Source: Bacteroidetes bacterium HGW-Bacteroidetes-7
GTDB taxonomy: Bacteria > Bacteroidota > Bacteroidia > Bacteroidales > UBA932
Reading direction: 5' to 3'
Length of the DNA: 64,000 nt
Assembly: GCA_002842465.1 (NCBI GenBank)
Contig: PHDA01000002.1
Span: 1 to 64,000, forward strand
Shown here: positions 1-64,000 of the stretch, piece after piece
Layout of the letters: every line of letters begins with the position of its first letter
How positions within the stretch are numbered: position 1 is the first letter of the stretch
Made by a program: the position numbers and the translations under genes
The notes under the pieces: model-generated
The model's database searches: none
What the model was told of the DNA's origin: nothing
The model's input: only the letters and a program-made list of their open reading frames with translations

Positions 1-181
1 GGGTTCCTTTGCCATGAGAGTGTACTCCATAGTATAGATGTGAATTTACTGCTGAGCTGAGTGTTTTACCATAGCCGGCAATCTCAAGCCCTCTGACAAT
101 AACCTTTTGGTACCGCTCCAAGATTGTTCGACTAAAGGGTTCAAGCCAGGGGTCATCTATCCAAAGTCTTAACTGATCCAT
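1..181 (-). CDS. glgB: 1,4-alpha-glucan branching enzyme, N-terminal fragment (cut by window edge)
   Basis: Only the first 60 codons are present; the reading frame is open to the window edge. The N-terminus carries DDPWLEPF near residues 9-16 and SHLYYGVH near 49-56. These match the start of Bacteroidota glycogen branching enzymes, where an N-D-P-W-L-E-P motif precedes the CBM48 domain. The enzyme moves alpha-1,4 chains to alpha-1,6 branch points in glycogen. The ATG lies 5 bases after the xseB stop on the same strand, so it is probably co-transcribed with xseA-xseB. The assignment rests on N-terminal motifs only, since the catalytic GH13 domain is outside the window. Confidence 0.8.
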   Translation of the reverse strand, partial: MDQLRLWIDDPWLEPFSRTILERYQKVIVRGLEIAGYGKTLSSAVNSHLYYGVHSHGKGT

Positions 182-186
182 GGTTC

Positions 187-381
187 CTATTGTTCAATAA
201 TTTTATCAAGCTCCTGACCAAAGCCTTTAATCTGTTCTCTGCAGTGTTTAACCAGACTGATTGCATGTTTTACATCCTCTGCAAGATTTGTAATATCTGC
301 CTCTGGGCTCTCAATCCTGTTAACAAGATCTTCAAGCTGTTTAAGAGCCTCTTTATAGGTAAGTTTTTTTATATTATTCAT
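187..381 (-). CDS. xseB: Exodeoxyribonuclease VII small subunit
   Basis: This 64-residue protein has the family's normal size. It reads LTYKEALKQLEDLVNRIES near the start, the typical XseB helix in which a leucine-rich segment precedes an acidic E-x-P turn. XseB helices coat the large subunit in the XseA-XseB complex, which degrades single-stranded DNA in both directions to oligonucleotides and acts in mismatch repair. The start overlaps the last 8 bases of xseA, a sign of translational coupling. The gene is followed closely by glgB. Confidence 0.93.
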   Translation of the reverse strand: MNNIKKLTYKEALKQLEDLVNRIESPEADITNLAEDVKHAISLVKHCREQIKGFGQELDKIIEQ

Positions 382-1561
382 CTCTCTTTGAGTTTACTGT
401 ACAGTCAATTATTCCATGTGCCACAACCAGGGTAATTGTGTCTCCCTCACTAACCTGTAAGGAATTTGTTATTTTTTTTCCACTCTTTAATGCTATGGAA
501 TATCCTCTTTCAAGAATATTTAACGGATTTGCCAATGTTGCCCTCTTTTCCAGCAGTTCAAGCTTATGCTCCTGTTCTCTTGATAGCCTTCTGACAGCCT
601 CCTTAACTCTTCTGACTCTTCCCTCTATTGATGCCTCTTCGTTTGCAAATTTTGTTCTCAGCGAAATTGCAACTCTGTTTGAAAGAAAGTTAAGATGCTG
701 CTCCTCCTGAATAAAAAGGTCAAGCAAAAAATCTGCCGCTGCGGTAGGAGTCTTGACATTTGTATGGGATACCATGTCGGCTATGTGGTAGTCGTGGTCA
801 TGCCCTATTCCGGTTATTACAGGCAGAGGAAACTGCGCTATGTTTACGGCAAGGTTATAATCATCAAAACAAATTAAATCCTGAGCTGAACCTCCTCCTC
901 TTATAATCAGAACAATATCAAAATTATCTGACTGCGCAGCAATATTTTCTAGTGCTGCAATTATTCCTGGAGGAGCTGTTTCTCCCTGCAGAGGAGCAGA
1001 AAAAAGGCTAATGTTGAATTTGAATCCATATTCGTTAAAAGAGGTATGCTGTATGAAATCTCTGTAACCGGCTGCATTTTCAGAAGAGATAACAGCAATA
1101 TTGCGAGGCAGTAATGGAATTTCAAGTGCGGAGTTGACATCAAACATGCCCTCCTCTTTTAATTTTTGAATGGTCTTTTGCCTTTCCAGCTCTTGGTCTC
1201 CAATTGTGAAAGAGGGGTCAATATCAGAAATTACAAGTGACAACCCATACAGAGATGAGTACTGAACCTGAACGCACACCAAAATCTTAATGCCTCTTTC
1301 AAGCGTTCTGCCTGTAGAGGTTTCAAAATATGGTCTTACCATTCTGAAAGTTGAGTTCCAGATAACCGCCTGTACCTTTGCTGCCAAAATGCCACCTTCA
1401 GTTTTACGGTCAATGAGCTCCATGTAACAATGGCCTCCTGAATGTATCTTAACCTCTCCGGTTTCTGCCCTCACCCAGTACTTGGCGGGAAGTGAATTTT
1501 GAATGGATTTGCCTATTCTCTCCTGTAGTTCGCTAAGTGTAATCTCCTCTCTTTTTGCCAT
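374..1561 (-). CDS. xseA: Exodeoxyribonuclease VII large subunit
   Basis: This 395-residue protein has an N-terminal OB-fold (about residues 10-110, with GHCYMELID), a central catalytic domain (RGGGSAQDLICFDD, then PVITGIGHDHDYHIAD) and a C-terminal helical region (about 280-350) where XseB helices bind. The G-G-G-S and G-I-G-H-D motifs are diagnostic. An open frame extends upstream to 1600, but the ATG at 1561 (MAKREEITLSEL) fits the family start, and the longer frame would run across the promoter at 1588-1595. It forms an operon with xseB and is divergent from engB. Confidence 0.95.
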   Translation of the reverse strand: MAKREEITLSELQERIGKSIQNSLPAKYWVRAETGEVKIHSGGHCYMELIDRKTEGGILAAKVQAVIWNSTFRMVRPYFETSTGRTLERGIKILVCVQVQYSSLYGLSLVISDIDPSFTIGDQELERQKTIQKLKEEGMFDVNSALEIPLLPRNIAVISSENAAGYRDFIQHTSFNEYGFKFNISLFSAPLQGETAPPGIIAALENIAAQSDNFDIVLIIRGGGSAQDLICFDDYNLAVNIAQFPLPVITGIGHDHDYHIADMVSHTNVKTPTAAADFLLDLFIQEEQHLNFLSNRVAISLRTKFANEEASIEGRVRRVKEAVRRLSREQEHKLELLEKRATLANPLNILERGYSIALKSGKKITNSLQVSEGDTITLVVAHGIIDCTVNSKRDE

Positions 1562-1587
1562 TTTAATCCATTTTACCACATCCCGTA

Positions 1588-1595
1588 CAAATATA
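1588..1595 (-). promoter_or_regulatory. Bacteroidota -7 promoter element for xseA
   Basis: On the minus strand this reads TATATTTG, an exact TAnnTTTG match, 26 bases before the xseA ATG at 1561. It lies back to back with the engB element at 1609-1616. No TTTG is seen at the -33 spacing. Confidence 0.6.
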
Positions 1596-1608
1596 CGCAA
1601 TAAAATTA

Positions 1609-1616
1609 TACCTTTG
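1609..1616 (+). promoter_or_regulatory. Bacteroidota -7 promoter element for engB
   Basis: TACCTTTG is an exact match to TAnnTTTG, 16 bases before the engB ATG. It predicts a leader of only about 12 bases. The same TACCTTTG octamer recurs upstream of der, the ferredoxin gene, the response regulator at 54795 and aspA. Confidence 0.7.
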
Positions 1617-1632
1617 CAGGGTCAGAAAAGCT

Positions 1633-2226
1633 ATGAAGATTTCACAAGCCATATTTGCCGGAAGCAGCACTCAGGTTGATGAGAGGCCGGTCTCCAGACT
1701 GCCAGAATTTGCCTTTATTGGCAGATCTAACGTTGGCAAATCATCTCTTATAAACATGTTGTGTAGTGTTGGCAAACTTGCCCATACTTCAGGAAAACCG
1801 GGAAAAACCCGTCTTATTAACCATTTTATGATTAATGAAATGTGGTATATGGTTGACCTCCCCGGATATGGCTTTGCCAAAATATCCAAAACAGAAAGAG
1901 AGCAACTTGCCAATATGATAAGCAGATATATAAATCAATCTGCCGAACTTCAGAACCTTTTTGTATTACTTGATTCAAGACACGATATTCAAAAAATTGA
2001 CCTCGAGTTTATAAACCGCCTCGGTGAGGCCGGAGTCCCTTTTGCTCTTATCTATACAAAGGGTGATAAACTGGGTGTAAATGGCCTTAAAAACCAAATT
2101 GAGAGAAATAACGCCACTCTTCTTGAATATTGGGAGGAACTTCCTCCTGTATTTGTTACCTCTTCTGAAACCGGGCAGGGAAGAGATGAGGTTCTAAACT
2201 ACATTGAAACTCTTATAAAAAAATAA
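1633..2226 (+). CDS. engB: Ribosome biogenesis GTPase YsxC/EngB
   Basis: This 197-residue TRAFAC GTPase has a G1 loop GRSNVGKS (residues 30-37), a G2 threonine in GKTR (57-60), G3 DLPGYG (75-80) and G4 TKGD, with a C-terminal VTSSETGQG (G5-like). These are the signatures of the EngB family, which is needed for a late step of 50S subunit assembly. The length is normal. It opens a plus-strand cluster, with prs 8 bases downstream, and has its own TAnnTTTG element. Confidence 0.95.
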   Translation: MKISQAIFAGSSTQVDERPVSRLPEFAFIGRSNVGKSSLINMLCSVGKLAHTSGKPGKTRLINHFMINEMWYMVDLPGYGFAKISKTEREQLANMISRYINQSAELQNLFVLLDSRHDIQKIDLEFINRLGEAGVPFALIYTKGDKLGVNGLKNQIERNNATLLEYWEELPPVFVTSSETGQGRDEVLNYIETLIKK

Positions 2227-2234
2227 ATCTAGCT

Positions 2235-3185
2235 ATGGATCACCAACATAAGATTAAGATTTTTTCATGCAGAAGTTCCAGATATCTTGCAGAAAAGATC
2301 GCTGCGGCACTTAAATTAGACCTTGGAAAATCTTCTGTCACTGTTTTCAGTGACGGAGAATTTCAACCGGCTTTCGAAGAGAGCGTCAGGGGTGCAACAG
2401 TTTTCGTTGTTCAATCGACATTTCCTCCGGTTGATAACATCTTTGAACTTCTCCTGATGATTGATGCAGCCCGCAGAGCATCTGCCTACAAGGTAATTGC
2501 AGTAATCCCATACTTCGGATGGGCACGTCAGGACAGAAAGGACAGACCAAGAGTTCCCATAGGGGCCAAAATGGTGGCAAATCTTCTTCAGGCAGCCGGA
2601 TGCGACAGAGTTATGACTGCCGATCTGCATGCCGATCAGATTCAGGGCTTCTTTGATTTTCCTGTTGATCACATATACGCAAGTTCAATTTTTTTACCAT
2701 ACCTGAGAGATCTTAAGCTTGACAATCTTTCAATTGCTGCACCGGATATGGGTGGTGCAAAAAGGGCCAATGCCTACTCAAGAATACTTGGCTGCCCACT
2801 TATTATCTGCCACAAATCACGTGAAAAGGCAAATGTTGTTGGTTCAATGACGGCTATTGGGGATGTTGAGGGAAGAAATATTGTCATAATTGATGATATG
2901 ATTGATACCGCGGGCACAATTAGCAAAGCGGCTGATATGCTAATGGAGAAAGGTGCTGTAAGTGTTAGAGCGCTTGCAACTCATGCAGTTCTTAGCGGAC
3001 CTGCCTATGAAAGAATTGCAAGTTCACAATTGCAGGAGGTTATTATCTCTGATACTATTCCAATGGTAGTTAATCCGGATGTTGACAGAAGTAAAATCAA
3101 GATTTTATCTGTTGCTGAAATTTTTGCCGATGTAATTGATAAAGTATATAACTATCAGTCAATTAGCACAAGTTTCATATTCTAA
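2235..3185 (+). CDS. prs: Ribose-phosphate pyrophosphokinase
   Basis: This 316-residue protein forms PRPP from ribose 5-phosphate and ATP for nucleotide, histidine and NAD synthesis. It has FSDGEF near residue 38 (ATP loop), the pyrophosphate loop region TADLHADQIQGFFDFPVDH, and the PRPP-binding signature VIIDDMIDTAGT in the C-terminal half. Size and motif order match class I PRS. It sits 8 bases after engB and 4 bases before the preferred nadE start. PRPP also feeds NAD synthesis, so its position beside nadE makes metabolic sense. Confidence 0.96.
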   Translation: MDHQHKIKIFSCRSSRYLAEKIAAALKLDLGKSSVTVFSDGEFQPAFEESVRGATVFVVQSTFPPVDNIFELLLMIDAARRASAYKVIAVIPYFGWARQDRKDRPRVPIGAKMVANLLQAAGCDRVMTADLHADQIQGFFDFPVDHIYASSIFLPYLRDLKLDNLSIAAPDMGGAKRANAYSRILGCPLIICHKSREKANVVGSMTAIGDVEGRNIVIIDDMIDTAGTISKAADMLMEKGAVSVRALATHAVLSGPAYERIASSQLQEVIISDTIPMVVNPDVDRSKIKILSVAEIFADVIDKVYNYQSISTSFIF

Positions 3186-3189
3186 AAAA

Positions 3190-4026
3190 ATGAAAGAGAT
3201 TGAATCAGATGTCGTTTATGCAAGACTTGTTAAGGGTGTTGCTTCATTTTTCAGGGAAAATGGTAAGGATAGGGCTGTTGTAGGTCTTTCCGGTGGTATT
3301 GACTCGGCCGTTGTGCTTTGCATAGCAGCAGAGGCCCTTGGGAGAGAGAATGTTCATGCTGTTCTGATGCCATCTCCATTTTCTACTTTACATTCAGTGA
3401 CTGATGCTATAGAACTAGCATCCAATTTGAACATAAGCTATAATATTGTTCCCATTGAGGCAATCTTCAACAAATATACCAAAGAGCTTGAGGAGTTTTT
3501 CTGTGATGATATAAAAGACATTACCATAGAGAATCTGCAGGCAAGAATCAGAGCAGATATACTTATGGCATATTCAAACCAGACAGGAGCTCTGTTGCTT
3601 AACACATCTAACAAAAGTGAGCTGGCCATGGGTTACGGAACGCTTTACGGTGACCTTAGCGGGGCACTTATGGTGATTGCCGATCTTTATAAACTTCAGG
3701 TTTACTCAATTGCGCATTATATCAATACATTAGAGAAGGTAATTCCGCAAAACACCATTACTAAAGAGCCCTCAGCTGAGTTAAGAATTGACCAAAAAGA
3801 CAGCGACACATTACCTGAGTATAAAATTTTGGACCCGATTTTGCATATGCTCACAGAAGAGGGTAAAAGCCCCGAAGAGGTTATTGCCGGGGGTACTGAG
3901 AGAATACTTGTGGACAGAATAGTTAAGCTCATGAAGAGTTCGGCATTCAAGGTGCATCAGTTGCCTCAAATGCTCCAGCTGGGAGACTTTCCGCTGCAAC
4001 CCGCTTTTAAATGTTTAATTTGCTAA
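3190..4026 (+). CDS. nadE: NAD+ synthetase (ammonia-dependent type)
   Basis: The enzyme makes NAD from deamido-NAD, ATP and ammonia. The protein is 278 residues from the ATG at 3190. The N-type ATP pyrophosphatase loop SGGIDS is at residues 34-39, followed by LLNTSNKSELAMGYGTLYGD, the conserved deamido-NAD/ATP site. There is no N-terminal glutaminase domain, so free ammonia is the expected donor. An in-frame ATG at 3136 would overlap prs by 50 bases and add residues not typical of the family. The ATG at 3190 starts 4 bases after the prs stop and was chosen. Confidence 0.93.
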   Translation: MKEIESDVVYARLVKGVASFFRENGKDRAVVGLSGGIDSAVVLCIAAEALGRENVHAVLMPSPFSTLHSVTDAIELASNLNISYNIVPIEAIFNKYTKELEEFFCDDIKDITIENLQARIRADILMAYSNQTGALLLNTSNKSELAMGYGTLYGDLSGALMVIADLYKLQVYSIAHYINTLEKVIPQNTITKEPSAELRIDQKDSDTLPEYKILDPILHMLTEEGKSPEEVIAGGTERILVDRIVKLMKSSAFKVHQLPQMLQLGDFPLQPAFKCLIC

Positions 4027-4032
4027 TTCAAG

Positions 4033-4254
4033 ATGTCACTTTTTTTACTTTCAATAATAATTGTAGCTCTCTGTGTAGTGCTTTTGTCTTTCAACATAAT
4101 TTTCCGAAAAAACGGAAAATTTCCTGAAACAGAAATCGGACATAATAGAGAGATGAGAAAACTTGGCCTTAAATGTGCCAAAACTGACGAGAGAATACTC
4201 TGGAAAAAAGGGAATTCCTGCTCATCATGTTCCTGCGGCTCTTCTGAAGAGTAA
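4033..4254 (+). CDS. Small single-pass membrane protein with C-terminal cysteines
   Basis: This 73-residue protein of unknown function has one hydrophobic helix (about residues 2-22) and a basic juxtamembrane stretch. A polar tail follows with one Cys near residue 48 and a tight Cys-Ser cluster, CSSCSCG, near the end. It lies 6 bases after nadE and 39 before der, so it is probably translated as part of this cluster. The layout (one helix, then a Cys-rich tail) resembles NqrM, the small Na+-NQR maturation factor, but I see no sequence match good enough to assign it. Metal or Fe-S binding is a guess from the cysteines. Confidence 0.7.
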   Translation: MSLFLLSIIIVALCVVLLSFNIIFRKNGKFPETEIGHNREMRKLGLKCAKTDERILWKKGNSCSSCSCGSSEE

Positions 4255-4277
4255 TTCGCAGGTTTGCAATTATTGTT

Positions 4278-4285
4278 TACCTTTG
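4278..4285 (+). promoter_or_regulatory. Bacteroidota -7 promoter element for der
   Basis: TACCTTTG is an exact TAnnTTTG match, with 8 bases between its last G and the der ATG at 4294. Transcription would start only a few bases before the start codon. It lies within an upstream TTG-initiated extension of the der frame, which argues for the ATG at 4294. Confidence 0.65.
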
Positions 4286-4293
4286 CACCCGAT

Positions 4294-5604
4294 ATGAGTA
4301 TTTTAGCTATAGTTGGACGCCCTAATGTGGGCAAATCTACCCTTTTTAACCGCCTCGTAGGAATGAGGCAAGCCATTGTAGATCAGGTGGCCGGAGTTAC
4401 CCGTGACCGCCATTATGGCCGTTGTGAATGGAACGGAAGGGAATTTTCTGTTATTGACACAGGAGGATATGCGGTTAATACCGAAGATGTTTTTGAAGAG
4501 GAGATACGCAAACAGGTTCTCCTGGCAATAGAGGAGGCAGATGCAATTCTATTTATGTGCGAAGTCCAAACCGGAATTACTGATTACGATAATATAATCG
4601 CTGACATTTTAAGAAGATCAAAAAAACCTGTTATAGTTGTTGCAAATAAGGTTGACACAGGCGACAAAATGTTTGATACATACGTATTTAACACTTTTGG
4701 ATTGGGAGAGCCATGGGCAATATCCTCGGCCAGTGGCAGCGGTACCGGTGATTTACTTGATAAAGTTCTTGAAATATTGCCACTGGAGACAGAGGCAAGA
4801 GAGAATGCGCCAAAAATTCCTCATATTGCAATTATTGGCAAACCAAATGTTGGTAAGTCGTCAATAACAAACGCATTGTTGGGTGAGGAGCGCAATATTG
4901 TAACTCCTGTTGCAGGAACAACAAGAGATTCAATTTCGACATACTACAACAAATTCGGTCATGAATTTATGCTGGTTGATACAGCAGGGTTAAGAAAAAA
5001 GGTAAAAGTAAAGGAAGACCTTGAATTCTATTCGGTAATGCGCTCAATAAGGGCAATTGAGTATTCCGATGTGTGTATTCTGATGCTTGATGCCACTATG
5101 GGAGTTGAGCACCAGGATATGGCAATTTTCAATCTTATCATAAAGAACAGAAAAGGTTGCGTTATTGTAGTGAATAAGTGGGACTTGATTCCTGATAAAG
5201 GGCCCAACACCATGAAGGAGTTCACTCTTGATATCATGAACAAAATTGCCCCATTGAGAGATATTCCAATAATTTTCACCTCTGTAATTAACATGCAAAG
5301 GATACTTGATGTACTTAACAGTGCCGCCAAGGTCTATGCCAACAAAGGCAAGAGAATAGCCACCTCTAAACTCAACGAGGAGATGCTTCCGGAAATTGCA
5401 AACTATCCACCTCCGGCAGTTAAGGGCAAGTACATCAAAATAAAGTATATAACTCAGCTCCCTACCCCATCTCCATCTTTCGCATTCTTCTGCAATCTTC
5501 CTCAGTATGTAAGAGATGATTACAAAAGGTATCTTGAAAACAGATTGAGAGAGAAATTTGATTTCACCGGGGTTCCTATCCAGATTTTTCTGAGACAGAA
5601 ATAA
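4294..5604 (+). CDS. der: Ribosome biogenesis GTPase Der (EngA)
   Basis: This 436-residue tandem GTPase acts in 50S subunit maturation. The first GTPase domain has GRPNVGKS (residues 8-15) and DTGGY (55-59). The second has GKPNVGKS (182-189) and a DTAGL switch. A C-terminal KH-like domain follows from about 355 and includes [12 protein letters not shown]. Two adjacent G domains plus KH is unique to Der. The frame is open upstream from a TTG at 4264, but that region contains the promoter, so ATG 4294 is preferred. It ends 4 bases before the convergent kinase gene. Confidence 0.96.
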
Positions 5605-5607
5605 TAT

Positions 5608-8600
5608 TTAAGCAGGAATATAAACTGTAAAGCAAGCTCCACCGAGTCTTTCGGATGTGGTGTAGTTTATTGTACCTTGACTCTGCTCCATTATACTACG
5701 ACATATAGCAAGGCCCAGGCCTGTACCACCGCTCTTGGTTGTAAAATTGGGTTTAAATAGTCTGTGAGTCAGACTATCGGGAACACCAGAGCCATCATCA
5801 TGAACAGCTATTTGGTAATTTATGTCATCTTTTATAAGGGTGACAAGAATATTCCCGTTATCCATAGACTCTACTGCCTGATATGCATTTGATAGAAGGT
5901 TAACCAAGACTCTTGTCAATTGGGTTTTTCGGGCAGAAACAAAGGCATCCGGCATTTGGGATTCAAATGTCAGTATAATATTGTCTCTGGTGTTAAACAG
6001 AATAATCTGCTCCTTAATAAGAGAGTTGAGATCAAACCTGATCATATCTTCTGAGTAGAACCTTGAGAAGCTGGAGAACTCTCCTGCTGCATCTGAAAGT
6101 ATGTCGATCTGCTCAATGAGTGAGTTTGCGAGGGCGTCAAATCTCTTAGGCCAATCTTTAACCCCCTGCTCCTTCAACCTCATCATGTGCTGAATGCTTA
6201 ATCGCATAGGAGTAAGCGGATTCTTTATTTCGTGTGCAATTTGCCTTGCCATCTCTCTCCATGCCTGTTCTCTTTCACCCTGGGCAAGCCTTGTTGTGCT
6301 CTCATTAAGGTCGTCAACCATTTTGTTATAGGCCGCCACTAAAATTCCCAATTCGTCTCTGTTGGTATAGTTGATATGCTCCGGTTGCTGTGATATGTCC
6401 AGCAACTGCATCTTTTTACTAATCTCAGCAAGGGGTTTTGATATTGAATTTGATAGGGCAATACCCCCAAAAACAGCCGCTATAAGAAGTAAGAGATAGA
6501 TATTTATTATTGCAGCAATTATTGAAGAGGCATCTTTTCTAAAGTCACTTTGCTTGGAGAAATAGGGCACATTGGCAATTGCAATGAGCTTACCATCAAT
6601 ATTAAAAAGTGGTGCGTAAAGTGAGTAATAGGTGAGATCACCAACAACCTCTCTGTTTACGTATTGCTTTTTATTGTTATAAACAATCTCTCTGAAAGCG
6701 ACAGGATTCATTCTGGTTCCTAGCAAATACCTGTCAAAGACTTCACCTCTGGTTGTCTTTAAAAGTAGCCCATCAGACTGGTAAACATTAATATCAATCT
6801 GAGCAGTGTTTGAGAGGCGATTCATTGCCTCCATCAATCTTAGATTATTGAATTGCTGATCATTATACTTTTGAGCAAATTTGCTATAATAGGAGAGAGT
6901 TGTTTGAACGGTGCTCATCTTCTCCTCCATCTGCTCTCTGTTTGATTCATTAAAATACCTGATTGAGAACCATATACTGCCAGCTCCCATTGCTACTAGA
7001 GCAAATACAAGCGACGAAATTATCAAAACAGTTATCTTCCATCTGAACGAACTTTTGGGAAGGTTATAAATAAACCCTTTGTGTCTGAATCTTATCAGCC
7101 CCAGTATCATTAGAGAGAAGAAGAGCATAAGATATGAGAATGATACTGTGTACTGGAATATATTTCTCTCTTGTCTGGATAAAATTATGAGGTTCTCGTC
7201 AGACATCTTATTTATAAAGTGAAGGTATCCGTTACTTCTCTCTGTTCTGTATCCTATGTCGTACTCCTTATCGTATTTGAGCGAATAATTATATCTGCCC
7301 CCATAGGATATAAGTCTTCCATTTAAATATTTAGAATAGGAGTAGCCCGATGGAATGTTGTAATTATCCAATTTTTTATGATCTAACAGAAGTTCGGGGT
7401 ATCCAATGGATTCTCTCATGAATTTGCTGTCAAGTTCTATGTATAACCTTATCTCCTCTCCAAAGCTGTAGAAAGGGAAAACGCCCAGATAGCTTATTCT
7501 GCCATTATAGTTGTTCATAAATAAAAAGGAGGAGTTGTCTCCAAGTCTCATCCCATATCTTGCAATTTCGGTTTCGTAAAAAGTATTGCAGTGAACAGGA
7601 GGGGCGTCCTGATTGGATATTTCGGTAATGAGCATAGAATTTGGCCTGCAAGAGGTTAACCTCATATCGTACTTTTGCAGAATACTCCAAAAATATGCCT
7701 CGGTCAGACGATTAGTAATCATTTCAGAATTCTGATCAACCCTTACCCAATATCCAATAACAGGGTCATTTTCAATAAATTTTTCCAGACTTCTGAGTTG
7801 AAGTTCCATTGTAAGGTCTCTCTCAACTGACATTTTTGTTGTCCAGACCCTATTCCTGTTAAACTCTTTTATAAAGCCAAAATAGCTTACGGTTACAAGA
7901 GTGAAGAGTGAGACAAAAGATATATAAAACGCCATCGGAACCCGCTCCATAAAGGAGAATCTTCGTTTTGGAACAAACAGTGGCCTCATCAGTTGAAAAG
8001 AGAACAGAAGCGCCAGAAAAAGAAGTCCGTAGGAGAGATATACCATTAAGGTATATTCGGTTATTTCATCAATCTTGTAAAGCTCCATTACAATGTTTGA
8101 ATTGAGGATAAGTGACCTCATGCTCAAATATATGTAAGGAATCAACATTAGCGGAATTGCTGAAAAAAGTACCGTCAGTAACCTTTTCTTTAATAGTGGT
8201 GCTTTTAAAACTGTCAGAGCCAGGCTTTTCCTGATCATGAAAAGAGCCAATAGAATCAAGAAAATTAGAATGTTATTTATTAACAGATCGGCAAGAGAGC
8301 TAAAGATTCCAAAATCTGCGTAAAGAGTCGGAGAGAAAATTTCAAGTTCACCTTGAAGCTCCTTTGCTTGATAAACAGCTACAAACCTGACAATTACCAT
8401 CCCGGCAAAAAGGGAAAAGAACTCCTTAATCCCCCTCTTTCTTTGAAGATTTGAAAAGAGCGCAAGTATAACAAATAGTATGGCAAACCATCTGAGTGCG
8501 ATACCTTGGCTGGAACCCTTCCCAGGCAATGTCTTTAGTACAGAGAAAAGGACTCCCCCGTCTTTACCATGAACAATGTAAGACTCATCATATGTTACAG

Positions 8601-9171
8601 GTACTATTGAGAGTTGTTTTCTTAAGTAAAAATTGGGATTTATACTGTTGCTTAGCGCACTGTTTTCTGTAGGGTATTCAGTTTGCACAAGAAGGGCAGT
8701 GACTACCGTTTGATTTGCTCTTACAATAACATTAACAATATACCAGGCTGAACCAAGGTTAACATATTGTTCTGCTAACTTTAGATAGGCGAGAGGAGTG
8801 TTAGTTATCACCGGACTGTTCAGGTGATTTATTCTGTAACCGAATGGGAAGAAGAAAATATCGTCATTTGATATGGGGAGCTGGTTTGCCCATGATTGCA
8901 GAGTATCTTCAAGGTATCGATAGATAACCATATCTTCCGGTAAATCCTCAAAGGAGATAAATTCGTTATCTGGCAGACTTAGTGTCTTTACTGCAAACTG
9001 CTCAAGTATCTGCTGTCTTTTATGAATGACCGATTCGAGGCGTAATACCTCTCTGTCCATTGAGCCGGGAGTTGAAAACTCCATAAAAGATGCAATGGTA
9101 AAGAATAGTGCACACAACCACAGAATTGTAGTCTTTTTCTTTAGGATCTCTGTAATCTTATTCTTTATCAT
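5608..9171 (-). CDS. Very large NtrY-like membrane sensor histidine kinase
   Basis: The protein has 1187 residues. Apparent parts in order: a membrane helix near 13-31; a long extracytoplasmic region to about 225; about six membrane helices between 226 and 432; a second large extracytoplasmic region to about 690; two helices; a third sensor region (about 750-880); another helix; a HAMP-like linker; HisKA with AHEIKNPLTPM (His980); and HATPase_c with the N-box near 1091-1095 and GGTGLGLAI near 1148. The kinase core is NtrY-like. The start abuts the rlmH stop with no gap. The likely partner is the sigma-54-type regulator at 10167-11330. The signal is unknown. At 1187 residues it is far larger than typical NtrY (about 700-750). 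Confidence 0.9.
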   Translation of the reverse strand: MIKNKITEILKKKTTILWLCALFFTIASFMEFSTPGSMDREVLRLESVIHKRQQILEQFAVKTLSLPDNEFISFEDLPEDMVIYRYLEDTLQSWANQLPISNDDIFFFPFGYRINHLNSPVITNTPLAYLKLAEQYVNLGSAWYIVNVIVRANQTVVTALLVQTEYPTENSALSNSINPNFYLRKQLSIVPVTYDESYIVHGKDGGVLFSVLKTLPGKGSSQGIALRWFAILFVILALFSNLQRKRGIKEFFSLFAGMVIVRFVAVYQAKELQGELEIFSPTLYADFGIFSSLADLLINNILIFLILLALFMIRKSLALTVLKAPLLKKRLLTVLFSAIPLMLIPYIYLSMRSLILNSNIVMELYKIDEITEYTLMVYLSYGLLFLALLFSFQLMRPLFVPKRRFSFMERVPMAFYISFVSLFTLVTVSYFGFIKEFNRNRVWTTKMSVERDLTMELQLRSLEKFIENDPVIGYWVRVDQNSEMITNRLTEAYFWSILQKYDMRLTSCRPNSMLITEISNQDAPPVHCNTFYETEIARYGMRLGDNSSFLFMNNYNGRISYLGVFPFYSFGEEIRLYIELDSKFMRESIGYPELLLDHKKLDNYNIPSGYSYSKYLNGRLISYGGRYNYSLKYDKEYDIGYRTERSNGYLHFINKMSDENLIILSRQERNIFQYTVSFSYLMLFFSLMILGLIRFRHKGFIYNLPKSSFRWKITVLIISSLVFALVAMGAGSIWFSIRYFNESNREQMEEKMSTVQTTLSYYSKFAQKYNDQQFNNLRLMEAMNRLSNTAQIDINVYQSDGLLLKTTRGEVFDRYLLGTRMNPVAFREIVYNNKKQYVNREVVGDLTYYSLYAPLFNIDGKLIAIANVPYFSKQSDFRKDASSIIAAIINIYLLLLIAAVFGGIALSNSISKPLAEISKKMQLLDISQQPEHINYTNRDELGILVAAYNKMVDDLNESTTRLAQGEREQAWREMARQIAHEIKNPLTPMRLSIQHMMRLKEQGVKDWPKRFDALANSLIEQIDILSDAAGEFSSFSRFYSEDMIRFDLNSLIKEQIILFNTRDNIILTFESQMPDAFVSARKTQLTRVLVNLLSNAYQAVESMDNGNILVTLIKDDINYQIAVHDDGSGVPDSLTHRLFKPNFTTKSGGTGLGLAICRSIMEQSQGTINYTTSERLGGACFTVYIPA

Positions 9172-9645
9172 CTATTTATGATGGTATGGTTCCCCTTTAA
9201 TTATCGTATAGGCCCTATATAGCTGCTCCAGAAAAATAACCCTTACCATCTGATGGGAAAATGTCATTTTGGAAAGAGATATTTTTTCATCCGCCCTGCT
9301 GTAAACCTGCTCGGAAAAACCGTATGCCCCTCCTACTACAAAAACTGTACATTTTATACCTCTTATAGTTGCTTTTTCAATTTTCTGAGCAAACTCCTCT
9401 GATGAAAACAGCTTTCCGTTCTCGTCAAGCAAAATAAGATAGTCGCTCTCCTTTATGTTTTTTAAAATCAGCTCACCCTCTCTCTCTTTTATCTGGCTAA
9501 TACTTAAGCCGGCAGTTTTTTTAAGTTCGGGTATTTCTCTGATAGAGAGAGCTGTATAATGTTTAAGTCGGTTAGTGTAAAGTTCTGCCCCATCTTTAAT
9601 CCAGGCAGAATCTGTCTTTCCCGTAAGCAGTAACTCTATCTTCAT
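9172..9645 (-). CDS. rlmH: 23S rRNA pseudouridine1915 N3-methyltransferase
   Basis: This 157-residue SPOUT-family methyltransferase methylates pseudouridine 1915 in helix 69 of 23S rRNA. It has the family's LLDENGK motif, the knot region VVGGAYGF and the C-terminal FSHQMVRVIFLEQLYRAYTI with a final PYHH. The length is the family norm. The stop is directly followed by the ATG of the kinase gene. A TAnnTTTG element lies 5 bases before the start codon, which predicts an almost leaderless message. Confidence 0.96.
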   Translation of the reverse strand: MKIELLLTGKTDSAWIKDGAELYTNRLKHYTALSIREIPELKKTAGLSISQIKEREGELILKNIKESDYLILLDENGKLFSSEEFAQKIEKATIRGIKCTVFVVGGAYGFSEQVYSRADEKISLSKMTFSHQMVRVIFLEQLYRAYTIIKGEPYHHK

Positions 9646-9650
9646 CTCTA

Positions 9651-9658
9651 CAAAATTA
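9651..9658 (-). promoter_or_regulatory. Bacteroidota -7 promoter element for rlmH
   Basis: On the minus strand this reads TAATTTTG, an exact TAnnTTTG match. Only five bases separate it from the rlmH ATG at 9645, so the transcript would be leaderless or nearly so. Confidence 0.55.
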
Positions 9659-9754
9659 CTATTTATTTAACATTTATCGTGGAAATGTATTATTTTTATG
9701 GTTTAGTCATATGGCTTGATTTTTGCTTTTTCTTCCTGAGTGAGGAATATTTTT

Positions 9755-10165
9755 ATGGGAAAGAGATTACTGATTTTTTTAACGCTTTTATTAAACACCG
9801 TTGCCTTAAGCGGGCAACAGGCTGCCAATCAAAACAAAGAACAGGATGTGTTCGTTCCTATTGCCAAGTATATTCAGAATGGCGATGCGGAAAGATTGTC
9901 CGTTTGGTTTGCGCCCAGTCTTGAGATAGACATTCTCGGGACCACAAATGTATGCAGCAGGCAGCAGGCGAAACAGATTGTTAAGGAGTTTTTTAATGAA
10001 AACTCTCCAAAGAGTTTTGTAATCACATATCGCTCGGGAAAAGCTCCAATGATTTACGCCATCGGCAATTTAAGCGCAGGAGGCAGTAAATTCAGGGTTA
10101 CTCTGTTTGTCAAAACCCAGTCGGATGGCAATTTTATTCAGCAGATGCGAATAGAGAAAGAGTAG
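9755..10165 (+). CDS. DUF4783 secreted protein
   Basis: This protein of about 136 residues has an N-terminal signal sequence (GKRLLIFLTLLLNTVALSG) and a mature part reading VFVPIAKYIQNGDAERLSVWF. It matches the Bacteroidota DUF4783 family, which resembles the NTF2-like fold and has no known function. An upstream in-frame ATG at 9740 exists, but the ATG at 9755 gives a cleaner signal peptide. The gene is the only plus-strand gene among minus-strand rlmH/kinase/regulator genes and ends 1 base before the regulator's stop. It is probably periplasmic. Confidence 0.85.
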   Translation: MGKRLLIFLTLLLNTVALSGQQAANQNKEQDVFVPIAKYIQNGDAERLSVWFAPSLEIDILGTTNVCSRQQAKQIVKEFFNENSPKSFVITYRSGKAPMIYAIGNLSAGGSKFRVTLFVKTQSDGNFIQQMRIEKE

Positions 10166-10166
10166 C

Positions 10167-11330
10167 TTATCTGAAGACAGGTTTTGCAAAAGCAATCACA
10201 TCATCTTTAGTTATTCTATTATTACTCAGAATCATAAGTCTTTCTACAACATTTCTGAGTTCTCTGATATTACCGGTCCATTTATATGTTGTGAGCTCCT
10301 CAACTGCATCTTCATCAATTTCACGGTACGCCATGCCTCCTTCGGTGGATATCTGTTCCAAAAAGTATTTTGTAAGCATTGGAATATCCTCCTTTCTCTC
10401 GGTAAGTGGAGGAACATGAATTACAATAACACTGATTCTGTGGTAAAGATCCTCTCTAAAACTCCCCTTTTCAATCTCCTCTGTAAGGTTTTTATTGGTT
10501 GCAGCAATCACCCTTACCTTTACATTTATGTCTTTATCACTGCCGACCCTTGTGATTTTATTCTCCTGTAAAACCCTCAACACCTTTGCCTGAGCTGCCA
10601 GACTCATGTCTCCAATTTCATCCAGAAACAGTGTACCGCCATCTGCTTGCTCAAATTTACCTTTGTGCTGCTTAACAGCCGAAGTAAAGGCTCCCTTCTC
10701 GTGGCCAAAAAGTTCACTTTCAATCAATTCTCCCGGAATTGCAGCACAGTTAACCTCAACAAAGGGCATGGTATTTCTAGAACTTTTTTCATGAAGCCAT
10801 CTGGCTACAAGCTCTTTTCCTGTACCATTGGAGCCGGTAATTAGAACTCTTGCTTCAGTTGGAGCAACTCTGTCAATCATATCTTTGATTCTGGTTATGG
10901 CCGGAGAGACTCCAACAATTTCAGGAATTTTTGAAACCCTCTTTTTAAGAATCTTTGTCTCTTTTACCAGGTTGGTCCTGTCAGTGGCATTTCTTAGTGT
11001 TATGAGAATTCTGTTAAGATCAAGAGGCTTTTGAATAAAGTCAAATGCACCTTTTTTTATACACTCCACCGCAGAGTCAATAGAGCCGTGGCCGGAAATC
11101 ATTATAACCGAAGACTCTACATTAGATTCGCTCAATTTGTCAAGAAGCTCCATGCCATCCATATTTGGCATTTTGATATCAGAAAAGATAACATCAAAAC
11201 TCTCTGCCGTGGCCATTGAAAGGCCCTCTACTCCATCTGCTGCAAGTGATATTTCATGACCTTCAAATTCAAGAATCTCTTTAAGAGTATTTCTGATAGC
11301 TTTTTCGTCGTCAATAATGAGAACTTTCAT
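10167..11330 (-). CDS. Sigma-54-type response regulator lacking a DNA-binding domain
   Basis: The protein has 387 residues. The receiver domain (about 1-120) has acidic D7/D8, phospho-acceptor D51 and K101. The AAA+ domain has Walker A GSNGTGKE (166-173), the sigma-54 contact loop as GAFTSA (213-218, consensus GAFTGA), Walker [11 protein letters not shown] (231-240) and NIRELRN (354-360). The protein stops about 27 residues later, so the usual C-terminal Fis-type helix-turn-helix is absent. The stop is real in this sequence. It probably pairs with the kinase at 5608-9171. It may act without specific DNA binding, or need a partner. Confidence 0.93.
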
Positions 11331-11356
11331 AACGTTAATTCCTTTTCCAATATTAG

Positions 11357-12271
11357 TTAAAGCGAGGATGCAACCTCGGACATATAACCCTCTTTGAGAG
11401 AGTAAGATGATTGATAAAGCTCTTTAATTTCAAGCTTTTTGATGATATGCTCTACAAAAATACTGCCTAAAACCATATAATCTACTCTCATTGGAGACAT
11501 TCTTTTCATATTGTGCCTCTCCTCAGATGTTGATCTTATCAGGGTATCATTCAACTCCAGAAATTTATCCAAAGGGAGTTCTAGTGCAGGGAGTGTTCCA
11601 TCATCATGGGGCCAGATTAACTCCCTGAGTGTGTCAAATGAACCGGAGCAACCAATCATAAATGTAGGTTTATAAATTGCCATCTGTTCAAACAGGGGCT
11701 GAAGGGAATTGTCCATATAATCTTTATAGGCATGGATTTCGTCCGCCGAAATGGGGTTAGATGGTGATATTATCTCCTTCATTCTGACCACTCCAAGCGG
11801 AAAGCTCTCTTTCCAGTATATTTTATCCCTGTCGGCAATTATAAATTCGTTGCTACCTCCTCCAATATCAAGAATAAGGACCTTTTCTTCATAAAGCAAT
11901 ACAGACTCTCTTACCCCTTTGTAAATAAGTTCGGCCTCTCTCTCCCCTGAAATAATTTCAACATCAATACCATACTTATCACCAATCAACCGGGCAAATT
12001 CAGCTCCGTTTGAGGCGTCTCTGAATGCAGATGTTGCAAAGGCCTTGGTTAAATCAACTCCTCCCTCCTGCTTAATGGCCTCGCACATCTTCCCGATTGC
12101 CTCCATAGAGGTATCAATTGCTTCCTGTGTTAATTCACGGTTAAAAAAGCCACCTTTGCCAATGTGAGAGCCAACTTTCACTACTCTTTTTATATCGCAT
12201 TTATCTTTTGACACCCAGGCAATCAGAAGGTTGAAAACGTTAGTTCCCAGGTCAAAAACAGCAAGTCTCAT
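11357..12271 (-). CDS. ppx: Ppx/GppA-family phosphatase
   Basis: This 304-residue ASKHA-fold phosphatase acts on polyphosphate or (p)ppGpp. It shows the first phosphate loop AVFDLGTN (residues 4-11), the acidic SGEREAELIYKGV and the second phosphate loop ILDIGGGSNEFI. It consists of the core two-lobe domain only, as in short GppA/Ppx2-type proteins, so the substrate is uncertain. The frame is open to 12367, but ATG 12271 matches the family N-terminus and the promoter at 12286-12293 lies just upstream. It is divergent from cmk and 26 bases upstream of the response regulator gene. Confidence 0.9.
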   Translation of the reverse strand: MRLAVFDLGTNVFNLLIAWVSKDKCDIKRVVKVGSHIGKGGFFNRELTQEAIDTSMEAIGKMCEAIKQEGGVDLTKAFATSAFRDASNGAEFARLIGDKYGIDVEIISGEREAELIYKGVRESVLLYEEKVLILDIGGGSNEFIIADRDKIYWKESFPLGVVRMKEIISPSNPISADEIHAYKDYMDNSLQPLFEQMAIYKPTFMIGCSGSFDTLRELIWPHDDGTLPALELPLDKFLELNDTLIRSTSEERHNMKRMSPMRVDYMVLGSIFVEHIIKKLEIKELYQSSYSLKEGYMSEVASSL

Positions 12272-12285
12272 TAAAATAATTTTCA

Positions 12286-12293
12286 CAAAGATA
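12286..12293 (-). promoter_or_regulatory. Bacteroidota -7 promoter element for ppx
   Basis: On the minus strand this reads TATCTTTG, an exact TAnnTTTG match ending 14 bases before the ppx ATG. It supports 12271 as the start and lies within the longer open frame. Confidence 0.6.
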
Positions 12294-12306
12294 ATCCTTT
12301 TTTGCG

Positions 12307-12314
12307 TATGTTTG
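12307..12314 (+). promoter_or_regulatory. Bacteroidota -7 promoter element for cmk
   Basis: TATGTTTG is an exact TAnnTTTG match, 14 bases before the cmk ATG at 12329. It is divergent from the ppx element, with 13 bases between them. Confidence 0.55.
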
Positions 12315-12328
12315 TTCTCATTAGATAT

Positions 12329-13039
12329 ATGGAAAAGAGAGATATTATTATAGCAATTGACGGCCATTCGTCAACAGGTAAAAGTTCGTTTGCCAAGGAG
12401 ATAGCATCTCGCTACGGCCTGATTTATGTTGATACGGGAGCACTTTACAGAGGAGTGACACTGTTTGCTATTCGCAGTGGCCTTATCAACAATATTGGAG
12501 TTACTGACCCTGAAATGCTCTACAGCCAACTACACAATGTTAAGCTAAGATTTGGGCAGGCTCTCCATGGGTCTAAGGGTGAATTATACCTAAATGGAGA
12601 GAGTATAGAGACCCAGATCAGGAGTCTTGAAGTTGCGGGTAAGGTAAGTATTGTAGCAGCTCTAAAACCGGTGAGAGATTTTGTTGATTCAATACTTAAG
12701 GAGTATGGAGTGACAGGAGGTGTGGTTATGGATGGAAGAGATATCGGGACTGTTGTCTTTCCCGATGCAGATCTTAAGATATTCATGACTGCTGACCCTA
12801 AAGTGAGGGCAATGAGAAGGTATCGTGAGATGGTTGCAAGGGGAGAAGATGCAAATTTTGAAGAGGTTCTGAAGAATGTTATTGAGAGGGATTTTATGGA
12901 TGAAAACAGGGAAAACGCTCCGCTCAGGAGAGCTCAGGATGCTATATTCCTTGACAACAGTAATATGACCGAAGATGATCAGATGGTATGGATAGAAAAG
13001 ATAATATCCGAAAAATGGAAAAATCTGAAGAAAAATTGA
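12329..13039 (+). CDS. cmk: Cytidylate kinase
   Basis: This 236-residue kinase phosphorylates CMP and dCMP. It has a P-loop GHSSTGKSS (residues 12-20), the YVDTGALYRG motif, the substrate motif DGRDIGTVVFPDAD, and a lid with RAMRRYREM. The ATG at 12329 gives the family's MEKRDIIIAIDG start and follows the promoter. An in-frame ATG at 12302 lies upstream of the promoter element. It overlaps the next gene, ispH, at its 3' end. In many bacteria cmk and ispH are neighbours, as here. Confidence 0.95.
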   Translation: MEKRDIIIAIDGHSSTGKSSFAKEIASRYGLIYVDTGALYRGVTLFAIRSGLINNIGVTDPEMLYSQLHNVKLRFGQALHGSKGELYLNGESIETQIRSLEVAGKVSIVAALKPVRDFVDSILKEYGVTGGVVMDGRDIGTVVFPDADLKIFMTADPKVRAMRRYREMVARGEDANFEEVLKNVIERDFMDENRENAPLRRAQDAIFLDNSNMTEDDQMVWIEKIISEKWKNLKKN

Positions 13040-13911
13040 ATATCACAGTTGATGTTGACGGCAAATCGGGCTTTTGCTACGGAGTTGTGAAAGCTATACG
13101 GCAGGCAGAAAACTATCTTGAAAAGAGTGACAGGCTTTATTCTCTGGGTGCAATTGTTCACAACAACACCGAACTCTCCCGCCTTGGCGACAAAGGGATG
13201 GAGGTGATTGACCATAAGATGCTGGGTAATCTAAAGGATTCCGTGGTATTTATACGGGCTCACGGAGAGCCCCCATCAACTTATAATACTGCAAAAGAGA
13301 ACAATCTTGCTATTATTGACTGCACCTGCCCCGTAGTATTAAAACTACAACAAAGAATTAAGGAGAGTCACATGTTACTTAGCCAAAAAGGAGGCACTAT
13401 TCTTATTTTTGGTAACAGAGGTCATGCAGAGGTAAACGGTCTTATCGGTCAGGTTGACGGAGACGCTGTTATAATTGAAAAAATTGCAGACCTTGATCAG
13501 GTTGACTTTAAAAAACCTTTAACAATATTTTCTCAGACAACAAAAGACCCTTCTGATTATGCAAAGGTAATTGCCGAAATTAAAGAGCGAATATCTGCAG
13601 CCGGTGGAAACCTTCATGACTTTAAATCCAATAATACAATTTGCAGGCAAGTCTCCTCCCGCCATCCGCATCTTAGACAGTTCTCGGCATCTCATTCGGT
13701 AATTCTTTTTGTTAGTGGCAGGGAGAGTTCAAACGGAAAGGTACTTTTTGAAACATGTAAATCGGTAAACGAAAGGTGTTATAAAATTGAGAGGGCAGAT
13801 GAAATCAAAAAGGAGTGGTTTGTGCATGGTGATAATGTGGGAATATGCGGGGCAACATCTACCCCTATGTGGCTGCTTGAAGAGATTGCCTCAGCACTAA
13901 GAGGACTATAA
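13015..13911 (+). CDS. ispH: 4-hydroxy-3-methylbut-2-enyl diphosphate reductase
   Basis: This Fe-S enzyme of about 298 residues carries out the last step of the MEP isoprenoid pathway, giving IPP and DMAPP. It has SGFCYGV (first cluster cysteine), DCTCPVVLK (second), SNNTICRQVSSRHPHLRQF (third) and the C-terminal GATSTPMWLLEE. The residue before the TCP motif is Cys rather than the common Ala. An in-frame ATG at 12988 is also possible. I prefer 13015, where the residues leading to the conserved region are closer to the usual length. Either way it overlaps cmk, implying coupling. Confidence 0.94.
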   Translation: MEKSEEKLNITVDVDGKSGFCYGVVKAIRQAENYLEKSDRLYSLGAIVHNNTELSRLGDKGMEVIDHKMLGNLKDSVVFIRAHGEPPSTYNTAKENNLAIIDCTCPVVLKLQQRIKESHMLLSQKGGTILIFGNRGHAEVNGLIGQVDGDAVIIEKIADLDQVDFKKPLTIFSQTTKDPSDYAKVIAEIKERISAAGGNLHDFKSNNTICRQVSSRHPHLRQFSASHSVILFVSGRESSNGKVLFETCKSVNERCYKIERADEIKKEWFVHGDNVGICGATSTPMWLLEEIASALRGL

Positions 13912-13945
13912 TAAACCATTGATATTCTTATTAATATAACTCCTG

Positions 13946-15949
13946 ATGACAAATCAAAAGGTTATCTTTGCAAAGGTTATTCTTCCTCTGAGGTTTGAGG
14001 GAGAGGTGAGTTATATTATTCCTGAGTCAATTGCTGATTCCGTTAAACCGGGCAGTTTTGTAACTGTGAAATTTTCAGGAAGAGAGTATATCGCTATCGT
14101 AGAGGAGGTAACTGATGAAAATCCCAATTATAAGGGGAGGATTCTTGAAATTGAATCAATTGTTGAAAAGCCCCCTTTATCATCAAATGTGATAGAGTTG
14201 TGGAGGTGGATGGCAGAGTATTACATGTGTACAACCGGTGAAGTTTACAGAGCTGCATTTCCCTCTGCATCTTTTAACCAAACTGTTAAACGTGTAAAAA
14301 AAAGAGTTCAGGCTACAGAAAAGAAGCGTGAGTTGCCAAATGAACTCTCTGAGAAACAAAAAAACGCCTACATTAAAATTACTGAGCAACTATCGGCAGG
14401 CATTACCACTCTTTTAAAGGGTGTTACAGGGTCGGGGAAGACAGAAATATATATAAACCTGGCAGAAGAGGTGCTGAACAGCGGGAGAAATGTGCTCTAT
14501 ATGTTACCCGAAATTGCATTGAGCCGACAATTGAGTCACCGCCTCGAAAAGATATTCAGAGATAAATTACTCGTTTACCATTCGGGACAAACAGCATCTG
14601 AAAGGAGATTGGTTTTTGAAAAAATTATGGAGGGGTCAGGCCCATATATTGTGCTTGGCCTGAGATCTGCTGTATTCCTGCCCTTCAATTCTCTGGGACT
14701 GGTTATAATTGACGAAGAGCACGACTCATCATACAAACAAAACGAACCGTCACCCAGGTATAACGGTCACGATACAGCTCTCGTACTTGCAAAATTATTC
14801 AACGCAGGAGTTGTAATGGGCTCGGCAACGCCATCTCTCGAAAGTCTCTATAACGCCTTGTCGGGAAGGTACTCACTTATAGAACTTAATGAGAAATTTT
14901 ACTCTGATCACTCTCCTAAGGTAGAGATTATTGATACTGTCCGAGAAGAGAAAAGAGGTCAGATGGAGGGGATATTTTCCCGTAAAACTATCTCTGCAAT
15001 TGAAAATTGCATAAACATAGGAGAGCAGGTGCTAATTTTCAGGAACAGAAGATCTTACTCACCTTTCGTGCAATGCATCTACTGCGGACACATACCAATG
15101 TGTACATCCTGCAATGTATCGGTAAGTTACCATAAATCAAAAGGGTTACTTACCTGTCACTACTGTGGCCAAAGCATCCGGTTTAATACAATTTGCACCA
15201 AATGTGGTAAGCCCGGGCTAAAGGAGAGGGGTTCTGGAACAGAGATGGTCGAAGAGCAAATTGTAAAGCTGTTACCTGAAGCCCGAATTGCAAGATTTGA
15301 TGCCGAGACTACCCAAAGCAGGAGCGAACAGAGAAGAATCATCAAGGAGTTTGCTAGCGGCCAACTAGACATATTGGTAGGGACACAGATGCTAAGCAAA
15401 GGATTTGATTTCAGCAAATTAACTCTTATTGTAATTATACATGCCGACAGTATGTTCTCTACAGAGGACTTCAGAGCCGGTGAGAGAGCTCTTCAAATGC
15501 TTACCCAACTTGCAGGAAGAGGAGGAAGGAGAGATAAAGAGGCAAGTGTAATTATCCAGACAGCTCAGCCTGAAAATAATATTTACAGAATGTTTGTAGA
15601 GGCCAACGATGATTTTGGAGCAGAATTATCAGATCGGAAGGAGTTTGGATACCCTCCATTTGTAAGGCTCATTAAAATCATTGTTAAAAACAAAAATATT
15701 AAAGAATTAAACAATTTTGCTTTAAAATATACCCACTACCTTAATACGGCAGATTCTATATGTTTTACCGGGCCTTTTGCACCCCCGGTTGATATTGTAA
15801 GGGGAGAGCACATAATCAATTTTCTTATCAAATTACCACGAACAAAAGATGTAAAATCTGTTAAGAGAGCACTGTATGATCATACAGTTAAAATGGTAAA
15901 AAATGAGGGACATGGATTGAAGCTTTGGTTTGATGTAGATCCGTATTAG
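13946..15949 (+). CDS. priA: Primosomal replication restart helicase PriA
   Basis: The protein has 667 residues, somewhat shorter than the usual 730-820. The N-terminal 3'-DNA-binding domain (KVIFAKVILPLRFEGEVSY) leads into helicase motif I GVTGSGKTEIY and motif II DEEHDSSYKQNEPSPRYNG. The zinc-binding insert has all eight cysteines in four CxxC pairs (CIYCG, CTSC, CHYCG, CTKCG). The C-terminal helicase motifs VGTQMLSKGFDF and QLAGRGGR follow. It reloads the replisome at stalled forks. It lies 34 bases after ispH and is probably co-transcribed with cmk-ispH. Confidence 0.96.
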   Translation: MTNQKVIFAKVILPLRFEGEVSYIIPESIADSVKPGSFVTVKFSGREYIAIVEEVTDENPNYKGRILEIESIVEKPPLSSNVIELWRWMAEYYMCTTGEVYRAAFPSASFNQTVKRVKKRVQATEKKRELPNELSEKQKNAYIKITEQLSAGITTLLKGVTGSGKTEIYINLAEEVLNSGRNVLYMLPEIALSRQLSHRLEKIFRDKLLVYHSGQTASERRLVFEKIMEGSGPYIVLGLRSAVFLPFNSLGLVIIDEEHDSSYKQNEPSPRYNGHDTALVLAKLFNAGVVMGSATPSLESLYNALSGRYSLIELNEKFYSDHSPKVEIIDTVREEKRGQMEGIFSRKTISAIENCINIGEQVLIFRNRRSYSPFVQCIYCGHIPMCTSCNVSVSYHKSKGLLTCHYCGQSIRFNTICTKCGKPGLKERGSGTEMVEEQIVKLLPEARIARFDAETTQSRSEQRRIIKEFASGQLDILVGTQMLSKGFDFSKLTLIVIIHADSMFSTEDFRAGERALQMLTQLAGRGGRRDKEASVIIQTAQPENNIYRMFVEANDDFGAELSDRKEFGYPPFVRLIKIIVKNKNIKELNNFALKYTHYLNTADSICFTGPFAPPVDIVRGEHIINFLIKLPRTKDVKSVKRALYDHTVKMVKNEGHGLKLWFDVDPY

Positions 15950-15967
15950 ATTTTGTGAAAAGTTTTG

Positions 15968-15975
15968 TAAATTTG
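15968..15975 (+). promoter_or_regulatory. Bacteroidota -7 promoter element for parA
   Basis: TAAATTTG matches TAnnTTTG, 33 bases before the parA ATG. A second, variant element (TAATTTCG at 15991-15998) lies closer to the start, so the true start site is ambiguous. Confidence 0.5.
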
Positions 15976-16008
15976 CCTGATGTACCAGAATAATTTCGTT
16001 AATACTTT

Positions 16009-16776
16009 ATGGGAAAAATAATTGCAATTGCAAATCAGAAAGGGGGAGTTGGTAAGACAACAACTGCAATAAACCTGGCAGCATCACTCTCTGTGATGGA
16101 AAAAAAGGTATTACTGGTTGATGCCGACCCTCAGGCCAACTCGACATCGGGCCTGAACTTTAATCCCGACTCTAACTCAAAAAAAACCCTTTATGAGGCT
16201 CTTATAGGCAAGGTTGCCATAAGCGATATCCTTCTGGAGACCGAAGTTGCCGGTTTAAAAATAGCACCATCGCACATTAACCTTGTTGGTGCAGAAATCG
16301 AAATGCTTAACATACCGGAGAGAGAGCTTGTAATGAAAAAGTTTCTTGACCCGCTTAAGAATGAGTTCGATTTCATAATTATTGACTGCTCACCATCTTT
16401 GGGAATAATTACAATTAACTCCCTTTCGGCTGCAGACTCTGTGCTTATACCGGTTCAATGCGAATATTTTGCACTTGAGGGGTTGGGCAAACTGCTAAAT
16501 ACAATAAAACTGGTTCAGAACAGGTTAAATACAAGTCTTCAGATTGAGGGTTTTCTTTTGACTATGTTTGACAGCCGCACACGACACTCAAACCTTGTTG
16601 TTGATGAGGTTAGAACCCACTTCGGTGAAATGGTGTTTAAAACCATAATTCAAAGAAATGTGAGGCTAACAGAGGCTCCATCTCACGGTAAACCGGTTAT
16701 CCTGCATGACGCTCTTTCAACCGGAACAAATAATTACCTTAATCTTGCAAAAGAGGTTATCAAAAAGAACTCCTGA
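16009..16776 (+). CDS. parA: Chromosome-partitioning ATPase ParA (Soj)
   Basis: This 255-residue protein has the deviant Walker A KGGVGKTT (about residues 10-17), the switch motif DADPQANST, Walker B IIIDCSPSLG and the ALEGLGKL region. Chromosomal ParA/Soj binds DNA non-specifically when ATP-bound and moves ParB-parS complexes. Two bases separate its stop from parB. The short N-terminus with no HTH fits the chromosomal small-ParA type rather than plasmid ParA. Confidence 0.96.
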   Translation: MGKIIAIANQKGGVGKTTTAINLAASLSVMEKKVLLVDADPQANSTSGLNFNPDSNSKKTLYEALIGKVAISDILLETEVAGLKIAPSHINLVGAEIEMLNIPERELVMKKFLDPLKNEFDFIIIDCSPSLGIITINSLSAADSVLIPVQCEYFALEGLGKLLNTIKLVQNRLNTSLQIEGFLLTMFDSRTRHSNLVVDEVRTHFGEMVFKTIIQRNVRLTEAPSHGKPVILHDALSTGTNNYLNLAKEVIKKNS

Positions 16777-16778
16777 AT

Positions 16779-17684
16779 ATGAAAAAATCTGCTTTGGGGA
16801 GAGGTCTTGGCGCCCTGATTTCCGACATAGACAATTTAAATCTGAACAAGCCGCTTGTTTCGCCGGGAGAGGCCACTCTCTCTTCTATTTCAGAAATAGC
16901 TCTTGACCAGATTGAGGCAAACCCCTTTCAACCCAGAAGCACATTTGACGAAGAGTTGCTTGAGGAGTTATCAGAATCCATTAAAGCAATGGGACTCATC
17001 CAACCAATAACAGTAAGATCCACCGATGGAGGTAAATATCAGATAATAAGCGGAGAAAGAAGATTTAGGGCCTCTCTGCTTGCCGGTCTCACTCACATAC
17101 CTGCCTACATAAGAACGGCTGACGATCAGGGTATGCTCGAGATGGCTATTGTGGAGAACATCCAGAGAGAGAACCTTGATGCAATTGAGGTGGCCATCAG
17201 CTTTCAAAGGCTTATTGAAGAGTGTAGTCTGACTCAGGAACAGATGGCAGAACGGGTTGGTAAAAAGAGGGCCACAGTAACCAATTATCTAAGGCTTCTA
17301 AAGTTGCCGGCAGAAATTCAGCTGGCAATAAGGGCGAAAAGGATAACCATGGGTCACGCCAGAGCTCTGCTTGCATTGGATAATCCTAAAAAACAGCTCA
17401 AACTGTGCAACGGAATTATCGAAAATGACCTTTCGGTAAGACAGGTTGAAGAGAAAATCAGAAAAATGACTGAAGTTTCGGAGACAAAACCCGTAATAGA
17501 AGAACCGTCTCAGGAACTGGACGAATCATTTTTCCGTTTGCTTGATTTTTTGGGAAAATATTTCAACAATAACATAAGCTTGAAAAAAGAGGGAAAAGAG
17601 GGAGCAGGTTCTATTACAATCAGATTCAGCGGAGATGAGGAGATAATCAATTTCATTAACGCTATCGAAAAAACAAATCTTTAA
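16779..17684 (+). CDS. parB: Chromosome-partitioning protein ParB (Spo0J)
   Basis: The 301-residue protein has an N-terminal conserved start KKSALGRGLGALI, then the ParB/sulfiredoxin CTP-binding domain (about residues 35-125) with GERRFRASLLAG and the loop ENIQRENLDAIEVA. The HTH region includes TQEQMAERVGKKRATVTNYLRLL, and a C-terminal dimerisation part follows. It loads as a CTP-dependent clamp at parS sites. I found no convincing parS 16-mer in this window. parA-parB-DUF5683-mltD are closely spaced and appear to form one operon. Confidence 0.95.
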   Translation: MKKSALGRGLGALISDIDNLNLNKPLVSPGEATLSSISEIALDQIEANPFQPRSTFDEELLEELSESIKAMGLIQPITVRSTDGGKYQIISGERRFRASLLAGLTHIPAYIRTADDQGMLEMAIVENIQRENLDAIEVAISFQRLIEECSLTQEQMAERVGKKRATVTNYLRLLKLPAEIQLAIRAKRITMGHARALLALDNPKKQLKLCNGIIENDLSVRQVEEKIRKMTEVSETKPVIEEPSQELDESFFRLLDFLGKYFNNNISLKKEGKEGAGSITIRFSGDEEIINFINAIEKTNL

Positions 17685-17689
17685 TTAAC

Positions 17690-18610
17690 ATGAAGCAACG
17701 CCTCTTATTTTTGCTTCTTTTTACTCTGCTCTCTATACAGGCGTTGGCTCAGGTACAGGGACAGATGCAACAGGTGCGTCCTCCCGGTGCCCCAGGCAAT
17801 CAGCAACAAAGTACAACTGACACAAACTATGTTTACAATCGTAAACCTCCCTATACTTTCAAGCGGTACTTTAATAGCCTTGCCGGTAAAGATAGCATGA
17901 ACATAACCAGAATGTGGGCAGGCTCTATTATTGTTCCAGGAACGGCACAACTTTACAACAAAGAGTACTGGAAAATTCCTATCATATACGGGACTATAGG
18001 TGGGTTTGCATATGCCGGTTACAGGAACAATACTCTATGGCAGGAGACGGGGGACAAAAAGTACAAAACTACCCGTGACCTTTGCTATTTGGGAGCGGCA
18101 CTCTCCTACTGGGGGTCAATTCTAGACGGAGTTTCAAATTATAAATATTACAAAGATGTGCTTCCTGCAAGAGCATCTCTCTATTCTGCAATGGTTCCGG
18201 GGCTTGGACAGATCTATAACGGAGACTACTGGAAGGTACCAATTATCTATGGGGGTTTTATAACTGTAGGATATTTTATATCTTCGAACAATTCGCAGTT
18301 TCAACGGTATAAATATATGTACTACGAGACAAGTGACCCTGATTCGCCCCTTTTTGGCAAATACAACGCACAAACAATGAAGTATTATAAAGATACCTAC
18401 AGGAGATACAGAGACTATTCCATTCTTACAGGGATAGTAGTATATGCCCTGAATGTAATTGACGCCAATGTTTTTGCCCACCTTCAGGATTTTGACATCA
18501 GTGATGACCTTTCTGCGTCATTTTCACCAGGTGTCATTATGCCTGTTAACCCCCAGTTAACTTACAATATTGGCCCCACAGTAGGCCTTAATCTCAAACT
18601 AACATTTTAA
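17690..18610 (+). CDS. DUF5683 membrane-associated protein with internal duplication
   Basis: This 306-residue protein has an N-terminal signal peptide (about 1-20) and then a Pro/Gln-rich segment. Two related blocks follow: IIVPGTAQLYNKEYWKIPII (about residues 83-102) and MVPGLGQIYNGDYWKVPIIY (about 164-183). Each leads into a hydrophobic stretch, suggesting two hairpin membrane units. The match is to DUF5683, found next to parB in many Bacteroidota. Function is unknown. Its stop is 6 bases before the transglycosylase gene, which hints at an envelope role. Confidence 0.88.
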   Translation: MKQRLLFLLLFTLLSIQALAQVQGQMQQVRPPGAPGNQQQSTTDTNYVYNRKPPYTFKRYFNSLAGKDSMNITRMWAGSIIVPGTAQLYNKEYWKIPIIYGTIGGFAYAGYRNNTLWQETGDKKYKTTRDLCYLGAALSYWGSILDGVSNYKYYKDVLPARASLYSAMVPGLGQIYNGDYWKVPIIYGGFITVGYFISSNNSQFQRYKYMYYETSDPDSPLFGKYNAQTMKYYKDTYRRYRDYSILTGIVVYALNVIDANVFAHLQDFDISDDLSASFSPGVIMPVNPQLTYNIGPTVGLNLKLTF

Positions 18611-18616
18611 ATTAAG

Positions 18617-20236
18617 ATGAGAAAGACCGTATCAATTCTTTTGCTTTTATTTTTTGCAGTAATACTGCCACAAACAGCACACTCCCAGATCTTTTCAAAA
18701 AAACCTTCGAGAAATGCCCTTGTTGCAGAGATTGAGAAGATGAAAAGAACTATAGACTCTTTAAAGCTTGAATTGGAATATGAAGCTATTCCAATGATTG
18801 ATACTATAAGTTCAAATGATTCAATTAACCCTGGAGGATTAAGTTTTTTTGACAGTGAAGACTTTATCGATCCACAGGCTTCAACCGACAGTCTTCTAAG
18901 CGTATGGTATGTTCAGAGAAGTATGAAGATTGACGAAAGTTCTATCATTAATCTTGAAGATGAGCACTTGACTTCAGATACTCCTGATTCAGTTTACATT
19001 GCAAGACTTAAAGCACTTAACTCTTTTATACCGCTCCCTTATAATAACATTGTTAAAAACCACATAATCTTTTACACTCAGCGAATTCCTAATAAAATTG
19101 ATATTATGCTGGGTCTTTCTAACTTTTATATGCCTCAGTTTGAAGAGATATTTGACCAGTATAATCTCCCTAAGGAGCTTAAAATAATGGCAATTATTGA
19201 ATCGGCACTAAATCCAAGAGCTGTATCAAGTGCAAATGCAAAAGGTATGTGGCAGTTTATGTACAGAACAGCTTTACAATACAACCTTAGAATTGATTCC
19301 TATGTTGACGAAAGGCTTGACCCTATTGCATCGGGACATGCTGCGGCAAAGTATCTGAGAGATTCATATACAATTTTTGGTGACTGGCTTCTGGCAATTG
19401 CATCTTATAACTGTGGTCCCGGCAATGTTAACAAAGCAATCAGAAGGGCGGGCGGTTCAAGAGATTTCTGGACAATTTACCCATATCTGCCAAGGGAAAC
19501 CAGGGGGTATGTTCCATCGTTTGTTGCAGCCATGTACACAATGGCATACCACAAAGAGCATAGAATAGCACCCAGACCTATTTCAATGGCTGCTCACTTA
19601 GATACCTTCTTGATTACAAGACCATTACACTTTGGACAAATAGCTGAACTTACAGGAATTTCAAAACAGGAGATAAGTGACTATAACCCTCAGTATCTTA
19701 ATGAAATTATACCAGGGAACGCAAAGGGTAATATTTTAAAACTCCCTTACAATTACACTAATGCATTTGTAGATAACCAAAATATTATTTATGGCTACAA
19801 AGACAGTATCTTTTTCAATCCGATTGTATATAACAACGCCAAAAGTTCTACAGCGACAGCGCAACGAAGCTCTGTCACTCACACTGTAAAACGGGGCGAA
19901 ACATTAAGTCACATAGCAACACGCTACAGAGTGAGAGTCTCTGATATTCAGGCATGGAACGGAATAAGAACCATGATCAGGCCTGGTCAGAGATTAACAA
20001 TTCACTCTTCAAACCCGCCTGCTCAAGTAAACCGTACAACTGCCTCTTCGTCTTCAGCACCAACAACTACTAAAACAGGAGGGTATGTAATGTACACCAT
20101 CAAAAAGGGTGACACACTGTGGGAGATCTCGAGAAAATTCGAGGGGGTAAGCCTTAATGATATTATGAAACTTAACGGTTTTACAAAAAACACTAAAATC
20201 ATGCCCGGAAGAAGGATAAAAATCAAACCTGCCTAA
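18617..20236 (+). CDS. mltD: Membrane-bound lytic transglycosylase MltD-like, two LysM domains
   Basis: The 539-residue protein has an N-terminal signal peptide and then an SLT catalytic domain with IESALNPRAVSSANAKGMWQ (catalytic Glu in IIES), ASYNCGPGNVNKAI and YVPSFVAAMY. Two C-terminal LysM repeats follow: THTVKRGETLSHIATRY (about residue 421) and MYTIKKGDTLWEISRKF (about 492). A Ser/Thr-rich linker separates the LysM units. It cleaves peptidoglycan to 1,6-anhydro-muropeptides in the periplasm. There is no obvious lipobox, so it is probably periplasmic rather than lipid-anchored. Confidence 0.93.
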   Translation: MRKTVSILLLLFFAVILPQTAHSQIFSKKPSRNALVAEIEKMKRTIDSLKLELEYEAIPMIDTISSNDSINPGGLSFFDSEDFIDPQASTDSLLSVWYVQRSMKIDESSIINLEDEHLTSDTPDSVYIARLKALNSFIPLPYNNIVKNHIIFYTQRIPNKIDIMLGLSNFYMPQFEEIFDQYNLPKELKIMAIIESALNPRAVSSANAKGMWQFMYRTALQYNLRIDSYVDERLDPIASGHAAAKYLRDSYTIFGDWLLAIASYNCGPGNVNKAIRRAGGSRDFWTIYPYLPRETRGYVPSFVAAMYTMAYHKEHRIAPRPISMAAHLDTFLITRPLHFGQIAELTGISKQEISDYNPQYLNEIIPGNAKGNILKLPYNYTNAFVDNQNIIYGYKDSIFFNPIVYNNAKSSTATAQRSSVTHTVKRGETLSHIATRYRVRVSDIQAWNGIRTMIRPGQRLTIHSSNPPAQVNRTTASSSSAPTTTKTGGYVMYTIKKGDTLWEISRKFEGVSLNDIMKLNGFTKNTKIMPGRRIKIKPA

Positions 20237-20250
20237 CCGATTCCAAAAAT

Positions 20251-22197
20251 CTAAAGCTTGATTCTTAACTGAATTTTTGCTTCACCTTTAGAGGGGCCTT
20301 GAATCATTTCAAGCCCCTCTCCTGTTTTATCTCTGTCTGAATAGGTTGTTGATGAGTATCTCAACCAAATCTCAGCGTAACTTAAAACAGATAGTTTAAG
20401 ATTTATATACCATCTGATTCCCTTTCCATATAGTGCCGTTGTGCGAAACTGGTAAAGTATCTCCCTTTCATAGCTGTATATCCTGTTTTCCCAATGGGGG
20501 GTGTCAAACCAGGCACATCGTGCAGAGAGAGCCAGTTTGTTGTCGGGTGTTTTAAGAATTAGCTCCTGATGAACATGAAAGCCATAAGATATTGCCTCAG
20601 CACTCCTGAATAATGAGATGTCCCCCCTGGAATGTAGCGTCAGAAAATCTCTGTATGAAAACTTGAAATCTGATCTGACATAACCTTTATTACCCTGTTT
20701 TAAGCTTCTTATTTCGCACTTAACGTTATTTACGGGCTCATATTCAAACTTGAGAGAATATCTGTTGACCTTTTCTGTGATGGTAGTATTAAATTTAACC
20801 CTGCTGTTTTTAGAGATAATTTGCTTAATTGAAAATTTAAGAGAGAGCTCTCCTCCCCTTGCTGCATCAATTGCAGATAGTCGTGATAGGTATCCTATAT
20901 GAGAGTATTTAACAATTGCAGAAAAATCCGTTTTATCAGAAAGTTTTAAAAGTATGCCTGATATACAGGCCGGTGAGCCGGAAATATCTGTTGCCAATTC
21001 ACCAAATAGTACAGTTTTACCCAGAATATACCTCCAATCTGTACCAATATTGGCGTAATAGTTATGGTATTTAGCTGCCTTTTGGAGAAGCATTGAGTCT
21101 TTTCCGGCATAAAGAAGTGAATATCTGTCCACTGTTGCAGTAATACCCACTTTAAAAGAGCTTGACGAATAACTTAAATTTATCCCTAACATATTACTGC
21201 CAAGTGTCCCTTTTCTCTGAAGAGTTGTTACTGTGTTGTGTAATCCTGTTTTAAGAAGAGAGGTGTAACCTTGAGATACTACTCTTGCATCATACATCCT
21301 CGCCGACAAAACCAATGTTGACGTTAACCTGCCCCAACTAACCGAAGCAGCAACACCTTTAAAGGCTGCATTTTCGTCTGATGCACGATAATTATTGATC
21401 CCCTGCTCCCTCCTCTGGCTGTCAAATGGCTCCCATGAGGAGTCCATAACAAAACCGTTCCAAAGAACCAGACCTTGTCCGAATCTTGCAGTAAATGATC
21501 CAACTATTATCTTTTCTGCAGTAAACTTATCTCCTATCCTAATTTTATTTAAGGAGATATTCCAGGAGAGATAGTCCAAAGCTTTTTCTCCCGGATCCTT
21601 CTCTGCGGTAACCATTATCGTAGCCCTCTCTCCCAGGTCAAGGGTTGTCTGCCCGTACAAATGGAGGGGATTTCCCAGATATCTGATATCAGGATTTATT
21701 TTATATTCCTCTTTTGAAACCGGCATATAACCCTGTCTCTTTTGAGGAACCAATGATGATCTGAGTATTGTTTGAGAGGCCAATGGTGTTAAAGATGGGC
21801 CGGGTTTTAGATCTCCTTTAAAGGTCACGAATGGTTGCAAAACATTCAACTTTTGCGGTTCGATTCCGGGAATAAGGCTAAACTCCAAAAATGAGAGAAT
21901 CGCACCACTTTGCTTACGGTAATCAAGGATTGCCTCAATTTCGAATTCTGTTAGCAATTTTAATTTCTCGAGGTCCGACTCCCGGGCTCTGTTTATGTTC
22001 AAGGGGAAATCTAAAAGTTGAACATAATGTGAAGTAAGTTCTTCTATATAACTCTCATCCAGCTCATCTTCAAAATTGGCTCTCCCTAAAATTTTCTCGA
22101 TTACCCAATCAATGCTTTTGAATCTTGTCTCTCTATCCTGACAATAGATTACACTGCCGCAAATTTGCAGCAATGCACACATAATCAACCCCTTCAT
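20251..22197 (-). CDS. Helix-hairpin-helix protein with predicted outer-membrane beta-barrel
   Basis: The 648-residue protein has an N-terminal signal peptide (about 1-20, ending near YCQ). An HhH/ComEA-like region (about 55-125) follows, with LNINRARESDLEKLKLLTEF and FLEFSLIPGI. The remaining 500 residues show alternating hydrophobic strands, aromatic girdle residues and a terminal strand (IQLRIKL), as in outer-membrane barrels. I see no known enzyme motif. HhH units usually bind DNA without sequence specificity, so this would be a surface or periplasmic DNA-contacting barrel. That role is inferred. It lies 41 bases downstream of purE on the same strand. Confidence 0.75.
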   Translation of the reverse strand: MKGLIMCALLQICGSVIYCQDRETRFKSIDWVIEKILGRANFEDELDESYIEELTSHYVQLLDFPLNINRARESDLEKLKLLTEFEIEAILDYRKQSGAILSFLEFSLIPGIEPQKLNVLQPFVTFKGDLKPGPSLTPLASQTILRSSLVPQKRQGYMPVSKEEYKINPDIRYLGNPLHLYGQTTLDLGERATIMVTAEKDPGEKALDYLSWNISLNKIRIGDKFTAEKIIVGSFTARFGQGLVLWNGFVMDSSWEPFDSQRREQGINNYRASDENAAFKGVAASVSWGRLTSTLVLSARMYDARVVSQGYTSLLKTGLHNTVTTLQRKGTLGSNMLGINLSYSSSSFKVGITATVDRYSLLYAGKDSMLLQKAAKYHNYYANIGTDWRYILGKTVLFGELATDISGSPACISGILLKLSDKTDFSAIVKYSHIGYLSRLSAIDAARGGELSLKFSIKQIISKNSRVKFNTTITEKVNRYSLKFEYEPVNNVKCEIRSLKQGNKGYVRSDFKFSYRDFLTLHSRGDISLFRSAEAISYGFHVHQELILKTPDNKLALSARCAWFDTPHWENRIYSYEREILYQFRTTALYGKGIRWYINLKLSVLSYAEIWLRYSSTTYSDRDKTGEGLEMIQGPSKGEAKIQLRIKL

Positions 22198-22238
22198 ATC
22201 TCCCCCTCATATTAAATTGCTTTGAATTTCAGATGAAT

Positions 22239-22751
22239 CTAGTTCACCTTAAAAGGATACTTTACCTCCTCCAGCTCTTTGTTGGCCTTTTTAATCTTTG
22301 ATGCCAAATCCTCTTTAAATTTAACCATTTTATCCATAAGAACCGGATCTGCAGTTGCAAGTATCTGAAATGCTAGTATTGCTGCATTTTTGGAATTATC
22401 CAGAGCAACTGTTGCAACAGGTATTCCTGCAGGCATTTGCAAGATAGAAAGCACTGAATCCCAGCCATCCATAGAGATGGTCGATTTTACCGGCACTCCG
22501 ATTACCGGCAGTGGAGTGAATGCTGCCACAACACCCGGAAGGTGTGCTGCTCCTCCTGCTCCGGCAATAATTACCTTTACGCCTCTCTTATGGGCTCCTT
22601 TGGCAAATTCGGCCACCTGCTCAGGTACTCTATGTGCCGAAAGGGCATTAATCTCAAATGGGATCTCCATTTCATTCAGAAATTCTGCCGCCTGTTTCAT
22701 AACCGGCAGATCTGATGTACTGCCCATAATAATACTCACTAATGGATTCAT
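22239..22751 (-). CDS. purE: N5-carboxyaminoimidazole ribonucleotide mutase
   Basis: The 170-residue class I PurE converts N5-CAIR to CAIR in purine synthesis. It has the IMGSTSDLP start, SAHRVPE, IAGAGGAAHLPGV and VKSTISMDGWDSVLSILQMPAGIPVAT. The ATG at 22751 gives the family N-terminus. A further ATG at 22778 lies inside the promoter. I see no purK or other pur genes beside it. Confidence 0.95.
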   Translation of the reverse strand: MNPLVSIIMGSTSDLPVMKQAAEFLNEMEIPFEINALSAHRVPEQVAEFAKGAHKRGVKVIIAGAGGAAHLPGVVAAFTPLPVIGVPVKSTISMDGWDSVLSILQMPAGIPVATVALDNSKNAAILAFQILATADPVLMDKMVKFKEDLASKIKKANKELEEVKYPFKVN

Positions 22752-22775
22752 CGCTATTACAAAAATTGGTTTAGG

Positions 22776-22806
22776 CAAAAATAATCATTAATTTCGCGGT
22801 CACAAA
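22776..22806 (-). promoter_or_regulatory. Complete Bacteroidota promoter (-33 and -7) for purE
   Basis: On the minus strand TTTG (22806-22803) is followed after exactly 19 bases by TATTTTTG (22783-22776). This is the full TTTG-N19-TAnnTTTG arrangement known for Bacteroides housekeeping sigma. The -7 box ends 24 bases before the purE ATG. It overlaps the hpt promoter region on the other strand, so the two genes may compete for polymerase. Confidence 0.7.
22789..22796 (+). promoter_or_regulatory. Variant -7 element (TAATTTCG) for hpt
   Basis: TAATTTCG differs from TAnnTTTG by one base and lies 20 bases before the hpt ATG. The identical octamer occurs before parA (15991) and mqnB (57618). Confidence 0.4.
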
Positions 22807-22816
22807 CAATTTAAGT

Positions 22817-23353
22817 ATGGAACGCATAAAACTGCATGATAAAGAATTTAAGATTTTCATTCCTAGCGAAAAGATTCTTAACAGTATAAGCGAAGTAGCT
22901 GAAAAGCTCAATAATGATTACAAAAATTGTGAGACCCCGCTTTTTTTATCGGTTCTCAATGGTTCCTTCATGTTCACATCTGACCTTATAAAACTTATCA
23001 ATTTTCAGTGTGAAATCTCCTTTATTAAGCTCTCTTCCTACAGTGGAACGGAGTCCACAGGGGAGATTAAGGAGATTCTGGGTCTTAACTCTTCTGTTAA
23101 GGGTAGAAATATCATTGTAGTTGAGGACATAGTTGACACAGGAACAACAATCGAAGAGTTATATAAGCTTCTCAGTGAGGCTGGTGCCGCAGACATTAAG
23201 ATTTGCACGCTTCTTTTAAAACCTGATGCTTACGATAAAGAGATTAAAATTGACTACACAGCCATGAAGATCCCGAATGACTTTATTGTAGGTTACGGAC
23301 TGGATTACAACGAACTGGGCAGGCAGTATAAGGACATATATGTCCTGGATTAA
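22817..23353 (+). CDS. hpt: Hypoxanthine phosphoribosyltransferase
   Basis: The 178-residue salvage enzyme converts hypoxanthine (and often guanine) with PRPP to IMP/GMP. The PRPP loop is VVEDIVDTGTTIEEL. It also has SVLNGSFMFTSDLIK near the N-terminus (first PPi loop) and the hood motif VGYGLDYNELGRQYKDIYVL. It starts a tight plus-strand run hpt-adk-obg-PAP2-lplA. Its position back to back with purE puts salvage and de novo purine genes on one control region. Confidence 0.95.
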   Translation: MERIKLHDKEFKIFIPSEKILNSISEVAEKLNNDYKNCETPLFLSVLNGSFMFTSDLIKLINFQCEISFIKLSSYSGTESTGEIKEILGLNSSVKGRNIIVVEDIVDTGTTIEELYKLLSEAGAADIKICTLLLKPDAYDKEIKIDYTAMKIPNDFIVGYGLDYNELGRQYKDIYVLD

Positions 23354-23366
23354 CATTGTGTCATAG

Positions 23367-23954
23367 ATGAAATATTTTATAATTTTTGGTCCTCCGGGTG
23401 CCGGTAAGGGGACACAATCTACGCTTCTTATAGAAAAATACGGCTTAAGGCACATCTCTACGGGAGAGTTGCTTCGTGAAGAGATTGCAAAAGGCAGTGA
23501 TGTTGGCAAAATTGCAAAAGAGCTTATTAATAAAGGTCAGTTTGTTGATGATAAAATCGTACTTGACATTATTAAAGATCAGATTTGTAACCGAGACTCA
23601 ACAGTAAGGGGTTTTATTTTTGACGGCTTTCCAAGAACCATTTCACAGGCAGAGGCGTTTGACAAATTACTGCTTGAATGCAACAAAAGGAGTGTTAACG
23701 CTGTTATGTCTCTTGAGGTTGAAGATAAACTGATAGTAGACAGAATTCGAAAAAGAGCAGAAATTGAGGGAAGAAAAGATGATTCTTCAATTGAGACAAT
23801 TCTGAACAGGATAAAAACGTATCATGCCAAGACAGAACCTCTCATAGCTTACTATAAAGAGAAGGGCAAATATCATCATATCAAGGGTGACTTACCCGTA
23901 GATGATATATTTAAAAATATTTGCTCAATAATTGAGGGTTTAAAAAATGAGTAG
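23367..23954 (+). CDS. adk: Adenylate kinase
   Basis: The 195-residue protein has the P-loop [10 protein letters not shown] (residues 7-16), [25 protein letters not shown] and [16 protein letters not shown]. It is the short form, with a small lid that lacks the CxxC zinc motif, so the lid is metal-free. It interconverts ATP+AMP with 2 ADP. The last 8 bases overlap the start of obg, indicating translational coupling. In many Bacteroidota hpt-adk-obg form the same group. Confidence 0.95.
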
Positions 23955-24942
23955 CAATTCAAATTTTGTTGATTACGTAAAAATATTTTGCGCATCCGGA
24001 AAAGGCGGCAAAGGATCTGTACACCTTAGAAGAGAAAAATTTATTCCTAAGGGAGGGCCTGACGGGGGCGATGGTGGACGTGGAGGCCATGTGATACTAC
24101 GTGGTAATTCTCAGTACTGGACGCTTATTCACTTAAAATACAGGAAACACATAAGGGCTGAACACGGTGGCGGCGGAAGCGGTGCTTTGAGACATGGAGC
24201 AGATGGTAAAGATGTTTACCTGGAAGTTCCTCTTGGAACTGTTGTAAAAATTGCCGAGACCGGAGAGGTTCTGTTTGAGATTACTGAACAGGGTGAAGAG
24301 AAGATTCTTGCACCGGGTGGCAGAGGCGGAATGGGAAATGCCTTTTTCAAAACTGCTACTAATCAGACACCACGCTATGCACAACCTGGTGAAGATGGAC
24401 AGGAGAACTGGTTCATTTTCGAACTAAAAGTTCTTGCAGATGTTGGATTGGTTGGCTTTCCAAATGCCGGCAAATCTACTCTGCTATCAAAGATTTCAGC
24501 TGCAAAGCCCAAAGTTGCAGACTACCCGTTTACTACACTTGAACCAAATTTGGGTATAGTAGAATGTCGTGACCATAAATCCTTTGTAATGGCTGATATT
24601 CCGGGGATTATTGAGGGAGCTCACGAAGGGAGAGGCCTTGGTCTGAGGTTTTTGAAACATATAGAGAGAAATTCAATGCTTTTGTTCATGATACCAGCCG
24701 ACGCAAAAGACATTGCAGCAGAGTACAAAATACTACTAAGAGAACTAAAAATGTTCAACCCGGAACTTTTGGATAAGGAGAGAGTTTTGGCTATTACAAA
24801 GACCGATTTGCTTGACGAAGAGCTTGAAAAAATGATTAAAAAGGGGTTGCCAAGAAAGATCCCTCATATTTTCATATCATCTTATACAGGAAAAAATTTG
24901 ACACAACTCACAGATCTTCTCTGGGATAAACTTAATGGCTGA
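23947..24942 (+). CDS. obgE: GTPase Obg (CgtA)
   Basis: The 331-residue protein has an N-terminal glycine-rich Obg fold (residues about 5-160, with [10 protein letters not shown] and [11 protein letters not shown]). The GTPase domain has G1 [10 protein letters not shown]3 DIPGIIEGA and G4 TKTD. The C-terminal OCT domain is absent, as is usual outside Firmicutes and actinobacteria. It takes part in 50S assembly and (p)ppGpp-linked control. It overlaps adk by 8 bases and lies 8 bases before the PAP2 gene. Confidence 0.96.
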
Positions 24943-24950
24943 TTTTTAAA

Positions 24951-25535
24951 ATGTTAGATCGTATATCAGAATTTGACACTTACCTTCTTTTGCTGATAAA
25001 CGGCTTTAATTCTCCATTCTGGGACAAGGTTATGCTTCTTTTTACGGCAAGACTTCCCTGGCTTCCGTTATATGCAATAATACTTGGCTATATAATTCAC
25101 CGCTACGCAATTAAGGATGGCAAAACCTGGTACGCAGTCTCAGTCATTTTGGCGATTATTGCAACCTTTGCCTTAACCGATATTGGCAGCTCATTTATTA
25201 AAGATTTAACCGAAAGGCTAAGACCGGGACATGATCCTTCAATATCTCATCTTGTAAGATTACTGGACGGTAAAGGTGGTATGTACGGTTTTGTGTCAAG
25301 CCATGCAGCAAATGTATTTGGTCTTGCAACAATAACCTCACTGGTATTTCGCAAAAAAGCATACTCTATTTTCATCTTTCTTTGGGCTTTTATAGTCTCT
25401 TACAGCAGAATTTATGTTGGAAGGCACTATCTTACTGATGTATTATGCGGTGCACTGCTTGGTATTATTATTGCTGCCGTTATTTACCGTCTGTTAATGA
25501 TAATGTTTAACAACAAAAAAAAGCGCAAAAGATAA
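24951..25535 (+). CDS. PAP2-family membrane phosphatase
   Basis: This 194-residue protein has about five membrane helices. It carries the three phosphatase motifs: KDLTERLRP (K-x6-RP), SSHAAN (normally PSGH, here with Ser-Ser) and SRIYVGRHYLTD (SR-x5-H-x3-D). Such proteins dephosphorylate lipid phosphates such as undecaprenyl pyrophosphate or phosphatidylglycerophosphate. The substrate cannot be decided here. Many Bacteroidota carry a PAP2 gene downstream of obg. It is 8 bases after obg and 1 base before lplA. Confidence 0.9.
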   Translation: MLDRISEFDTYLLLLINGFNSPFWDKVMLLFTARLPWLPLYAIILGYIIHRYAIKDGKTWYAVSVILAIIATFALTDIGSSFIKDLTERLRPGHDPSISHLVRLLDGKGGMYGFVSSHAANVFGLATITSLVFRKKAYSIFIFLWAFIVSYSRIYVGRHYLTDVLCGALLGIIIAAVIYRLLMIMFNNKKKRKR

Positions 25536-25536
25536 T

Positions 25537-26526
25537 ATGATATACATTATAGACCACTCTACCGATCCACAGTGGAACCTGGCCACAGAGGAGTACCTGT
25601 TTAAAACATTCAAACAGCCTGTTTTTCGTTTATGGAGAAACGATGCCTCGATAATTGTGGGTTTACACCAGAACGCTTATGCCGAAATTAATGTAGAATA
25701 TGTCAGACAGAATAATATACCAGTTGTGAGAAGACTATCCGGAGGAGGGGCAGTATTTCACGATTTAGGTAATGTTAATTTCACATTCATAGATAACAGA
25801 AATACTTCAGAAGATACTTCCACTATGTTCGCCCGTTTTACGCGTCCCATACTCGATGCAATGGCCCAGCTTGGGATAAAGGCTAATCTTGAAGGGAGAA
25901 ATGATCTGGTGATTGATGGTAAAAAATTCTCCGGAAATGCTGTTGCTGTATATAAAAACAGAATTCTGCAACATGGTACTCTGCTATTTTCTGCCTCAAT
26001 GAACAACCTCTCAATGGCTCTTGCAGACAGAGAGGTGAATTTTACCGGAAAGGCTGTAAAATCAAACAGAGCCAGAGTGACAAATATCTGCGAGCATTTA
26101 ACCCGGCCAATGACTGTCGAGGAGTTTATCCGGTTTATGGAGAGGTTTATAACTGAAAATGGAGTGGGAACTTTCACCCGTTATAATTATACACCTGAAG
26201 ATCTGGCAGCAATTGCTAAACTTAAGCTGGAAAGGTACGGAAGAGATGAGTGGAATTTCGGGTCTTCGCCGTCATACGGTTATTCTAAGGTGTGTCGTTT
26301 CCCTGCAGGATTGCTTGAGTTATATATGGAGGTGGACAAGGGAATCATCAAAAATCTTAAATTTTATGGCAACTACTTCTTTCTTAAAGAGACCGGTGAA
26401 CTTGAAGAGTACCTCAAAGGTTGCGAACATTTGCGAAACAAGATTGAGGAGAGAATACAAAAAATAAACCTCTCCGATTATTTTCAAAATATAAGCGGAG
26501 AGGAGTTTCTTACTCTTTTTGATTAA
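25537..26526 (+). CDS. lplA: Lipoate-protein ligase A
   Basis: The 329-residue protein has a catalytic domain with RRLSGGGAVFHDLGNVNFTF and the Lys motif NDLVIDGKKFSGNA, followed by QHGTLLF. A C-terminal accessory domain (about 250-329) completes the two-domain LplA. It activates free lipoate with ATP and attaches it to E2 and GcvH proteins. It ends 6 bases before the convergent hpf stop. It starts 1 base after the PAP2 stop. Confidence 0.93.
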   Translation: MIYIIDHSTDPQWNLATEEYLFKTFKQPVFRLWRNDASIIVGLHQNAYAEINVEYVRQNNIPVVRRLSGGGAVFHDLGNVNFTFIDNRNTSEDTSTMFARFTRPILDAMAQLGIKANLEGRNDLVIDGKKFSGNAVAVYKNRILQHGTLLFSASMNNLSMALADREVNFTGKAVKSNRARVTNICEHLTRPMTVEEFIRFMERFITENGVGTFTRYNYTPEDLAAIAKLKLERYGRDEWNFGSSPSYGYSKVCRFPAGLLELYMEVDKGIIKNLKFYGNYFFLKETGELEEYLKGCEHLRNKIEERIQKINLSDYFQNISGEEFLTLFD

Positions 26527-26532
26527 TATATC

Positions 26533-26826
26533 CTATTTATCTCTTTTCTTCTCTTTAACTTTTACCAATAAGTCTTTGAGCACATCTATGCATTCTACTG
26601 TGGCATCCTCAAATTTGGCGGCATGCCTTTCTACTACCAGTTCGCTTCCCGGTATAAAAACCATCATCTTGACATTTTTGTTTTCGTAATCAGGCAGCAG
26701 ACTGAGTATTACCTCAACATTTATAATTTCGTCATAAAACTTTGGAAGCTTTGCAAGCTTCTTTTCGATGTACTCGATAAGTTTGTTGTCTGCATTAAAC
26801 TTGAGTGATTGAATCCTGATGTCCAT
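26533..26826 (-). CDS. hpf: Ribosome hibernation-promoting factor, short form
   Basis: The 97-residue S30AE-domain protein begins MDIRIQSLKFNADNKLIEYI and has the beta-alpha-beta-beta-beta-alpha pattern of HPF/YfiA. The long-HPF C-terminal dimerisation domain is absent. It binds the decoding centre and anti-SD region of 30S in resting cells. It has a strong SD (26831-26839) that overlaps the xerC stop codon, unusual in a phylum where SD use is rare. It lies downstream of xerC and rpsU, as in many Bacteroidota. Confidence 0.93.
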   Translation of the reverse strand: MDIRIQSLKFNADNKLIEYIEKKLAKLPKFYDEIINVEVILSLLPDYENKNVKMMVFIPGSELVVERHAAKFEDATVECIDVLKDLLVKVKEKKRDK

Positions 26827-26827
26827 G

Positions 26828-27730
26828 TTAACCTCCTTTTTTTGCTCTTGGATGAGCGGTTAAAAAAACTTTTTTGAGCTGCTCGAAAGAGTTATGCGTA
26901 TATATCTGAGTGGCAGCTAGCGAAGAGTGCCCTAAAACCTCCTTGATGCTGTTGAGGTCTGCACCGTTATTTAGAAGGTGGGTCGCAAAAGAGTGCCTTA
27001 GCATATGCGGGCTTTTTTTACCGGTAAGCCCTTTAACTCCTCCGAGTTCTTTTCGTACTACTTTATTAACAAACGACAGATACATTGGTTGCCCTGTGTC
27101 TGTTAAAAAGAGATAATTCCCGGGATTATTAGTATAATACTCCCTGAATAACTTATTATATGATTCCAGATTGTTTGCCAACGAGTTGGTAATTGGGACC
27201 TCTCTGGTCTTATCACCCTTTCCTGTAACTCTGAAAAGAGCCCTTGACTTGTCCCAGTCTGCTAATTTCAAATTGGCAAGTTCGGCTCTTCTGATACCTG
27301 TACAGTAGAGAACTTCTACAATAATCCTGTCTCTGACGGCAAAGAAATCATCTTGATCAATCTGACGGTTAAAATACTCATCAATTGAGGCTAAAGTGTA
27401 AAACTCCGGCAACTTTGATGGTTCTTTGGGACGGATTATTTTTTTTACGGGATTACTTTTAAGAAAGCCTCTTTTGATAAGATAGGTACAGTAGCTGCTG
27501 ATTGCAGAAAGTTTGAGATTCATGGTTCTTGCACTCAGTCCGGAATCAAGACCGTTTGCAATGAACCCTCTTACAGAATGCATAACAAGAAAATTCTCCT
27601 CATCCTCCCCCTCTTGCGGAGCAATATATTTATATAGCTCATTAATGCTTTCACTGTAAATATCCAGTGTCCTGGGGGAGTATCTCTTCTGTACCCTCAA
27701 ATAATCTATAAATAACTCCTGTGGTCTCAT
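26828..27730 (-). CDS. xerC: Tyrosine recombinase XerC/XerD
   Basis: This 300-residue recombinase has an N-terminal SAM-like core-binding domain (1-90) and a catalytic domain with R147, K171, H242, R245, H268 and nucleophile Y277 (motifs TGKGDKTR, PHMLRHSFAT, GHSS, QIYTH). XerCD resolves chromosome dimers at dif. Whether it is XerC or XerD is not certain; XerC is favoured by the rpsU-xerC-hpf order typical of the phylum. An intrinsic terminator sits between rpsU and its start, leaving about 18 bases for any promoter of its own. Confidence 0.93.
   Translation of the reverse strand: MRPQELFIDYLRVQKRYSPRTLDIYSESINELYKYIAPQEGEDEENFLVMHSVRGFIANGLDSGLSARTMNLKLSAISSYCTYLIKRGFLKSNPVKKIIRPKEPSKLPEFYTLASIDEYFNRQIDQDDFFAVRDRIIVEVLYCTGIRRAELANLKLADWDKSRALFRVTGKGDKTREVPITNSLANNLESYNKLFREYYTNNPGNYLFLTDTGQPMYLSFVNKVVRKELGGVKGLTGKKSPHMLRHSFATHLLNNGADLNSIKEVLGHSSLAATQIYTHNSFEQLKKVFLTAHPRAKKGG
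26831..26839 (-). promoter_or_regulatory. Strong Shine-Dalgarno of hpf, inside the xerC 3' end
   Basis: The minus strand reads AAAGGAGGT, 4 bases before the hpf ATG. It encodes the last xerC codons (Lys-Gly-Gly) and the start of its stop. Most genes in the window have A/T-rich leaders without such a match. Confidence 0.65.
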
Positions 27731-27748
27731 ATTCGCATCTAATTTAAT

Positions 27749-27783
27749 AAAAAAAACGACATCCTGTACTAAAACAAGATGTC
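27749..27783 (-). terminator. Intrinsic terminator after rpsU, before xerC
   Basis: On the minus strand a 9-base stem (GACATCTTG with CAGGATGTC, one G-U pair) with an 8-base loop is followed by a run of 8 T. It lies between the rpsU stop and the xerC start, so it should limit read-through into xerC-hpf. Confidence 0.7.
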
Positions 27784-27812
27784 ATTTTCTCTAATATTTT
27801 GTGCTTCTAAGA

Positions 27813-28004
27813 CTACTCTTCGTTAAGACGGAGAGACTGAACATAGATGGCTTTTTTCACCTCATCGCGTCTCTTCACTGACTTCTTTACATAAGTCTTC
27901 CTGCTCCTCATTTCGCGAATGGTTCCTGTCTTTTCAAACTTGCGTTTGAATTTCTTAAGAGCTCTTTCAATGTTTTCGCCCTCCTTGATTGGTACTATGA
28001 TCAT
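27813..28004 (-). CDS. rpsU: 30S ribosomal protein bS21
   Basis: The 63-residue protein has the bS21 features: a start MIIVPIKEGENIERALKKFK and a basic helix ending in VQSLRLNEE. It sits near the 3' end of 16S rRNA. In Bacteroidota ribosomes, bS21 with bS18 and bS6 holds the anti-SD sequence away from mRNA. The gene has an exceptionally good SD, which fits the published model that bS21-deficient ribosomes translate rpsU preferentially. It heads the rpsU-xerC-hpf group and has its own promoter and terminator. Confidence 0.97.
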   Translation of the reverse strand: MIIVPIKEGENIERALKKFKRKFEKTGTIREMRSRKTYVKKSVKRRDEVKKAIYVQSLRLNEE

Positions 28005-28012
28005 ATCTACTA

Positions 28013-28022
28013 CACCTCCTTT
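28013..28022 (-). promoter_or_regulatory. Extended Shine-Dalgarno of rpsU
   Basis: The minus strand reads AAAGGAGGTG, ten bases complementary to the conserved 16S 3' tail (CACCUCCUUU), with 8 bases to the ATG. It is the longest anti-SD match I noticed before any gene in the window. Confidence 0.8.
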
Positions 28023-28032
28023 TGTTGGGCTG

Positions 28033-28040
28033 CAAAAGTA
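28033..28040 (-). promoter_or_regulatory. Bacteroidota -7 promoter element for rpsU
   Basis: The minus strand reads TACTTTTG, an exact TAnnTTTG match, 28 bases before the ATG. A TTG lies about 20 bases upstream at the -33 position. Confidence 0.6.
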
Positions 28041-28083
28041 ATTATATTTTTCTTATCCGACAATAGATAAGCACTTTTTTTGT

Positions 28084-28091
28084 TATTTTTG
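28084..28091 (+). promoter_or_regulatory. Bacteroidota -7 promoter element for hutU
   Basis: TATTTTTG is an exact TAnnTTTG match, 24 bases before the hutU ATG, divergent from the rpsU promoter. Confidence 0.5.
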
Positions 28092-28115
28092 TAGCTTATC
28101 AACTAAATTATATTT

Positions 28116-30143
28116 ATGAGTCTTACTGAGTTTCATAAGCAGATACTCCAGGGAATTCCTTCGGAACTCCCCACGCCAAAGAGATATGACCCCAATATAA
28201 ATCATGCTCCCAAGAGGAAAGATATACTTAACAGAGAAGAAAAAATACTTGCTCTGAAAAATGCGCTCAGGTATTTCCCGGAGAGATTTCACGATACTCT
28301 TGCTCCCGAGTTTGCCAATGAACTCAAATTGTACGGGCGTATATATATGTACCGGTTTCGCCCCGATTACGATATAAAGGCCAGAACTATATATGACTAC
28401 CCGCATAAATCTCTTCAGGCAGCTGCAATAATGTTAATGTTGAGCAACAATCTTGACTATGCAGTTGCGCAACACCCTCATGAGCTCATAACATATGGTG
28501 GTAACGGGGCTGTTTTTCAGAATTGGGCACAGTATCTCATTACAATGCAGTATCTGGCTCAAATGACCGATGAGCAGACTCTTGTTCTCTATTCGGGCCA
28601 TCCCATGGGGCTGTTTCCTTCTCACAAAGATGCTCCCAGGGTTGTGGTTACAAATGGTATGGTTATTCCCAATTACTCGTCAAAAGATCATTGGGAGAAA
28701 TTTAATGCCCTTGGGGTATCCCAGTATGGTCAGATGACTGCTGGCTCCTTTATGTATATTGGGCCACAGGGAATCGTTCATGGTACGACAATCACGGTTC
28801 TTAATGCCGGTCGAATGAAGCGTCAAAATGACAACATTAAAGGGATGCTTTTTGTGAGTTCAGGATTGGGAGGGATGTCAGGTGCACAACCTAAAGCTGC
28901 AGTGATAGCCGGAGTTGTCGGAGTAGTGGCTGAAATTAACCCCAAGGCAGTAGAGACAAGGCATTCACAAGGCTGGGTTGACGAGGTTTATTCTGACCTT
29001 GACAGTTTGATAGAAAGAATTAAAAGGGCAAAAGAGGGGTGCGAAGCAGTATCGCTTGCCTATCAGGGAAACATTGTTGACCTGTGGGAGAAGCTAATAG
29101 AGAGTAATATTGAGGTTGAGCTAGGCAGTGACCAGACTTCTCTTCACAACCCATGGGCAGGTGGGTATTACCCTGCAGGATTTACTCTTGAAGAGTCTAA
29201 CTTGATGATGGCAGAGGAGCCTGATAGATTTAAGGCAGAGGTTGAAAAGACGTTGAGAAGACATGCCTCTGCAATAAATGTTCTTTCTGAAAGGGGAATG
29301 TATTTCTTTGATTATGGCAATGCCTTTCTGCTGGAGGCCTCACGTGCAGGTGCAGATGTTATGTTGCCTGATGGCAGGTTTAAATACCCATCGTATGTTC
29401 AGGATATAATGGGGCCACTCTTTTTCGATTACGGATTTGGCCCATACCGCTGGGTTTGTACCTCTTCAAAGCCAAAAGATCTGGAAGAGACAGACCGCAT
29501 TGCTGCAGAGGTATTGGAATCATTAATGAAAGAGTCACCTGATGAGATTCGCTCTCAGATGGCAGACAATATTCACTGGATAAAAGAGGCTGGTGCAAAT
29601 AAGCTGGTTGTAGGTTCACAGGCAAGAATTCTTTACGCTGATTCTGAAGGAAGGATGAAGATTGCCCTTGAGATGAACCGGGCAATTAGAGAGGGCAGAA
29701 TATCTGCACCTATAGTTCTTGGAAGAGACCACCATGATGTATCCGGTACAGATTCTCCATACAGAGAGACTTCTAATATATATGACGGCTCACAGTTCAC
29801 AGCAGACATGGCTGTTCATAACGCAATAGGAGACTCTTTCCGAGGAGCAACCTGGGTCTCTCTGCACAATGGAGGTGGCGTTGGCTGGGGCGAGGTTATT
29901 AACGGAGGCTTTGGGATGGTAATTGACGGAAGTGAAGATGCAGACAGAAGAATAAAAAACATGCTTCACTGGGATGTTAACAATGGGATATCAAGAAGGG
30001 CCTGGGCTAGAAACAGCGGTGCAATTTACGCAATCAAAAGAGAGATGGAGAGAACTCCTCTTTTAAAAGTAACAATCCCTAATTTAACGGATGATAAACT
30101 AATCGGCCTGACCGCTGACCATATTTTCAACGGGGAATCCTAA
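28116..30143 (+). CDS. hutU: Urocanate hydratase
   Basis: The 675-residue protein converts urocanate to imidazolonepropionate in histidine breakdown using tightly bound NAD. It has VLYSGHPMGLFPS, the glycine-rich GLGGMSGAQPKAA, GSDQTSLHNPWAGGYYP and SLHNGGGVGWGEV. It is about 120 residues longer than the classical 557-residue HutU of Pseudomonas and matches the long form seen in animals and many Bacteroidota. No hutH, hutI or formiminotransferase gene is nearby, so the pathway genes are dispersed or absent. Its last 45 bases overlap the convergent lipocalin gene. Confidence 0.95.
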   Translation: MSLTEFHKQILQGIPSELPTPKRYDPNINHAPKRKDILNREEKILALKNALRYFPERFHDTLAPEFANELKLYGRIYMYRFRPDYDIKARTIYDYPHKSLQAAAIMLMLSNNLDYAVAQHPHELITYGGNGAVFQNWAQYLITMQYLAQMTDEQTLVLYSGHPMGLFPSHKDAPRVVVTNGMVIPNYSSKDHWEKFNALGVSQYGQMTAGSFMYIGPQGIVHGTTITVLNAGRMKRQNDNIKGMLFVSSGLGGMSGAQPKAAVIAGVVGVVAEINPKAVETRHSQGWVDEVYSDLDSLIERIKRAKEGCEAVSLAYQGNIVDLWEKLIESNIEVELGSDQTSLHNPWAGGYYPAGFTLEESNLMMAEEPDRFKAEVEKTLRRHASAINVLSERGMYFFDYGNAFLLEASRAGADVMLPDGRFKYPSYVQDIMGPLFFDYGFGPYRWVCTSSKPKDLEETDRIAAEVLESLMKESPDEIRSQMADNIHWIKEAGANKLVVGSQARILYADSEGRMKIALEMNRAIREGRISAPIVLGRDHHDVSGTDSPYRETSNIYDGSQFTADMAVHNAIGDSFRGATWVSLHNGGGVGWGEVINGGFGMVIDGSEDADRRIKNMLHWDVNNGISRRAWARNSGAIYAIKREMERTPLLKVTIPNLTDDKLIGLTADHIFNGES

Positions 30144-30614
30144 AGTATAGGCATACTCTTTAAGAGCAGCAACAATCTTGGGGTCAATTTTAGGGTCTCT
30201 GGCAAGTATCCAAAGAAACTTGCCTGAAGGATCACCTACAAGGGCATATGTGTAGTCTTTGTCAACTTTTAAAATCCAGTAATCTCCCGCAAATGGCCAG
30301 AAAAAACTCACCTTCAATTTAGACGGTTCAGATGGGTCGGGAATCCATGCTCTGCCCTTTGCCTGTTTGATTCTGCTTCTATCAGATATTAGCCTCCCTT
30401 CGTTGGTAACTAAAACTTTACCATCGTCTTTCAGCTCATAGTTGGCTGTAATATCTTCAAGACCCTCCTCAAATTTATTGGGAAGTCTTGAAATTTCATA
30501 CCATTTGCCCATATATCTCTGAATTTCAAAATCATCTGCAGAGTCAAGAGCCATGTATGCTGTAGAACACGATGATGCAAAAAGTAGTGCCAATGCCAAG
30601 AATATTAATCTCAT
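30099..30614 (-). CDS. blc: Lipocalin-family outer-membrane lipoprotein
   Basis: The 171-residue protein has a lipoprotein signal peptide with lipobox ASSC (Cys16). It has the lipocalin motif MGKWYEISRLPNKFEEGLED and the later strand motif YALVGDPSGKFLWILARDP. It matches bacterial lipocalin Blc, which binds lysophospholipids or fatty acids at the outer membrane. The C-terminus overlaps the 3' end of hutU on the opposite strand by 45 bases, so both 3' ends are double coding. Confidence 0.93.
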   Translation of the reverse strand: MRLIFLALALLFASSCSTAYMALDSADDFEIQRYMGKWYEISRLPNKFEEGLEDITANYELKDDGKVLVTNEGRLISDRSRIKQAKGRAWIPDPSEPSKLKVSFFWPFAGDYWILKVDKDYTYALVGDPSGKFLWILARDPKIDPKIVAALKEYAYTLGFPVENMVSGQAD

Positions 30615-30645
30615 AAATTTTAAGTTATGACTGTTGCCTTTAATT

Positions 30646-30653
30646 CAAATTTA
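30646..30653 (-). promoter_or_regulatory. Bacteroidota -7 promoter element for blc
   Basis: The minus strand reads TAAATTTG, an exact TAnnTTTG match, 31 bases before the blc ATG. Confidence 0.45.
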
Positions 30654-30728
30654 GACATTTAAAACAAATAAGCCTAAAATAAGTTCTCTAATGTATCATT
30701 TGTTACATATTTTCTGTTTGACCGAACA

Positions 30729-30736
30729 TACCTTTG
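30729..30736 (+). promoter_or_regulatory. Bacteroidota -7 promoter element for the ferredoxin gene
   Basis: TACCTTTG is an exact TAnnTTTG match, 40 bases before the ATG at 30777. No TTTG lies at the standard 19-base spacing; one 8 bases upstream and one 26 upstream do not fit. An accessory activator is possible. Confidence 0.55.
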
Positions 30737-30776
30737 TATTCAAATCAAATAGTAACCCGGTAAATAATTAACAGAT

Positions 30777-31739
30777 ATGAAAAGGACAGTAATTAAAATA
30801 GACGAGGATCTTTGCAACGGTTGTGGTAACTGTGTTGAAGGATGTCACGAAGGAGCTTTGCAACTTATTAATGGTAAGGCAGTAATGATTAGCGACCTCT
30901 ATTGCGACGGTCTTGGTGCCTGCATCGGAGAGTGCCCGGTTGGAGCAATTGAGCTTATAGAGAAGGAGACAGAGCCTTATGACGAAGTTAAGGTAATGGA
31001 GAGAATTTCGCCCAAGGGAGAGAGTGTTGTTCTTGCGCACCTGAAACACCTGAGAGATCACAACGAGATGGAGTGGTTTAACCAGGGTGTTGAGTGGTGC
31101 AAAAAGAACGGCTTTGAAATTGACCTTTCAAAGATTACTCCTGTTGCAGAAAGTGGAATTTCTAATCAGGTAAACGTTTCTGCCAGTGCACACGGTCAAG
31201 GTCATGCACATGGTCATGCTCACGGTCATGCGCATTCACATTCACAAAGCAGTGACGGGGCAAAATCTGAGGGTTGCGGATGTCCGGGTGCAGCAGAGAG
31301 AGACTTCAGAAGTGTAAAGGCCTCTGCACCTGCGTCGACTGGTAACTTCTCAGGTGTTTCTGAGCTTCAGCAGTGGCCGGTTCAGCTGCATTTATTAAAT
31401 CCGGCAGCAGGCTTTCTGCGCAATAGTGACCTTTTACTTGCCTCTGACTGCTCTGCCTTTTCACACGGTGATTTTCACGGCACATTTCTTAAAAACAAAT
31501 CCTTGGCAATTGCATGTCCTAAGCTGGATTCAAATACACAAAGCTATGTTGACAAGCTTACAATCATGATTGATGAGTCAAAAATCAACACTTTGACAGT
31601 ATTAAAAATGGAGGTTCCATGCTGCGGAGGTTTGCTTCAAATGGCTAAACTTGCCAGGGAGAGGGCTTCCAGAAACATTCCGATAAAGTCTTTGACAATG
31701 TCGCTTCAGGGAGAGATTTTGAGTGAAGAGTGGGTGTAA
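30777..31739 (+). CDS. Dicluster ferredoxin-like protein with His-rich linker
   Basis: The 320-residue protein has an N-terminal 2x[4Fe-4S]-type domain. The first motif is C13-x2-C16-x2-C19-x3-C23. The second is C43-x5-C49-x3-C53-P, with Leu46 where a ligand Cys is normally found. A linker near residue 140 is very His-rich (HGQGHAHGHAHGHAHSHS). The C-terminal domain has DCSAFSHGDFHG and a Cys pair in VPCCGG. It matches an uncharacterised anaerobe family annotated only as 4Fe-4S binding protein. The clusters suggest electron transfer and the His run metal binding; both are inferences. A perfect hairpin terminator follows. Confidence 0.88.
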   Translation: MKRTVIKIDEDLCNGCGNCVEGCHEGALQLINGKAVMISDLYCDGLGACIGECPVGAIELIEKETEPYDEVKVMERISPKGESVVLAHLKHLRDHNEMEWFNQGVEWCKKNGFEIDLSKITPVAESGISNQVNVSASAHGQGHAHGHAHGHAHSHSQSSDGAKSEGCGCPGAAERDFRSVKASAPASTGNFSGVSELQQWPVQLHLLNPAAGFLRNSDLLLASDCSAFSHGDFHGTFLKNKSLAIACPKLDSNTQSYVDKLTIMIDESKINTLTVLKMEVPCCGGLLQMAKLARERASRNIPIKSLTMSLQGEILSEEWV

Positions 31740-31747
31740 ATCCAAGA

Positions 31748-31786
31748 ATAAGTGTCAGCTAAGGAAAATTCTTAGCTGACACTTAT
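31748..31786. terminator. Perfect 16-bp hairpin after the ferredoxin gene
   Basis: ATAAGTGTCAGCTAAG and its exact complement are separated by 7 bases (31764-31770), starting 9 bases after the ferredoxin stop. There is no long T run. It probably terminates or protects the plus-strand message, and may also act for the convergent DoxX gene. Confidence 0.75.
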
Positions 31787-31871
31787 ATCTGTTATTAATA
31801 TCTAAAGAGGAAAAACTCAACTTTAGGTTATCCTCTTTTGATCCGACTTGGAAATTTGTAGTTGAATTCTG

Positions 31872-32294
31872 CTACAAATGTTTCTTGAATAGCATTCTGT
31901 CCAGAGAGTATTTTCCAGGTCCAACAAGGAACAGGTAAATGTAAACCCCAAGATAGACAAGTGCCAGCTCTTTAGTTTGAAACGGGTCTGCTGCATGAAC
32001 AACAAAAAAAGCCACACCCATTGTGAATGCAAGCGGAACTGCTGAGAGTCTTGTCAAAAGACCTAAGATCAGGAAAATTGAAGCAAACAACTCGGCTCCA
32101 ATAGCCAACATGAGTGACAATTTAGATCCAATACCAATCGGGTCAGGAAATCCACCCGAAAAAGCTTCAAAGTTTGACAATTTACCCCACCCGTGAGTAA
32201 TCATAAGGAGTCCTATGAAAATCCTTAGCAAAAGTATTGCCCCTGAATTCTCCTCCTCCTTTAACGGTGCTCCGAAAAAAAGAAATTTTTTCAT
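31872..32294 (-). CDS. DoxX-family membrane protein
   Basis: The 140-residue protein has four membrane helices. It has ILLLRIFIGLLMITHGWGKL near the start, GIGSKLSLMLAIGAELFASIFLILG in the middle and GPGKYSLDRML near the end, all typical of DoxX/YphA. The family is linked to redox or thiosulfate-related membrane functions in other organisms, but the reaction here is unknown. It lies 19 bases downstream of the MarR gene, and both follow the thioredoxin lipoprotein gene, so the three probably form one transcript. Confidence 0.9.
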   Translation of the reverse strand: MKKFLFFGAPLKEEENSGAILLLRIFIGLLMITHGWGKLSNFEAFSGGFPDPIGIGSKLSLMLAIGAELFASIFLILGLLTRLSAVPLAFTMGVAFFVVHAADPFQTKELALVYLGVYIYLFLVGPGKYSLDRMLFKKHL

Positions 32295-32313
32295 CTTCTA
32301 ATTTTTAAAATTA

Positions 32314-32661
32314 TCAGGATACCAGTTTATCAAGCGGATATGTCAGGTTAATATCCACAGCCTCAATCTCTGACAAAATCGCTGCGCCCTTTTCGGTAAG
32401 GGAGAAGTACATCTGCCTTTTATCCTCTACACCCATGTCTCTCTCGATAAAGCTTTTATCTTCTACCGATCGGATAACTTTTGAGGTGTTGGAACAAGTC
32501 AGGTTAATTTTTTTGGCTATCTCTCCTGAAGAGAGTTTCCCCTCTTTGAGTGAACAGATTACCATACCTTCGTTCAGACAAATACCGTGCTCTTTCTGAA
32601 ACTCTTGTTCGTATTCAGAAATAGAACGGCAAATATCCCTTATAAGACACAATCTCTTCAT
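32314..32661 (-). CDS. MarR-family transcriptional regulator
   Basis: This 115-residue winged-helix protein is shorter than typical MarR (about 140). The HTH is LSSGEIAKKINLTCSNTSKV (about residues 43-62), and the wing has DKRQMYFSLTEKG (about 82-94). Cysteines in its N-terminal helix (Cys5, Cys11) and just before and within the HTH (Cys36, Cys55) could sense redox state, as in some MarR proteins. That is inference. Its start lies 1 base after the thioredoxin lipoprotein stop, and DoxX follows, so it may control this small operon. Confidence 0.85.
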   Translation of the reverse strand: MKRLCLIRDICRSISEYEQEFQKEHGICLNEGMVICSLKEGKLSSGEIAKKINLTCSNTSKVIRSVEDKSFIERDMGVEDKRQMYFSLTEKGAAILSEIEAVDINLTYPLDKLVS

Positions 32662-32662
32662 A

Positions 32663-33142
32663 TTATTTATTTTTTTTCAACAAGAATGACTCAATGTATT
32701 TTTTAAGATCCTCTTTAGGTACTGCTCCTTGAGCAACTTCCGGAGTTCCCTCCATAGGAATGAAGAGAAGTGTTGGAAGTGCCCTTATTCCAAATGTTGA
32801 GGCAATCTCTTTTTCGTTATCGGTATTTACCTTATAAATAACTAATTGTCCCTCATATTCCTTTGCAAGTTCCTCTAAAACGGGGGCAAGCTTTTTGCAG
32901 TATGTACACCAATCGGCATAGAAATCAATTATTGCAGGTTTGTCTCCAAGGTAATTCCATCCTTCAGGATTTGTCTTGAAATCGGCCACCTTTTTAAGGA
33001 ATTGCTCCTGATTAAGGGTAATTGTATATTTTTTTGCTGTGTTATCCTTTTCGGAACTCTTACTCTCGCCTGATCCCGCTCCGCAAGCTGTAACTGCTGC
33101 AAGAATTAATAATACAGGCACTAAATTTTTGAAAAATTTCAT
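32663..33142 (-). CDS. Thioredoxin-fold lipoprotein
   Basis: The 159-residue protein starts at ATG 33142 with a lipoprotein signal peptide (lipobox AVTAC, Cys20). The thioredoxin domain has FYADWCTYC (Cys79 and Cys82) and the cis-Pro motif IRALPTLLF. The active site WCTYC differs from WCGPC of cytosolic thioredoxins and resembles that of thioredoxin-like reductases at the envelope. The open frame extends to 33286, but that would put the promoter inside the gene. It is probably a periplasmic disulfide reductant. The electron donor is not seen here. Confidence 0.9.
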   Translation of the reverse strand: MKFFKNLVPVLLILAAVTACGAGSGESKSSEKDNTAKKYTITLNQEQFLKKVADFKTNPEGWNYLGDKPAIIDFYADWCTYCKKLAPVLEELAKEYEGQLVIYKVNTDNEKEIASTFGIRALPTLLFIPMEGTPEVAQGAVPKEDLKKYIESFLLKKNK

Positions 33143-33171
33143 CTCTAACCAGTTTTTTAAAATTATTGCTA

Positions 33172-33202
33172 CAAAAATATATAATATTTCTAAACAAACA
33201 AA
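33172..33202 (-). promoter_or_regulatory. Complete Bacteroidota promoter for the thioredoxin lipoprotein operon
   Basis: The minus strand has TTTG (33202-33199), 19 bases, then TATTTTTG (33179-33172), the canonical spacing. It lies 29 bases before the ATG at 33142 and sets the start choice. The divergent CoA-disulfide reductase gene begins at 33309. Confidence 0.7.
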
Positions 33203-33308
33203 TTTCCTTAGGAAATAATTTTGAAAATTATAGAATATTCCTTTCCTTTGTACCCTTCTTTTGAACTTTGAATTCAGTAAACACAATACATAATCAACAA
33301 ATAGAGTA

Positions 33309-35756
33309 ATGAAGTACGTAATTGTAGGAGGCGTTGCGGGAGGAGCAACCGTAGCTGCCAGACTAAGAAGAAACGATGAAAATGCCGAGATAATATTATT
33401 TGAAAGGGGCGAATATGTCTCCTATGCAAACTGTGGTCTGCCCTACTATATTGGAGAGGTAATAAACAACAGAGATAATTTGTTTGTACAAACTGTAGAG
33501 GGTTTTAAAGGACGTTACAATGTTGACATCAGAATCCGTTCAGAGGTTGAGAAGGTAGATGCAGCAGGCAAATCTGTAGAGATATTGGACATTGAAAGCG
33601 GTCGCAGATATTTTGAAACTTATGATAAACTAATTCTCTCTCCCGGAGCAGAGCCTATCAGACCAAAGATTGAGGGAATTGAGAGCTCAAGAATTTTCAC
33701 ATTGAGAAATGTACCAGACACCGATAAAATTAAACGCTTTCTGACTGTTAAAAAGGTTGAAAAAGCGGTTGTAGTCGGTGGTGGTTTTATTGGACTTGAA
33801 ATGGCAGAGAACCTGCATGAGTGGGGCATTAAGATTGATCTTGTGGAGATGGCACCTCAGGTTATGGCCCACCTCGATTTTTCAATGGCCTCAATTATAA
33901 ATTCAGAACTAATAACAAAAGGGGTAGATCTGCACCTGAACGATGCTGTTAAAAAGTTTGACGAAACACCCTCTGGAATAACAGTTGAACTTCAAAGCGG
34001 TAAAAAACTTGAAGCAGATATGGTTATCTGGAGCATAGGAGTTAAGCCGGAGATTAAACTAGCTAAAAGTGCAGGAATAGAAATTGGATTGAGCGGTGGA
34101 ATTAAGGTAAATGAATACATGCAAACCTCTAACGAGCATATTTATGCGCTTGGAGATGCTACCGAAGTAATAAATGCCGTAACCGGAAAACCAGCTTTGA
34201 TCCCTCTTGCCGGACCTGCCAATAAGCAGGGAAGAATAGTTGCAGACAACATTGTTTATGGCAATAATTCAAAATATGAAGGGACTATTGGAACCGGAAT
34301 AGCAAAGGTGTTTGATTTGACAGTTGCATCAACCGGTGCAAACGGAAAACTGCTTAACAGTGCCGGGATTAAATATATTTCATCTTTCACGCACTCTTCT
34401 TCACATGCTGGTTACTACCCAAATGCGCTACCACTCTCAATTAAAATTCTGTTTGCGCCCGAAGATGGCAGACTGCTGGGAGCCCAGGTGGTGGGATTCG
34501 ATGGTGTTGACAAAAGAATTGAGTTGTTTGCCCAGGTGCTCAAGTCTAAGGGGACAATTTACGACCTCATGAACATTGAACATGCCTATGCACCTCCGTA
34601 TTCATCTGCAAAAGATCCTGTTAACATGGCTGGCTTTGTGGCAGACAACATACTTAAAGGCAGAGTAAAAATTGTATCATGGAGAAAGGCGGCAAAATCA
34701 GACCCGGCAAACGATTTTCTGCTTGATGTAAGGACAAGAGAGGAGTATTCACTTGGAGCTATTGATAACTCTGTGAATATACCGCTGGATGAGATTCGAG
34801 GCAGACTCTCTGAAATACCAACCGACAAAAGAGTTATTGTATATTGTGCTGTCGGGCTGAGAGGTTACGTAGCCAGCCGTATTCTATACCAGAATGGATT
34901 TGACAATGTATTCAACCTTTCGGGAGGTTATAAAACGTACTCTATAGCAACAGCGAGACAAAATGCCACCCAATTCTTTGCAGGACAGATTACATCCGAT
35001 GACACACTCAGCGAAGTTGACAAAGAGACATTTATAGCCGTTGACGCCACAGGGCTTCAATGTCCCGGACCTATAATGCAGCTTAAAAAGAGCTATGACA
35101 CACTCAATACCGGAGAGAGGCTTGAGATAAGGGCAACGGACATGGCGTTTGGAAAAGATGTGGCTTCATGGTGTAAAATAACAGGCGCAAAACTTATCTC
35201 TGTCGAAAGCAGAATGGGTGTAATAACCGCCAAGGTAGAAAAAGGAGAGATCCCATCTAACTGCAGAATTTCGGGAGGAATAATCGGTGACAATAAAACT
35301 ATTGTTGTATTCAGCGACAATCTTGACAAGGCTTTGGCTTCGTTTATAATTGCAAACGGTGCAGCATCAATGGGTAAAAAAGTGACCATGTTCTTTACTT
35401 TTTGGGGTTTGAATGTAATCAAGCGAAGAAATCCCGGTAAGGTTAAAAAAGATTTAATGGGTAAAATGTTTGGTATGATGATGCCAAAGGGAGCCTCTTC
35501 ATTAAAGCTTTCACAAATGAACATGTTTGGATTGGGATCGTTAATGATGAAATTTGTAATGCGCAAGAAAAACATTGATACTCTTGAGTCTTTAATTGAA
35601 CAGGCTCAAGCAGCCGGAGTGGAATTTATTGCCTGTAAAATGAGCATGGATGTTATGGGAGTTCAGGAGGAGGAGATTATGGATGGTGTAAACTTTGCAG
35701 GAGTGGCCACATATCTTGAGAAGAGTGAAGAGGCCAATATGTCTCTGTTTATCTAA
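33309..35756 (+). CDS. CoA-disulfide reductase fused to rhodanese, TusA and DsrE-like domains
   Basis: The 815-residue flavoprotein has an FAD loop GGVAGG (7-12), redox Cys42 in NCGLPYY, an NAD(P)H loop GGGFIG (157-162) and the second FAD motif GDA (282-284). A dimer domain extends to about 450. Rhodanese follows (466-545, Cys513 in VYCAVGLRG), then TusA-like (576-645, CPGP with Cys585), then DsrE-like (662-815). It probably reduces CoA disulfide, CoA persulfide or polysulfide, and passes sulfane sulfur along the domain cysteines. This multi-domain form is known in anaerobes. It is divergent from the thioredoxin-MarR-DoxX operon. Confidence 0.95.
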   Translation: MKYVIVGGVAGGATVAARLRRNDENAEIILFERGEYVSYANCGLPYYIGEVINNRDNLFVQTVEGFKGRYNVDIRIRSEVEKVDAAGKSVEILDIESGRRYFETYDKLILSPGAEPIRPKIEGIESSRIFTLRNVPDTDKIKRFLTVKKVEKAVVVGGGFIGLEMAENLHEWGIKIDLVEMAPQVMAHLDFSMASIINSELITKGVDLHLNDAVKKFDETPSGITVELQSGKKLEADMVIWSIGVKPEIKLAKSAGIEIGLSGGIKVNEYMQTSNEHIYALGDATEVINAVTGKPALIPLAGPANKQGRIVADNIVYGNNSKYEGTIGTGIAKVFDLTVASTGANGKLLNSAGIKYISSFTHSSSHAGYYPNALPLSIKILFAPEDGRLLGAQVVGFDGVDKRIELFAQVLKSKGTIYDLMNIEHAYAPPYSSAKDPVNMAGFVADNILKGRVKIVSWRKAAKSDPANDFLLDVRTREEYSLGAIDNSVNIPLDEIRGRLSEIPTDKRVIVYCAVGLRGYVASRILYQNGFDNVFNLSGGYKTYSIATARQNATQFFAGQITSDDTLSEVDKETFIAVDATGLQCPGPIMQLKKSYDTLNTGERLEIRATDMAFGKDVASWCKITGAKLISVESRMGVITAKVEKGEIPSNCRISGGIIGDNKTIVVFSDNLDKALASFIIANGAASMGKKVTMFFTFWGLNVIKRRNPGKVKKDLMGKMFGMMMPKGASSLKLSQMNMFGLGSLMMKFVMRKKNIDTLESLIEQAQAAGVEFIACKMSMDVMGVQEEEIMDGVNFAGVATYLEKSEEANMSLFI

Positions 35757-35823
35757 CAGAGCGGTTCTTTTCTTATCTTTACAGTTTATAAACTTTACAA
35801 TAAATGGTAATTCTTTCTAAATA

Positions 35824-36384
35824 ATGGCAAAATTTTCGACAATAATTCTCAAAGTGCTAGGTTGGAAAACAATGGAGCCACCTGCTCCGGATCCAAAATG
35901 CATTATTTTGGGCGCACCCCACACCTCGAGTTGGGATTTCATAATCTCAAGTCTTTACTATAACTCAGTGGGTGGCAAGGCAAGTGTTTTGGTAAAGAAG
36001 AGTCTGTTTTGGGGGCCGCTAGGCCCTATTGTAAAAGCCATGGGTGGAGTTCCTGTTGACAGATCAAAGGGTGCCAGACTAACTCTTCAGGTTATTGAGG
36101 AGTTTAAAAAGCGAGATATTTTGCATCTTGCAATAGCACCTGAAGGTACCAGAAAGCCAACCACCAACTGGAAAAGTGGTTTTCATACAATAGCCAAAGC
36201 TGCAGATGTGCCGGTTTATCTTGGATACTTCGACTGGAAGAGGAAAGAGGTTGGACGCGGAGAGAGATTTGAACTCACAGATGACCCAAAAGCCGACCTT
36301 AAAAGAATAAGGCAATGGTATAAAGATAAGGGCGTTGAAGGGAAACACCCGAAGATGTTTTTGACAGGAAATGACCTGCAATAA
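35824..36384 (+). CDS. Lysophospholipid acyltransferase (PlsC-like)
   Basis: The 186-residue protein has acyltransferase motif I HTSSWD (H-x4-D), GGVPVDRSKG and motif III APEGTR. It matches the short 1-acylglycerol-3-phosphate acyltransferase-like family, which lacks strong membrane helices. It transfers an acyl group to a lysolipid. The exact substrate (LPA or an ornithine/glycine lipid precursor) cannot be told. It lies 50 bases before the acyl-CoA ligase, which may supply acyl groups. Confidence 0.9.
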   Translation: MAKFSTIILKVLGWKTMEPPAPDPKCIILGAPHTSSWDFIISSLYYNSVGGKASVLVKKSLFWGPLGPIVKAMGGVPVDRSKGARLTLQVIEEFKKRDILHLAIAPEGTRKPTTNWKSGFHTIAKAADVPVYLGYFDWKRKEVGRGERFELTDDPKADLKRIRQWYKDKGVEGKHPKMFLTGNDLQ

Positions 36385-36434
36385 TTTGGAATGATTATTG
36401 CACATAATTACACCGACTATATAAAATACATAAA

Positions 36435-38219
36435 ATGAACTTTCCCCAATTTGGTACTCTAAGAGATTTATTTACTTACTGTACAACTACTTATAAGAAC
36501 AATAGCGCATTCTCATACATTAATGGCCAATCTTACACTTATGAAGAATTTGGAATAAAATCTTCAGAGGTTTCAGATATGCTTGCATCATATGGAGTTA
36601 GTCCTGATGACAAGATTGCAATATTGAGTCAGAACATGCCCAACTGGCCTGTTGCCTATTTTGCCACCACTGCTTTTGGAAGAGTATCTGTCCCTTTGCT
36701 ACCTGACTTCTCAGATTTTGAGATAAAAAACATAATCGAACATGCCGAAGCCACAGCCCTGTTTATTTCACAGAGGTTATTATATAAAGTTTCTGAAGAT
36801 ACTCTCAAAACTTTCAAGGTAGTTATTGATATTGACACTCTTACCCCTATCCGGGGAACAAAGACAGAGCAAATAGCCGAAATCAAAACCTCCTCTGAAG
36901 AAGATCTTGCAGTTATAATATACACATCCGGTACAACCGGCAACTCTAAAGGAGTAATGCTAAGTCACGCAAATTTGTGCAAACATCTATATTCTGCCTG
37001 CATTTTAAGGCCGGGTTTTGAGTGGGATGTATGGCTCTCACTGCTTCCACTTTCTCACACACTTGAGAGCAGTTTATGTATGCTGCTCCCAATGGCAAGC
37101 GGTTCAAAGGTTTACTACATAGAGAAGGCCCCTACCCCTACAATTCTCATGAATGCTCTTAAGGAGTCACGCCCTACAACCATTCTGAGCGTCCCTATGA
37201 TTATTGAGAAGATATACAGAAACTCTGTATTACCTAAGTTCAATGCCAGCCCCGTTACCAGAGCTCTCTACAAAACAACTTTTGGAAGAAAACTCCTGAA
37301 CAGGGTTGCAGGTAAGAAGCTTATGAAGACATTCGGGGGAAACCTTCGTTTCTTCGGTATTGGAGGAGCAAAACTTGATCCTGTGGTTGAAAGATTTCTA
37401 CAGGAGGCTAAATTCCCTTATGCTATAGGGTACGGTCTTACAGAGACCTCTCCATTACTGGCAGGTGCTGTAGTTGGAAAGACAAAGCTTCAATCAACAG
37501 GCCCATCGGTTCATGGAGTGACACTTAAAATCAATAATCCCAATCCGGAAACCGGAGAGGGAGAGATTGTGGCAAAGGGTCCAAATGTAATGATGGGATA
37601 CTACAAAAATCCTGAGGCCACTGCTCAGGCATTCACAGAAGATGGTTGGTTCCGCACAAAAGACCTGGGCATATTTGACAAAGAGGGTCGCCTCTTTATC
37701 AAAGGTCGTCTCAATAACATGATTCTTGGCCCAAGTGGAGAGAACATCTACCCGGAAGAGATCGAATCAATTATTAACGGTCACTCAATGGTTGCAGAAT
37801 CGCTGGTAACCCTGTATGACGGCAAGCTTGTTGCTCTGGTTCATTTCAACCCTGACAAGCTTAAATCTCTTATCGAGGCAAAGGACGAGGCACTAGCCGC
37901 TTACTACAAGACCAAAGATGAACTCAAGCAATCTTACGACGATAAGAAAGAGGAGATAATCAAAGCCTACGAAGAGAAAAAAGAGGAGTTCACCAAGACC
38001 AAAGAAGATCTGATGCACTCATATGACGAGAAAAAAGAGGAGATAATGAAGGCCTTTCATGAAAAGCTGGATCATCTCAAGAAAGAGGTCTATGACTACG
38101 TAAATGCACGTGTTAATAAATTCTCAAAAATAAATGTAGTGGTTGATCACCCAGAGCAGTTTGAAAAAACAGCCACACACAAAATTAAACGCTACAAATA
38201 CACAAGCAAAACCAAATAA
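36435..38219 (+). CDS. Long-chain acyl-CoA ligase (AMP-forming) with coiled-coil insert
   Basis: The 594-residue ANL enzyme has the P-loop YTSGTTGNSKGVMLSH, GYGLTETSP and the hinge region DGWFRTKDLG, followed by GRLNNMILGPSGENIYPEEIE. The C-terminal lid is interrupted at about residues 480-550 by a highly charged segment rich in Lys/Glu/Tyr. It includes a tandem 29-residue repeat (492-520 and 521-549, 16 of 29 identical). The lid then resumes with VNKFSKINVV and ends in the catalytic-lysine region KTATHKIKR. It activates fatty acids with ATP and CoA. The insert looks like a coiled coil for partner or membrane contact. Confidence 0.93.
   Translation: MNFPQFGTLRDLFTYCTTTYKNNSAFSYINGQSYTYEEFGIKSSEVSDMLASYGVSPDDKIAILSQNMPNWPVAYFATTAFGRVSVPLLPDFSDFEIKNIIEHAEATALFISQRLLYKVSEDTLKTFKVVIDIDTLTPIRGTKTEQIAEIKTSSEEDLAVIIYTSGTTGNSKGVMLSHANLCKHLYSACILRPGFEWDVWLSLLPLSHTLESSLCMLLPMASGSKVYYIEKAPTPTILMNALKESRPTTILSVPMIIEKIYRNSVLPKFNASPVTRALYKTTFGRKLLNRVAGKKLMKTFGGNLRFFGIGGAKLDPVVERFLQEAKFPYAIGYGLTETSPLLAGAVVGKTKLQSTGPSVHGVTLKINNPNPETGEGEIVAKGPNVMMGYYKNPEATAQAFTEDGWFRTKDLGIFDKEGRLFIKGRLNNMILGPSGENIYPEEIESIINGHSMVAESLVTLYDGKLVALVHFNPDKLKSLIEAKDEALAAYYKTKDELKQSYDDKKEEIIKAYEEKKEEFTKTKEDLMHSYDEKKEEIMKAFHEKLDHLKKEVYDYVNARVNKFSKINVVVDHPEQFEKTATHKIKRYKYTSKTK
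37908..38081 (+). repeat. Tandem 87-bp coding repeat in the acyl-CoA ligase
   Basis: Two adjacent 87-base units (37908-37994 and 37995-38081) encode 29-residue repeats, both starting Lys-Thr-Lys and sharing S-Y-D-x-K-K-E-E-I. Sixteen of 29 residues are identical. The units contain shorter K-K-E-E sub-repeats. Confidence 0.8.
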
Positions 38220-38222
38220 TCT

Positions 38223-38338
38223 CCGCACCAGTTTAAGGTATCTTGCTGTATTTTAACAAGTAAAACGAGCCAATTCTTTAATCAGAATTGGCTCGTTTAT
38301 ATATTTGATATTCCGCGTTTTATTGCAAACTGGTGCGG
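38223..38338. repeat. 12-bp inverted repeat enclosing a terminator hairpin
   Basis: CCGCACCAGTTT (38223-38234) and its exact complement (38327-38338) flank the terminator at 38263-38298. The outer arms start 4 bases after the ligase stop and end 5 bases before the nucleotidase stop. There is no terminal target duplication or transposase, so it does not look like an insertion element. Confidence 0.75.
38263..38298. terminator. Bidirectional hairpin terminator, 15-bp stem
   Basis: AAACGAGCCAATTCT pairs perfectly with 38284-38298 across a 6-base loop. The A/T ends give a short T run on either strand. It sits between convergent genes (acyl-CoA ligase and 5'-nucleotidase) and can serve both. Confidence 0.85.
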
Positions 38339-38342
38339 TGGA

Positions 38343-39188
38343 TTATTTCATGAATGAAATATCGATGCGGCCGGTGTAGACGCCGTGGGCGCCTGTCTGG
38401 TTTACAATTACTCCTTTGCCGGCTTTATCTTTCACGATAACAGGCTCTTCGAGAAATGTATGTGAGTGGCCTCCGATAATAATATCTACATTTTTGATGA
38501 GTTTGGCAAGGTCAACATCTGCCGGTCTCTCTTTTGATCCTCCGTCAAACCCCATATGACTTAAGACAATTACAAGATCACAACCATCTTTTTTCTTGAG
38601 TTTTTTGGCCAGCTTGTTAACAATTGGTGTTGGGTTTTTGTACTTTATGCCCTCTCTTGCCTTCTCGGACACATATCCTCTGAGGTCGAGCATGACTCCA
38701 ATTATCCCAATTTTATGACCCCCTTTGTGGATAATGGTGTATGGCTTAACGATCTCCTTTAACGGACTTGCAGAGAAGTCGTAATTTGCGCATAAAGTTA
38801 CATAATCTGCCTCCTGAAGTCTCTTTGCAAGAACCTCCTGACCATCGTCAAATTCATGGTTCCCAAGGCAAACGGCATCATAACCCATTGCATTGTAAAG
38901 CATAACCTCCATCTTTCCTCCGAAAAGTGTGTAGTATGGAGTTCCCTGGTTGTAGTCACCGGCATCCAGAACCAAAACATTCTGATGCCTCTCCTTTATA
39001 CTCTGAATGTAGTTGGCTCTTCTCTGAAAGCCTCCAAAGCCGGCATTCCTTCCGCTTGATAATGGCTCAATGTTACTGTGAACATCATTTGTGTGCAGTA
39101 TGACAAGATCCTGCGCAAATGTAAATGCCGCTGCTGCTACAAAAAGGGCAACAAGGGCAATTTTACGTATTATATGTATGATTTTCAT
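38343..39188 (-). CDS. 5'-nucleotidase, metallophosphatase domain only
   Basis: This 281-residue secreted protein has a signal peptide (about 1-25, ending FTFAQ). The metallophosphoesterase motifs are ILHTNDVHSNIEP (D-x-H), LDAGDYNQGTPYY (G-D), LGNHEFDDG (G-N-H-E), LSHMGFDGG and IIGGHSHTF (G-H-x-H). It equals the N-terminal half of UshA-type nucleotidases. The C-terminal substrate-binding half is encoded by the separate upstream gene at 39342-40097. The two probably work together in the periplasm on nucleotides or sugar nucleotides. Confidence 0.9.
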   Translation of the reverse strand: MKIIHIIRKIALVALFVAAAAFTFAQDLVILHTNDVHSNIEPLSSGRNAGFGGFQRRANYIQSIKERHQNVLVLDAGDYNQGTPYYTLFGGKMEVMLYNAMGYDAVCLGNHEFDDGQEVLAKRLQEADYVTLCANYDFSASPLKEIVKPYTIIHKGGHKIGIIGVMLDLRGYVSEKAREGIKYKNPTPIVNKLAKKLKKKDGCDLVIVLSHMGFDGGSKERPADVDLAKLIKNVDIIIGGHSHTFLEEPVIVKDKAGKGVIVNQTGAHGVYTGRIDISFMK

Positions 39189-39341
39189 TTGTACGAGGTA
39201 TTAATGTTTTTGGCAGTTTTTATTAATCAAAATATCGTAAGTTATTTTTGACATTAATCTTAGATTGTGTTGATTAATAATGAATTATTCAGCTATTCAT
39301 TGAATGTATCTTATATTCGTTGAATTCACTTACTCCTTTTC

Positions 39342-40097
39342 CTACTCTTCAAATTTTACTCTTTTGGTAATTGCCGAGGTGATTTTTTTCTTTTTGGCAG
39401 TCAGAGCTTCTATACTCTCAATAACTGCATCTCTTAGCAGCGCACCGGTCTGTTCAACCGCTGTAGCATCTTTGAGAGCAAGCAGGTTATCGCCACCGCT
39501 CATCAAAAAATCAATTGTTACAATGCGGTATGTTTTGCTGTCGTCAATCTGCTGGCCGTCAATCAAAACATCTTTAAGTGCTCCACTTCTTATCTCTAGT
39601 TGAACATTGTGAGAAAATGCCTCTACTCTGTTTCTTGCAAATGAATCAAAGAGTTTTCTGACAGAAGAACCTGGTACATCCAGAACAACAACATAGTTTT
39701 CAAAAGGGAAAATTGAGAAGATGTCATACCTTCTTACCGGGCCCTTTGGAAGGGCAGCTCTGAGTCCTCCAAAATTTGTAAGTGAGAAATCAACATATGA
39801 TGAGCTCTTCTCTCTTCCATACTCCAGCAAAAGGTCTGCAGCAAAGTTTGAAAGAAGAGACTCAGGCCTTGAAGAGCGCATCTCTACCTCAGACTCCCCG
39901 ATTACCTGCTGCATAATCCTGTCCATTTCGGGTTTGTAAAATTCAATAATTCCCTTTACGACAGGTTCGTTGTTCGTGTCCCATGTAGAATCCATGAGTA
40001 CACGGGTAGCTTTATAACTGAAGTTAAGCTCCTGTGACAAAAGTGCCACAGGCAGCAGAAACAACAGTGCTACCATAGAAAGTATATATCTTTTCAT
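39342..40097 (-). CDS. 5'-nucleotidase C-terminal domain protein (separate gene)
   Basis: The 251-residue protein has its own signal peptide (about 1-21). It matches the 5'-nucleotidase C-terminal domain: SLLSNFAADLLLEYG, SLTNFGGLRAALPKG, DIFSIFPFENYVVVLD and IDFLMSGGDNLLAL. This domain binds the nucleoside base in UshA. The phosphatase domain is encoded 153 bases downstream on the same strand, so the gene order is reversed relative to a fused enzyme. Because both parts have signal peptides, this is a stable split, not a frameshift. Confidence 0.9.
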   Translation of the reverse strand: MKRYILSMVALLFLLPVALLSQELNFSYKATRVLMDSTWDTNNEPVVKGIIEFYKPEMDRIMQQVIGESEVEMRSSRPESLLSNFAADLLLEYGREKSSSYVDFSLTNFGGLRAALPKGPVRRYDIFSIFPFENYVVVLDVPGSSVRKLFDSFARNRVEAFSHNVQLEIRSGALKDVLIDGQQIDDSKTYRIVTIDFLMSGGDNLLALKDATAVEQTGALLRDAVIESIEALTAKKKKITSAITKRVKFEE

Positions 40098-40124
40098 CTT
40101 TTTTTCTTAAAAATAATCAAATAA

Positions 40125-41465
40125 TTAATATTTGAGCCATTTTATAAGATCTTTCCAGTTTGCCTTTTTACCGTACATCAGGATTCCTACTCTGTAAATT
40201 TTTGCAGAGACAAAGGTCATGAAGATAAACGTTCCAACCAGCAAAGCCAGCGATAGTGCAAGTTCCCAGGCAGGGACCCCAAAAGGGACTCTAGCCATCA
40301 TAACCATAGGAGAGGTAAAAGGTATCATTGAACCCCAGAACGAAAGTGAACTGTCCGGATACTGGAATGTGTGAATCATTATAAAGAGACCAATAATAAG
40401 TGGTAGCGTCACAGGTAGAATCAGTTGCTGTGTGTCTGCTTCGTTATCCACTGCTGACCCTACTGCCGAGAAGAGTGCTGCGTAGAGCAGGTATCCCAAA
40501 AGGAAGTAAAGTATAAAGGCTGTTAGAATTCTGGCTATTGGAACATTTGCCAATGAGGCCATTATGTTATCCATTGGGGTAGATTCTGCAGTGATTGACG
40601 TAATTGCATCAGTTGCGGTCTGCCCGGCAGCCATCTGCTGTACTAGTTCGTTGCTCTCTGTCAGTTTATCGGCACCCATTATTGCCTGTGCACCAAAAAT
40701 TATACCTCCTGTCAGGACTATCCATATAAGAAATTGAAGAAGTGCTACCGAACCAACTCCAAGTATTTTACCAAGCATCAGTTCAAACGGCTTAACCGAA
40801 GATACGATAACCTCTACAATTCTTGTTGTCTTCTCTTCAATAACCCCTCGCATAACCATTGAGCCAAACATGAAAATGAACATATAAATCATAAAGCTGA
40901 GAATATAGGCTATGCCCATGTAGAGCTCAACCATACCCTCTTTCTCCTCTCCGGATTCCGATATTGTGAAGGTCTTAACCGACACATCCGTGCGAATATC
41001 CTTAAGAATATTATCAAGGTTTTCTATGTCGTATTTTTCAAGCTTACTCTTCTCCATTGCCTTCTGGACATTTCTCTCAATCTGTTTCTTTGTATCAATA
41101 TTCATCTGCTTTGTAGAGATGGTAGAAACAGATACGTTAAACATTGAGTCCGGAGCAGAAATTTCAACTGCTGCATATAGACTTTCAGGAAAATCTTTTT
41201 TAATTGACTCTATGTCAGCATTTTTATCAAACAAGTAGGTGTACTCTTCGCTATTTTCGAAAAATGGCTGGCAAAGCTCCGACCTGTCAATAACCAGAAT
41301 TTTTTGCCCTTTATTACCTGATGACAACGTCATTATCAGTGATGGCATCACAATAAGAGCAGCAAATAAAAGGGGGGTAAGAATTGTCATTATGATGAAT
41401 GACTTTTTTTTAACACGTATTAGAAACTCACGTGATATAATCAGAAAAAGCTTATTTGTTTTCAT
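40125..41465 (-). CDS. ABC-2 type exporter permease (NatB-like)
   Basis: The 446-residue permease has one N-terminal membrane helix (about 22-46), a large extracytoplasmic domain (about 47-180) and then five to six helices with EEKTTRIVEVIVSSVKPFELMLGK, the NatB/ABC-2 signature. It pairs with the ATPase whose stop lies 14 bases upstream. An SD-like AAAGGAGG precedes the ATG. The family exports sodium, drugs or lipids, and substrate is unknown here. Confidence 0.9.
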   Translation of the reverse strand: MKTNKLFLIISREFLIRVKKKSFIIMTILTPLLFAALIVMPSLIMTLSSGNKGQKILVIDRSELCQPFFENSEEYTYLFDKNADIESIKKDFPESLYAAVEISAPDSMFNVSVSTISTKQMNIDTKKQIERNVQKAMEKSKLEKYDIENLDNILKDIRTDVSVKTFTISESGEEKEGMVELYMGIAYILSFMIYMFIFMFGSMVMRGVIEEKTTRIVEVIVSSVKPFELMLGKILGVGSVALLQFLIWIVLTGGIIFGAQAIMGADKLTESNELVQQMAAGQTATDAITSITAESTPMDNIMASLANVPIARILTAFILYFLLGYLLYAALFSAVGSAVDNEADTQQLILPVTLPLIIGLFIMIHTFQYPDSSLSFWGSMIPFTSPMVMMARVPFGVPAWELALSLALLVGTFIFMTFVSAKIYRVGILMYGKKANWKDLIKWLKY

Positions 41466-41479
41466 ATTCTGTTCCTCCT

Positions 41480-42385
41480 TTAGCTAACCAGTTTAATAAA
41501 AATGTCGTTCATCCTTGGAATCAGCTCTCTGTAGGAGAGGATGTCAATTTCTGAAACAAGGCTTCTTAAAATCTCTGAAGAACAAGCCTCTTTTTTAACC
41601 TCAAGTATTGCTCTGTAACCCCTTTTAGTCTCCTCCTGATTTACGAGAGAGATAAGATTATTCGCGGCAAAAGAATGAGGGGCGGATGCTCTGTAAATAA
41701 CTTCTACTTCGTTTTTCCCGTGATCTCTTCTTATCTGGTCAAGCTCTCCTGTAATTATCAGCTTTGCTTTATTTATGAGTGCAATGTTATCACAAAGCTC
41801 CTCAACAGATTCCATATTGTGAGTAGAGAGAATAACCGAGGTTCCTGCATCTCTCATTAATAAAATTTCATTTCTTACAAGCTGAACATTAACAGGGTCA
41901 AAACCACTGAAAGGTTCATCAAGAATAAGTAACGACGGTTTATGAAGGATGGTGCAGATAAACTGTACCTTTTGGGCCATTCCTTTCGAAAGCTCCTCCA
42001 CCTTTTTGTTCCACCAGGCTTGAATCCCAAACTTTACAAACCAATGCTTAAGCTCTCTTGTTGCCTCTTCTTTGCTCAAGCCTTTAAGGCGGGCAAGGTA
42101 TAATGCCTGGTCTCCTACCTTCATCTTCTTATACAGACCTCTCTCCTCAGGAAGGTATCCGATGTATGCAATATCATCTCTTTGAAGCTTAGCTCCATTA
42201 AATAGCACCTCTCCTGAATCGGGGAGGGTAATCTGGTTCATGATTCTGATAAGAGTTGTCTTACCGGCACCGTTCGGCCCAAGAAGTCCGAAAATCTTTC
42301 CTTTTGGAACAGAGATACTTACATTGTCAAGAGCAGTAAAATCATTAAACTTCTTGACAACATTTTGGCAGGTGATTATGTCCAT
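41480..42385 (-). CDS. ABC exporter ATP-binding protein (NatA-like)
   Basis: The 301-residue ATPase has Walker A GPNGAGKTT, a Q-loop region with GYLPEERGLYKKM, signature LSKGMAQKVQ, Walker B LLILDEPFSGFDP and the switch His in STHNME. A C-terminal extension of about 90 residues is typical of the NatA/CcmA group (GYLPEERGLY is characteristic). It powers the adjacent ABC-2 permease. A TATATTTG element lies upstream. Confidence 0.92.
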   Translation of the reverse strand: MDIITCQNVVKKFNDFTALDNVSISVPKGKIFGLLGPNGAGKTTLIRIMNQITLPDSGEVLFNGAKLQRDDIAYIGYLPEERGLYKKMKVGDQALYLARLKGLSKEEATRELKHWFVKFGIQAWWNKKVEELSKGMAQKVQFICTILHKPSLLILDEPFSGFDPVNVQLVRNEILLMRDAGTSVILSTHNMESVEELCDNIALINKAKLIITGELDQIRRDHGKNEVEVIYRASAPHSFAANNLISLVNQEETKRGYRAILEVKKEACSSEILRSLVSEIDILSYRELIPRMNDIFIKLVS

Positions 42386-42413
42386 ATTATTCTTTGGTTT
42401 TGAAAAAGTGTAA

Positions 42414-42421
42414 CAAATATA
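42414..42421 (-). promoter_or_regulatory. Bacteroidota -7 promoter element for the NatAB-like operon
   Basis: The minus strand reads TATATTTG, an exact TAnnTTTG match, 28 bases before the ATPase ATG. Confidence 0.5.
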
Positions 42422-42435
42422 CGATTCTCCTCCAT

Positions 42436-43536
42436 TTATCTAAAATATATCCTTAGAATATTATATAACTCGTTTTTTATTATGTTTTTCACTAACAGCT
42501 CTGTAATTGAGATTTTTTGCCCCTGATTTCTTTCAATATATCTTATTATTGATCGTGCCATGTACGAACCTATATAGGGATTTGAAGCTAGTTGTGAGTA
42601 GGTGGCAGTGGTGAGATCGCGTTTTTCAACCTTTGTAGTGTCAACAAAAATATTTCCGGCAAACATCATAAATCTCACAGAGTCAATGCCCGTAATTTCA
42701 GTTAATTGACCGGGATGAACGAATCCCCCCAGCCTTTCACGGTATCTAAGAATCTTTGATGCGTAGTATGGTCCAATTCCCTTAAGTTTAGTAAGATCTG
42801 CTGAATCTGCACCATTCAACTCTAAAAGAAATTCCTCTTCTTTCCATTGTCTTCCAACATTTTGATATATTCCGGCTGATGCAAAATTTGCCTCAGATTG
42901 ATTAAATTCTTTTCCAGACTGTTTTGAATTATTCCCAGAGTGCTTGATATTTTCCGCTGATTGCTTAATAATAATGTAGTCCTGTACCTTTGAATAGAGT
43001 TGGTCGCTTACTGAGTAAATTTTTCTAAAATCCTCTTTGTCTCTGAATACTCCTCCCTTAGATCTGTAATTAATTACAACATTTGCTTGCTTTTCTGTCA
43101 TGCCCAAACGGGTTAGTTCCACTAAGGAGACGGTGTTGGGGTCAAATAGGAAAAGTTCTGCAACAGCTCCATTTGCAGAAGGTTGCATTGAACTTTTGCT
43201 GTTTTTTTCTAATGAATTTAATTTGTTATCAGTTGAATTGTTTTGAGCTGAATTATTGTGAGTTGATCTGTTGTAAGTTGAAGTTTCGTAACTGGGTTTT
43301 GAATCATTTGATAAGCCAGAACCTATATTGTGACTAACTGATCTGTTCTGAGTTGTTTTGAACTGACTTGATCTGACGTTTCCGGACTGCTCTTGATTTT
43401 GGGTTGCTAATGATTTGCCCGAGCTATCACTATTACCCGCAGGCCTAAATAGAAAAATTACTGTCTGTAAAAACAGGATAGTGACAATGAGTACCAGGAC
43501 TCCCGATAACTCCTTTGATGCAATTCTTTTCTTCAT
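42436..43536 (-). CDS. ComEA-like membrane protein with three HhH regions
   Basis: The 366-residue protein has an N-terminal membrane helix (about 11-30), then a low-complexity Asn/Ser/Thr/Gln segment (about 35-120). Three HhH units follow: FDPNTVSLVELTRLG (near 132), LNGADSADLTKLKGIGPYYA (near 232) and a divergent one near 300-366. A second Ser/Gln/Asn-rich linker separates the first two. ComEA-type HhH proteins bind incoming DNA at the inner membrane. Many Bacteroidota carry such a protein, but competence is not proven. An SD-like GGAGGAGG precedes the start. Confidence 0.82.
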   Translation of the reverse strand: MKKRIASKELSGVLVLIVTILFLQTVIFLFRPAGNSDSSGKSLATQNQEQSGNVRSSQFKTTQNRSVSHNIGSGLSNDSKPSYETSTYNRSTHNNSAQNNSTDNKLNSLEKNSKSSMQPSANGAVAELFLFDPNTVSLVELTRLGMTEKQANVVINYRSKGGVFRDKEDFRKIYSVSDQLYSKVQDYIIIKQSAENIKHSGNNSKQSGKEFNQSEANFASAGIYQNVGRQWKEEEFLLELNGADSADLTKLKGIGPYYASKILRYRERLGGFVHPGQLTEITGIDSVRFMMFAGNIFVDTTKVEKRDLTTATYSQLASNPYIGSYMARSIIRYIERNQGQKISITELLVKNIIKNELYNILRIYFR

Positions 43537-43587
43537 CTTTCCTCCTCCTCTTTTGCATTTATTGTTTGAATTTTTAAACTTTAAAAA

Positions 43588-44286
43588 TCACTCCTCCTCC
43601 TGCTGCCTTGACTCTTTTCTTTTTGCAGAGACTACAATTACAATTTCACCCTTGGGTTCATTTGCCGTGTACCAGTTGGCAAGTTCTATAAGTGTACCCC
43701 TCCTGTTCTCTTCGTGAAATTTTGATATCTCTCTTGAGACTGCTGCCTCTCTCTCCCCTCCCAGAAATTCGGCCAGTTGCGAAAGAGTCTTAACCAAACG
43801 GTATGGTGATTCGTAGAATATCATTGTCCTGGGCTCAGCTGCCAGCTCTTTAAGGCGGGGCTGACGTCCCTTTTTCATTGGTAAAAACCCTTCAAAGCAG
43901 AATCTGTCTGCCGGGAACCCTGAGTTTACAAGCGCCGGAACAAATGCTGTTGCACCAGGTAATGTTTCAACCTCAATGCCCCTTTCACGACACTCTCTGA
44001 CAAGCAGAAATCCAGGATCAGAAATACCGGGGGTACCGGCATCACTTATCAGAGCTATATTCATACCTGAAAGAATCTTCTCAACCACCTTCTCAACACT
44101 TTTGTGTTCATTGTATTTATGGTGAGACTCCATATGAACACCAATCTCATACCTCTTCATAAGGGTGCTGCTTGTACGGGTGTCCTCTGCCAAAATAAGG
44201 TCAGCCTCCTTAAGAACCCTGATGGCCCTTAGAGTGATATCTTCGAGATTGCCTATTGGTGTTGGCACTATGAAGAGTTTAGCCAT
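43588..44286 (-). CDS. rsmI: 16S rRNA (cytidine1402-2'-O)-methyltransferase
   Basis: The 232-residue tetrapyrrole-methylase-fold enzyme 2'-O-methylates C1402 in the 30S P site. It has LFIVPTPIGNLEDITLRA, ILAEDTRTSSTLMKRY, ALISDAGTPGISDPG, LPGATAFVPALVNSG and FEGFLPMKKGRQ. This order is diagnostic of RsmI. A strong SD-like AAGGAGGAGG lies 4 bases before the ATG. The first 8 bases overlap the end of the upstream gene. Confidence 0.96.
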   Translation of the reverse strand: MAKLFIVPTPIGNLEDITLRAIRVLKEADLILAEDTRTSSTLMKRYEIGVHMESHHKYNEHKSVEKVVEKILSGMNIALISDAGTPGISDPGFLLVRECRERGIEVETLPGATAFVPALVNSGFPADRFCFEGFLPMKKGRQPRLKELAAEPRTMIFYESPYRLVKTLSQLAEFLGGEREAAVSREISKFHEENRRGTLIELANWYTANEPKGEIVIVVSAKRKESRQQEEE

Positions 44287-45058
44287 TATACCTCCTCCTT
44301 AGAAGCATATAAAAACGATAAACGGCATTTGACTCTTCGTCCCAGTGTGTAAAAGCATTTCTTGTATATTCAAGCGCCTCTTTCATATTGCTCATATCAT
44401 TAAGCCTTTGAAGGCTCAGGCGGTACTGATCTTCATCTCCCTTAAAGAGCTCTCTTATGAAAAATAGTTTATCATTAAGGGTTACCGCATGGTGAATATC
44501 CTCAACCATAGGCCCCGGGATATCTCTCATCCATTCAGGAATTACCGATTTGGCAGCATCGTTAACGGGTTTGAAATCCTCTGAGAAGTCGAATTCTAAC
44601 TCACCGTCTTCAGAATCTTCAGGTAAAGTGTTGTCAACTTCAATAACAAACTGCTCTGTTTCGACTGTTTTAACTGTTTCGACTGTTTTAACTATTTCGA
44701 CTGTCTCAGCTGTCTCAATTGCTTCAAGTGCCTTTTCGGGCTCAAATGATCTCTCAACCTCAACAGTATCATCCGGCTCCAAGGGCATATCAGGTTCATC
44801 AAACGGAATCACCTCAACCAATGGCGCGTTGCCGGAAATGATCTCACTCTCTTTTAAATCCGAGATAAGATGCTTGTAATAAAGCCTCTCCTGCTCTGTT
44901 TTAAGGGTTCGTATCTTCTCTTTAATTAAAGAAGTTGCTATAAAAAGCTCCTCCCATTTGAGAGGAGATACCAGCTCTGTTTCATCTAAAGAATCAATAT
45001 CTTTAACAAGCTGGTCAATTATGATTTTAATTTCTGAAATTTTATTGGGGTTAAGCAT
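44279..45058 (-). CDS. Hypothetical acidic protein with variable 3-residue repeats
   Basis: This 259-residue protein of unknown function has an N-terminal helical region (about 1-70), then an acidic middle (about 80-165) containing seven three-residue repeats of the type V-E-T/V-K-T. A conserved-looking C-terminus follows, with [20 protein letters not shown] and [11 protein letters not shown]. No signal peptide or membrane helix is evident, so it is probably cytosolic. It overlaps rsmI by 8 bases and is divergent from tdk. The C-terminal domain resembles an uncharacterised Bacteroidota family. Confidence 0.8.
44657..44719 (-). repeat. Seven 9-bp coding repeats in the hypothetical gene
   Basis: Seven consecutive 9-base units encode Ile-Glu-Thr, Ala-Glu-Thr, Val-Glu-Ile, Val-Lys-Thr, Val-Glu-Thr, Val-Lys-Thr and Val-Glu-Thr. 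The units alternate GTCGAAACA and GTTAAAACA, giving an 18-base higher-order period that would favour slippage without frameshift. Confidence 0.8.
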
Positions 45059-45069
45059 CTCAACTTTTT

Positions 45070-45077
45070 TATCTTTG
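45070..45077 (+). promoter_or_regulatory. Bacteroidota -7 promoter element for tdk
   Basis: TATCTTTG is an exact TAnnTTTG match, 23 bases before the tdk ATG. It overlaps in space with the divergent element at 45087-45094. Confidence 0.55.
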
Positions 45078-45086
45078 CATCACATA

Positions 45087-45094
45087 CAAAAGTA
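45087..45094 (-). promoter_or_regulatory. Bacteroidota -7 promoter element for the hypothetical gene and rsmI
   Basis: The minus strand reads TACTTTTG, an exact TAnnTTTG match, 28 bases before the ATG at 45058. Its expected -33 area falls inside the first codons of tdk. Confidence 0.5.
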
Positions 45095-45100
45095 ATCAAA

Positions 45101-45682
45101 ATGTTTCTGGAAAATGCAAAAAAAGCCGGCTGGATTGAGGTCATATGCGGCTCTATGTTCTCAGGCAAGACAGAGGAGCTTATAAGGAGACTGAAGAGGG
45201 CCAAATTTGCCAACCTCAGGGTGGAGATTTTCAAACCTATGATTGATGTGCGCTACTCTCTGGAAGAGGTTGTGTCGCATGACTCAAACAGTATAAGATC
45301 TACACCTGTTGACTCTTCTGCAAGTATTCTTCTTTACGCTTCGGATGTTGATGTTGTTGCTATTGATGAGGCCCAGTTTTTTGATCCCGGAATTATTGAT
45401 GTATGCCAGAAACTAGCCGCATCGGGAGTAAGAGTGATTGTTGCCGGGCTTGATATGGATTATCTGGGAAAACCCTTTGGTCCGATGCCCTCTTTGATGG
45501 CAGTTGCCGAGTACGTGACAAAGGTTCATGCGATATGTGTCAGGTGTGGTAATCTTGCTCACCATTCACACAGATTAACAAAAAGCGACAAACTGGTTGT
45601 TCTCGGTGAAAAAGAGAGCTACGAACCAATTTGCCGCCATTGTTTTAATGCCCTTACAGGGCAGCATTCACAAGAGGATTAA
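45101..45682 (+). CDS. tdk: Thymidine kinase (type II, zinc-binding)
   Basis: The 193-residue salvage kinase phosphorylates thymidine. It has the P-loop [14 protein letters not shown] (about residues 19-32), AIDEAQFFD, and the zinc site CVRCGN together with CRHC near the C-terminus. The lasso loop region reads [15 protein letters not shown]. The length fits type II enzymes. It is divergent from the hypothetical-rsmI pair, and its promoter region is shared. Confidence 0.95.
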
Positions 45683-45691
45683 CCCACCTTA

Positions 45692-46132
45692 TTACTGTTT
45701 TGGACTCACTATTGCATTGCCGTTAAATATTACGTTTGCTTCAGGATTCTGAGCTCTGTAATTAATTGCAATTGTTTTGTCCTCATTGTAAACCAAGTCA
45801 CCGGTCATATCCATTACACTATTTGCTGTATATGTTCCGGTAAGTTTCACAAGTGAATCAGTTATTTCAGCAATGCCACCGAATTTGAATGTGATAGACT
45901 CGTTGATTGTAATAACTGCTGTAAATGTAGAATCTGCAAGGTATTCAAAGTCAATTGGAGCAGATAACTCCTGAATAACTGTGTTACCGGTTGAATCTGT
46001 AATTGTAATTGCGATGTTGTTGGTACCTGTCCAGTTTCCTACCAGCTTTTCTGATACTGCAACCTCTTTTTTACCGCATGAAACAACAGAAGCGGCAAGG
46101 GCTAAAAATGCGAATAATGATTTGAATTTCAT
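45692..46132 (-). CDS. Hypothetical lipoprotein (lipocalin-like beta-strand protein)
   Basis: The 146-residue protein has a lipoprotein signal peptide (lipobox SVVSC, Cys19). The mature part starts with a linker and then KLVGNWTGTNN, a start often seen in small lipocalin-like Bacteroidota lipoproteins. It consists mainly of predicted beta strands with many Thr/Ile/Val. I do not recognise a named family. It is convergent with tdk, which ends 9 bases away, and has no operon partner. Confidence 0.75.
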   Translation of the reverse strand: MKFKSLFAFLALAASVVSCGKKEVAVSEKLVGNWTGTNNIAITITDSTGNTVIQELSAPIDFEYLADSTFTAVITINESITFKFGGIAEITDSLVKLTGTYTANSVMDMTGDLVYNEDKTIAINYRAQNPEANVIFNGNAIVSPKQ

Positions 46133-46243
46133 TTTGTTAGATTTTATAAATTGTCTGATTTCAGGCTGCTAATGTATAAAGTTTTTCAATATTAAAAACA
46201 AAATTTTAAACAATTTATAACTTTACATCGTAAAATTATAAAA

Positions 46244-47335
46244 ATGAGACATGCCCAGCTTAAAATCAGCAGATCAAAACTTCTACACAACTACAACTTT
46301 TTTCGTTCAAAACTAAAAGCACAAACAAAACTTCTGGTGCTTGTTAAGGCCAATGGTTATGGTGCCGGAGACACAGAGATTGCAAAGCTTTGTGAGGATT
46401 TTGGTGCAGACTATTTTGGAGTAGCACACCCTGTAGAGGGTATTAAACTCAAAAAAGGCGGCATAAAAAAGCCGATTATTGTTCTGACCCCGGGGTTCGG
46501 TTACTTTGGAGAGATAATTGACAACTCTCTTGAACCTAGTTTAATAAATAAAGAGGCTCTCCTTGAGATGGCAGAGGAGCTTAAAAAGAGGGGCATTGAC
46601 AGCTATCCTGTGCATATTAAACTGGATACGGGAATGCAAAGAGTAGGCTTTGAAAAAGAGGCTCTGGGTTCGCTTAACGATATTTTGAAAAAGCATCCTC
46701 AGCTGATGGTTAAATCGGTGTTTTCTCATCTTGCTGCTGCCGATGAATCTAAACACGATGATTTTACTCGCTCTCAGATAAAGAAATTCATGGAGATGTC
46801 TCAGGAGATAATCTCAGATCTGTCATATCCGGTTATGAGACATATTTTAAACTCATCAGGAATTGAGAGATTTACTGATGCTCAGATGGATATGGTCAGG
46901 CTTGGAATAGGTATTTATGGCACAAGCTACGTAGATCAAACAAAGTTAAAGCCAGCAGCCACTTTTGCTGCTCCCGTAATTCAGGTTAAACAGGTTAATG
47001 AGGGTACTGTTGGATATGGAAGACATGGAATTGTTGGAGAGAAAGGCAAAACCATTGCAACTATCCCTGTAGGATATGCCGACGGAGTAAACAGGCACCT
47101 GGGAAGAGGAGTGGTTAGTTTTATGGTCAATGGTAAACTTGCACCAACCATCGGGAACATTTGTATGGATACCCTTATGATTGATGTTACAGGAATTGAT
47201 GTTAGGCCGGGTGATGAGGTAACAATTTTTGGAGATAATCCCCACCCAAGTGTAATCGCGGCGGCTCTTAAAACCATAACCTACGAGGTATTTACCTCTG
47301 TTTCATCACGGGTTGAAAGGGTAATAACAGATTAA
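46244..47335 (+). CDS. alr: Alanine racemase
   Basis: The 363-residue PLP enzyme makes D-alanine for peptidoglycan. It has the PLP lysine motif LVKANGYGAG (Lys35), VHIKLDTGMQRVGF, NSSGIERF and VGYGRHGIVGEKG (second catalytic Tyr), with PVGYADGVNR and ICMDTLMIDVT after it. Many Bacteroidota encode a MurF-Alr fusion; this one is a stand-alone racemase of normal length. Confidence 0.95.
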   Translation: MRHAQLKISRSKLLHNYNFFRSKLKAQTKLLVLVKANGYGAGDTEIAKLCEDFGADYFGVAHPVEGIKLKKGGIKKPIIVLTPGFGYFGEIIDNSLEPSLINKEALLEMAEELKKRGIDSYPVHIKLDTGMQRVGFEKEALGSLNDILKKHPQLMVKSVFSHLAAADESKHDDFTRSQIKKFMEMSQEIISDLSYPVMRHILNSSGIERFTDAQMDMVRLGIGIYGTSYVDQTKLKPAATFAAPVIQVKQVNEGTVGYGRHGIVGEKGKTIATIPVGYADGVNRHLGRGVVSFMVNGKLAPTIGNICMDTLMIDVTGIDVRPGDEVTIFGDNPHPSVIAAALKTITYEVFTSVSSRVERVITD

Positions 47336-47356
47336 TCTTAGGGGAATCTTAGGGGA
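47335..47356 (+). repeat. 11-bp tandem duplication after alr
   Basis: ATCTTAGGGGA occurs twice in direct tandem (47335-47345, 47346-47356), beginning in the alr stop codon region. It lies between the convergent alr and holA genes. I see no hairpin. Confidence 0.7.
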
Positions 47357-47363
47357 ACAAATA

Positions 47364-48407
47364 CTAGTGCATCAATTTGAATATCAACTCAGACAGGAGC
47401 TCACCATCTTCTGCCTCTCCCCTTTGTGAACTTTTGCTCTTTGAGTCATATTTTCTAATAAGAGATATGGCCTCCATGCATTTGATAAGAGGGTAATTTC
47501 TCAAAGCTGTATCATATTCCGGCATAAAATAGGGGTTCACACCAAGGTAGGATGCAAGTTCTCCTTTAGAGGGCTTTGACCCGCCGCTGTTGGATGCATG
47601 ATATTTAAGGAGCCTGCTAAAGTGCATGAAAAGTGCAGACATAGTCAATACCAGAGGATATTGTCTTGGAGAGGCACCAAAATGCTTGACTATCTTGTAT
47701 GCCTTTGCAGAATCTCTGAAAGAAATTGCCTTTGTCAGTTCAAAAACATTGTACTCTCTGCTTATTCCTATATTCTCCTCTATATGAATGCATTCAATTC
47801 TCTTCTCCCCTTTGGGAAGATTTGTTATAAGTTTATCTAGTTCAAGAACCAGCTTTCTTAACTCTGTCCCACAGTGATCAGCCATCAACATTCCAGCTTC
47901 AGGAGAGATTGAATAACCTTTTGATTTAAGGTATCTCTCAATCCAGGGATATACCATATCGTCATACAGTGGATATGATTCGAAAACCATTCCGTTTGCA
48001 ACTGCTGTCTTGTAAAGTGATGTTCTTTTATCAAGCGCTTTGTTTGTAAATGCCAAAACCAGAAGAGTTGTTGGCATTGGTGCCTTAAAGTAGTGCTCGA
48101 GATCATCAAACTTACCCATCATTTGAGCCTCCTTAACAATAACAACCTGTCTTGAAGCGAGCATTGGAAAACGCCTTGCAGCCTCAACAACTTTAGCAGC
48201 TGTTACATCAGAACCATATAGAATAAGCTGATTAAAACCCTTCTCCTCTTCGGTGAGCGCCCTTGCGGCAATCTCTGAGGTTATAATATCTGAATAATAG
48301 GGCTCTTCACCCATTAATACATAAAAGGGTTCGAAGATACCGGATCTTATTTTTTCCAAAATACCTTCGAAGTTTTTTACGCTGCTATCAATCTCTTTCT
48401 TTCCCAT
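47364..48407 (-). CDS. holA: DNA polymerase III subunit delta
   Basis: The 347-residue clamp-loader subunit has FYVLMGEEPYYSDIITSEI near the N-terminus (the beta-clamp-wrench region), a middle domain with MADHCGTELRKLVLELDKL and a C-terminal collar domain with LTKAISFRDSAKAYKI. These match HolA of Bacteroidota. It opens the sliding clamp. The gene is alone on its strand between alr (convergent) and the plus-strand nuclease-like/cca pair (divergent). Confidence 0.92.
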   Translation of the reverse strand: MGKKEIDSSVKNFEGILEKIRSGIFEPFYVLMGEEPYYSDIITSEIAARALTEEEKGFNQLILYGSDVTAAKVVEAARRFPMLASRQVVIVKEAQMMGKFDDLEHYFKAPMPTTLLVLAFTNKALDKRTSLYKTAVANGMVFESYPLYDDMVYPWIERYLKSKGYSISPEAGMLMADHCGTELRKLVLELDKLITNLPKGEKRIECIHIEENIGISREYNVFELTKAISFRDSAKAYKIVKHFGASPRQYPLVLTMSALFMHFSRLLKYHASNSGGSKPSKGELASYLGVNPYFMPEYDTALRNYPLIKCMEAISLIRKYDSKSKSSQRGEAEDGELLSELIFKLMH

Positions 48408-48457
48408 AGTTTAGCAACGGCTAAATTATGCAAAAAGGGTAAACAGAGCAAATTTTA

Positions 48458-48465
48458 TATCTTTG
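48458..48465 (+). promoter_or_regulatory. Bacteroidota -7 promoter element for the HSDR_N-like/cca operon
   Basis: TATCTTTG is an exact TAnnTTTG match, 18 bases before the ATG at 48484. It lies upstream of a longer open frame start at 48463, which favours 48484. Confidence 0.55.
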
Positions 48466-48483
48466 CCTGGTAATTGGGTAGCA

Positions 48484-48888
48484 ATGAAGGATACCATATT
48501 TGATCCGATCAGAAAAAAAAGGGTAGCATATACTCCTGAAGAGGGTGTTAGACAGCAATTAATTGCTCTTTTGTCTGGTCAGTACGGTTATCCCCTCCAT
48601 ATGATGAGCTGTGAATACTCTGTTATAATTAACAAACTGAAATACAGGGGAGATTTGGTTGTTTTTGACAATCAGGCAAGGCCCATTTTACTTGCAGAGT
48701 GTAAAGCACCACACGTGCCGGTAAGGAGAGATACTTTTGAGCAGATACTACGATACAACATGTCCCTTAAGGTTGACTGTCTGCTTGTAACAAACGGAGT
48801 TGATACCTTCTTTGCAAAATTCGACCATGCTGAATCCCGGTATGTTTACCTTGAAAAGATACCACCATATAATGAGCTTCTTAAATAA
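48484..48888 (+). CDS. Stand-alone HSDR_N-type PD-(D/E)xK nuclease-like protein
   Basis: The 134-residue protein matches the N-terminal domain of type I restriction R subunits. It reads [20 protein letters not shown], then [19 protein letters not shown], which is the D...E-x-K active-site pattern of PD-(D/E)xK nucleases. No HsdM, HsdS or helicase is nearby, so it is not part of a restriction system here. Bacteroidota commonly carry this stand-alone protein, and its role is unknown. Its last 17 bases overlap the start of cca, suggesting coupling. Confidence 0.88.
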
Positions 48889-50272
48889 AAAGATATTTCA
48901 AATAACCTCTGAGCAGGCAAAAGAGTTAGATGTAAGGGCATACGTCATTGGCGGATATGTCAGAGACACCCTTCTGAAAAGAAAAAGCAAAGATATTGAC
49001 ATTGTTGTCGAAGGAAGCGGAATTGAACTGGCTCAAAGGGTAGCAGATAAATTGGGCGTGAACGTTACTGTTTTCAAAAACTTTGGAACCGCCATGATTA
49101 AGTGGAGGGATATGGAGATAGAGTTTGTAGGAGCCAGAAAAGAGTCCTACCGCTCAAACTCAAGAAACCCCATTGTTGAAAACGGGTCAATAGAAGATGA
49201 CCAGCTTAGAAGAGATTTCACAATTAATGCCCTTGCATTCAGCCTTCAAGAGGAGGATTTCGGAACACTTTCCGACCCTTTTGACGGAGTAGGAGACCTT
49301 GAGCGAAAACTTATACGAACACCCCTCGATCCCGATACCACATACAGTGACGACCCATTAAGAATGCTAAGAGCAATAAGGTTTGCATCGCAGCTTTCTT
49401 TTACAATTGCTCCCGACTCTCTTGAATCTATTAAGAGAAACAGAGAGAGAATTAATATTCTTTCACACGAAAGAGTAACTGAGGAGCTCAATAAAATATT
49501 ACTCTCGCCAAAGCCCTCTGTAGGATTGTATCTTATGGATTCTACAGGACTGCTGGAGTTGATTCTTCCTCATATCGTTAACTTAAAGGGAGTTGAGACG
49601 CAAGACGGGAAAGGCCATAAAGATAATTTTTCTCATACCCTGCAGGTTCTTGATAATTTAGCTCATACCAGCGACGATTTGTGGCTCAGGTGGGCAGCAC
49701 TTTTACATGACATTGCCAAGCCCGTCACCAAAAAGTATGAACCAGGTATTGGATGGACCTTTCACGGACATGACCACATTGGATCAAAAATGGTTGCTAA
49801 GATATTTAAGCAGCTTAAGATGCCGCTTAATGAAAAGATGAAGTTTGTTCAAAAGATGGTAGCACTTCATTTGCGCCCCATTGCGCTTGTTCAGGATGAG
49901 GTTGGTGACTCAGCTGTCAGAAGACTTCTATTTGATGCCGGAGACGACATTGACGATCTTATGAGACTGTGCGAAGCAGACATTACATCAAAAAATGAAG
50001 GCACGGTTAAAAAACACAAAAGTAACTTCCTTTCTGTTCGTGAAAAACTAATTGAGGTAGAGGCTAAGGATGCGATGAGGAACTTTGTAAACCCCATAAC
50101 AGGAGAGATCATTATGGAGAGTTATGGAATTCCTCCCGGAAGAGAGGTTGGGATAATTAAGGAGTTTATTAAAAACGCAATTCTTGACGGTGTAATTGGC
50201 AATGATCTGGAAGAGGCTATGCAGTTAATGGAAAAAAAGGCCACAGAATTGGGCCTTTTTAAAAAAACATAA
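48872..50272 (+). CDS. cca: CCA-adding tRNA nucleotidyltransferase with HD domain
   Basis: The 466-residue protein starts at ATG 48872. The nucleotidyltransferase head has [12 protein letters not shown] and DIDIVVEG (D-x-D catalytic), then [11 protein letters not shown], and the neck motif [18 protein letters not shown]-terminal HD domain follows with LLHDIAKP and [11 protein letters not shown]. It adds or repairs the 3' CCA end of tRNA. The open frame reaches 48800, but that would overlap the preceding gene by 89 bases. An intrinsic terminator lies in its final codons. Confidence 0.95.
50234..50260 (+). terminator. Intrinsic terminator inside the 3' end of cca
   Basis: A perfect 9-bp stem (AAAAAGGCC with GGCCTTTTT) and a 9-base loop lie entirely within the coding sequence and end 12 bases before the cca stop. 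A T5 run is part of the stem. A transcript stopped here would lack a stop codon. Confidence 0.6.
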
Positions 50273-50307
50273 ACTTAACCTAATTAAAGAAAACTGCTTC
50301 CCTCTTT

Positions 50308-51810
50308 TTAATACGCTGTATTTTGAGGGTCAAAATTACTCCACTTGGCTGTCCAGTTGTCTGTCGCTGCATCACTTCTGAAAGCACCAATAAATGTTAC
50401 ATTATTGAAAAATGAATCCGATACCTTTGTGTCGGTGAACAATCCCGTTTTATTAAGAGCAGGGCTTCCTGCCATTGGTGCCCAATTTGCTCCTGATACC
50501 AGAGAATTTGGCTGCTTTAGCATTACTGCACTCAAAGTTGTAAGAAGCTGGTTGTTGTTTGCGGTTTGCTTGAAGAATGTTGACGAGAATGATTCAGGGG
50601 CACTCTTTATAAATACTGTGGCATCTGTAGAGAGTGAATCTTTGAAAGAACCATCTTTATCGCTTCCCGGAATTGTCATGGCTGCAAAAATATTATTTTT
50701 TAGTCTAAGGTTACCTGCTGTAGCTGCCTCCTGAGTCTGCGATCCTTTATCATTGCAAATTGCAAGACCTACAGGGAATCCCACTGCGATAGAGTTGTAA
50801 AGGCTTAGATTTGACCCACGTCTGATTTGTATTGCTGCCTGAAACTGACCAAGCTTTGATCCGTTATTTGGGTTGTAAACGCCTCCATCAATATAAGCCG
50901 AAGTGTTTACAAATGCAGGGTCTTGTCCAACCGGGCCGACAATTGTAATATTTGAAAATACCGGAGCGGTAACAGGCTGTTGATTAGGAGCGTCTGCGTT
51001 GTTATCAGATTCAAAACCATTTGACCTTGAAACGTCGGCAATTTTTGGATTTCTAACAATAAGACCAAACTGAATTTTTCCTGTAAAGCCTGCATCTGTA
51101 TCAAAATCATCATCCCATGCGTGGTAAGAGATAAGGTATTTTGAATTTACTGAACCACCAAACCACTCAAAAGCATCATCATTAGAGTAAGATACCTGAA
51201 CATACTCTATTTTGGTTCCACTACCAACGGATCCCATGGTAAGACCGTTAATCTCCTGGTCTGTTTTAAACGGATAACCTGCAAACTCAATTCTCACATA
51301 GGATAGGACTCCTGAGTTATCATTATCGTTATTTCCACCATGTTTCGACCTTGGACCACCTTCGATAATCATCTCCGTTTTATTATTTTTTGCTTTACCG
51401 CAAATAACCACTCCTCCCCAGTCTCCCGGTTTTCTTGAACCTACCGGCTGATTTGAAGTAAAGACTATTGGTTCGTCAGCTGTTCCCTGGGCATATATCT
51501 TACCGCCTGTCTCAACTATAAGTGCAGCTTTGGTGTCTTTGTCTCCTTTGATAATTGTACCGGGCTCAATGGTAAGCGTAGCACCATCGGCTATATAAAC
51601 CCAACCCTTTAAAACATATTTTCCCTTTTTGATAATATGGGTACCCTTTATCTCAAACTCCTGAGATCCATTACCTATAACATTGCCTTCAAATACTATC
51701 TGCTCCTCTTCAATAGGATCAGGCTTGGGGTCATCTTTCTGACATGAAAGTGCAGCAGTCATAGTTACTGCCAAAGCAGTGATGAACATGAGTAATTTTT
51801 TGGTTTTCAT
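50308..51810 (-). CDS. Surface lipoprotein with parallel beta-helix features, TonB-receptor partner
   Basis: The 500-residue protein has a lipoprotein signal (lipobox AALSC, Cys23). An acidic linker follows (about 25-40). The body is rich in short strands with turns such as LTIEPGTIIKG, GDWGGVVICG and EWFGGSVNSKYL, as in right-handed beta-helix proteins. The N-G-x-x-x-D repeat character is clear, but I see no catalytic motif. It follows the TonB-dependent receptor by 25 bases on the same strand, in the position of a SusD-type partner but without SusD similarity. It is probably exposed at the surface. Confidence 0.82.
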   Translation of the reverse strand: MKTKKLLMFITALAVTMTAALSCQKDDPKPDPIEEEQIVFEGNVIGNGSQEFEIKGTHIIKKGKYVLKGWVYIADGATLTIEPGTIIKGDKDTKAALIVETGGKIYAQGTADEPIVFTSNQPVGSRKPGDWGGVVICGKAKNNKTEMIIEGGPRSKHGGNNDNDNSGVLSYVRIEFAGYPFKTDQEINGLTMGSVGSGTKIEYVQVSYSNDDAFEWFGGSVNSKYLISYHAWDDDFDTDAGFTGKIQFGLIVRNPKIADVSRSNGFESDNNADAPNQQPVTAPVFSNITIVGPVGQDPAFVNTSAYIDGGVYNPNNGSKLGQFQAAIQIRRGSNLSLYNSIAVGFPVGLAICNDKGSQTQEAATAGNLRLKNNIFAAMTIPGSDKDGSFKDSLSTDATVFIKSAPESFSSTFFKQTANNNQLLTTLSAVMLKQPNSLVSGANWAPMAGSPALNKTGLFTDTKVSDSFFNNVTFIGAFRSDAATDNWTAKWSNFDPQNTAY

Positions 51811-51835
51811 ATTGATTTATTTTGTTGATTGGTTT

Positions 51836-54664
51836 TTAAAATTTTATCTGTAGAGCAAGCGTATATGAGGCACCTGGTCTAAAGCTTTTTGATACCTGAT
51901 TTCTCTCCTGCATATTTCCTGAATTATCAATGTATTTTGGATACTGTTCAAATACAATTCTCTGGTTAAGAATATCTTTCGCCCCAAATTTTATCTCAAG
52001 GCTTTTGCCAAGTTTCTTAGAGACTGAAATGTCAATAATATCTCTGGATAGTTCGTATGTGTCCGGCACATCATTATTTACAGAGGCTCCCGAACCTGTA
52101 TCTGCCCTTCCGATACCTACAATTCTTTTTCCGATTCTATTGTAAAGTATTGCTGCACTGATGCCCAATCTTTCATTATCATAAAAAAGAGAGGTATTTA
52201 TTATATATGGAGATTGTCCCTGCATGGCTCTGTCTCTTTCAAGGGAGCGCTCACTGTCAAACTTAACCTTGCTAAAAATATAGGCAGCATTAAGTCCTGC
52301 GCTGAAATTTTTAAGTCCCATAAATGCCAGAGATCTCTTTATGTCTGCCTCAAAGCCCCAGTTATTGGCCTCTTTTGCATTCTCGAAAGTATATGTATAT
52401 GAGCCACCGGCATCCAGGTAGGTCCACTCTATAGGGTTTTTGAATTTTTTATAGAACAGAGCAAGTGTTACATATTCGCTGTTTGAGGGGTAACGCTCAT
52501 ATCTAATATCTAAATTGTGAATTGTTGCCTGTTTGAGATTTGGATTACCCTTGACATCAGAAAAGAGCGTAAAGTCATAATAAACCGATGACGAAAGCTC
52601 TCTGAATTCCTGTCTGTTTACCGATTTGCCGTAAGCAATTCTAAAGAGCTCTCTCTTATTTAAGTTGTATGATGCATTAACAGAAGGAAAGAGGTCAAAA
52701 AAGTCGTAACTCTTTTTTTGTGTTGAAAACTCATATATCTTATCGTAGCTTGTTAGAATTATACTTCCTACCTCGGCTCTCAATCCAAGCAAAAGGGTAA
52801 TTTTATCTTTAACGGCCTTCATAGAGAGGTAACCGGCACCATTGTAGTTCTCACCTTTATAGCTGTTTCTGTTATCGGTATCTTCGTATATGTATAGCTT
52901 GTCGGCAGAGTAATTTTCCGGGCGGAGGATCTCATTTACAACATTACCGTAAACAAAATTATCCGGAACCCCATATCTGTTATATCTATATAAAAACTGT
53001 CGGTTTGTATAGTTCCTGTTTTTATACTCTCCGTATACTCCTGCTTTAAATTCAATTGGAATTATTCCGTTCCTGTTAACCGGCACTTTAAAATTCAGAG
53101 CAGGTGAAACAATGTGTTCATTCAGCTTTACAAAATCTCTGGTAATCTCATTCTGATCTATTGCCATCATTCCGTAATATTCGTCACCAAAAATGAGATT
53201 CTCTTCTCTGTTTATAATTTTTCTGTCAGGCTGATCCATACCTGCATAAGAATATGAAACATTCCAGTCAATGTCACTTGTACCTTGTGTATGGCTTCCT
53301 GCAATCTGGCCGGTGTAAGTTGTTCTGTTTGTATAGAGATACTCCTGCTTCTGCTGGTTATACCTTGCACTCACGTTTTGCCATCCCTCTCTTTCTGTAT
53401 ATCTGCTTTTTCCGAGAATATTGAGAGTATTTCTGAACTCCAGCTTGTTAGAACCCTTTAGAAATGAGAGATTCACCATTGCTCCCAGTCTGGTATCGAC
53501 TGAATACTGGTTGTCGTTGTAGTTATAAATAAACTCGGGATTATCTGAGACAACATTGTAAACTCCAAATCGTGCATTAAGCATATTGATATAACTCTGT
53601 GAACTCCTGGTGTAATTCAGTGCAGCAATAACTCCGGTTTTTGTTCCGTTTTTTAGATTTCCGGCACCGTTGAACATCATAGAAAACCTCTGATCCGGCA
53701 AAGCATTGCCCTTAACGACTCCCCACTCCTCTCTGAATCCGTTTCTGGTAATATCTGTTACCTGGGTTGCATTGTTGTTGTCCATTCTTGTAGGCACTAC
53801 TGACTTTAAGCCTCTCTCTCTGCCACTTATCCCAAAGTAATCGGCTGTAGTTGACTTTGTTCTCAAGTGATCGTTAAAGTGAGTAACAGTGTTAATTCCT
53901 GTTCCGTATGATATACTCATCTCGTTTTTGTCCGGCATACTTCCTGTTGTAATCTTTACAAATCCTCCTGAAAAGTCGGATGGAATCTCTGCAGACTGTG
54001 ATTTTACAATCATAATACTTTCCAGTTGAGATGATGGGAGCATATCAAACGAAAATGATCTTGAATCAGCCTCTGTACTTGGTACAGATGAGTTGTTTAT
54101 CCAAACATTATTGTATCTGCTTGGCAAACCCCTTATTATAATGTATCTGTCTCCAATTACAGAGACTCCGGGGATTCTTCTGACAACCTCGGCCGCATTT
54201 CTATCCTGCGATTTACTAATCTCTCTTCCCGACATTCCGCTCATTACAACACTGGCTGTTCTTGCTGCCATAATAACTGCTATTTCGGAGTTCATCCTCC
54301 TGACAGAGGTTACCGTAATTTCATTTAGTAAATTGGCAGAGACATCCAATGCTACATCAAAAAGATTCTTCCCTGACAGAATATCAAGATCTCCAACTAC
54401 AATGGTCTGATAGCTAATACACCCAATTTCAGCACGATGCCTGCCCGATGGCAAGTTGGTTACCTTATATACCCCGTCAAGGTCGGTAGTTGCCTCCTTC
54501 TTCAATTCCGGGAAAAAAATTGTTGCACCTATTACAGGCTCTCCTGTTGCTTTGTCTATCACAGTACCTTCAAGAACTGAATTTGACTGTGCAACCATAT
54601 TATTAAAAGCTAAGAGAAAAACGGCTACTGATATTACAGTAATCTTTAATGATAATTTCACCAC
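51836..54664 (-). CDS. TonB-dependent outer-membrane receptor
   Basis: The 942-residue protein has a signal peptide (about 1-25). A carboxypeptidase-D-like regulatory domain follows, with LEGTVIDKATGEPVIGATIF (about 31-50). Then comes a plug with DRNAAEVVRRIPGVSVIGDRY and IIRGLPSRYN, and a 22-strand-type barrel ending in a terminal aromatic strand (LALQIKF). It imports a large or scarce nutrient using TonB energy. The adjacent beta-helix lipoprotein is the likely capture partner, and the divergent two-component genes are candidate regulators. The substrate is unknown. Confidence 0.93.
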   Translation of the reverse strand: MVKLSLKITVISVAVFLLAFNNMVAQSNSVLEGTVIDKATGEPVIGATIFFPELKKEATTDLDGVYKVTNLPSGRHRAEIGCISYQTIVVGDLDILSGKNLFDVALDVSANLLNEITVTSVRRMNSEIAVIMAARTASVVMSGMSGREISKSQDRNAAEVVRRIPGVSVIGDRYIIIRGLPSRYNNVWINNSSVPSTEADSRSFSFDMLPSSQLESIMIVKSQSAEIPSDFSGGFVKITTGSMPDKNEMSISYGTGINTVTHFNDHLRTKSTTADYFGISGRERGLKSVVPTRMDNNNATQVTDITRNGFREEWGVVKGNALPDQRFSMMFNGAGNLKNGTKTGVIAALNYTRSSQSYINMLNARFGVYNVVSDNPEFIYNYNDNQYSVDTRLGAMVNLSFLKGSNKLEFRNTLNILGKSRYTEREGWQNVSARYNQQKQEYLYTNRTTYTGQIAGSHTQGTSDIDWNVSYSYAGMDQPDRKIINREENLIFGDEYYGMMAIDQNEITRDFVKLNEHIVSPALNFKVPVNRNGIIPIEFKAGVYGEYKNRNYTNRQFLYRYNRYGVPDNFVYGNVVNEILRPENYSADKLYIYEDTDNRNSYKGENYNGAGYLSMKAVKDKITLLLGLRAEVGSIILTSYDKIYEFSTQKKSYDFFDLFPSVNASYNLNKRELFRIAYGKSVNRQEFRELSSSVYYDFTLFSDVKGNPNLKQATIHNLDIRYERYPSNSEYVTLALFYKKFKNPIEWTYLDAGGSYTYTFENAKEANNWGFEADIKRSLAFMGLKNFSAGLNAAYIFSKVKFDSERSLERDRAMQGQSPYIINTSLFYDNERLGISAAILYNRIGKRIVGIGRADTGSGASVNNDVPDTYELSRDIIDISVSKKLGKSLEIKFGAKDILNQRIVFEQYPKYIDNSGNMQERNQVSKSFRPGASYTLALQIKF

Positions 54665-54688
54665 AATAATTATTTATATTTACGATGA

Positions 54689-54696
54689 CAAAAGTA
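54689..54696 (-). promoter_or_regulatory. Bacteroidota -7 promoter element for the TonB receptor operon
   Basis: The minus strand reads TACTTTTG, an exact TAnnTTTG match, 24 bases before the receptor ATG. No TTTG lies at the standard -33 spacing, which would fit activator control. Confidence 0.5.
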
Positions 54697-54782
54697 TCTA
54701 CCCGTTGTTACGACAGTGATACAAAAAGATTAAGATATTTTTACGAAAAAGCTCTCTTTGTTAACAGATTGTTACAATAACT

Positions 54783-54790
54783 TACCTTTG
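54783..54790 (+). promoter_or_regulatory. Bacteroidota -7 promoter element for the response regulator
   Basis: TACCTTTG is an exact TAnnTTTG match, only 4 bases before the ATG at 54795. A TTTG lies 22 bases upstream (54757-54760). The mRNA would be leaderless or nearly so. Confidence 0.65.
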
Positions 54791-54794
54791 TTGC

Positions 54795-55520
54795 ATGGAA
54801 AAGAAAAAAATACTGATAGTTGACGACGAGGAGGATTTGTGCGAAATCCTCAGTTTCAATCTTAAAAGCGCCGGATTTATTGCCGATGTAGCCTTTTCAG
54901 CCGAAGAAGCCTACTCCAAGCTAAAGAACAATTACGATATTCTTTTGCTTGATGTAATGATGGGAGCTATATCAGGCTTCAAACTGGCAGAGCTTGTAAG
55001 AGAAGATTTCAGCAAGGATATCCCAATAATCTTTATCACAGCCAAAGATCAGGAGAGTGATAAACTTAAGGGGTTCCATCTGGGTGCCGATGACTACATT
55101 TCAAAGCCATTTTCAGTTAAAGAGGTTATTGCACGAGTTAATGCCGTTCTTGCCCGAAGTTCAGGCTATCTTAACAGGGAAAAACGCGAAAAAACTCCAA
55201 AGAGTAATTTTATTGATTTCAAAAAACTACAGATCAATAAAACAAACAAGCTGGTTACAATTGATGGCAAAGCTGTGAGACTTACAAAAAAAGAGTTTGA
55301 AATTCTCTATATGCTTGCAAATGAGCCTCATAAAATATATTCCCGGGCAGAAATCCTGGATGCAATATGGCGTGACGAAGCCTATGTTCTGGAAAGAACT
55401 GTAGATGTCCACATTGCAAGACTAAGAAAGAAAATCGAACCTTACGGTTCGGCAATTGCCAACCGTTCGGGATACGGCTACTGTTTCGATATGCAGGAAG
55501 ATCAAAATTCTGATGAGTAA
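54795..55520 (+). CDS. OmpR/PhoB-family response regulator
   Basis: The 241-residue protein has a receiver domain (about 1-120) with acidic D10-D11, phospho-acceptor D53 (LLLDVMMG) and K in ISKPFSVKE. A winged-helix domain (about 135-235) follows, with RLTKKEFEILYMLANEP and RTVDVHIARLRKKIEPYG. It is PhoB/RprY-like. It overlaps the kinase gene by 8 bases (ATGAGTAA). It is divergent from the TonB-receptor operon across a 130-base control region, so it is a candidate regulator of that operon. Confidence 0.94.
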   Translation: MEKKKILIVDDEEDLCEILSFNLKSAGFIADVAFSAEEAYSKLKNNYDILLLDVMMGAISGFKLAELVREDFSKDIPIIFITAKDQESDKLKGFHLGADDYISKPFSVKEVIARVNAVLARSSGYLNREKREKTPKSNFIDFKKLQINKTNKLVTIDGKAVRLTKKEFEILYMLANEPHKIYSRAEILDAIWRDEAYVLERTVDVHIARLRKKIEPYGSAIANRSGYGYCFDMQEDQNSDE

Positions 55521-56982
55521 ATTCAAAATAAGCTATAAATACAAAATACTCCTATACTTTCTTGTTGTTCTGATTGCAACCGGAATGCTCTTCTCATACA
55601 TACTGGTTAAAAGAGAGCAACAACTCAAGCTTGAACGCATCACTTATCAAATGCACCCGTATACTGACCTTATATACAGTCAGATAAAACGAAGCATTCA
55701 GAGGTTACCCGCCAATATGCAACAGAAAGAGTTGCACAGCACAGAGTTCCTCTCCTCTATAGTTGACTCGGTATGTCTTTTCCTCCCGTCCAATTTAAGA
55801 ATCACCATACTGGACACCTCCGCATGGGTTGTCTATGATAATCTCTCTCATAGAGATTCCACTCTGGATAACCACCTCAACAGGCCGGAGCTAATTGAGG
55901 CAGAGATTCAGGGCTATGGGTCTTCGCTAAGGTTTTCGGCCACTTTGGGAAAAGAGTACCTATACCATGCAAAAAAATACCCCGATTTGTTCCTGCGAAC
56001 TGCTCTGGAGTATGACACAGCCATCCTTCCGGTAATCAAAAGCGACAAGACTTATCAGATATATATTGTTGTAGTTTTTCTTTTAGCCCTTGCAGTCCTG
56101 ATATACATTATAAGAACGGTTAACAAACCATTTTCTGCACTCAAGGAGTTTATTAACAGGGTACAACACGGCGACGAAAATTTTGATGATCTTGAGCTTC
56201 CAAAAGATGAACTAGGTGAGGTTATTGAGAAGATTGTTAATGCATTCAGGCAACAGGAGGTATCAAAAAAATACAAACAGGAGCTTACCCACAACATTGC
56301 CCATGAGCTTAAAACCCCTGTATCCGGAATCAGAGGCTACCTGGAAACCTTGCTAAGTCAGGAAAAAATTGACAAAGAGCAAAGCAGATTTTTTCTTGAA
56401 CGTGCCTATGCTCAAACTTTAAGACTGAATGCAATTATCAACGATATGGCTGTTCTCAATAAAATTGAGGAGGCAGCAGATAAATTTGAATATGAAAAAA
56501 TAAATGTATGGAAGTGTCTTAAGGAGATAGAGAGTGACCTCTCTTACAAACTTGAGGAGAACAATATCAGATTTGTTGTAAATATTGAGTGGGAGCTTGA
56601 AATTGAGGGCAACTATCTGCTCATATATTCGCTGTTTAAAAATCTTATTGACAATTCAATAGACCATGCAGGAAAAGGTTCTGAAATTTATATCTTCCAA
56701 ACCGGGATCTCTGATAATCAGGCTAGATTCACATACTATGATACCGGAAAAGGTGTAAGTGAAGAGCACATCGGAAGAATCTTCGAGAGGTTTTACAGGG
56801 TTGAACAGGGACGCAGCAGAAAAAGCGGAGGTAGCGGTCTGGGGCTCTCAATAGTGAGAAACGCTGTAATGCTGCACAAAGGGACAATCTCTGTCAAGAA
56901 CAGATATAACGGAGGCCTTCAGTTTGATTTCTCTCTGGCCATTGATCTTGCAAAAGCGAGAGAAGAGTCATCCGGCAGATAA
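55513..56982 (+). CDS. PhoR-like sensor histidine kinase
   Basis: The 489-residue kinase starts at ATG 55513. It has a membrane helix (about 12-31), an extracytoplasmic sensor domain (about 32-180), a second helix (about 182-203) and a HAMP-like linker. HisKA has NIAHELKTPVSG (His264). HATPase_c has NLIDNSIDHAG (N-box), DTGKGVSEEHIGRIFERFYR (F-box) and GGSGLGLSIV (G2). Its gene overlaps that of the response regulator, so the two form a cognate pair. The signal is not visible. An earlier in-frame ATG at 55456 would lie deep within the regulator gene. Confidence 0.93.
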   Translation: MSKFKISYKYKILLYFLVVLIATGMLFSYILVKREQQLKLERITYQMHPYTDLIYSQIKRSIQRLPANMQQKELHSTEFLSSIVDSVCLFLPSNLRITILDTSAWVVYDNLSHRDSTLDNHLNRPELIEAEIQGYGSSLRFSATLGKEYLYHAKKYPDLFLRTALEYDTAILPVIKSDKTYQIYIVVVFLLALAVLIYIIRTVNKPFSALKEFINRVQHGDENFDDLELPKDELGEVIEKIVNAFRQQEVSKKYKQELTHNIAHELKTPVSGIRGYLETLLSQEKIDKEQSRFFLERAYAQTLRLNAIINDMAVLNKIEEAADKFEYEKINVWKCLKEIESDLSYKLEENNIRFVVNIEWELEIEGNYLLIYSLFKNLIDNSIDHAGKGSEIYIFQTGISDNQARFTYYDTGKGVSEEHIGRIFERFYRVEQGRSRKSGGSGLGLSIVRNAVMLHKGTISVKNRYNGGLQFDFSLAIDLAKAREESSGR

Positions 56983-57004
56983 ATCTGTAAAACTCTATAT
57001 CAAA

Positions 57005-57607
57005 CTACTTATTAGAAGAGACTCCTATCAGGTGTAGAAACTCCTCTCTGGTTCTCATATCTTTTAAAAACGCACCTGTAAAGGCAGAAGTTGTGGTTAT
57101 TGAGTGGAGCTTTTGAACACCTCTTATTTGCATACACATATGAGATGCCTCAATCACAACTGCTACACCAAGCGGATTTAGTGTCTCCTGAATACAATCT
57201 CTTATTTGAACAGTTAGCCTCTCCTGAACCTGAAGTCTTCGTGCATAGGCCTCAACCACACGGGCAATTTTACTAAGGCCTGTTATGTAACCATTTGGTA
57301 TATAAGCCACATGCGCCTTTCCGTAAAATGGAAGCATATGGTGCTCACACATCGAATAAAGCTCAATATCTTTTACCAAAACAATCTGCTGATACTCCTC
57401 CTTGAATTTTGCAGAATTCAAGATAGCTTTCCCATCCATCTGGTATCCTTGGGTCAGAAACTGAATCGAGCGCGCAACCCTTACTGGAGTTAGTTCAAGT
57501 CCCTCTCTATCTGAATCCTCTCCTATCAGATCCAATACATTTTTATAGTTTTTAGCAAGCTCCTGAGTTGTCTCCTCATCGTACTGCTCTATCTTTGTAT
57601 ATGCCAT
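57005..57607 (-). CDS. folE: GTP cyclohydrolase I
   Basis: The 200-residue enzyme opens the GTP ring to give 7,8-dihydroneopterin triphosphate for folate or queuosine. It has zinc ligands in [12 protein letters not shown] and in [10 protein letters not shown], plus [20 protein letters not shown]. Length and motif order match FolE type I. It is convergent with the kinase gene and divergent from mqnB. Confidence 0.96.
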
Positions 57608-57617
57608 AATAATTGTC

Positions 57618-57625
57618 TAATTTCG
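57618..57625 (+). promoter_or_regulatory. Variant -7 element (TAATTTCG) for mqnB
   Basis: TAATTTCG is identical to the octamers before hpt and parA and differs from TAnnTTTG by one base. It lies 24 bases before the mqnB ATG. Confidence 0.4.
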
Positions 57626-57649
57626 TGCAATATTACAAAAAAAATACTA

Positions 57650-58327
57650 ATGAGAATTCTGATTACAGCAGCCGAAGAGGAAGAGATAATCACCGCAAAA
57701 CAGGCATTTAACTCATTATCAAAGAAACAGAGCTATGGTTTGGATGTAACATACATGCTTACAGGCATAGGAACAACATCATCCAGTTACCGTCTTACCA
57801 AAATACTAAACACAGCTTCTGAGAGATTTGATCTTGTGCTAAATATAGGAATTGCAGGCAGTTTTACTCCTGACTTTCCAATCGGGTCTGTAGCAAGAAT
57901 TGAAAAAGAGTTTTTTGGCGATCTTGGCTTTGAGACCTTTGGCGGATTCCAAACTCTTTTTGATTATAAAATCCTTGATGCTGATACTCACCCATACAAA
58001 GGAGGAGCCCTTCATGCTCCAAAATTGCAAAGTGAGCTCGAGAGCGCCCTTAAGAAATTTAAAAAGGCTACAGCAGTTACCGTTCAGACAGTCAGCGGAC
58101 TGCCCGAAAAGACAACCCAGTTGGTTAAGGACTTTAAACCTCAGATAGAGAGTATGGAGGGTGCCGCATTCTTCTATGTTTGCATACTCGAAAAGGTGCC
58201 GTTTCTTGAGTTGCGGTCAGTATCAAATGAGGTTGGAGAGAGAGACAGATCAAAGTGGAACATCCCGCTGGCACTCGATTCTCTTAGAGATGCCTGCAAA
58301 ACAATGTTTGAGGCACTTGTTCAATGA
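57650..58327 (+). CDS. mqnB: Futalosine hydrolase
   Basis: The 225-residue nucleosidase-family protein has LVLNIGIAGSF (phosphorylase/nucleosidase core), then VQTVSGLPEKT and IESMEGAAFFYVCI, a typical purine-binding region. These match MqnB, which cleaves futalosine to dehypoxanthine futalosine plus hypoxanthine. The 4-base overlap with mqnD supports this over MTA/SAH nucleosidase. It places this organism among those using the futalosine route to menaquinone. Confidence 0.94.
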   Translation: MRILITAAEEEEIITAKQAFNSLSKKQSYGLDVTYMLTGIGTTSSSYRLTKILNTASERFDLVLNIGIAGSFTPDFPIGSVARIEKEFFGDLGFETFGGFQTLFDYKILDADTHPYKGGALHAPKLQSELESALKKFKKATAVTVQTVSGLPEKTTQLVKDFKPQIESMEGAAFFYVCILEKVPFLELRSVSNEVGERDRSKWNIPLALDSLRDACKTMFEALVQ

Positions 58328-59181
58328 AGCTGAAACTTGCATATTCACCCTGCCCAAATGACACATTCATATTTCATGCAATGGTTCACTCTTTGGTTGA
58401 TTGCGAGGGGTTATCATTTGAGGTAACACTGGCCGATGTAGAAAACCTAAATCAAGGTGCATCCAGGGGAGAATATGATATTTGCAAAATGAGCTACCAC
58501 GCCTATTTCCATTTTTCCCAACAATATATTATGCTCCGTTCAGGCAGTGCTCTGGGTTATAATAACGGCCCCCTGTTTGTAACAAGTGACGCCAACTCAC
58601 TTTTGAAAGAGGATGGCTCCATAAATACAAAACTATTAGCCACGAGCAACATAGCTATACCGGGAGAGCTTACAACAGCTGCCCTTTTGTTAAAAATTAT
58701 ATACCCTCAGATTACGCATACAACACCGGTAATCTTCTCTGATATCGAAAAGAGGGTATCGAGCGGCCAATTCGCAGGAGGTGTTTTAATTCACGAGGGG
58801 AGATTTACATATAAACAAAAGGGGTTAAAACTAATAGCCGATCTTGGTGAAAAATGGCAACAGATAAGTCAACTGCCAATACCTCTCGGGGGAATTGCAG
58901 TTTCCAGGAGTCTGGAAGAGGCTTTAGCCCAAAAAATAAACAGGGTTTTGCACCGAAGTATTAAATACGCAATTAACAACCCCGTTATTTCAAAAGATTA
59001 TGTGTGCAGCTATGCCAGAGAACTTGATCAAGAGGTCATAAACAAACACATCGCTCTTTTTGTTAATGATTTTACACTTGAGATAGGCTCAAAGGGTCAG
59101 GAGGCTGTTAACTATATGTTTGAAAAGGCAGTAGAGTACAATTTGGTAAGAAATAGACCTTCGAACCTCTTTATTTTATAG
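58324..59181 (+). CDS. mqnD: 1,4-dihydroxy-6-naphthoate synthase
   Basis: The 285-residue periplasmic-binding-like fold enzyme begins LKLAYSPCPNDTFIFHAMV, a diagnostic MqnD start. It continues with SYHAYFHF and GALLI-type ligand loops (IAIPGELTTAALLLKI, GVLIHEGRF). It converts cyclic dehypoxanthine futalosine to 1,4-dihydroxy-6-naphthoate. Its ATG overlaps the mqnB stop (ATGA), implying coupled translation. Confidence 0.95.
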   Translation: MKLKLAYSPCPNDTFIFHAMVHSLVDCEGLSFEVTLADVENLNQGASRGEYDICKMSYHAYFHFSQQYIMLRSGSALGYNNGPLFVTSDANSLLKEDGSINTKLLATSNIAIPGELTTAALLLKIIYPQITHTTPVIFSDIEKRVSSGQFAGGVLIHEGRFTYKQKGLKLIADLGEKWQQISQLPIPLGGIAVSRSLEEALAQKINRVLHRSIKYAINNPVISKDYVCSYARELDQEVINKHIALFVNDFTLEIGSKGQEAVNYMFEKAVEYNLVRNRPSNLFIL

Positions 59182-59205
59182 ATTTGCATTCTAAAACAGA
59201 TTACG

Positions 59206-59913
59206 ATGAGCAAAGAAATCATCAGGATTCACGGAATCAAGAAGTTCTACACTGTTGGCAATCAGGAAGTGAAAGCCTTAAACGGAGTGGACATAGTAAT
59301 AAACCAAAATGAATATGTTGCAATCATGGGTCCGTCGGGCTCAGGAAAATCAACAATGATGAATATTCTTGGTTGTCTTGACAGCCCCACTGCAGGGACA
59401 TACATTCTCAACGGAACAGATGTTTCTAAAATGGATGACGGAGAGCTTGCCGAGGTGAGAAACAAAGAGATCGGTTTTGTTTTTCAATCTTTCAACCTGC
59501 TCCCGCGCTATACAGCCCTTGACAATGTCTCACTACCGCTTATCTATTCTGGCGCAGGCAAGGCTGAGAGAGACCGCAGGGCAAACGAGGCACTTGCCAG
59601 CGTTGACCTCACAGACAGGAGTCACCACAAACCAAACGAACTCTCAGGCGGACAACGCCAAAGAGTTGCCGTTGCAAGAGCTCTGGTTAACAAACCATCA
59701 ATTATTCTTGCCGATGAACCAACAGGCAATCTTGACTCCAAGACCTCAAAAGATATTATGAAGCTCTTTGATGATATATACAATATGGGAAATACAATTA
59801 TTGTAGTTACTCATGAAGAGGATATTGCCAAACATGCCAGAAGAATAATCCGTCTCAGGGATGGAATCGTTGAATCTGACGAGTTAAACAGTCAACCGAT
59901 TAAGGAGAGCTAA
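59206..59913 (+). CDS. LolD/MacB-type ABC transporter ATPase (no permease nearby)
   Basis: The 235-residue ATPase has Walker [11 protein letters not shown]-loop [17 protein letters not shown], signature [19 protein letters not shown] and Walker [14 protein letters not shown] with the switch His in VTHEED. The insert FQSFNLLP and DEPTGNLDS are typical of MacB/LolD/FtsE-like systems acting on envelope substrates. No FtsX/MacB-type permease gene is adjacent; the neighbours are mqnD and pduO. Its partner must be elsewhere. Confidence 0.93.
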
Positions 59914-59917
59914 AATC

Positions 59918-60454
59918 ATGAAAGTATATACTAAAACCGGCGACAAAGGGAAAACCTCTCTTGTTGGTGGGACAAGGGTCAGCAAGGATGATCCAAAGGT
60001 AAATGCCTACGGTAATGTTGACGAACTGATCTCTCACATTGCACTACTTAGGGCAGATGCCGATGGAGCTCCCTATCACGAAAACCTCCGCAGAATTCAG
60101 GCAAACCTAATGCTAATTGCAGCCCATTTTGCCTCAGATGCCGAGCAATCAAAAAAGATAAAATGTCTGGAAACATCTGAAATAGAATTTCTTGAGGAGC
60201 AAATAGACCTGATGACTGCAGAGCTTCCTGCTCAAAATGCATTTATTCTTCCGGGCAAGCCAAGGGTATCTGCAGAGTGTCATATTGCAAGAACAGTTTG
60301 CCGTCGTGCAGAGAGATCATCAATTGCTCTGATTTCAGAACCAAGAGTAGAGAGCGCAATAAAATATCTCAACAGACTCTCTGATTATCTGTATGTGTAT
60401 GCCAGATACTTAGCAATGATCAATAATGTTCCCGATGATTTCTGGTATCAATAA
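59918..60454 (+). CDS. pduO: ATP:cob(I)alamin adenosyltransferase, PduO type
   Basis: The 178-residue protein begins VYTKTGDKGKTSLVGG, the PduO ATP-binding motif, and has NAYGNVDELISHIALLRA. The active-site helix reads ARTVCRRAERSSIAL (R-x3-RRAER). It transfers the adenosyl group of ATP to cob(I)alamin to form coenzyme B12. It lies 4 bases after the ABC ATPase gene, so both may share a transcript with mqnBD, though function gives no clear link. Confidence 0.95.
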   Translation: MKVYTKTGDKGKTSLVGGTRVSKDDPKVNAYGNVDELISHIALLRADADGAPYHENLRRIQANLMLIAAHFASDAEQSKKIKCLETSEIEFLEEQIDLMTAELPAQNAFILPGKPRVSAECHIARTVCRRAERSSIALISEPRVESAIKYLNRLSDYLYVYARYLAMINNVPDDFWYQ

Positions 60455-60538
60455 TCTTGTATATTAAAAATTATTCATTATCTTCGCACACTATTTTAGT
60501 ATTTAATTGTAAGTACTTAAAAATTAATTCTTTGCACT

Positions 60539-60760
60539 ATGTATTGGACATTAGAACTGGCATCTAAACTTGAAGATGCTCCTTGGCCGGCAACTAAAGA
60601 GGAGTTGATAGATTATGCAACCCGCTCAGGTGCACCGTTGGAAGTAATTGAAAATCTCGAAGACCTTGAGGATGATGGAGAGGTGTATGACAGCATAGAG
60701 GATATCTGGCCTGATTACCCAAGCAAAGAGGACTTCTTCTTTAACGAGGAGGAGTATTAA
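60539..60760 (+). CDS. DUF2795 small acidic protein
   Basis: The 73-residue acidic protein reads YWTLELASKLEDAPWPATKE and later GAPLEVIENLEDLEDDGEVYDSIEDIWPDYP. It matches the DUF2795 family common in Bacteroidota, where function is unknown. It is strongly acidic, with Asp/Glu concentrated in the C-terminal half and Trp residues that could mediate protein contact. It lies 12 bases before trkA and may be co-transcribed with it. A TATCTTCG octamer upstream (60479-60486) is a possible -7 variant. Confidence 0.88.
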   Translation: MYWTLELASKLEDAPWPATKEELIDYATRSGAPLEVIENLEDLEDDGEVYDSIEDIWPDYPSKEDFFFNEEEY

Positions 60761-60772
60761 ATATAGTCTGAA

Positions 60773-62119
60773 ATGAAAATAATTATTGCCGGAGCAGGCG
60801 AAGTAGGCAGTCACCTGGCAAAAATGCTCAGCAACGAGTACCACGACCTTACTATTATTGATAACGAAGAGTCAAGGTTGAATCGTGTTGCTGAGAGCTC
60901 AGATGTTATTACCGTTTACGGCTCTCCAACTTCAATCAAAACCCTTGCCTACGCAGGAGCTGCCAAGGCCGATCTCTTTATAGCCGTTAGCCCCTCACAG
61001 GAGCAGGATGTTAACATCATAAGTGCCCTCCTCGCAAAAAAGATGGGCAGCTCAAAGGTTACGGCAAGAATCAATAACGACGAATATCTTCAAAACGAGA
61101 ACAAACTCCTCTTTACTGAGATGGGTATTGATCTGTTGTTTTACCCCGAAAAGATAGCATCGCACGAAATCACAGACCTACTTAAACAGACCGGAACATC
61201 TGAATTCATGGACTTTTCCGGAGGAAAACTTCAGCTAATTGTCTTCAGACTTGACGACGGAGCCCCCCTAATTGACAAAACTCTTGCAGATTATACATCT
61301 GAGGGAGAGCTTGAGTACAGGGCAGTGGCAATCTCCCGTGAGGGTCAGACAATAATCCCAAGAAGCTCTACAAGGTTTAAGATGCACGATTTGGTATTTG
61401 TAATATCAAAAAGGTCGGGAGTTCAAGAAGTTATGAGTTATTCCGGCAAAAACAACATTGATGTTAAACGTCTTATGATTGTTGGCGGAGGAAGAATCGG
61501 AGAGATGGTCGCTAAAAAACTTGAGGGTAGCATAGACTATATAAAGCTCATTGAGAAGAGACGCGAGCGCTGTGATGTTCTAAATGAAAGGCTGTCAAAA
61601 ACGCTTGTCATTAACGGCGATGCCCGTAACACTGACCTTTTGATAGAAGAGGATGTCAATGATTTTGACGCTTTTGTGGCAGTAACCAGTAGTTCAGAGA
61701 CAAACATCCTGTCATGTGTAATGGCTAAGAAGATGGGTGTTGCCAAAACTATTGCCGAGGTAGAAAATATAGATTATATAAAATTGGCAGAGGGAATGGG
61801 AGTTGATGCCGTAATCAATAAAAAACTGATTACAGCAAGCCGCATTTTCCGCTTTACCCTCTCAAACAAAGTTCAGTCAATTAAATGTCTCAACGGTTCG
61901 GATGCCGAAATTCTAGAGTTTATCGTTAACCCAAACAGCGCAATCACTAAGGATAAAGTCCGCAACTTAGGGTTCCCTAAAGATGCAATTATTGGAGGAG
62001 TCATTAGAGGAAACAACAGCTTTATTGCCCTTGGCGACAGCGAGATAAAACCGTACGACCGTGTTGTGGTATTTGCCCTTCCATCTGCCTTGAAAAAGGT
62101 AAATAAATTCTTTGCCTGA
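60773..62119 (+). CDS. trkA: Trk system K+ uptake regulatory subunit TrkA
   Basis: The 448-residue protein has two RCK units. Each has a Rossmann NAD-binding loop, IIAGAGEVGSHLAKML near the start and IVGGGRIGEMVAKKL near residue 235. Each is followed by a TrkA_C domain (about 150-220 and 370-448). It gates the TrkH channel in response to NADH/ATP. TrkH is not in the window. A terminator overlaps its stop codon. Confidence 0.95.
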   Translation: MKIIIAGAGEVGSHLAKMLSNEYHDLTIIDNEESRLNRVAESSDVITVYGSPTSIKTLAYAGAAKADLFIAVSPSQEQDVNIISALLAKKMGSSKVTARINNDEYLQNENKLLFTEMGIDLLFYPEKIASHEITDLLKQTGTSEFMDFSGGKLQLIVFRLDDGAPLIDKTLADYTSEGELEYRAVAISREGQTIIPRSSTRFKMHDLVFVISKRSGVQEVMSYSGKNNIDVKRLMIVGGGRIGEMVAKKLEGSIDYIKLIEKRRERCDVLNERLSKTLVINGDARNTDLLIEEDVNDFDAFVAVTSSSETNILSCVMAKKMGVAKTIAEVENIDYIKLAEGMGVDAVINKKLITASRIFRFTLSNKVQSIKCLNGSDAEILEFIVNPNSAITKDKVRNLGFPKDAIIGGVIRGNNSFIALGDSEIKPYDRVVVFALPSALKKVNKFFA

Positions 62120-62133
62120 TTTCGGGCATTTTT
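62112..62133 (+). terminator. Intrinsic terminator overlapping the trkA stop
   Basis: A 6-bp stem (TGCCTG with CGGGCA, one G-U pair) and an ATTT loop are followed by T6. The stop TGA is in the stem/loop. Confidence 0.7.
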
Positions 62134-62206
62134 TCAAATCTCAATATACTGAATCTCTGATTATTGCAATTTGTAAGCAAAAGTAGCATTTTTCATTTCA
62201 ATTTAT

Positions 62207-62214
62207 TACCTTTG
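62207..62214 (+). promoter_or_regulatory. Bacteroidota -7 promoter element for aspA
   Basis: TACCTTTG is an exact TAnnTTTG match, 26 bases before the aspA ATG. Confidence 0.6.
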
Positions 62215-62240
62215 CCGCACATTTTTAAAATAGTACAGAG

Positions 62241-63671
62241 ATGGGAAGATTTCAATTTACCGAAAGCGGAAAGACCCGCACCGAACACGATTTGCTGGGA
62301 GAAAAAGAGGTTCCGGTTGAGGCCCTTTTCGGAATTCAGACATTAAGATGCGTAGAGAATTTTGACATAAGCAGGGACTACCTCTCTGAATACCCCGAAT
62401 TTACCAAAGCGCTTGGTATTGTTAAGATGGGAGCCATTCTGGCTAACCACAAACTTGGCCTTGTGAGCGATCAAATTACAAGCGCAGTTGTTGCTGCTTG
62501 TAAAGAACTTATGGATGGAGAACACCTTGAACACTTCCCGATTGATATGGTACAGGGTGGAGCCGGTACAAGTGTAAACATGAACGCAAACGAGGTTATT
62601 GCAAACAGGGCACTTGAAATAATGGGAAAAGAGCGTGGGCAGTACCAGTTCTGCAGTCCTAATGATCATGTAAATATGGCACAATCAACAAACGATGCCT
62701 ACCCGAGCGCAATGCACATAGGGCTCTATCTTACCCACTTCCATGTAAGGGACGCAATGGAAAACCTTATATTATCGTTTGAAAAAAAGGAAAAAGAGTT
62801 TGCCGGCATCATAAAGATGGGAAGGACCCAATTGCAGGATGCTGTTCCAATGACACTTGGGCAAAGCTTTGGAGCATATGCCTCAGCCATGAAGCACGAG
62901 CTGGAAAGACTTGAAAGGTCTGCTACTGAATTCCTCGAAATAAACATGGGGGCAACAGCCATAGGAACGGGCATTACGGCCGAACCGGGGTATGCCGAAG
63001 AGTGCATCAAAAACATCCGAAAAATCACAGGTTGGGATATAAAGCTTGCCGGGAACCTCATAGAGGCTACGCACGACACCTCATGCATGGTATCATACGC
63101 CTCTGCACTGAAAATGATAGCAATAAGGTTATCAAAAATTTGTAATGACCTAAGAATACTCTCTTCAGGGCCAAGAACAGGTATTGCAGAGATCAGCCTC
63201 CCTCCAAAACAGCCGGGATCATCAATTATGCCGGGTAAAGTAAACCCTGTAATTCCGGAAGTTGTTAATCAGGTGTGCTTTAAAATCATAGGCAACGAGG
63301 CTGCAGTTTGTATGGCCTCAGAGGCGGCACAACTTGAGCTAAATGTAATGGAACCGGTTATGGTTCAGAGCATTGTTGAGTCAAGCGACTGGATGATAAG
63401 AGCTCTTAACACCCTTAGGGTTGAGTGCATCGATGGCATAAAGGCCAATCCGGAGCATTGCCGCAATATGGTAGAGAACTCAATCGGAATTGTAACCGCC
63501 CTTAAGCCATTTATTGGCTATGAAAAGAGTAGCGAAATTGCAAAAGAGGCTCTCCAGTCAGGGAAGAGTGTTTACAAACTAGTTCTTGAGAAGGGTGTGC
63601 TCACAAAAGAACAGATGGACAAGATTCTTGACCCTGCAAATATGGTAAAACCAGTTAAAATTGAAATTTAA
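62241..63671 (+). CDS. aspA: Aspartate ammonia-lyase
   Basis: The 476-residue lyase interconverts aspartate with fumarate and ammonia. It belongs to the aspartase/fumarase superfamily. It has GAGTSVNMNANEVIANRALE, MAQSTNDAYPSAMHIGLY, the catalytic-serine loop GSSIMPGKVNPVIPEVVNQV, and SVVAF-type C-terminal elements. The GTSVNMNANEVIANRA form favours aspartase over class II fumarase. Start is ATG 62241 after a clean promoter. It is convergent with the TonB-domain gene, whose stop lies 2 bases away. Confidence 0.94.
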   Translation: MGRFQFTESGKTRTEHDLLGEKEVPVEALFGIQTLRCVENFDISRDYLSEYPEFTKALGIVKMGAILANHKLGLVSDQITSAVVAACKELMDGEHLEHFPIDMVQGGAGTSVNMNANEVIANRALEIMGKERGQYQFCSPNDHVNMAQSTNDAYPSAMHIGLYLTHFHVRDAMENLILSFEKKEKEFAGIIKMGRTQLQDAVPMTLGQSFGAYASAMKHELERLERSATEFLEINMGATAIGTGITAEPGYAEECIKNIRKITGWDIKLAGNLIEATHDTSCMVSYASALKMIAIRLSKICNDLRILSSGPRTGIAEISLPPKQPGSSIMPGKVNPVIPEVVNQVCFKIIGNEAAVCMASEAAQLELNVMEPVMVQSIVESSDWMIRALNTLRVECIDGIKANPEHCRNMVENSIGIVTALKPFIGYEKSSEIAKEALQSGKSVYKLVLEKGVLTKEQMDKILDPANMVKPVKIEI

Positions 63672-63672
63672 A

Positions 63673-64000
63673 TCAGTAAGCTCTTCTGTGTGCCTCCTGC
63701 AGTTTGAATATAATCGGGAAAAAATATCTTACGCTAACATCCTGATTGTATCTTCTGCCGGGATTAAATGGAGGAGCATTGCTAACAACTGAGACCGCCT
63801 CTGCGGACAAATCCGGATGAGGGCTGCTTACAACCTCGATATCTATTAGGCGGCCCTCTTCTGTTATTGTAAAGCTAAGTGTAACTTTTCCCTCAATTTT
63901 TGCATCTCTGCAATTTTCCGGATAGGTGAGGTTTCTTGATACCCAGAACACAAATTCCGACTCCACAGGCTTGCCTTTGAATAATGGCTTTTGAGTAATT
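63673..64000 (-). CDS. TonB C-terminal-domain protein, fragment (cut by window edge)
   Basis: The minus-strand frame stays open to the window edge, so the apparent GTG start at 63966 is not the true start. The visible 108 codons give KPLFKGKPVESEFVFWVSRN and then GKVTLSFTITEEGRLIDIEV and PFNPGRRYNQDVSVRYFFPI. These match the TonB C-terminal domain that contacts TonB boxes of outer-membrane receptors. Whether it is a canonical TonB or one of many paralogues cannot be judged. It could energise receptors such as that at 51836-54664. Confidence 0.85.
   Translation of the reverse strand, partial: ITQKPLFKGKPVESEFVFWVSRNLTYPENCRDAKIEGKVTLSFTITEEGRLIDIEVVSSPHPDLSAEAVSVVSNAPPFNPGRRYNQDVSVRYFFPIIFKLQEAHRRAY

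What the first reader, a model, noticed from the sequence alone, without database searches (positions are those of the whole stretch)
27813..28040. rpsU carries an exceptionally strong Shine-Dalgarno in a mostly SD-free genome
Seen: ten bases complementary to the 16S tail, 8 bases before the bS21 start codon. Most genes here have A/T-rich leaders without GGAGG. Known: in Flavobacteriia, bS21 helps bury the anti-SD and ribosomes lacking bS21 preferentially translate rpsU. Inference: the same autogenous loop operates in this organism. Controls: hpf, the ABC permease, rsmI and the ComEA-like gene also have SD-like sequences, so the effect is not unique to rpsU.
Basis: partly seen in the sequence, partly recalled or inferred. 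Interest (0 to 1): 0.7.

Follow-up and report, generated by a model that had tools for sequence, protein, structure and literature searches.

The report
Extended ribosome-binding site before rpsU
In a Bacteroidales bacterium whose genes mostly ignore the usual ribosome-binding signal, the gene for ribosomal protein bS21 carries a very long one that matches the 16S rRNA tail of its closest relatives, so the bS21 self-regulation known from Flavobacterium probably also works in an order reported to lack it.

Summary
rpsU (27813-28004, minus) is preceded by AAAAGGAGGTGT (28012-28023), 12 contiguous nt complementary to the 16S tail of its closest relatives: -18.6 kcal/mol, stronger than the leaders of 367 sampled genes of its genome (next -14.6). 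The organism is a Bacteroidales, an order in which the paper that established bS21 autoregulation found no case. Here 63 of 72 leaders read in the window's family pass -13 kcal/mol, while 0 of 83 leaders from 63 other Bacteroidales families contain GGAGG. The family's 16S tail also differs (U1543, not C1543); the leader base opposite it is A in 58 of 60, and most core changes keep G-U pairing. The likeliest reading is a lineage-specific case of the known autoregulation; no experiment shows it. Two wider leads: (1) hpf, the hibernation gene two genes downstream, has an SD in 63 of 77 distinct Bacteroidales leaders read, including 37 of 41 from families without a GGAGG before rpsU; (2) 15 other families carry a long rpsU SD interrupted by single-nt bulges or mismatches, which a gap-free scan scores weakly. 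Genus g213 lacks both the rpsU and the hpf SD.

The parts
27813..28004 (-). rpsU, ribosomal protein bS21, 63 aa, Tyr54 present
   Evidence: nearest solved chains 9i5v and 7jil
28012..28023 (-). extended Shine-Dalgarno AAAAGGAGGTGT, 12 contiguous nt complementary to the family's 16S tail, -18.6 kcal/mol, 7 nt before ATG
28033..28040 (-). TACTTTTG, resembles the Bacteroidetes TAnnTTTG promoter box, with TTG 20 nt upstream (28061-28063); the mRNA may begin close before the SD
   Evidence: sequence; consensus recalled, not from a call
27748..27793 (-). hairpin with U run just after rpsU, terminator-like; suggests a mostly monocistronic rpsU mRNA
   Evidence: -23.6 kcal/mol, z -6.4; the consensus terminator scan listed none
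26828..27730 (-). tyrosine recombinase (XerC-like), next gene
   Evidence: PF00589, PF02899
26533..26826 (-). hpf, ribosome hibernation factor (Ribosomal_S30AE)
   Evidence: PF02482
26831..26838 (-). SD of hpf, AAGGAGGT, inside the recombinase 3' end, leader energy -14.8

Best explanation
The rpsU leader is a functional extended Shine-Dalgarno that lets ribosomes with a free anti-SD translate bS21. In complete ribosomes bS21, bS18 and bS6 hold the 16S tail in the platform pocket, and most mRNAs start without an SD. A 30S subunit lacking bS21 has a free tail, which forms a 12-bp helix with rpsU mRNA and so makes bS21 until the shortage is filled. Shown here by sequence: the SD, its strength, its conservation in one Bacteroidales family, its match to that family's changed 16S tail, and Tyr54. 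Inferred from Flavobacterium johnsoniae: sequestration of the tail, preferential translation by bS21-free ribosomes, and the feedback loop.
For: -18.6 kcal/mol, best of 101,462 windows and stronger than 367 sampled gene leaders. 63 of 72 leaders of the family at -17.2 to -19.7, in 20 genera. 13 of 13 family genomes with a readable 16S end have U1543, against C1543 in 18 of 18 other Bacteroidales families; the leader base opposite 1543 is A in 58 of 60, though the base opposite 1544 is A in only 51 of 97. 12 of 15 departures from the core keep a G-U pair. Tyr54 in 72 of 72. bS18 and bS6 align over nearly their whole length to the F. johnsoniae chains of 7jil. In other orders of the class, 6 of 37 leaders read reach -13, four of them at -17 to -21. 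The loop is shown by experiment in F. johnsoniae (PMC9976891, abstract and passages).
Against: No experiment in Bacteroidales. The published survey found no Bacteroidales that meets its criteria. 9 of 72 leaders of the same family lack the SD (g213: 8 of 8; g227: 1 of 1) and L012 has a broken core, so the loop is dispensable. The change at 1543 is probably one event and 8 of the 12 G-U changes are the same change in related genomes, so the counts are not independent. rpsR, hpf and other genes also have SDs, so any response would not be limited to rpsU. The window's own 16S is not in the assembly.
Confidence: 0.72

Rival explanations
1. The SD only gives rpsU strong constitutive initiation by all ribosomes, without feedback from bS21.
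For: Strong SDs raise translation generally; rpsR, hpf and rsmI-like genes here also have SDs.
Against: Genome-wide leaders show no SD excess at <= -8 kcal/mol and Tyr54 of the pocket is conserved, which argues that the tail is normally hidden as in F. johnsoniae.
Confidence: 0.15
2. The SD belongs to a wider response to any free 16S tail (loss of bS21, bS18 or bS6), with rpsU, rpsR and hpf as joint targets, and not to bS21 feedback alone.
For: rpsR -12.3 kcal/mol; hpf SD in 63 of 77 distinct Bacteroidales leaders against 0 of 77 mock; published SDs on rpsR in Bacteroidales (PMC9976891 section 32).
Against: No functional data; in the window the hpf SD overlaps the recombinase end and may serve reinitiation; g224-like members keep the rpsU SD without an hpf SD (0 of 3).
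Confidence: 0.11
3. Chance or inherited A/G-rich leader without function.
For: Leaders are A-rich (39% A).
Against: Best of 101,462 windows; the core is kept in 97 of 127 distinct leaders from the family and the named loci together, with mostly pairing-preserving changes.
Confidence: 0.02

Closest known systems
bS21 autoregulation by bS21-lacking ribosomes, Flavobacterium johnsoniae (McNutt et al. 2023, PMC9976891; abstract, section 32, methods part 2 and passages read)
   Same: Extended rpsU SD stronger than -13 kcal/mol, SD-poor genome, bS21 with Tyr54, canonical CCUCC anti-SD in close relatives.
   Different: Order Bacteroidales, where that survey of complete genomes reports no case; 16S tail with U1543 and a matching leader base; rpsR and hpf also carry SDs, whereas in F. 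johnsoniae only rpsU has an obvious one.
SDs on rpsR in Bacteroidales (Jha et al. 2021, not held; seen as cited in PMC9976891)
   Same: rpsR of this genome has an SD of -12.3 kcal/mol, within the published range of -7 to -14.
   Different: Here it stands beside a stronger rpsU SD.
Covariation of rpsU SD and anti-SD in Chryseobacterium and kin, UCUCA (Jha et al. 2021, as cited in PMC9976891)
   Same: A change in the 16S tail is met by a matching rpsU leader.
   Different: There the anti-SD core changed; here the core CCUCC is kept and a flanking base (1543 in this family, 1533 in a second clade) changed.

Membership tests
bS21 autoregulation (McNutt et al. 2023) | rpsU pairing energy stronger than -13 kcal/mol with the organism's 16S tail | tested here: met
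   -18.6 with the tail of near-identical relatives G509 and G530, -16.1 with the generic tail
bS21 autoregulation (McNutt et al. 2023) | rpsU has the strongest pairing of all ribosomal protein genes | tested here: inconclusive
   Only four were located: rpsU -18.6, rpsR -12.3, rplI -10.9, rpsF -0.8; in addition rpsU beats 367 sampled genes
bS21 autoregulation (McNutt et al. 2023) | intact CCUCC anti-SD | tested here: met
   In 13 of 13 family genomes with a readable end; the window's own 16S is missing
bS21 autoregulation (McNutt et al. 2023) | bS21 Tyr54, which stacks on A1534 | tested here: met
bS21 autoregulation (McNutt et al. 2023) | other pocket residues of bS18 and bS6 that contact the tail | not tested
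   Whole-protein matches to 7jil chains only; the paper with the residue list is not held
bS21 autoregulation (McNutt et al. 2023) | SDs rare in the genome | tested here: met
   27 of 367 leaders against 26 of 364 mock regions at <= -8 kcal/mol; 14 against 6 at <= -10
bS21 autoregulation (McNutt et al. 2023) | loss of bS21 raises rpsU translation | not testable with these tools
   needs ribosomes or a reporter strain

The most novel reading that the evidence does not exclude
Bacteroidales keep a small SD regulon read by ribosomes with a free 16S tail: rpsU, rpsR and the hibernation factor hpf, so that incomplete ribosomes make both their missing parts and the factor that parks them. The rpsU signal exists in two independently tuned forms, each matched to a base change in the 16S tail: a contiguous 12-14 nt form in this family (U1543) and, in 15 other families (U1533 in the 6 whose tails were read), a long form deliberately interrupted by one or two single-nt bulges or mismatches in the GGAGG core, which gap-free screens overlook.
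Probability: 0.3. Interest if true: 0.8.

Novelty: new member of a known kind. Interest (0 to 1): 0.58.

Why it matters
Ribosomes lacking bS21 are one of the few clear cases of specialized ribosomes in bacteria. Finding the rpsU signal in a large, mostly uncultured Bacteroidales family, with a matching change in 16S rRNA, shows that the loop need not be absent from this order and offers a natural covariation test of the pairing. If hpf belongs to the same SD set, ribosome assembly state and hibernation would be directly linked.

Tried and rejected
Chance match: rejected. Gene starts there are first-ATG guesses of ORFs of 100 codons or more, so rpsU, hpf and rpsR lie outside that set and were scored apart. 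A candidate start in L241 at -18.3 appears only when every candidate start is allowed; its likelier ATG lies about 40 nt further on, so I do not count it as a gene leader. That g213 lost its anti-SD could not be tested: 0 of 11 g213 genomes hold a 16S match. The order of gain and loss in the family is open: the recombinase tree puts g213 beside the other SD-bearing genera and g224-like rows outside, with weak support (96/79 and 95/72). An altered anti-SD core in the purine-leader families was considered and rejected: six of them have CCUCC. The sigma-70 and terminator scan found nothing for rpsU. Three f21 leaders had z of -3.0 to -3.8 with a weak -4.9 kcal/mol and were not counted as interrupted SDs. 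Literature searches for hpf SDs in Bacteroidetes or bulged rpsU SDs listed no paper on the point (listings only); 'hpf' does not occur in the main texts of PMC9976891 and PMC8710568. That free_scan, the published scanner, allows no bulges is recalled, not read.

Full report
WHAT IS THERE. The ORF at 27813-28004 (minus) is bS21. Its leader on the minus strand ends in TTGCAGCCCAACAAAAGGAGGTGTAGTAGAT|ATG. The 10-mer AAAGGAGGTG occurs three times in the 2.39-Mb assembly; the two other copies lie inside coding sequence. Its energy with the tail of close relatives, -18.6 kcal/mol, is the best of 101,462 windows from 457 kb of the same genome and better than the first-ATG leaders of 367 sampled genes, the next best being -14.6. 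SDs in general are no commoner than in mock regions at <= -8 kcal/mol (27 of 367 against 26 of 364), with a slight excess at <= -10 (14 against 6).

WHOSE GENOME. Of the 80 best bS21 relatives in a named collection most are titled Bacteroidales or Bacteroidia; the five nearest (89-95% identical) all are. Two members of the window's genus (G579, G539) have contigs of the same lengths as the named Bacteroidales records L004 and L006. Ca. Cryptobacteroides and Ca. Coprenecus, also among the hits, stand under Bacteroidales in NCBI taxonomy. The GTDB family would be UBA932 by recall; I call it f1 as the genome search does. McNutt et al. 2023 write that no members of Bacteroidales meet their two criteria for rpsU autoregulation (PMC9976891, passage of section 33); their set was complete genomes.

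CONSERVATION. I read 72 rpsU leaders of f1, some from near-identical genomes: 63 pair at -17.2 to -19.7 kcal/mol (58 of 67 distinct leaders), in 20 genera; the 9 without are 8 leaders of genus g213 and the one of g227. I read 83 leaders from 63 other Bacteroidales families: GGAGG in 0; 3 of the 83 reach -13 kcal/mol once bulges are allowed (f86, f51, f27), see below. Of the 80 named loci 58 are at <= -13. In this sample the contiguous extended SD is thus confined, within the order, to the window's own family. As positive control, 37 of 40 leaders from elsewhere in the class were read: four families have -17 to -21 kcal/mol, two more -13.6 and -13.9.

THE 16S TAIL. The window's genome has no 16S. 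In f1, 13 of 13 genomes with a readable end, in 8 genera, have GGAACACCUCCUUUUU, including G509 and G530, whose rpsU leader is identical to the window's; one aberrant copy in G525 (L311) was set aside as contamination. The 18 other Bacteroidales families with a readable end have UUUCU, that is C1543. In f1 the leader base opposite 1543 is A in 58 of the 60 leaders with a clean core, while the base opposite 1544 is A in 51 of 97 distinct leaders, so A-richness alone does not explain it. In the four strong leaders from outside the order the base opposite 1543 is G, in the two weaker ones A and T; their tails were not read. Inside the 11-nt core 12 of 15 departures from consensus are A to G changes that keep a G-U pair and 3 break a pair; 8 of the 12 are one and the same change in related genomes. 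The pattern is what selection on pairing predicts, but the 1543 change is probably a single event.

THE PROTEINS. Tyr54 of bS21, which stacks on A1534 in F. johnsoniae (PMC9976891, passage), is present in 72 of 72 f1 leaders' proteins and 83 of 83 from other Bacteroidales families. bS21, bS18 and bS6 of this genome are closest to chains of 9i5v and then 7jil, the F. johnsoniae ribosome. Other contact residues were not tested; the paper that lists them is not held.

THE TRANSCRIPT. A 20-bp hairpin with a U run follows rpsU, although the consensus terminator scan listed none. A TAnnTTTG box (recalled consensus) lies just upstream, so the mRNA is probably short with the SD near its 5' end (inference).

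MECHANISM. The best reading is the published loop: subunits short of bS21 have a free tail and translate rpsU. Use of the SD in pairing is well supported by sequence; the feedback is inferred. Rivals are plain constitutive use and a wider response to any free tail.

HPF. hpf, two genes downstream, has AAAAAAAGGAGGTTAAC|ATG (-14.8). Of 77 distinct Bacteroidales hpf leaders read, 63 have GGAGG in the last 16 nt against 0 of 77 in a mock region; outside f1 it is 37 of 41, in families whose rpsU leader has no GGAGG. In f1, g213 lacks it (0 of 6) together with the rpsU SD, while g224-like members lack it (0 of 3) but keep the rpsU SD. My searches listed no paper on it. In the window this SD overlaps the recombinase end, so reinitiation is an alternative reason for it.

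AN INTERRUPTED FORM. Fifteen other families (f2, f4, f6, f13, f27, f40, f49, f51, f86, f94, f99, f101, f102, f103, f119; 16 of the 83 leaders) have leaders such as AGAAAG-a-GAG-a-GTATT or AAAGG-t-AGGTATT, which pair with most of the tail if single-nt bulges or a mismatch are allowed: -11.1 to -17.6 kcal/mol with the U1533 tail, at most 2 of 200 shuffles as good, z -3.6 to -7.8. A gap-free scan gives -3.9 to -12.0. Six of these families have tails read, all with U1533, and form one clade in a 16S tree (97/97; base 1533 is one of its 1,522 columns). For the other nine the U1533 tail is assumed, and two of them (f27, f101) pair better with C1533. Families with C1533 outside f1 show no such signal (0 of 17 leaders, 10 families), and neither does f24, which has U1533 independently (0 of 2; 0 of 1 more). 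Second genomes of five of the families support it in f103, f51, f13 and f101 and only weakly in f119 (6 of 200 shuffles as good). Opposite U1533 the leader has A in 7 of 10 leaders of the six families (read by eye), where f1 with C1533 has G in all 97 distinct core leaders. The place and kind of interruption differ between families while the arms stay. Shared descent inflates these statistics, and no function is shown.

VERDICT. The mechanism is known; new here are its likely presence in Bacteroidales against a published statement, the matching 16S change, and two testable leads, hpf and the interrupted SDs.

Noticed in passing
26831-26838 (-); hpf leaders in L002-L081, L146-L175 and L318-L344: The hibernation gene hpf has a conserved SD in 63 of 77 distinct Bacteroidales leaders read, 0 of 77 in a mock region.
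   Followed up: partly
rpsU leaders in L183, L196, L199, L210, L213, L214, L216, L218, L235: Interrupted extended rpsU SDs with single-nt bulges in a second clade of Bacteroidales families whose 16S tails, where read, have U1533.
   Followed up: partly
L323, L329, L331, L340, L343, L344: Genus g213 lacks the SD on both rpsU and hpf; its 16S is absent from all 11 assemblies. It may have an altered anti-SD.
   Followed up: partly
L012, rpsU leader: A Ca. Coprenecus genome has GTAGG instead of GGAGG before rpsU (-10.9), while its relatives keep it.
   Followed up: no
L052, L060, L061, L064, L066, L075, L078, L341: rpsU leaders with GGGGG instead of GGAGG, which keeps pairing through G-U with U1537.
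   Followed up: no
43588-44286, 42436-43536 and 40125-41465 (all minus): Three genes in one region (rsmI-like, ComEA-like, ABC permease) have SD-like leaders of -14.6, -13.7 and -12.0 kcal/mol; their conservation was not examined.
   Followed up: no
L388, L404, L419: rpsU leaders of three families outside the order read GGTAT rather than GGTG after GGAGG, which predicts U1533 in their 16S tails (tails not read).
   Followed up: no
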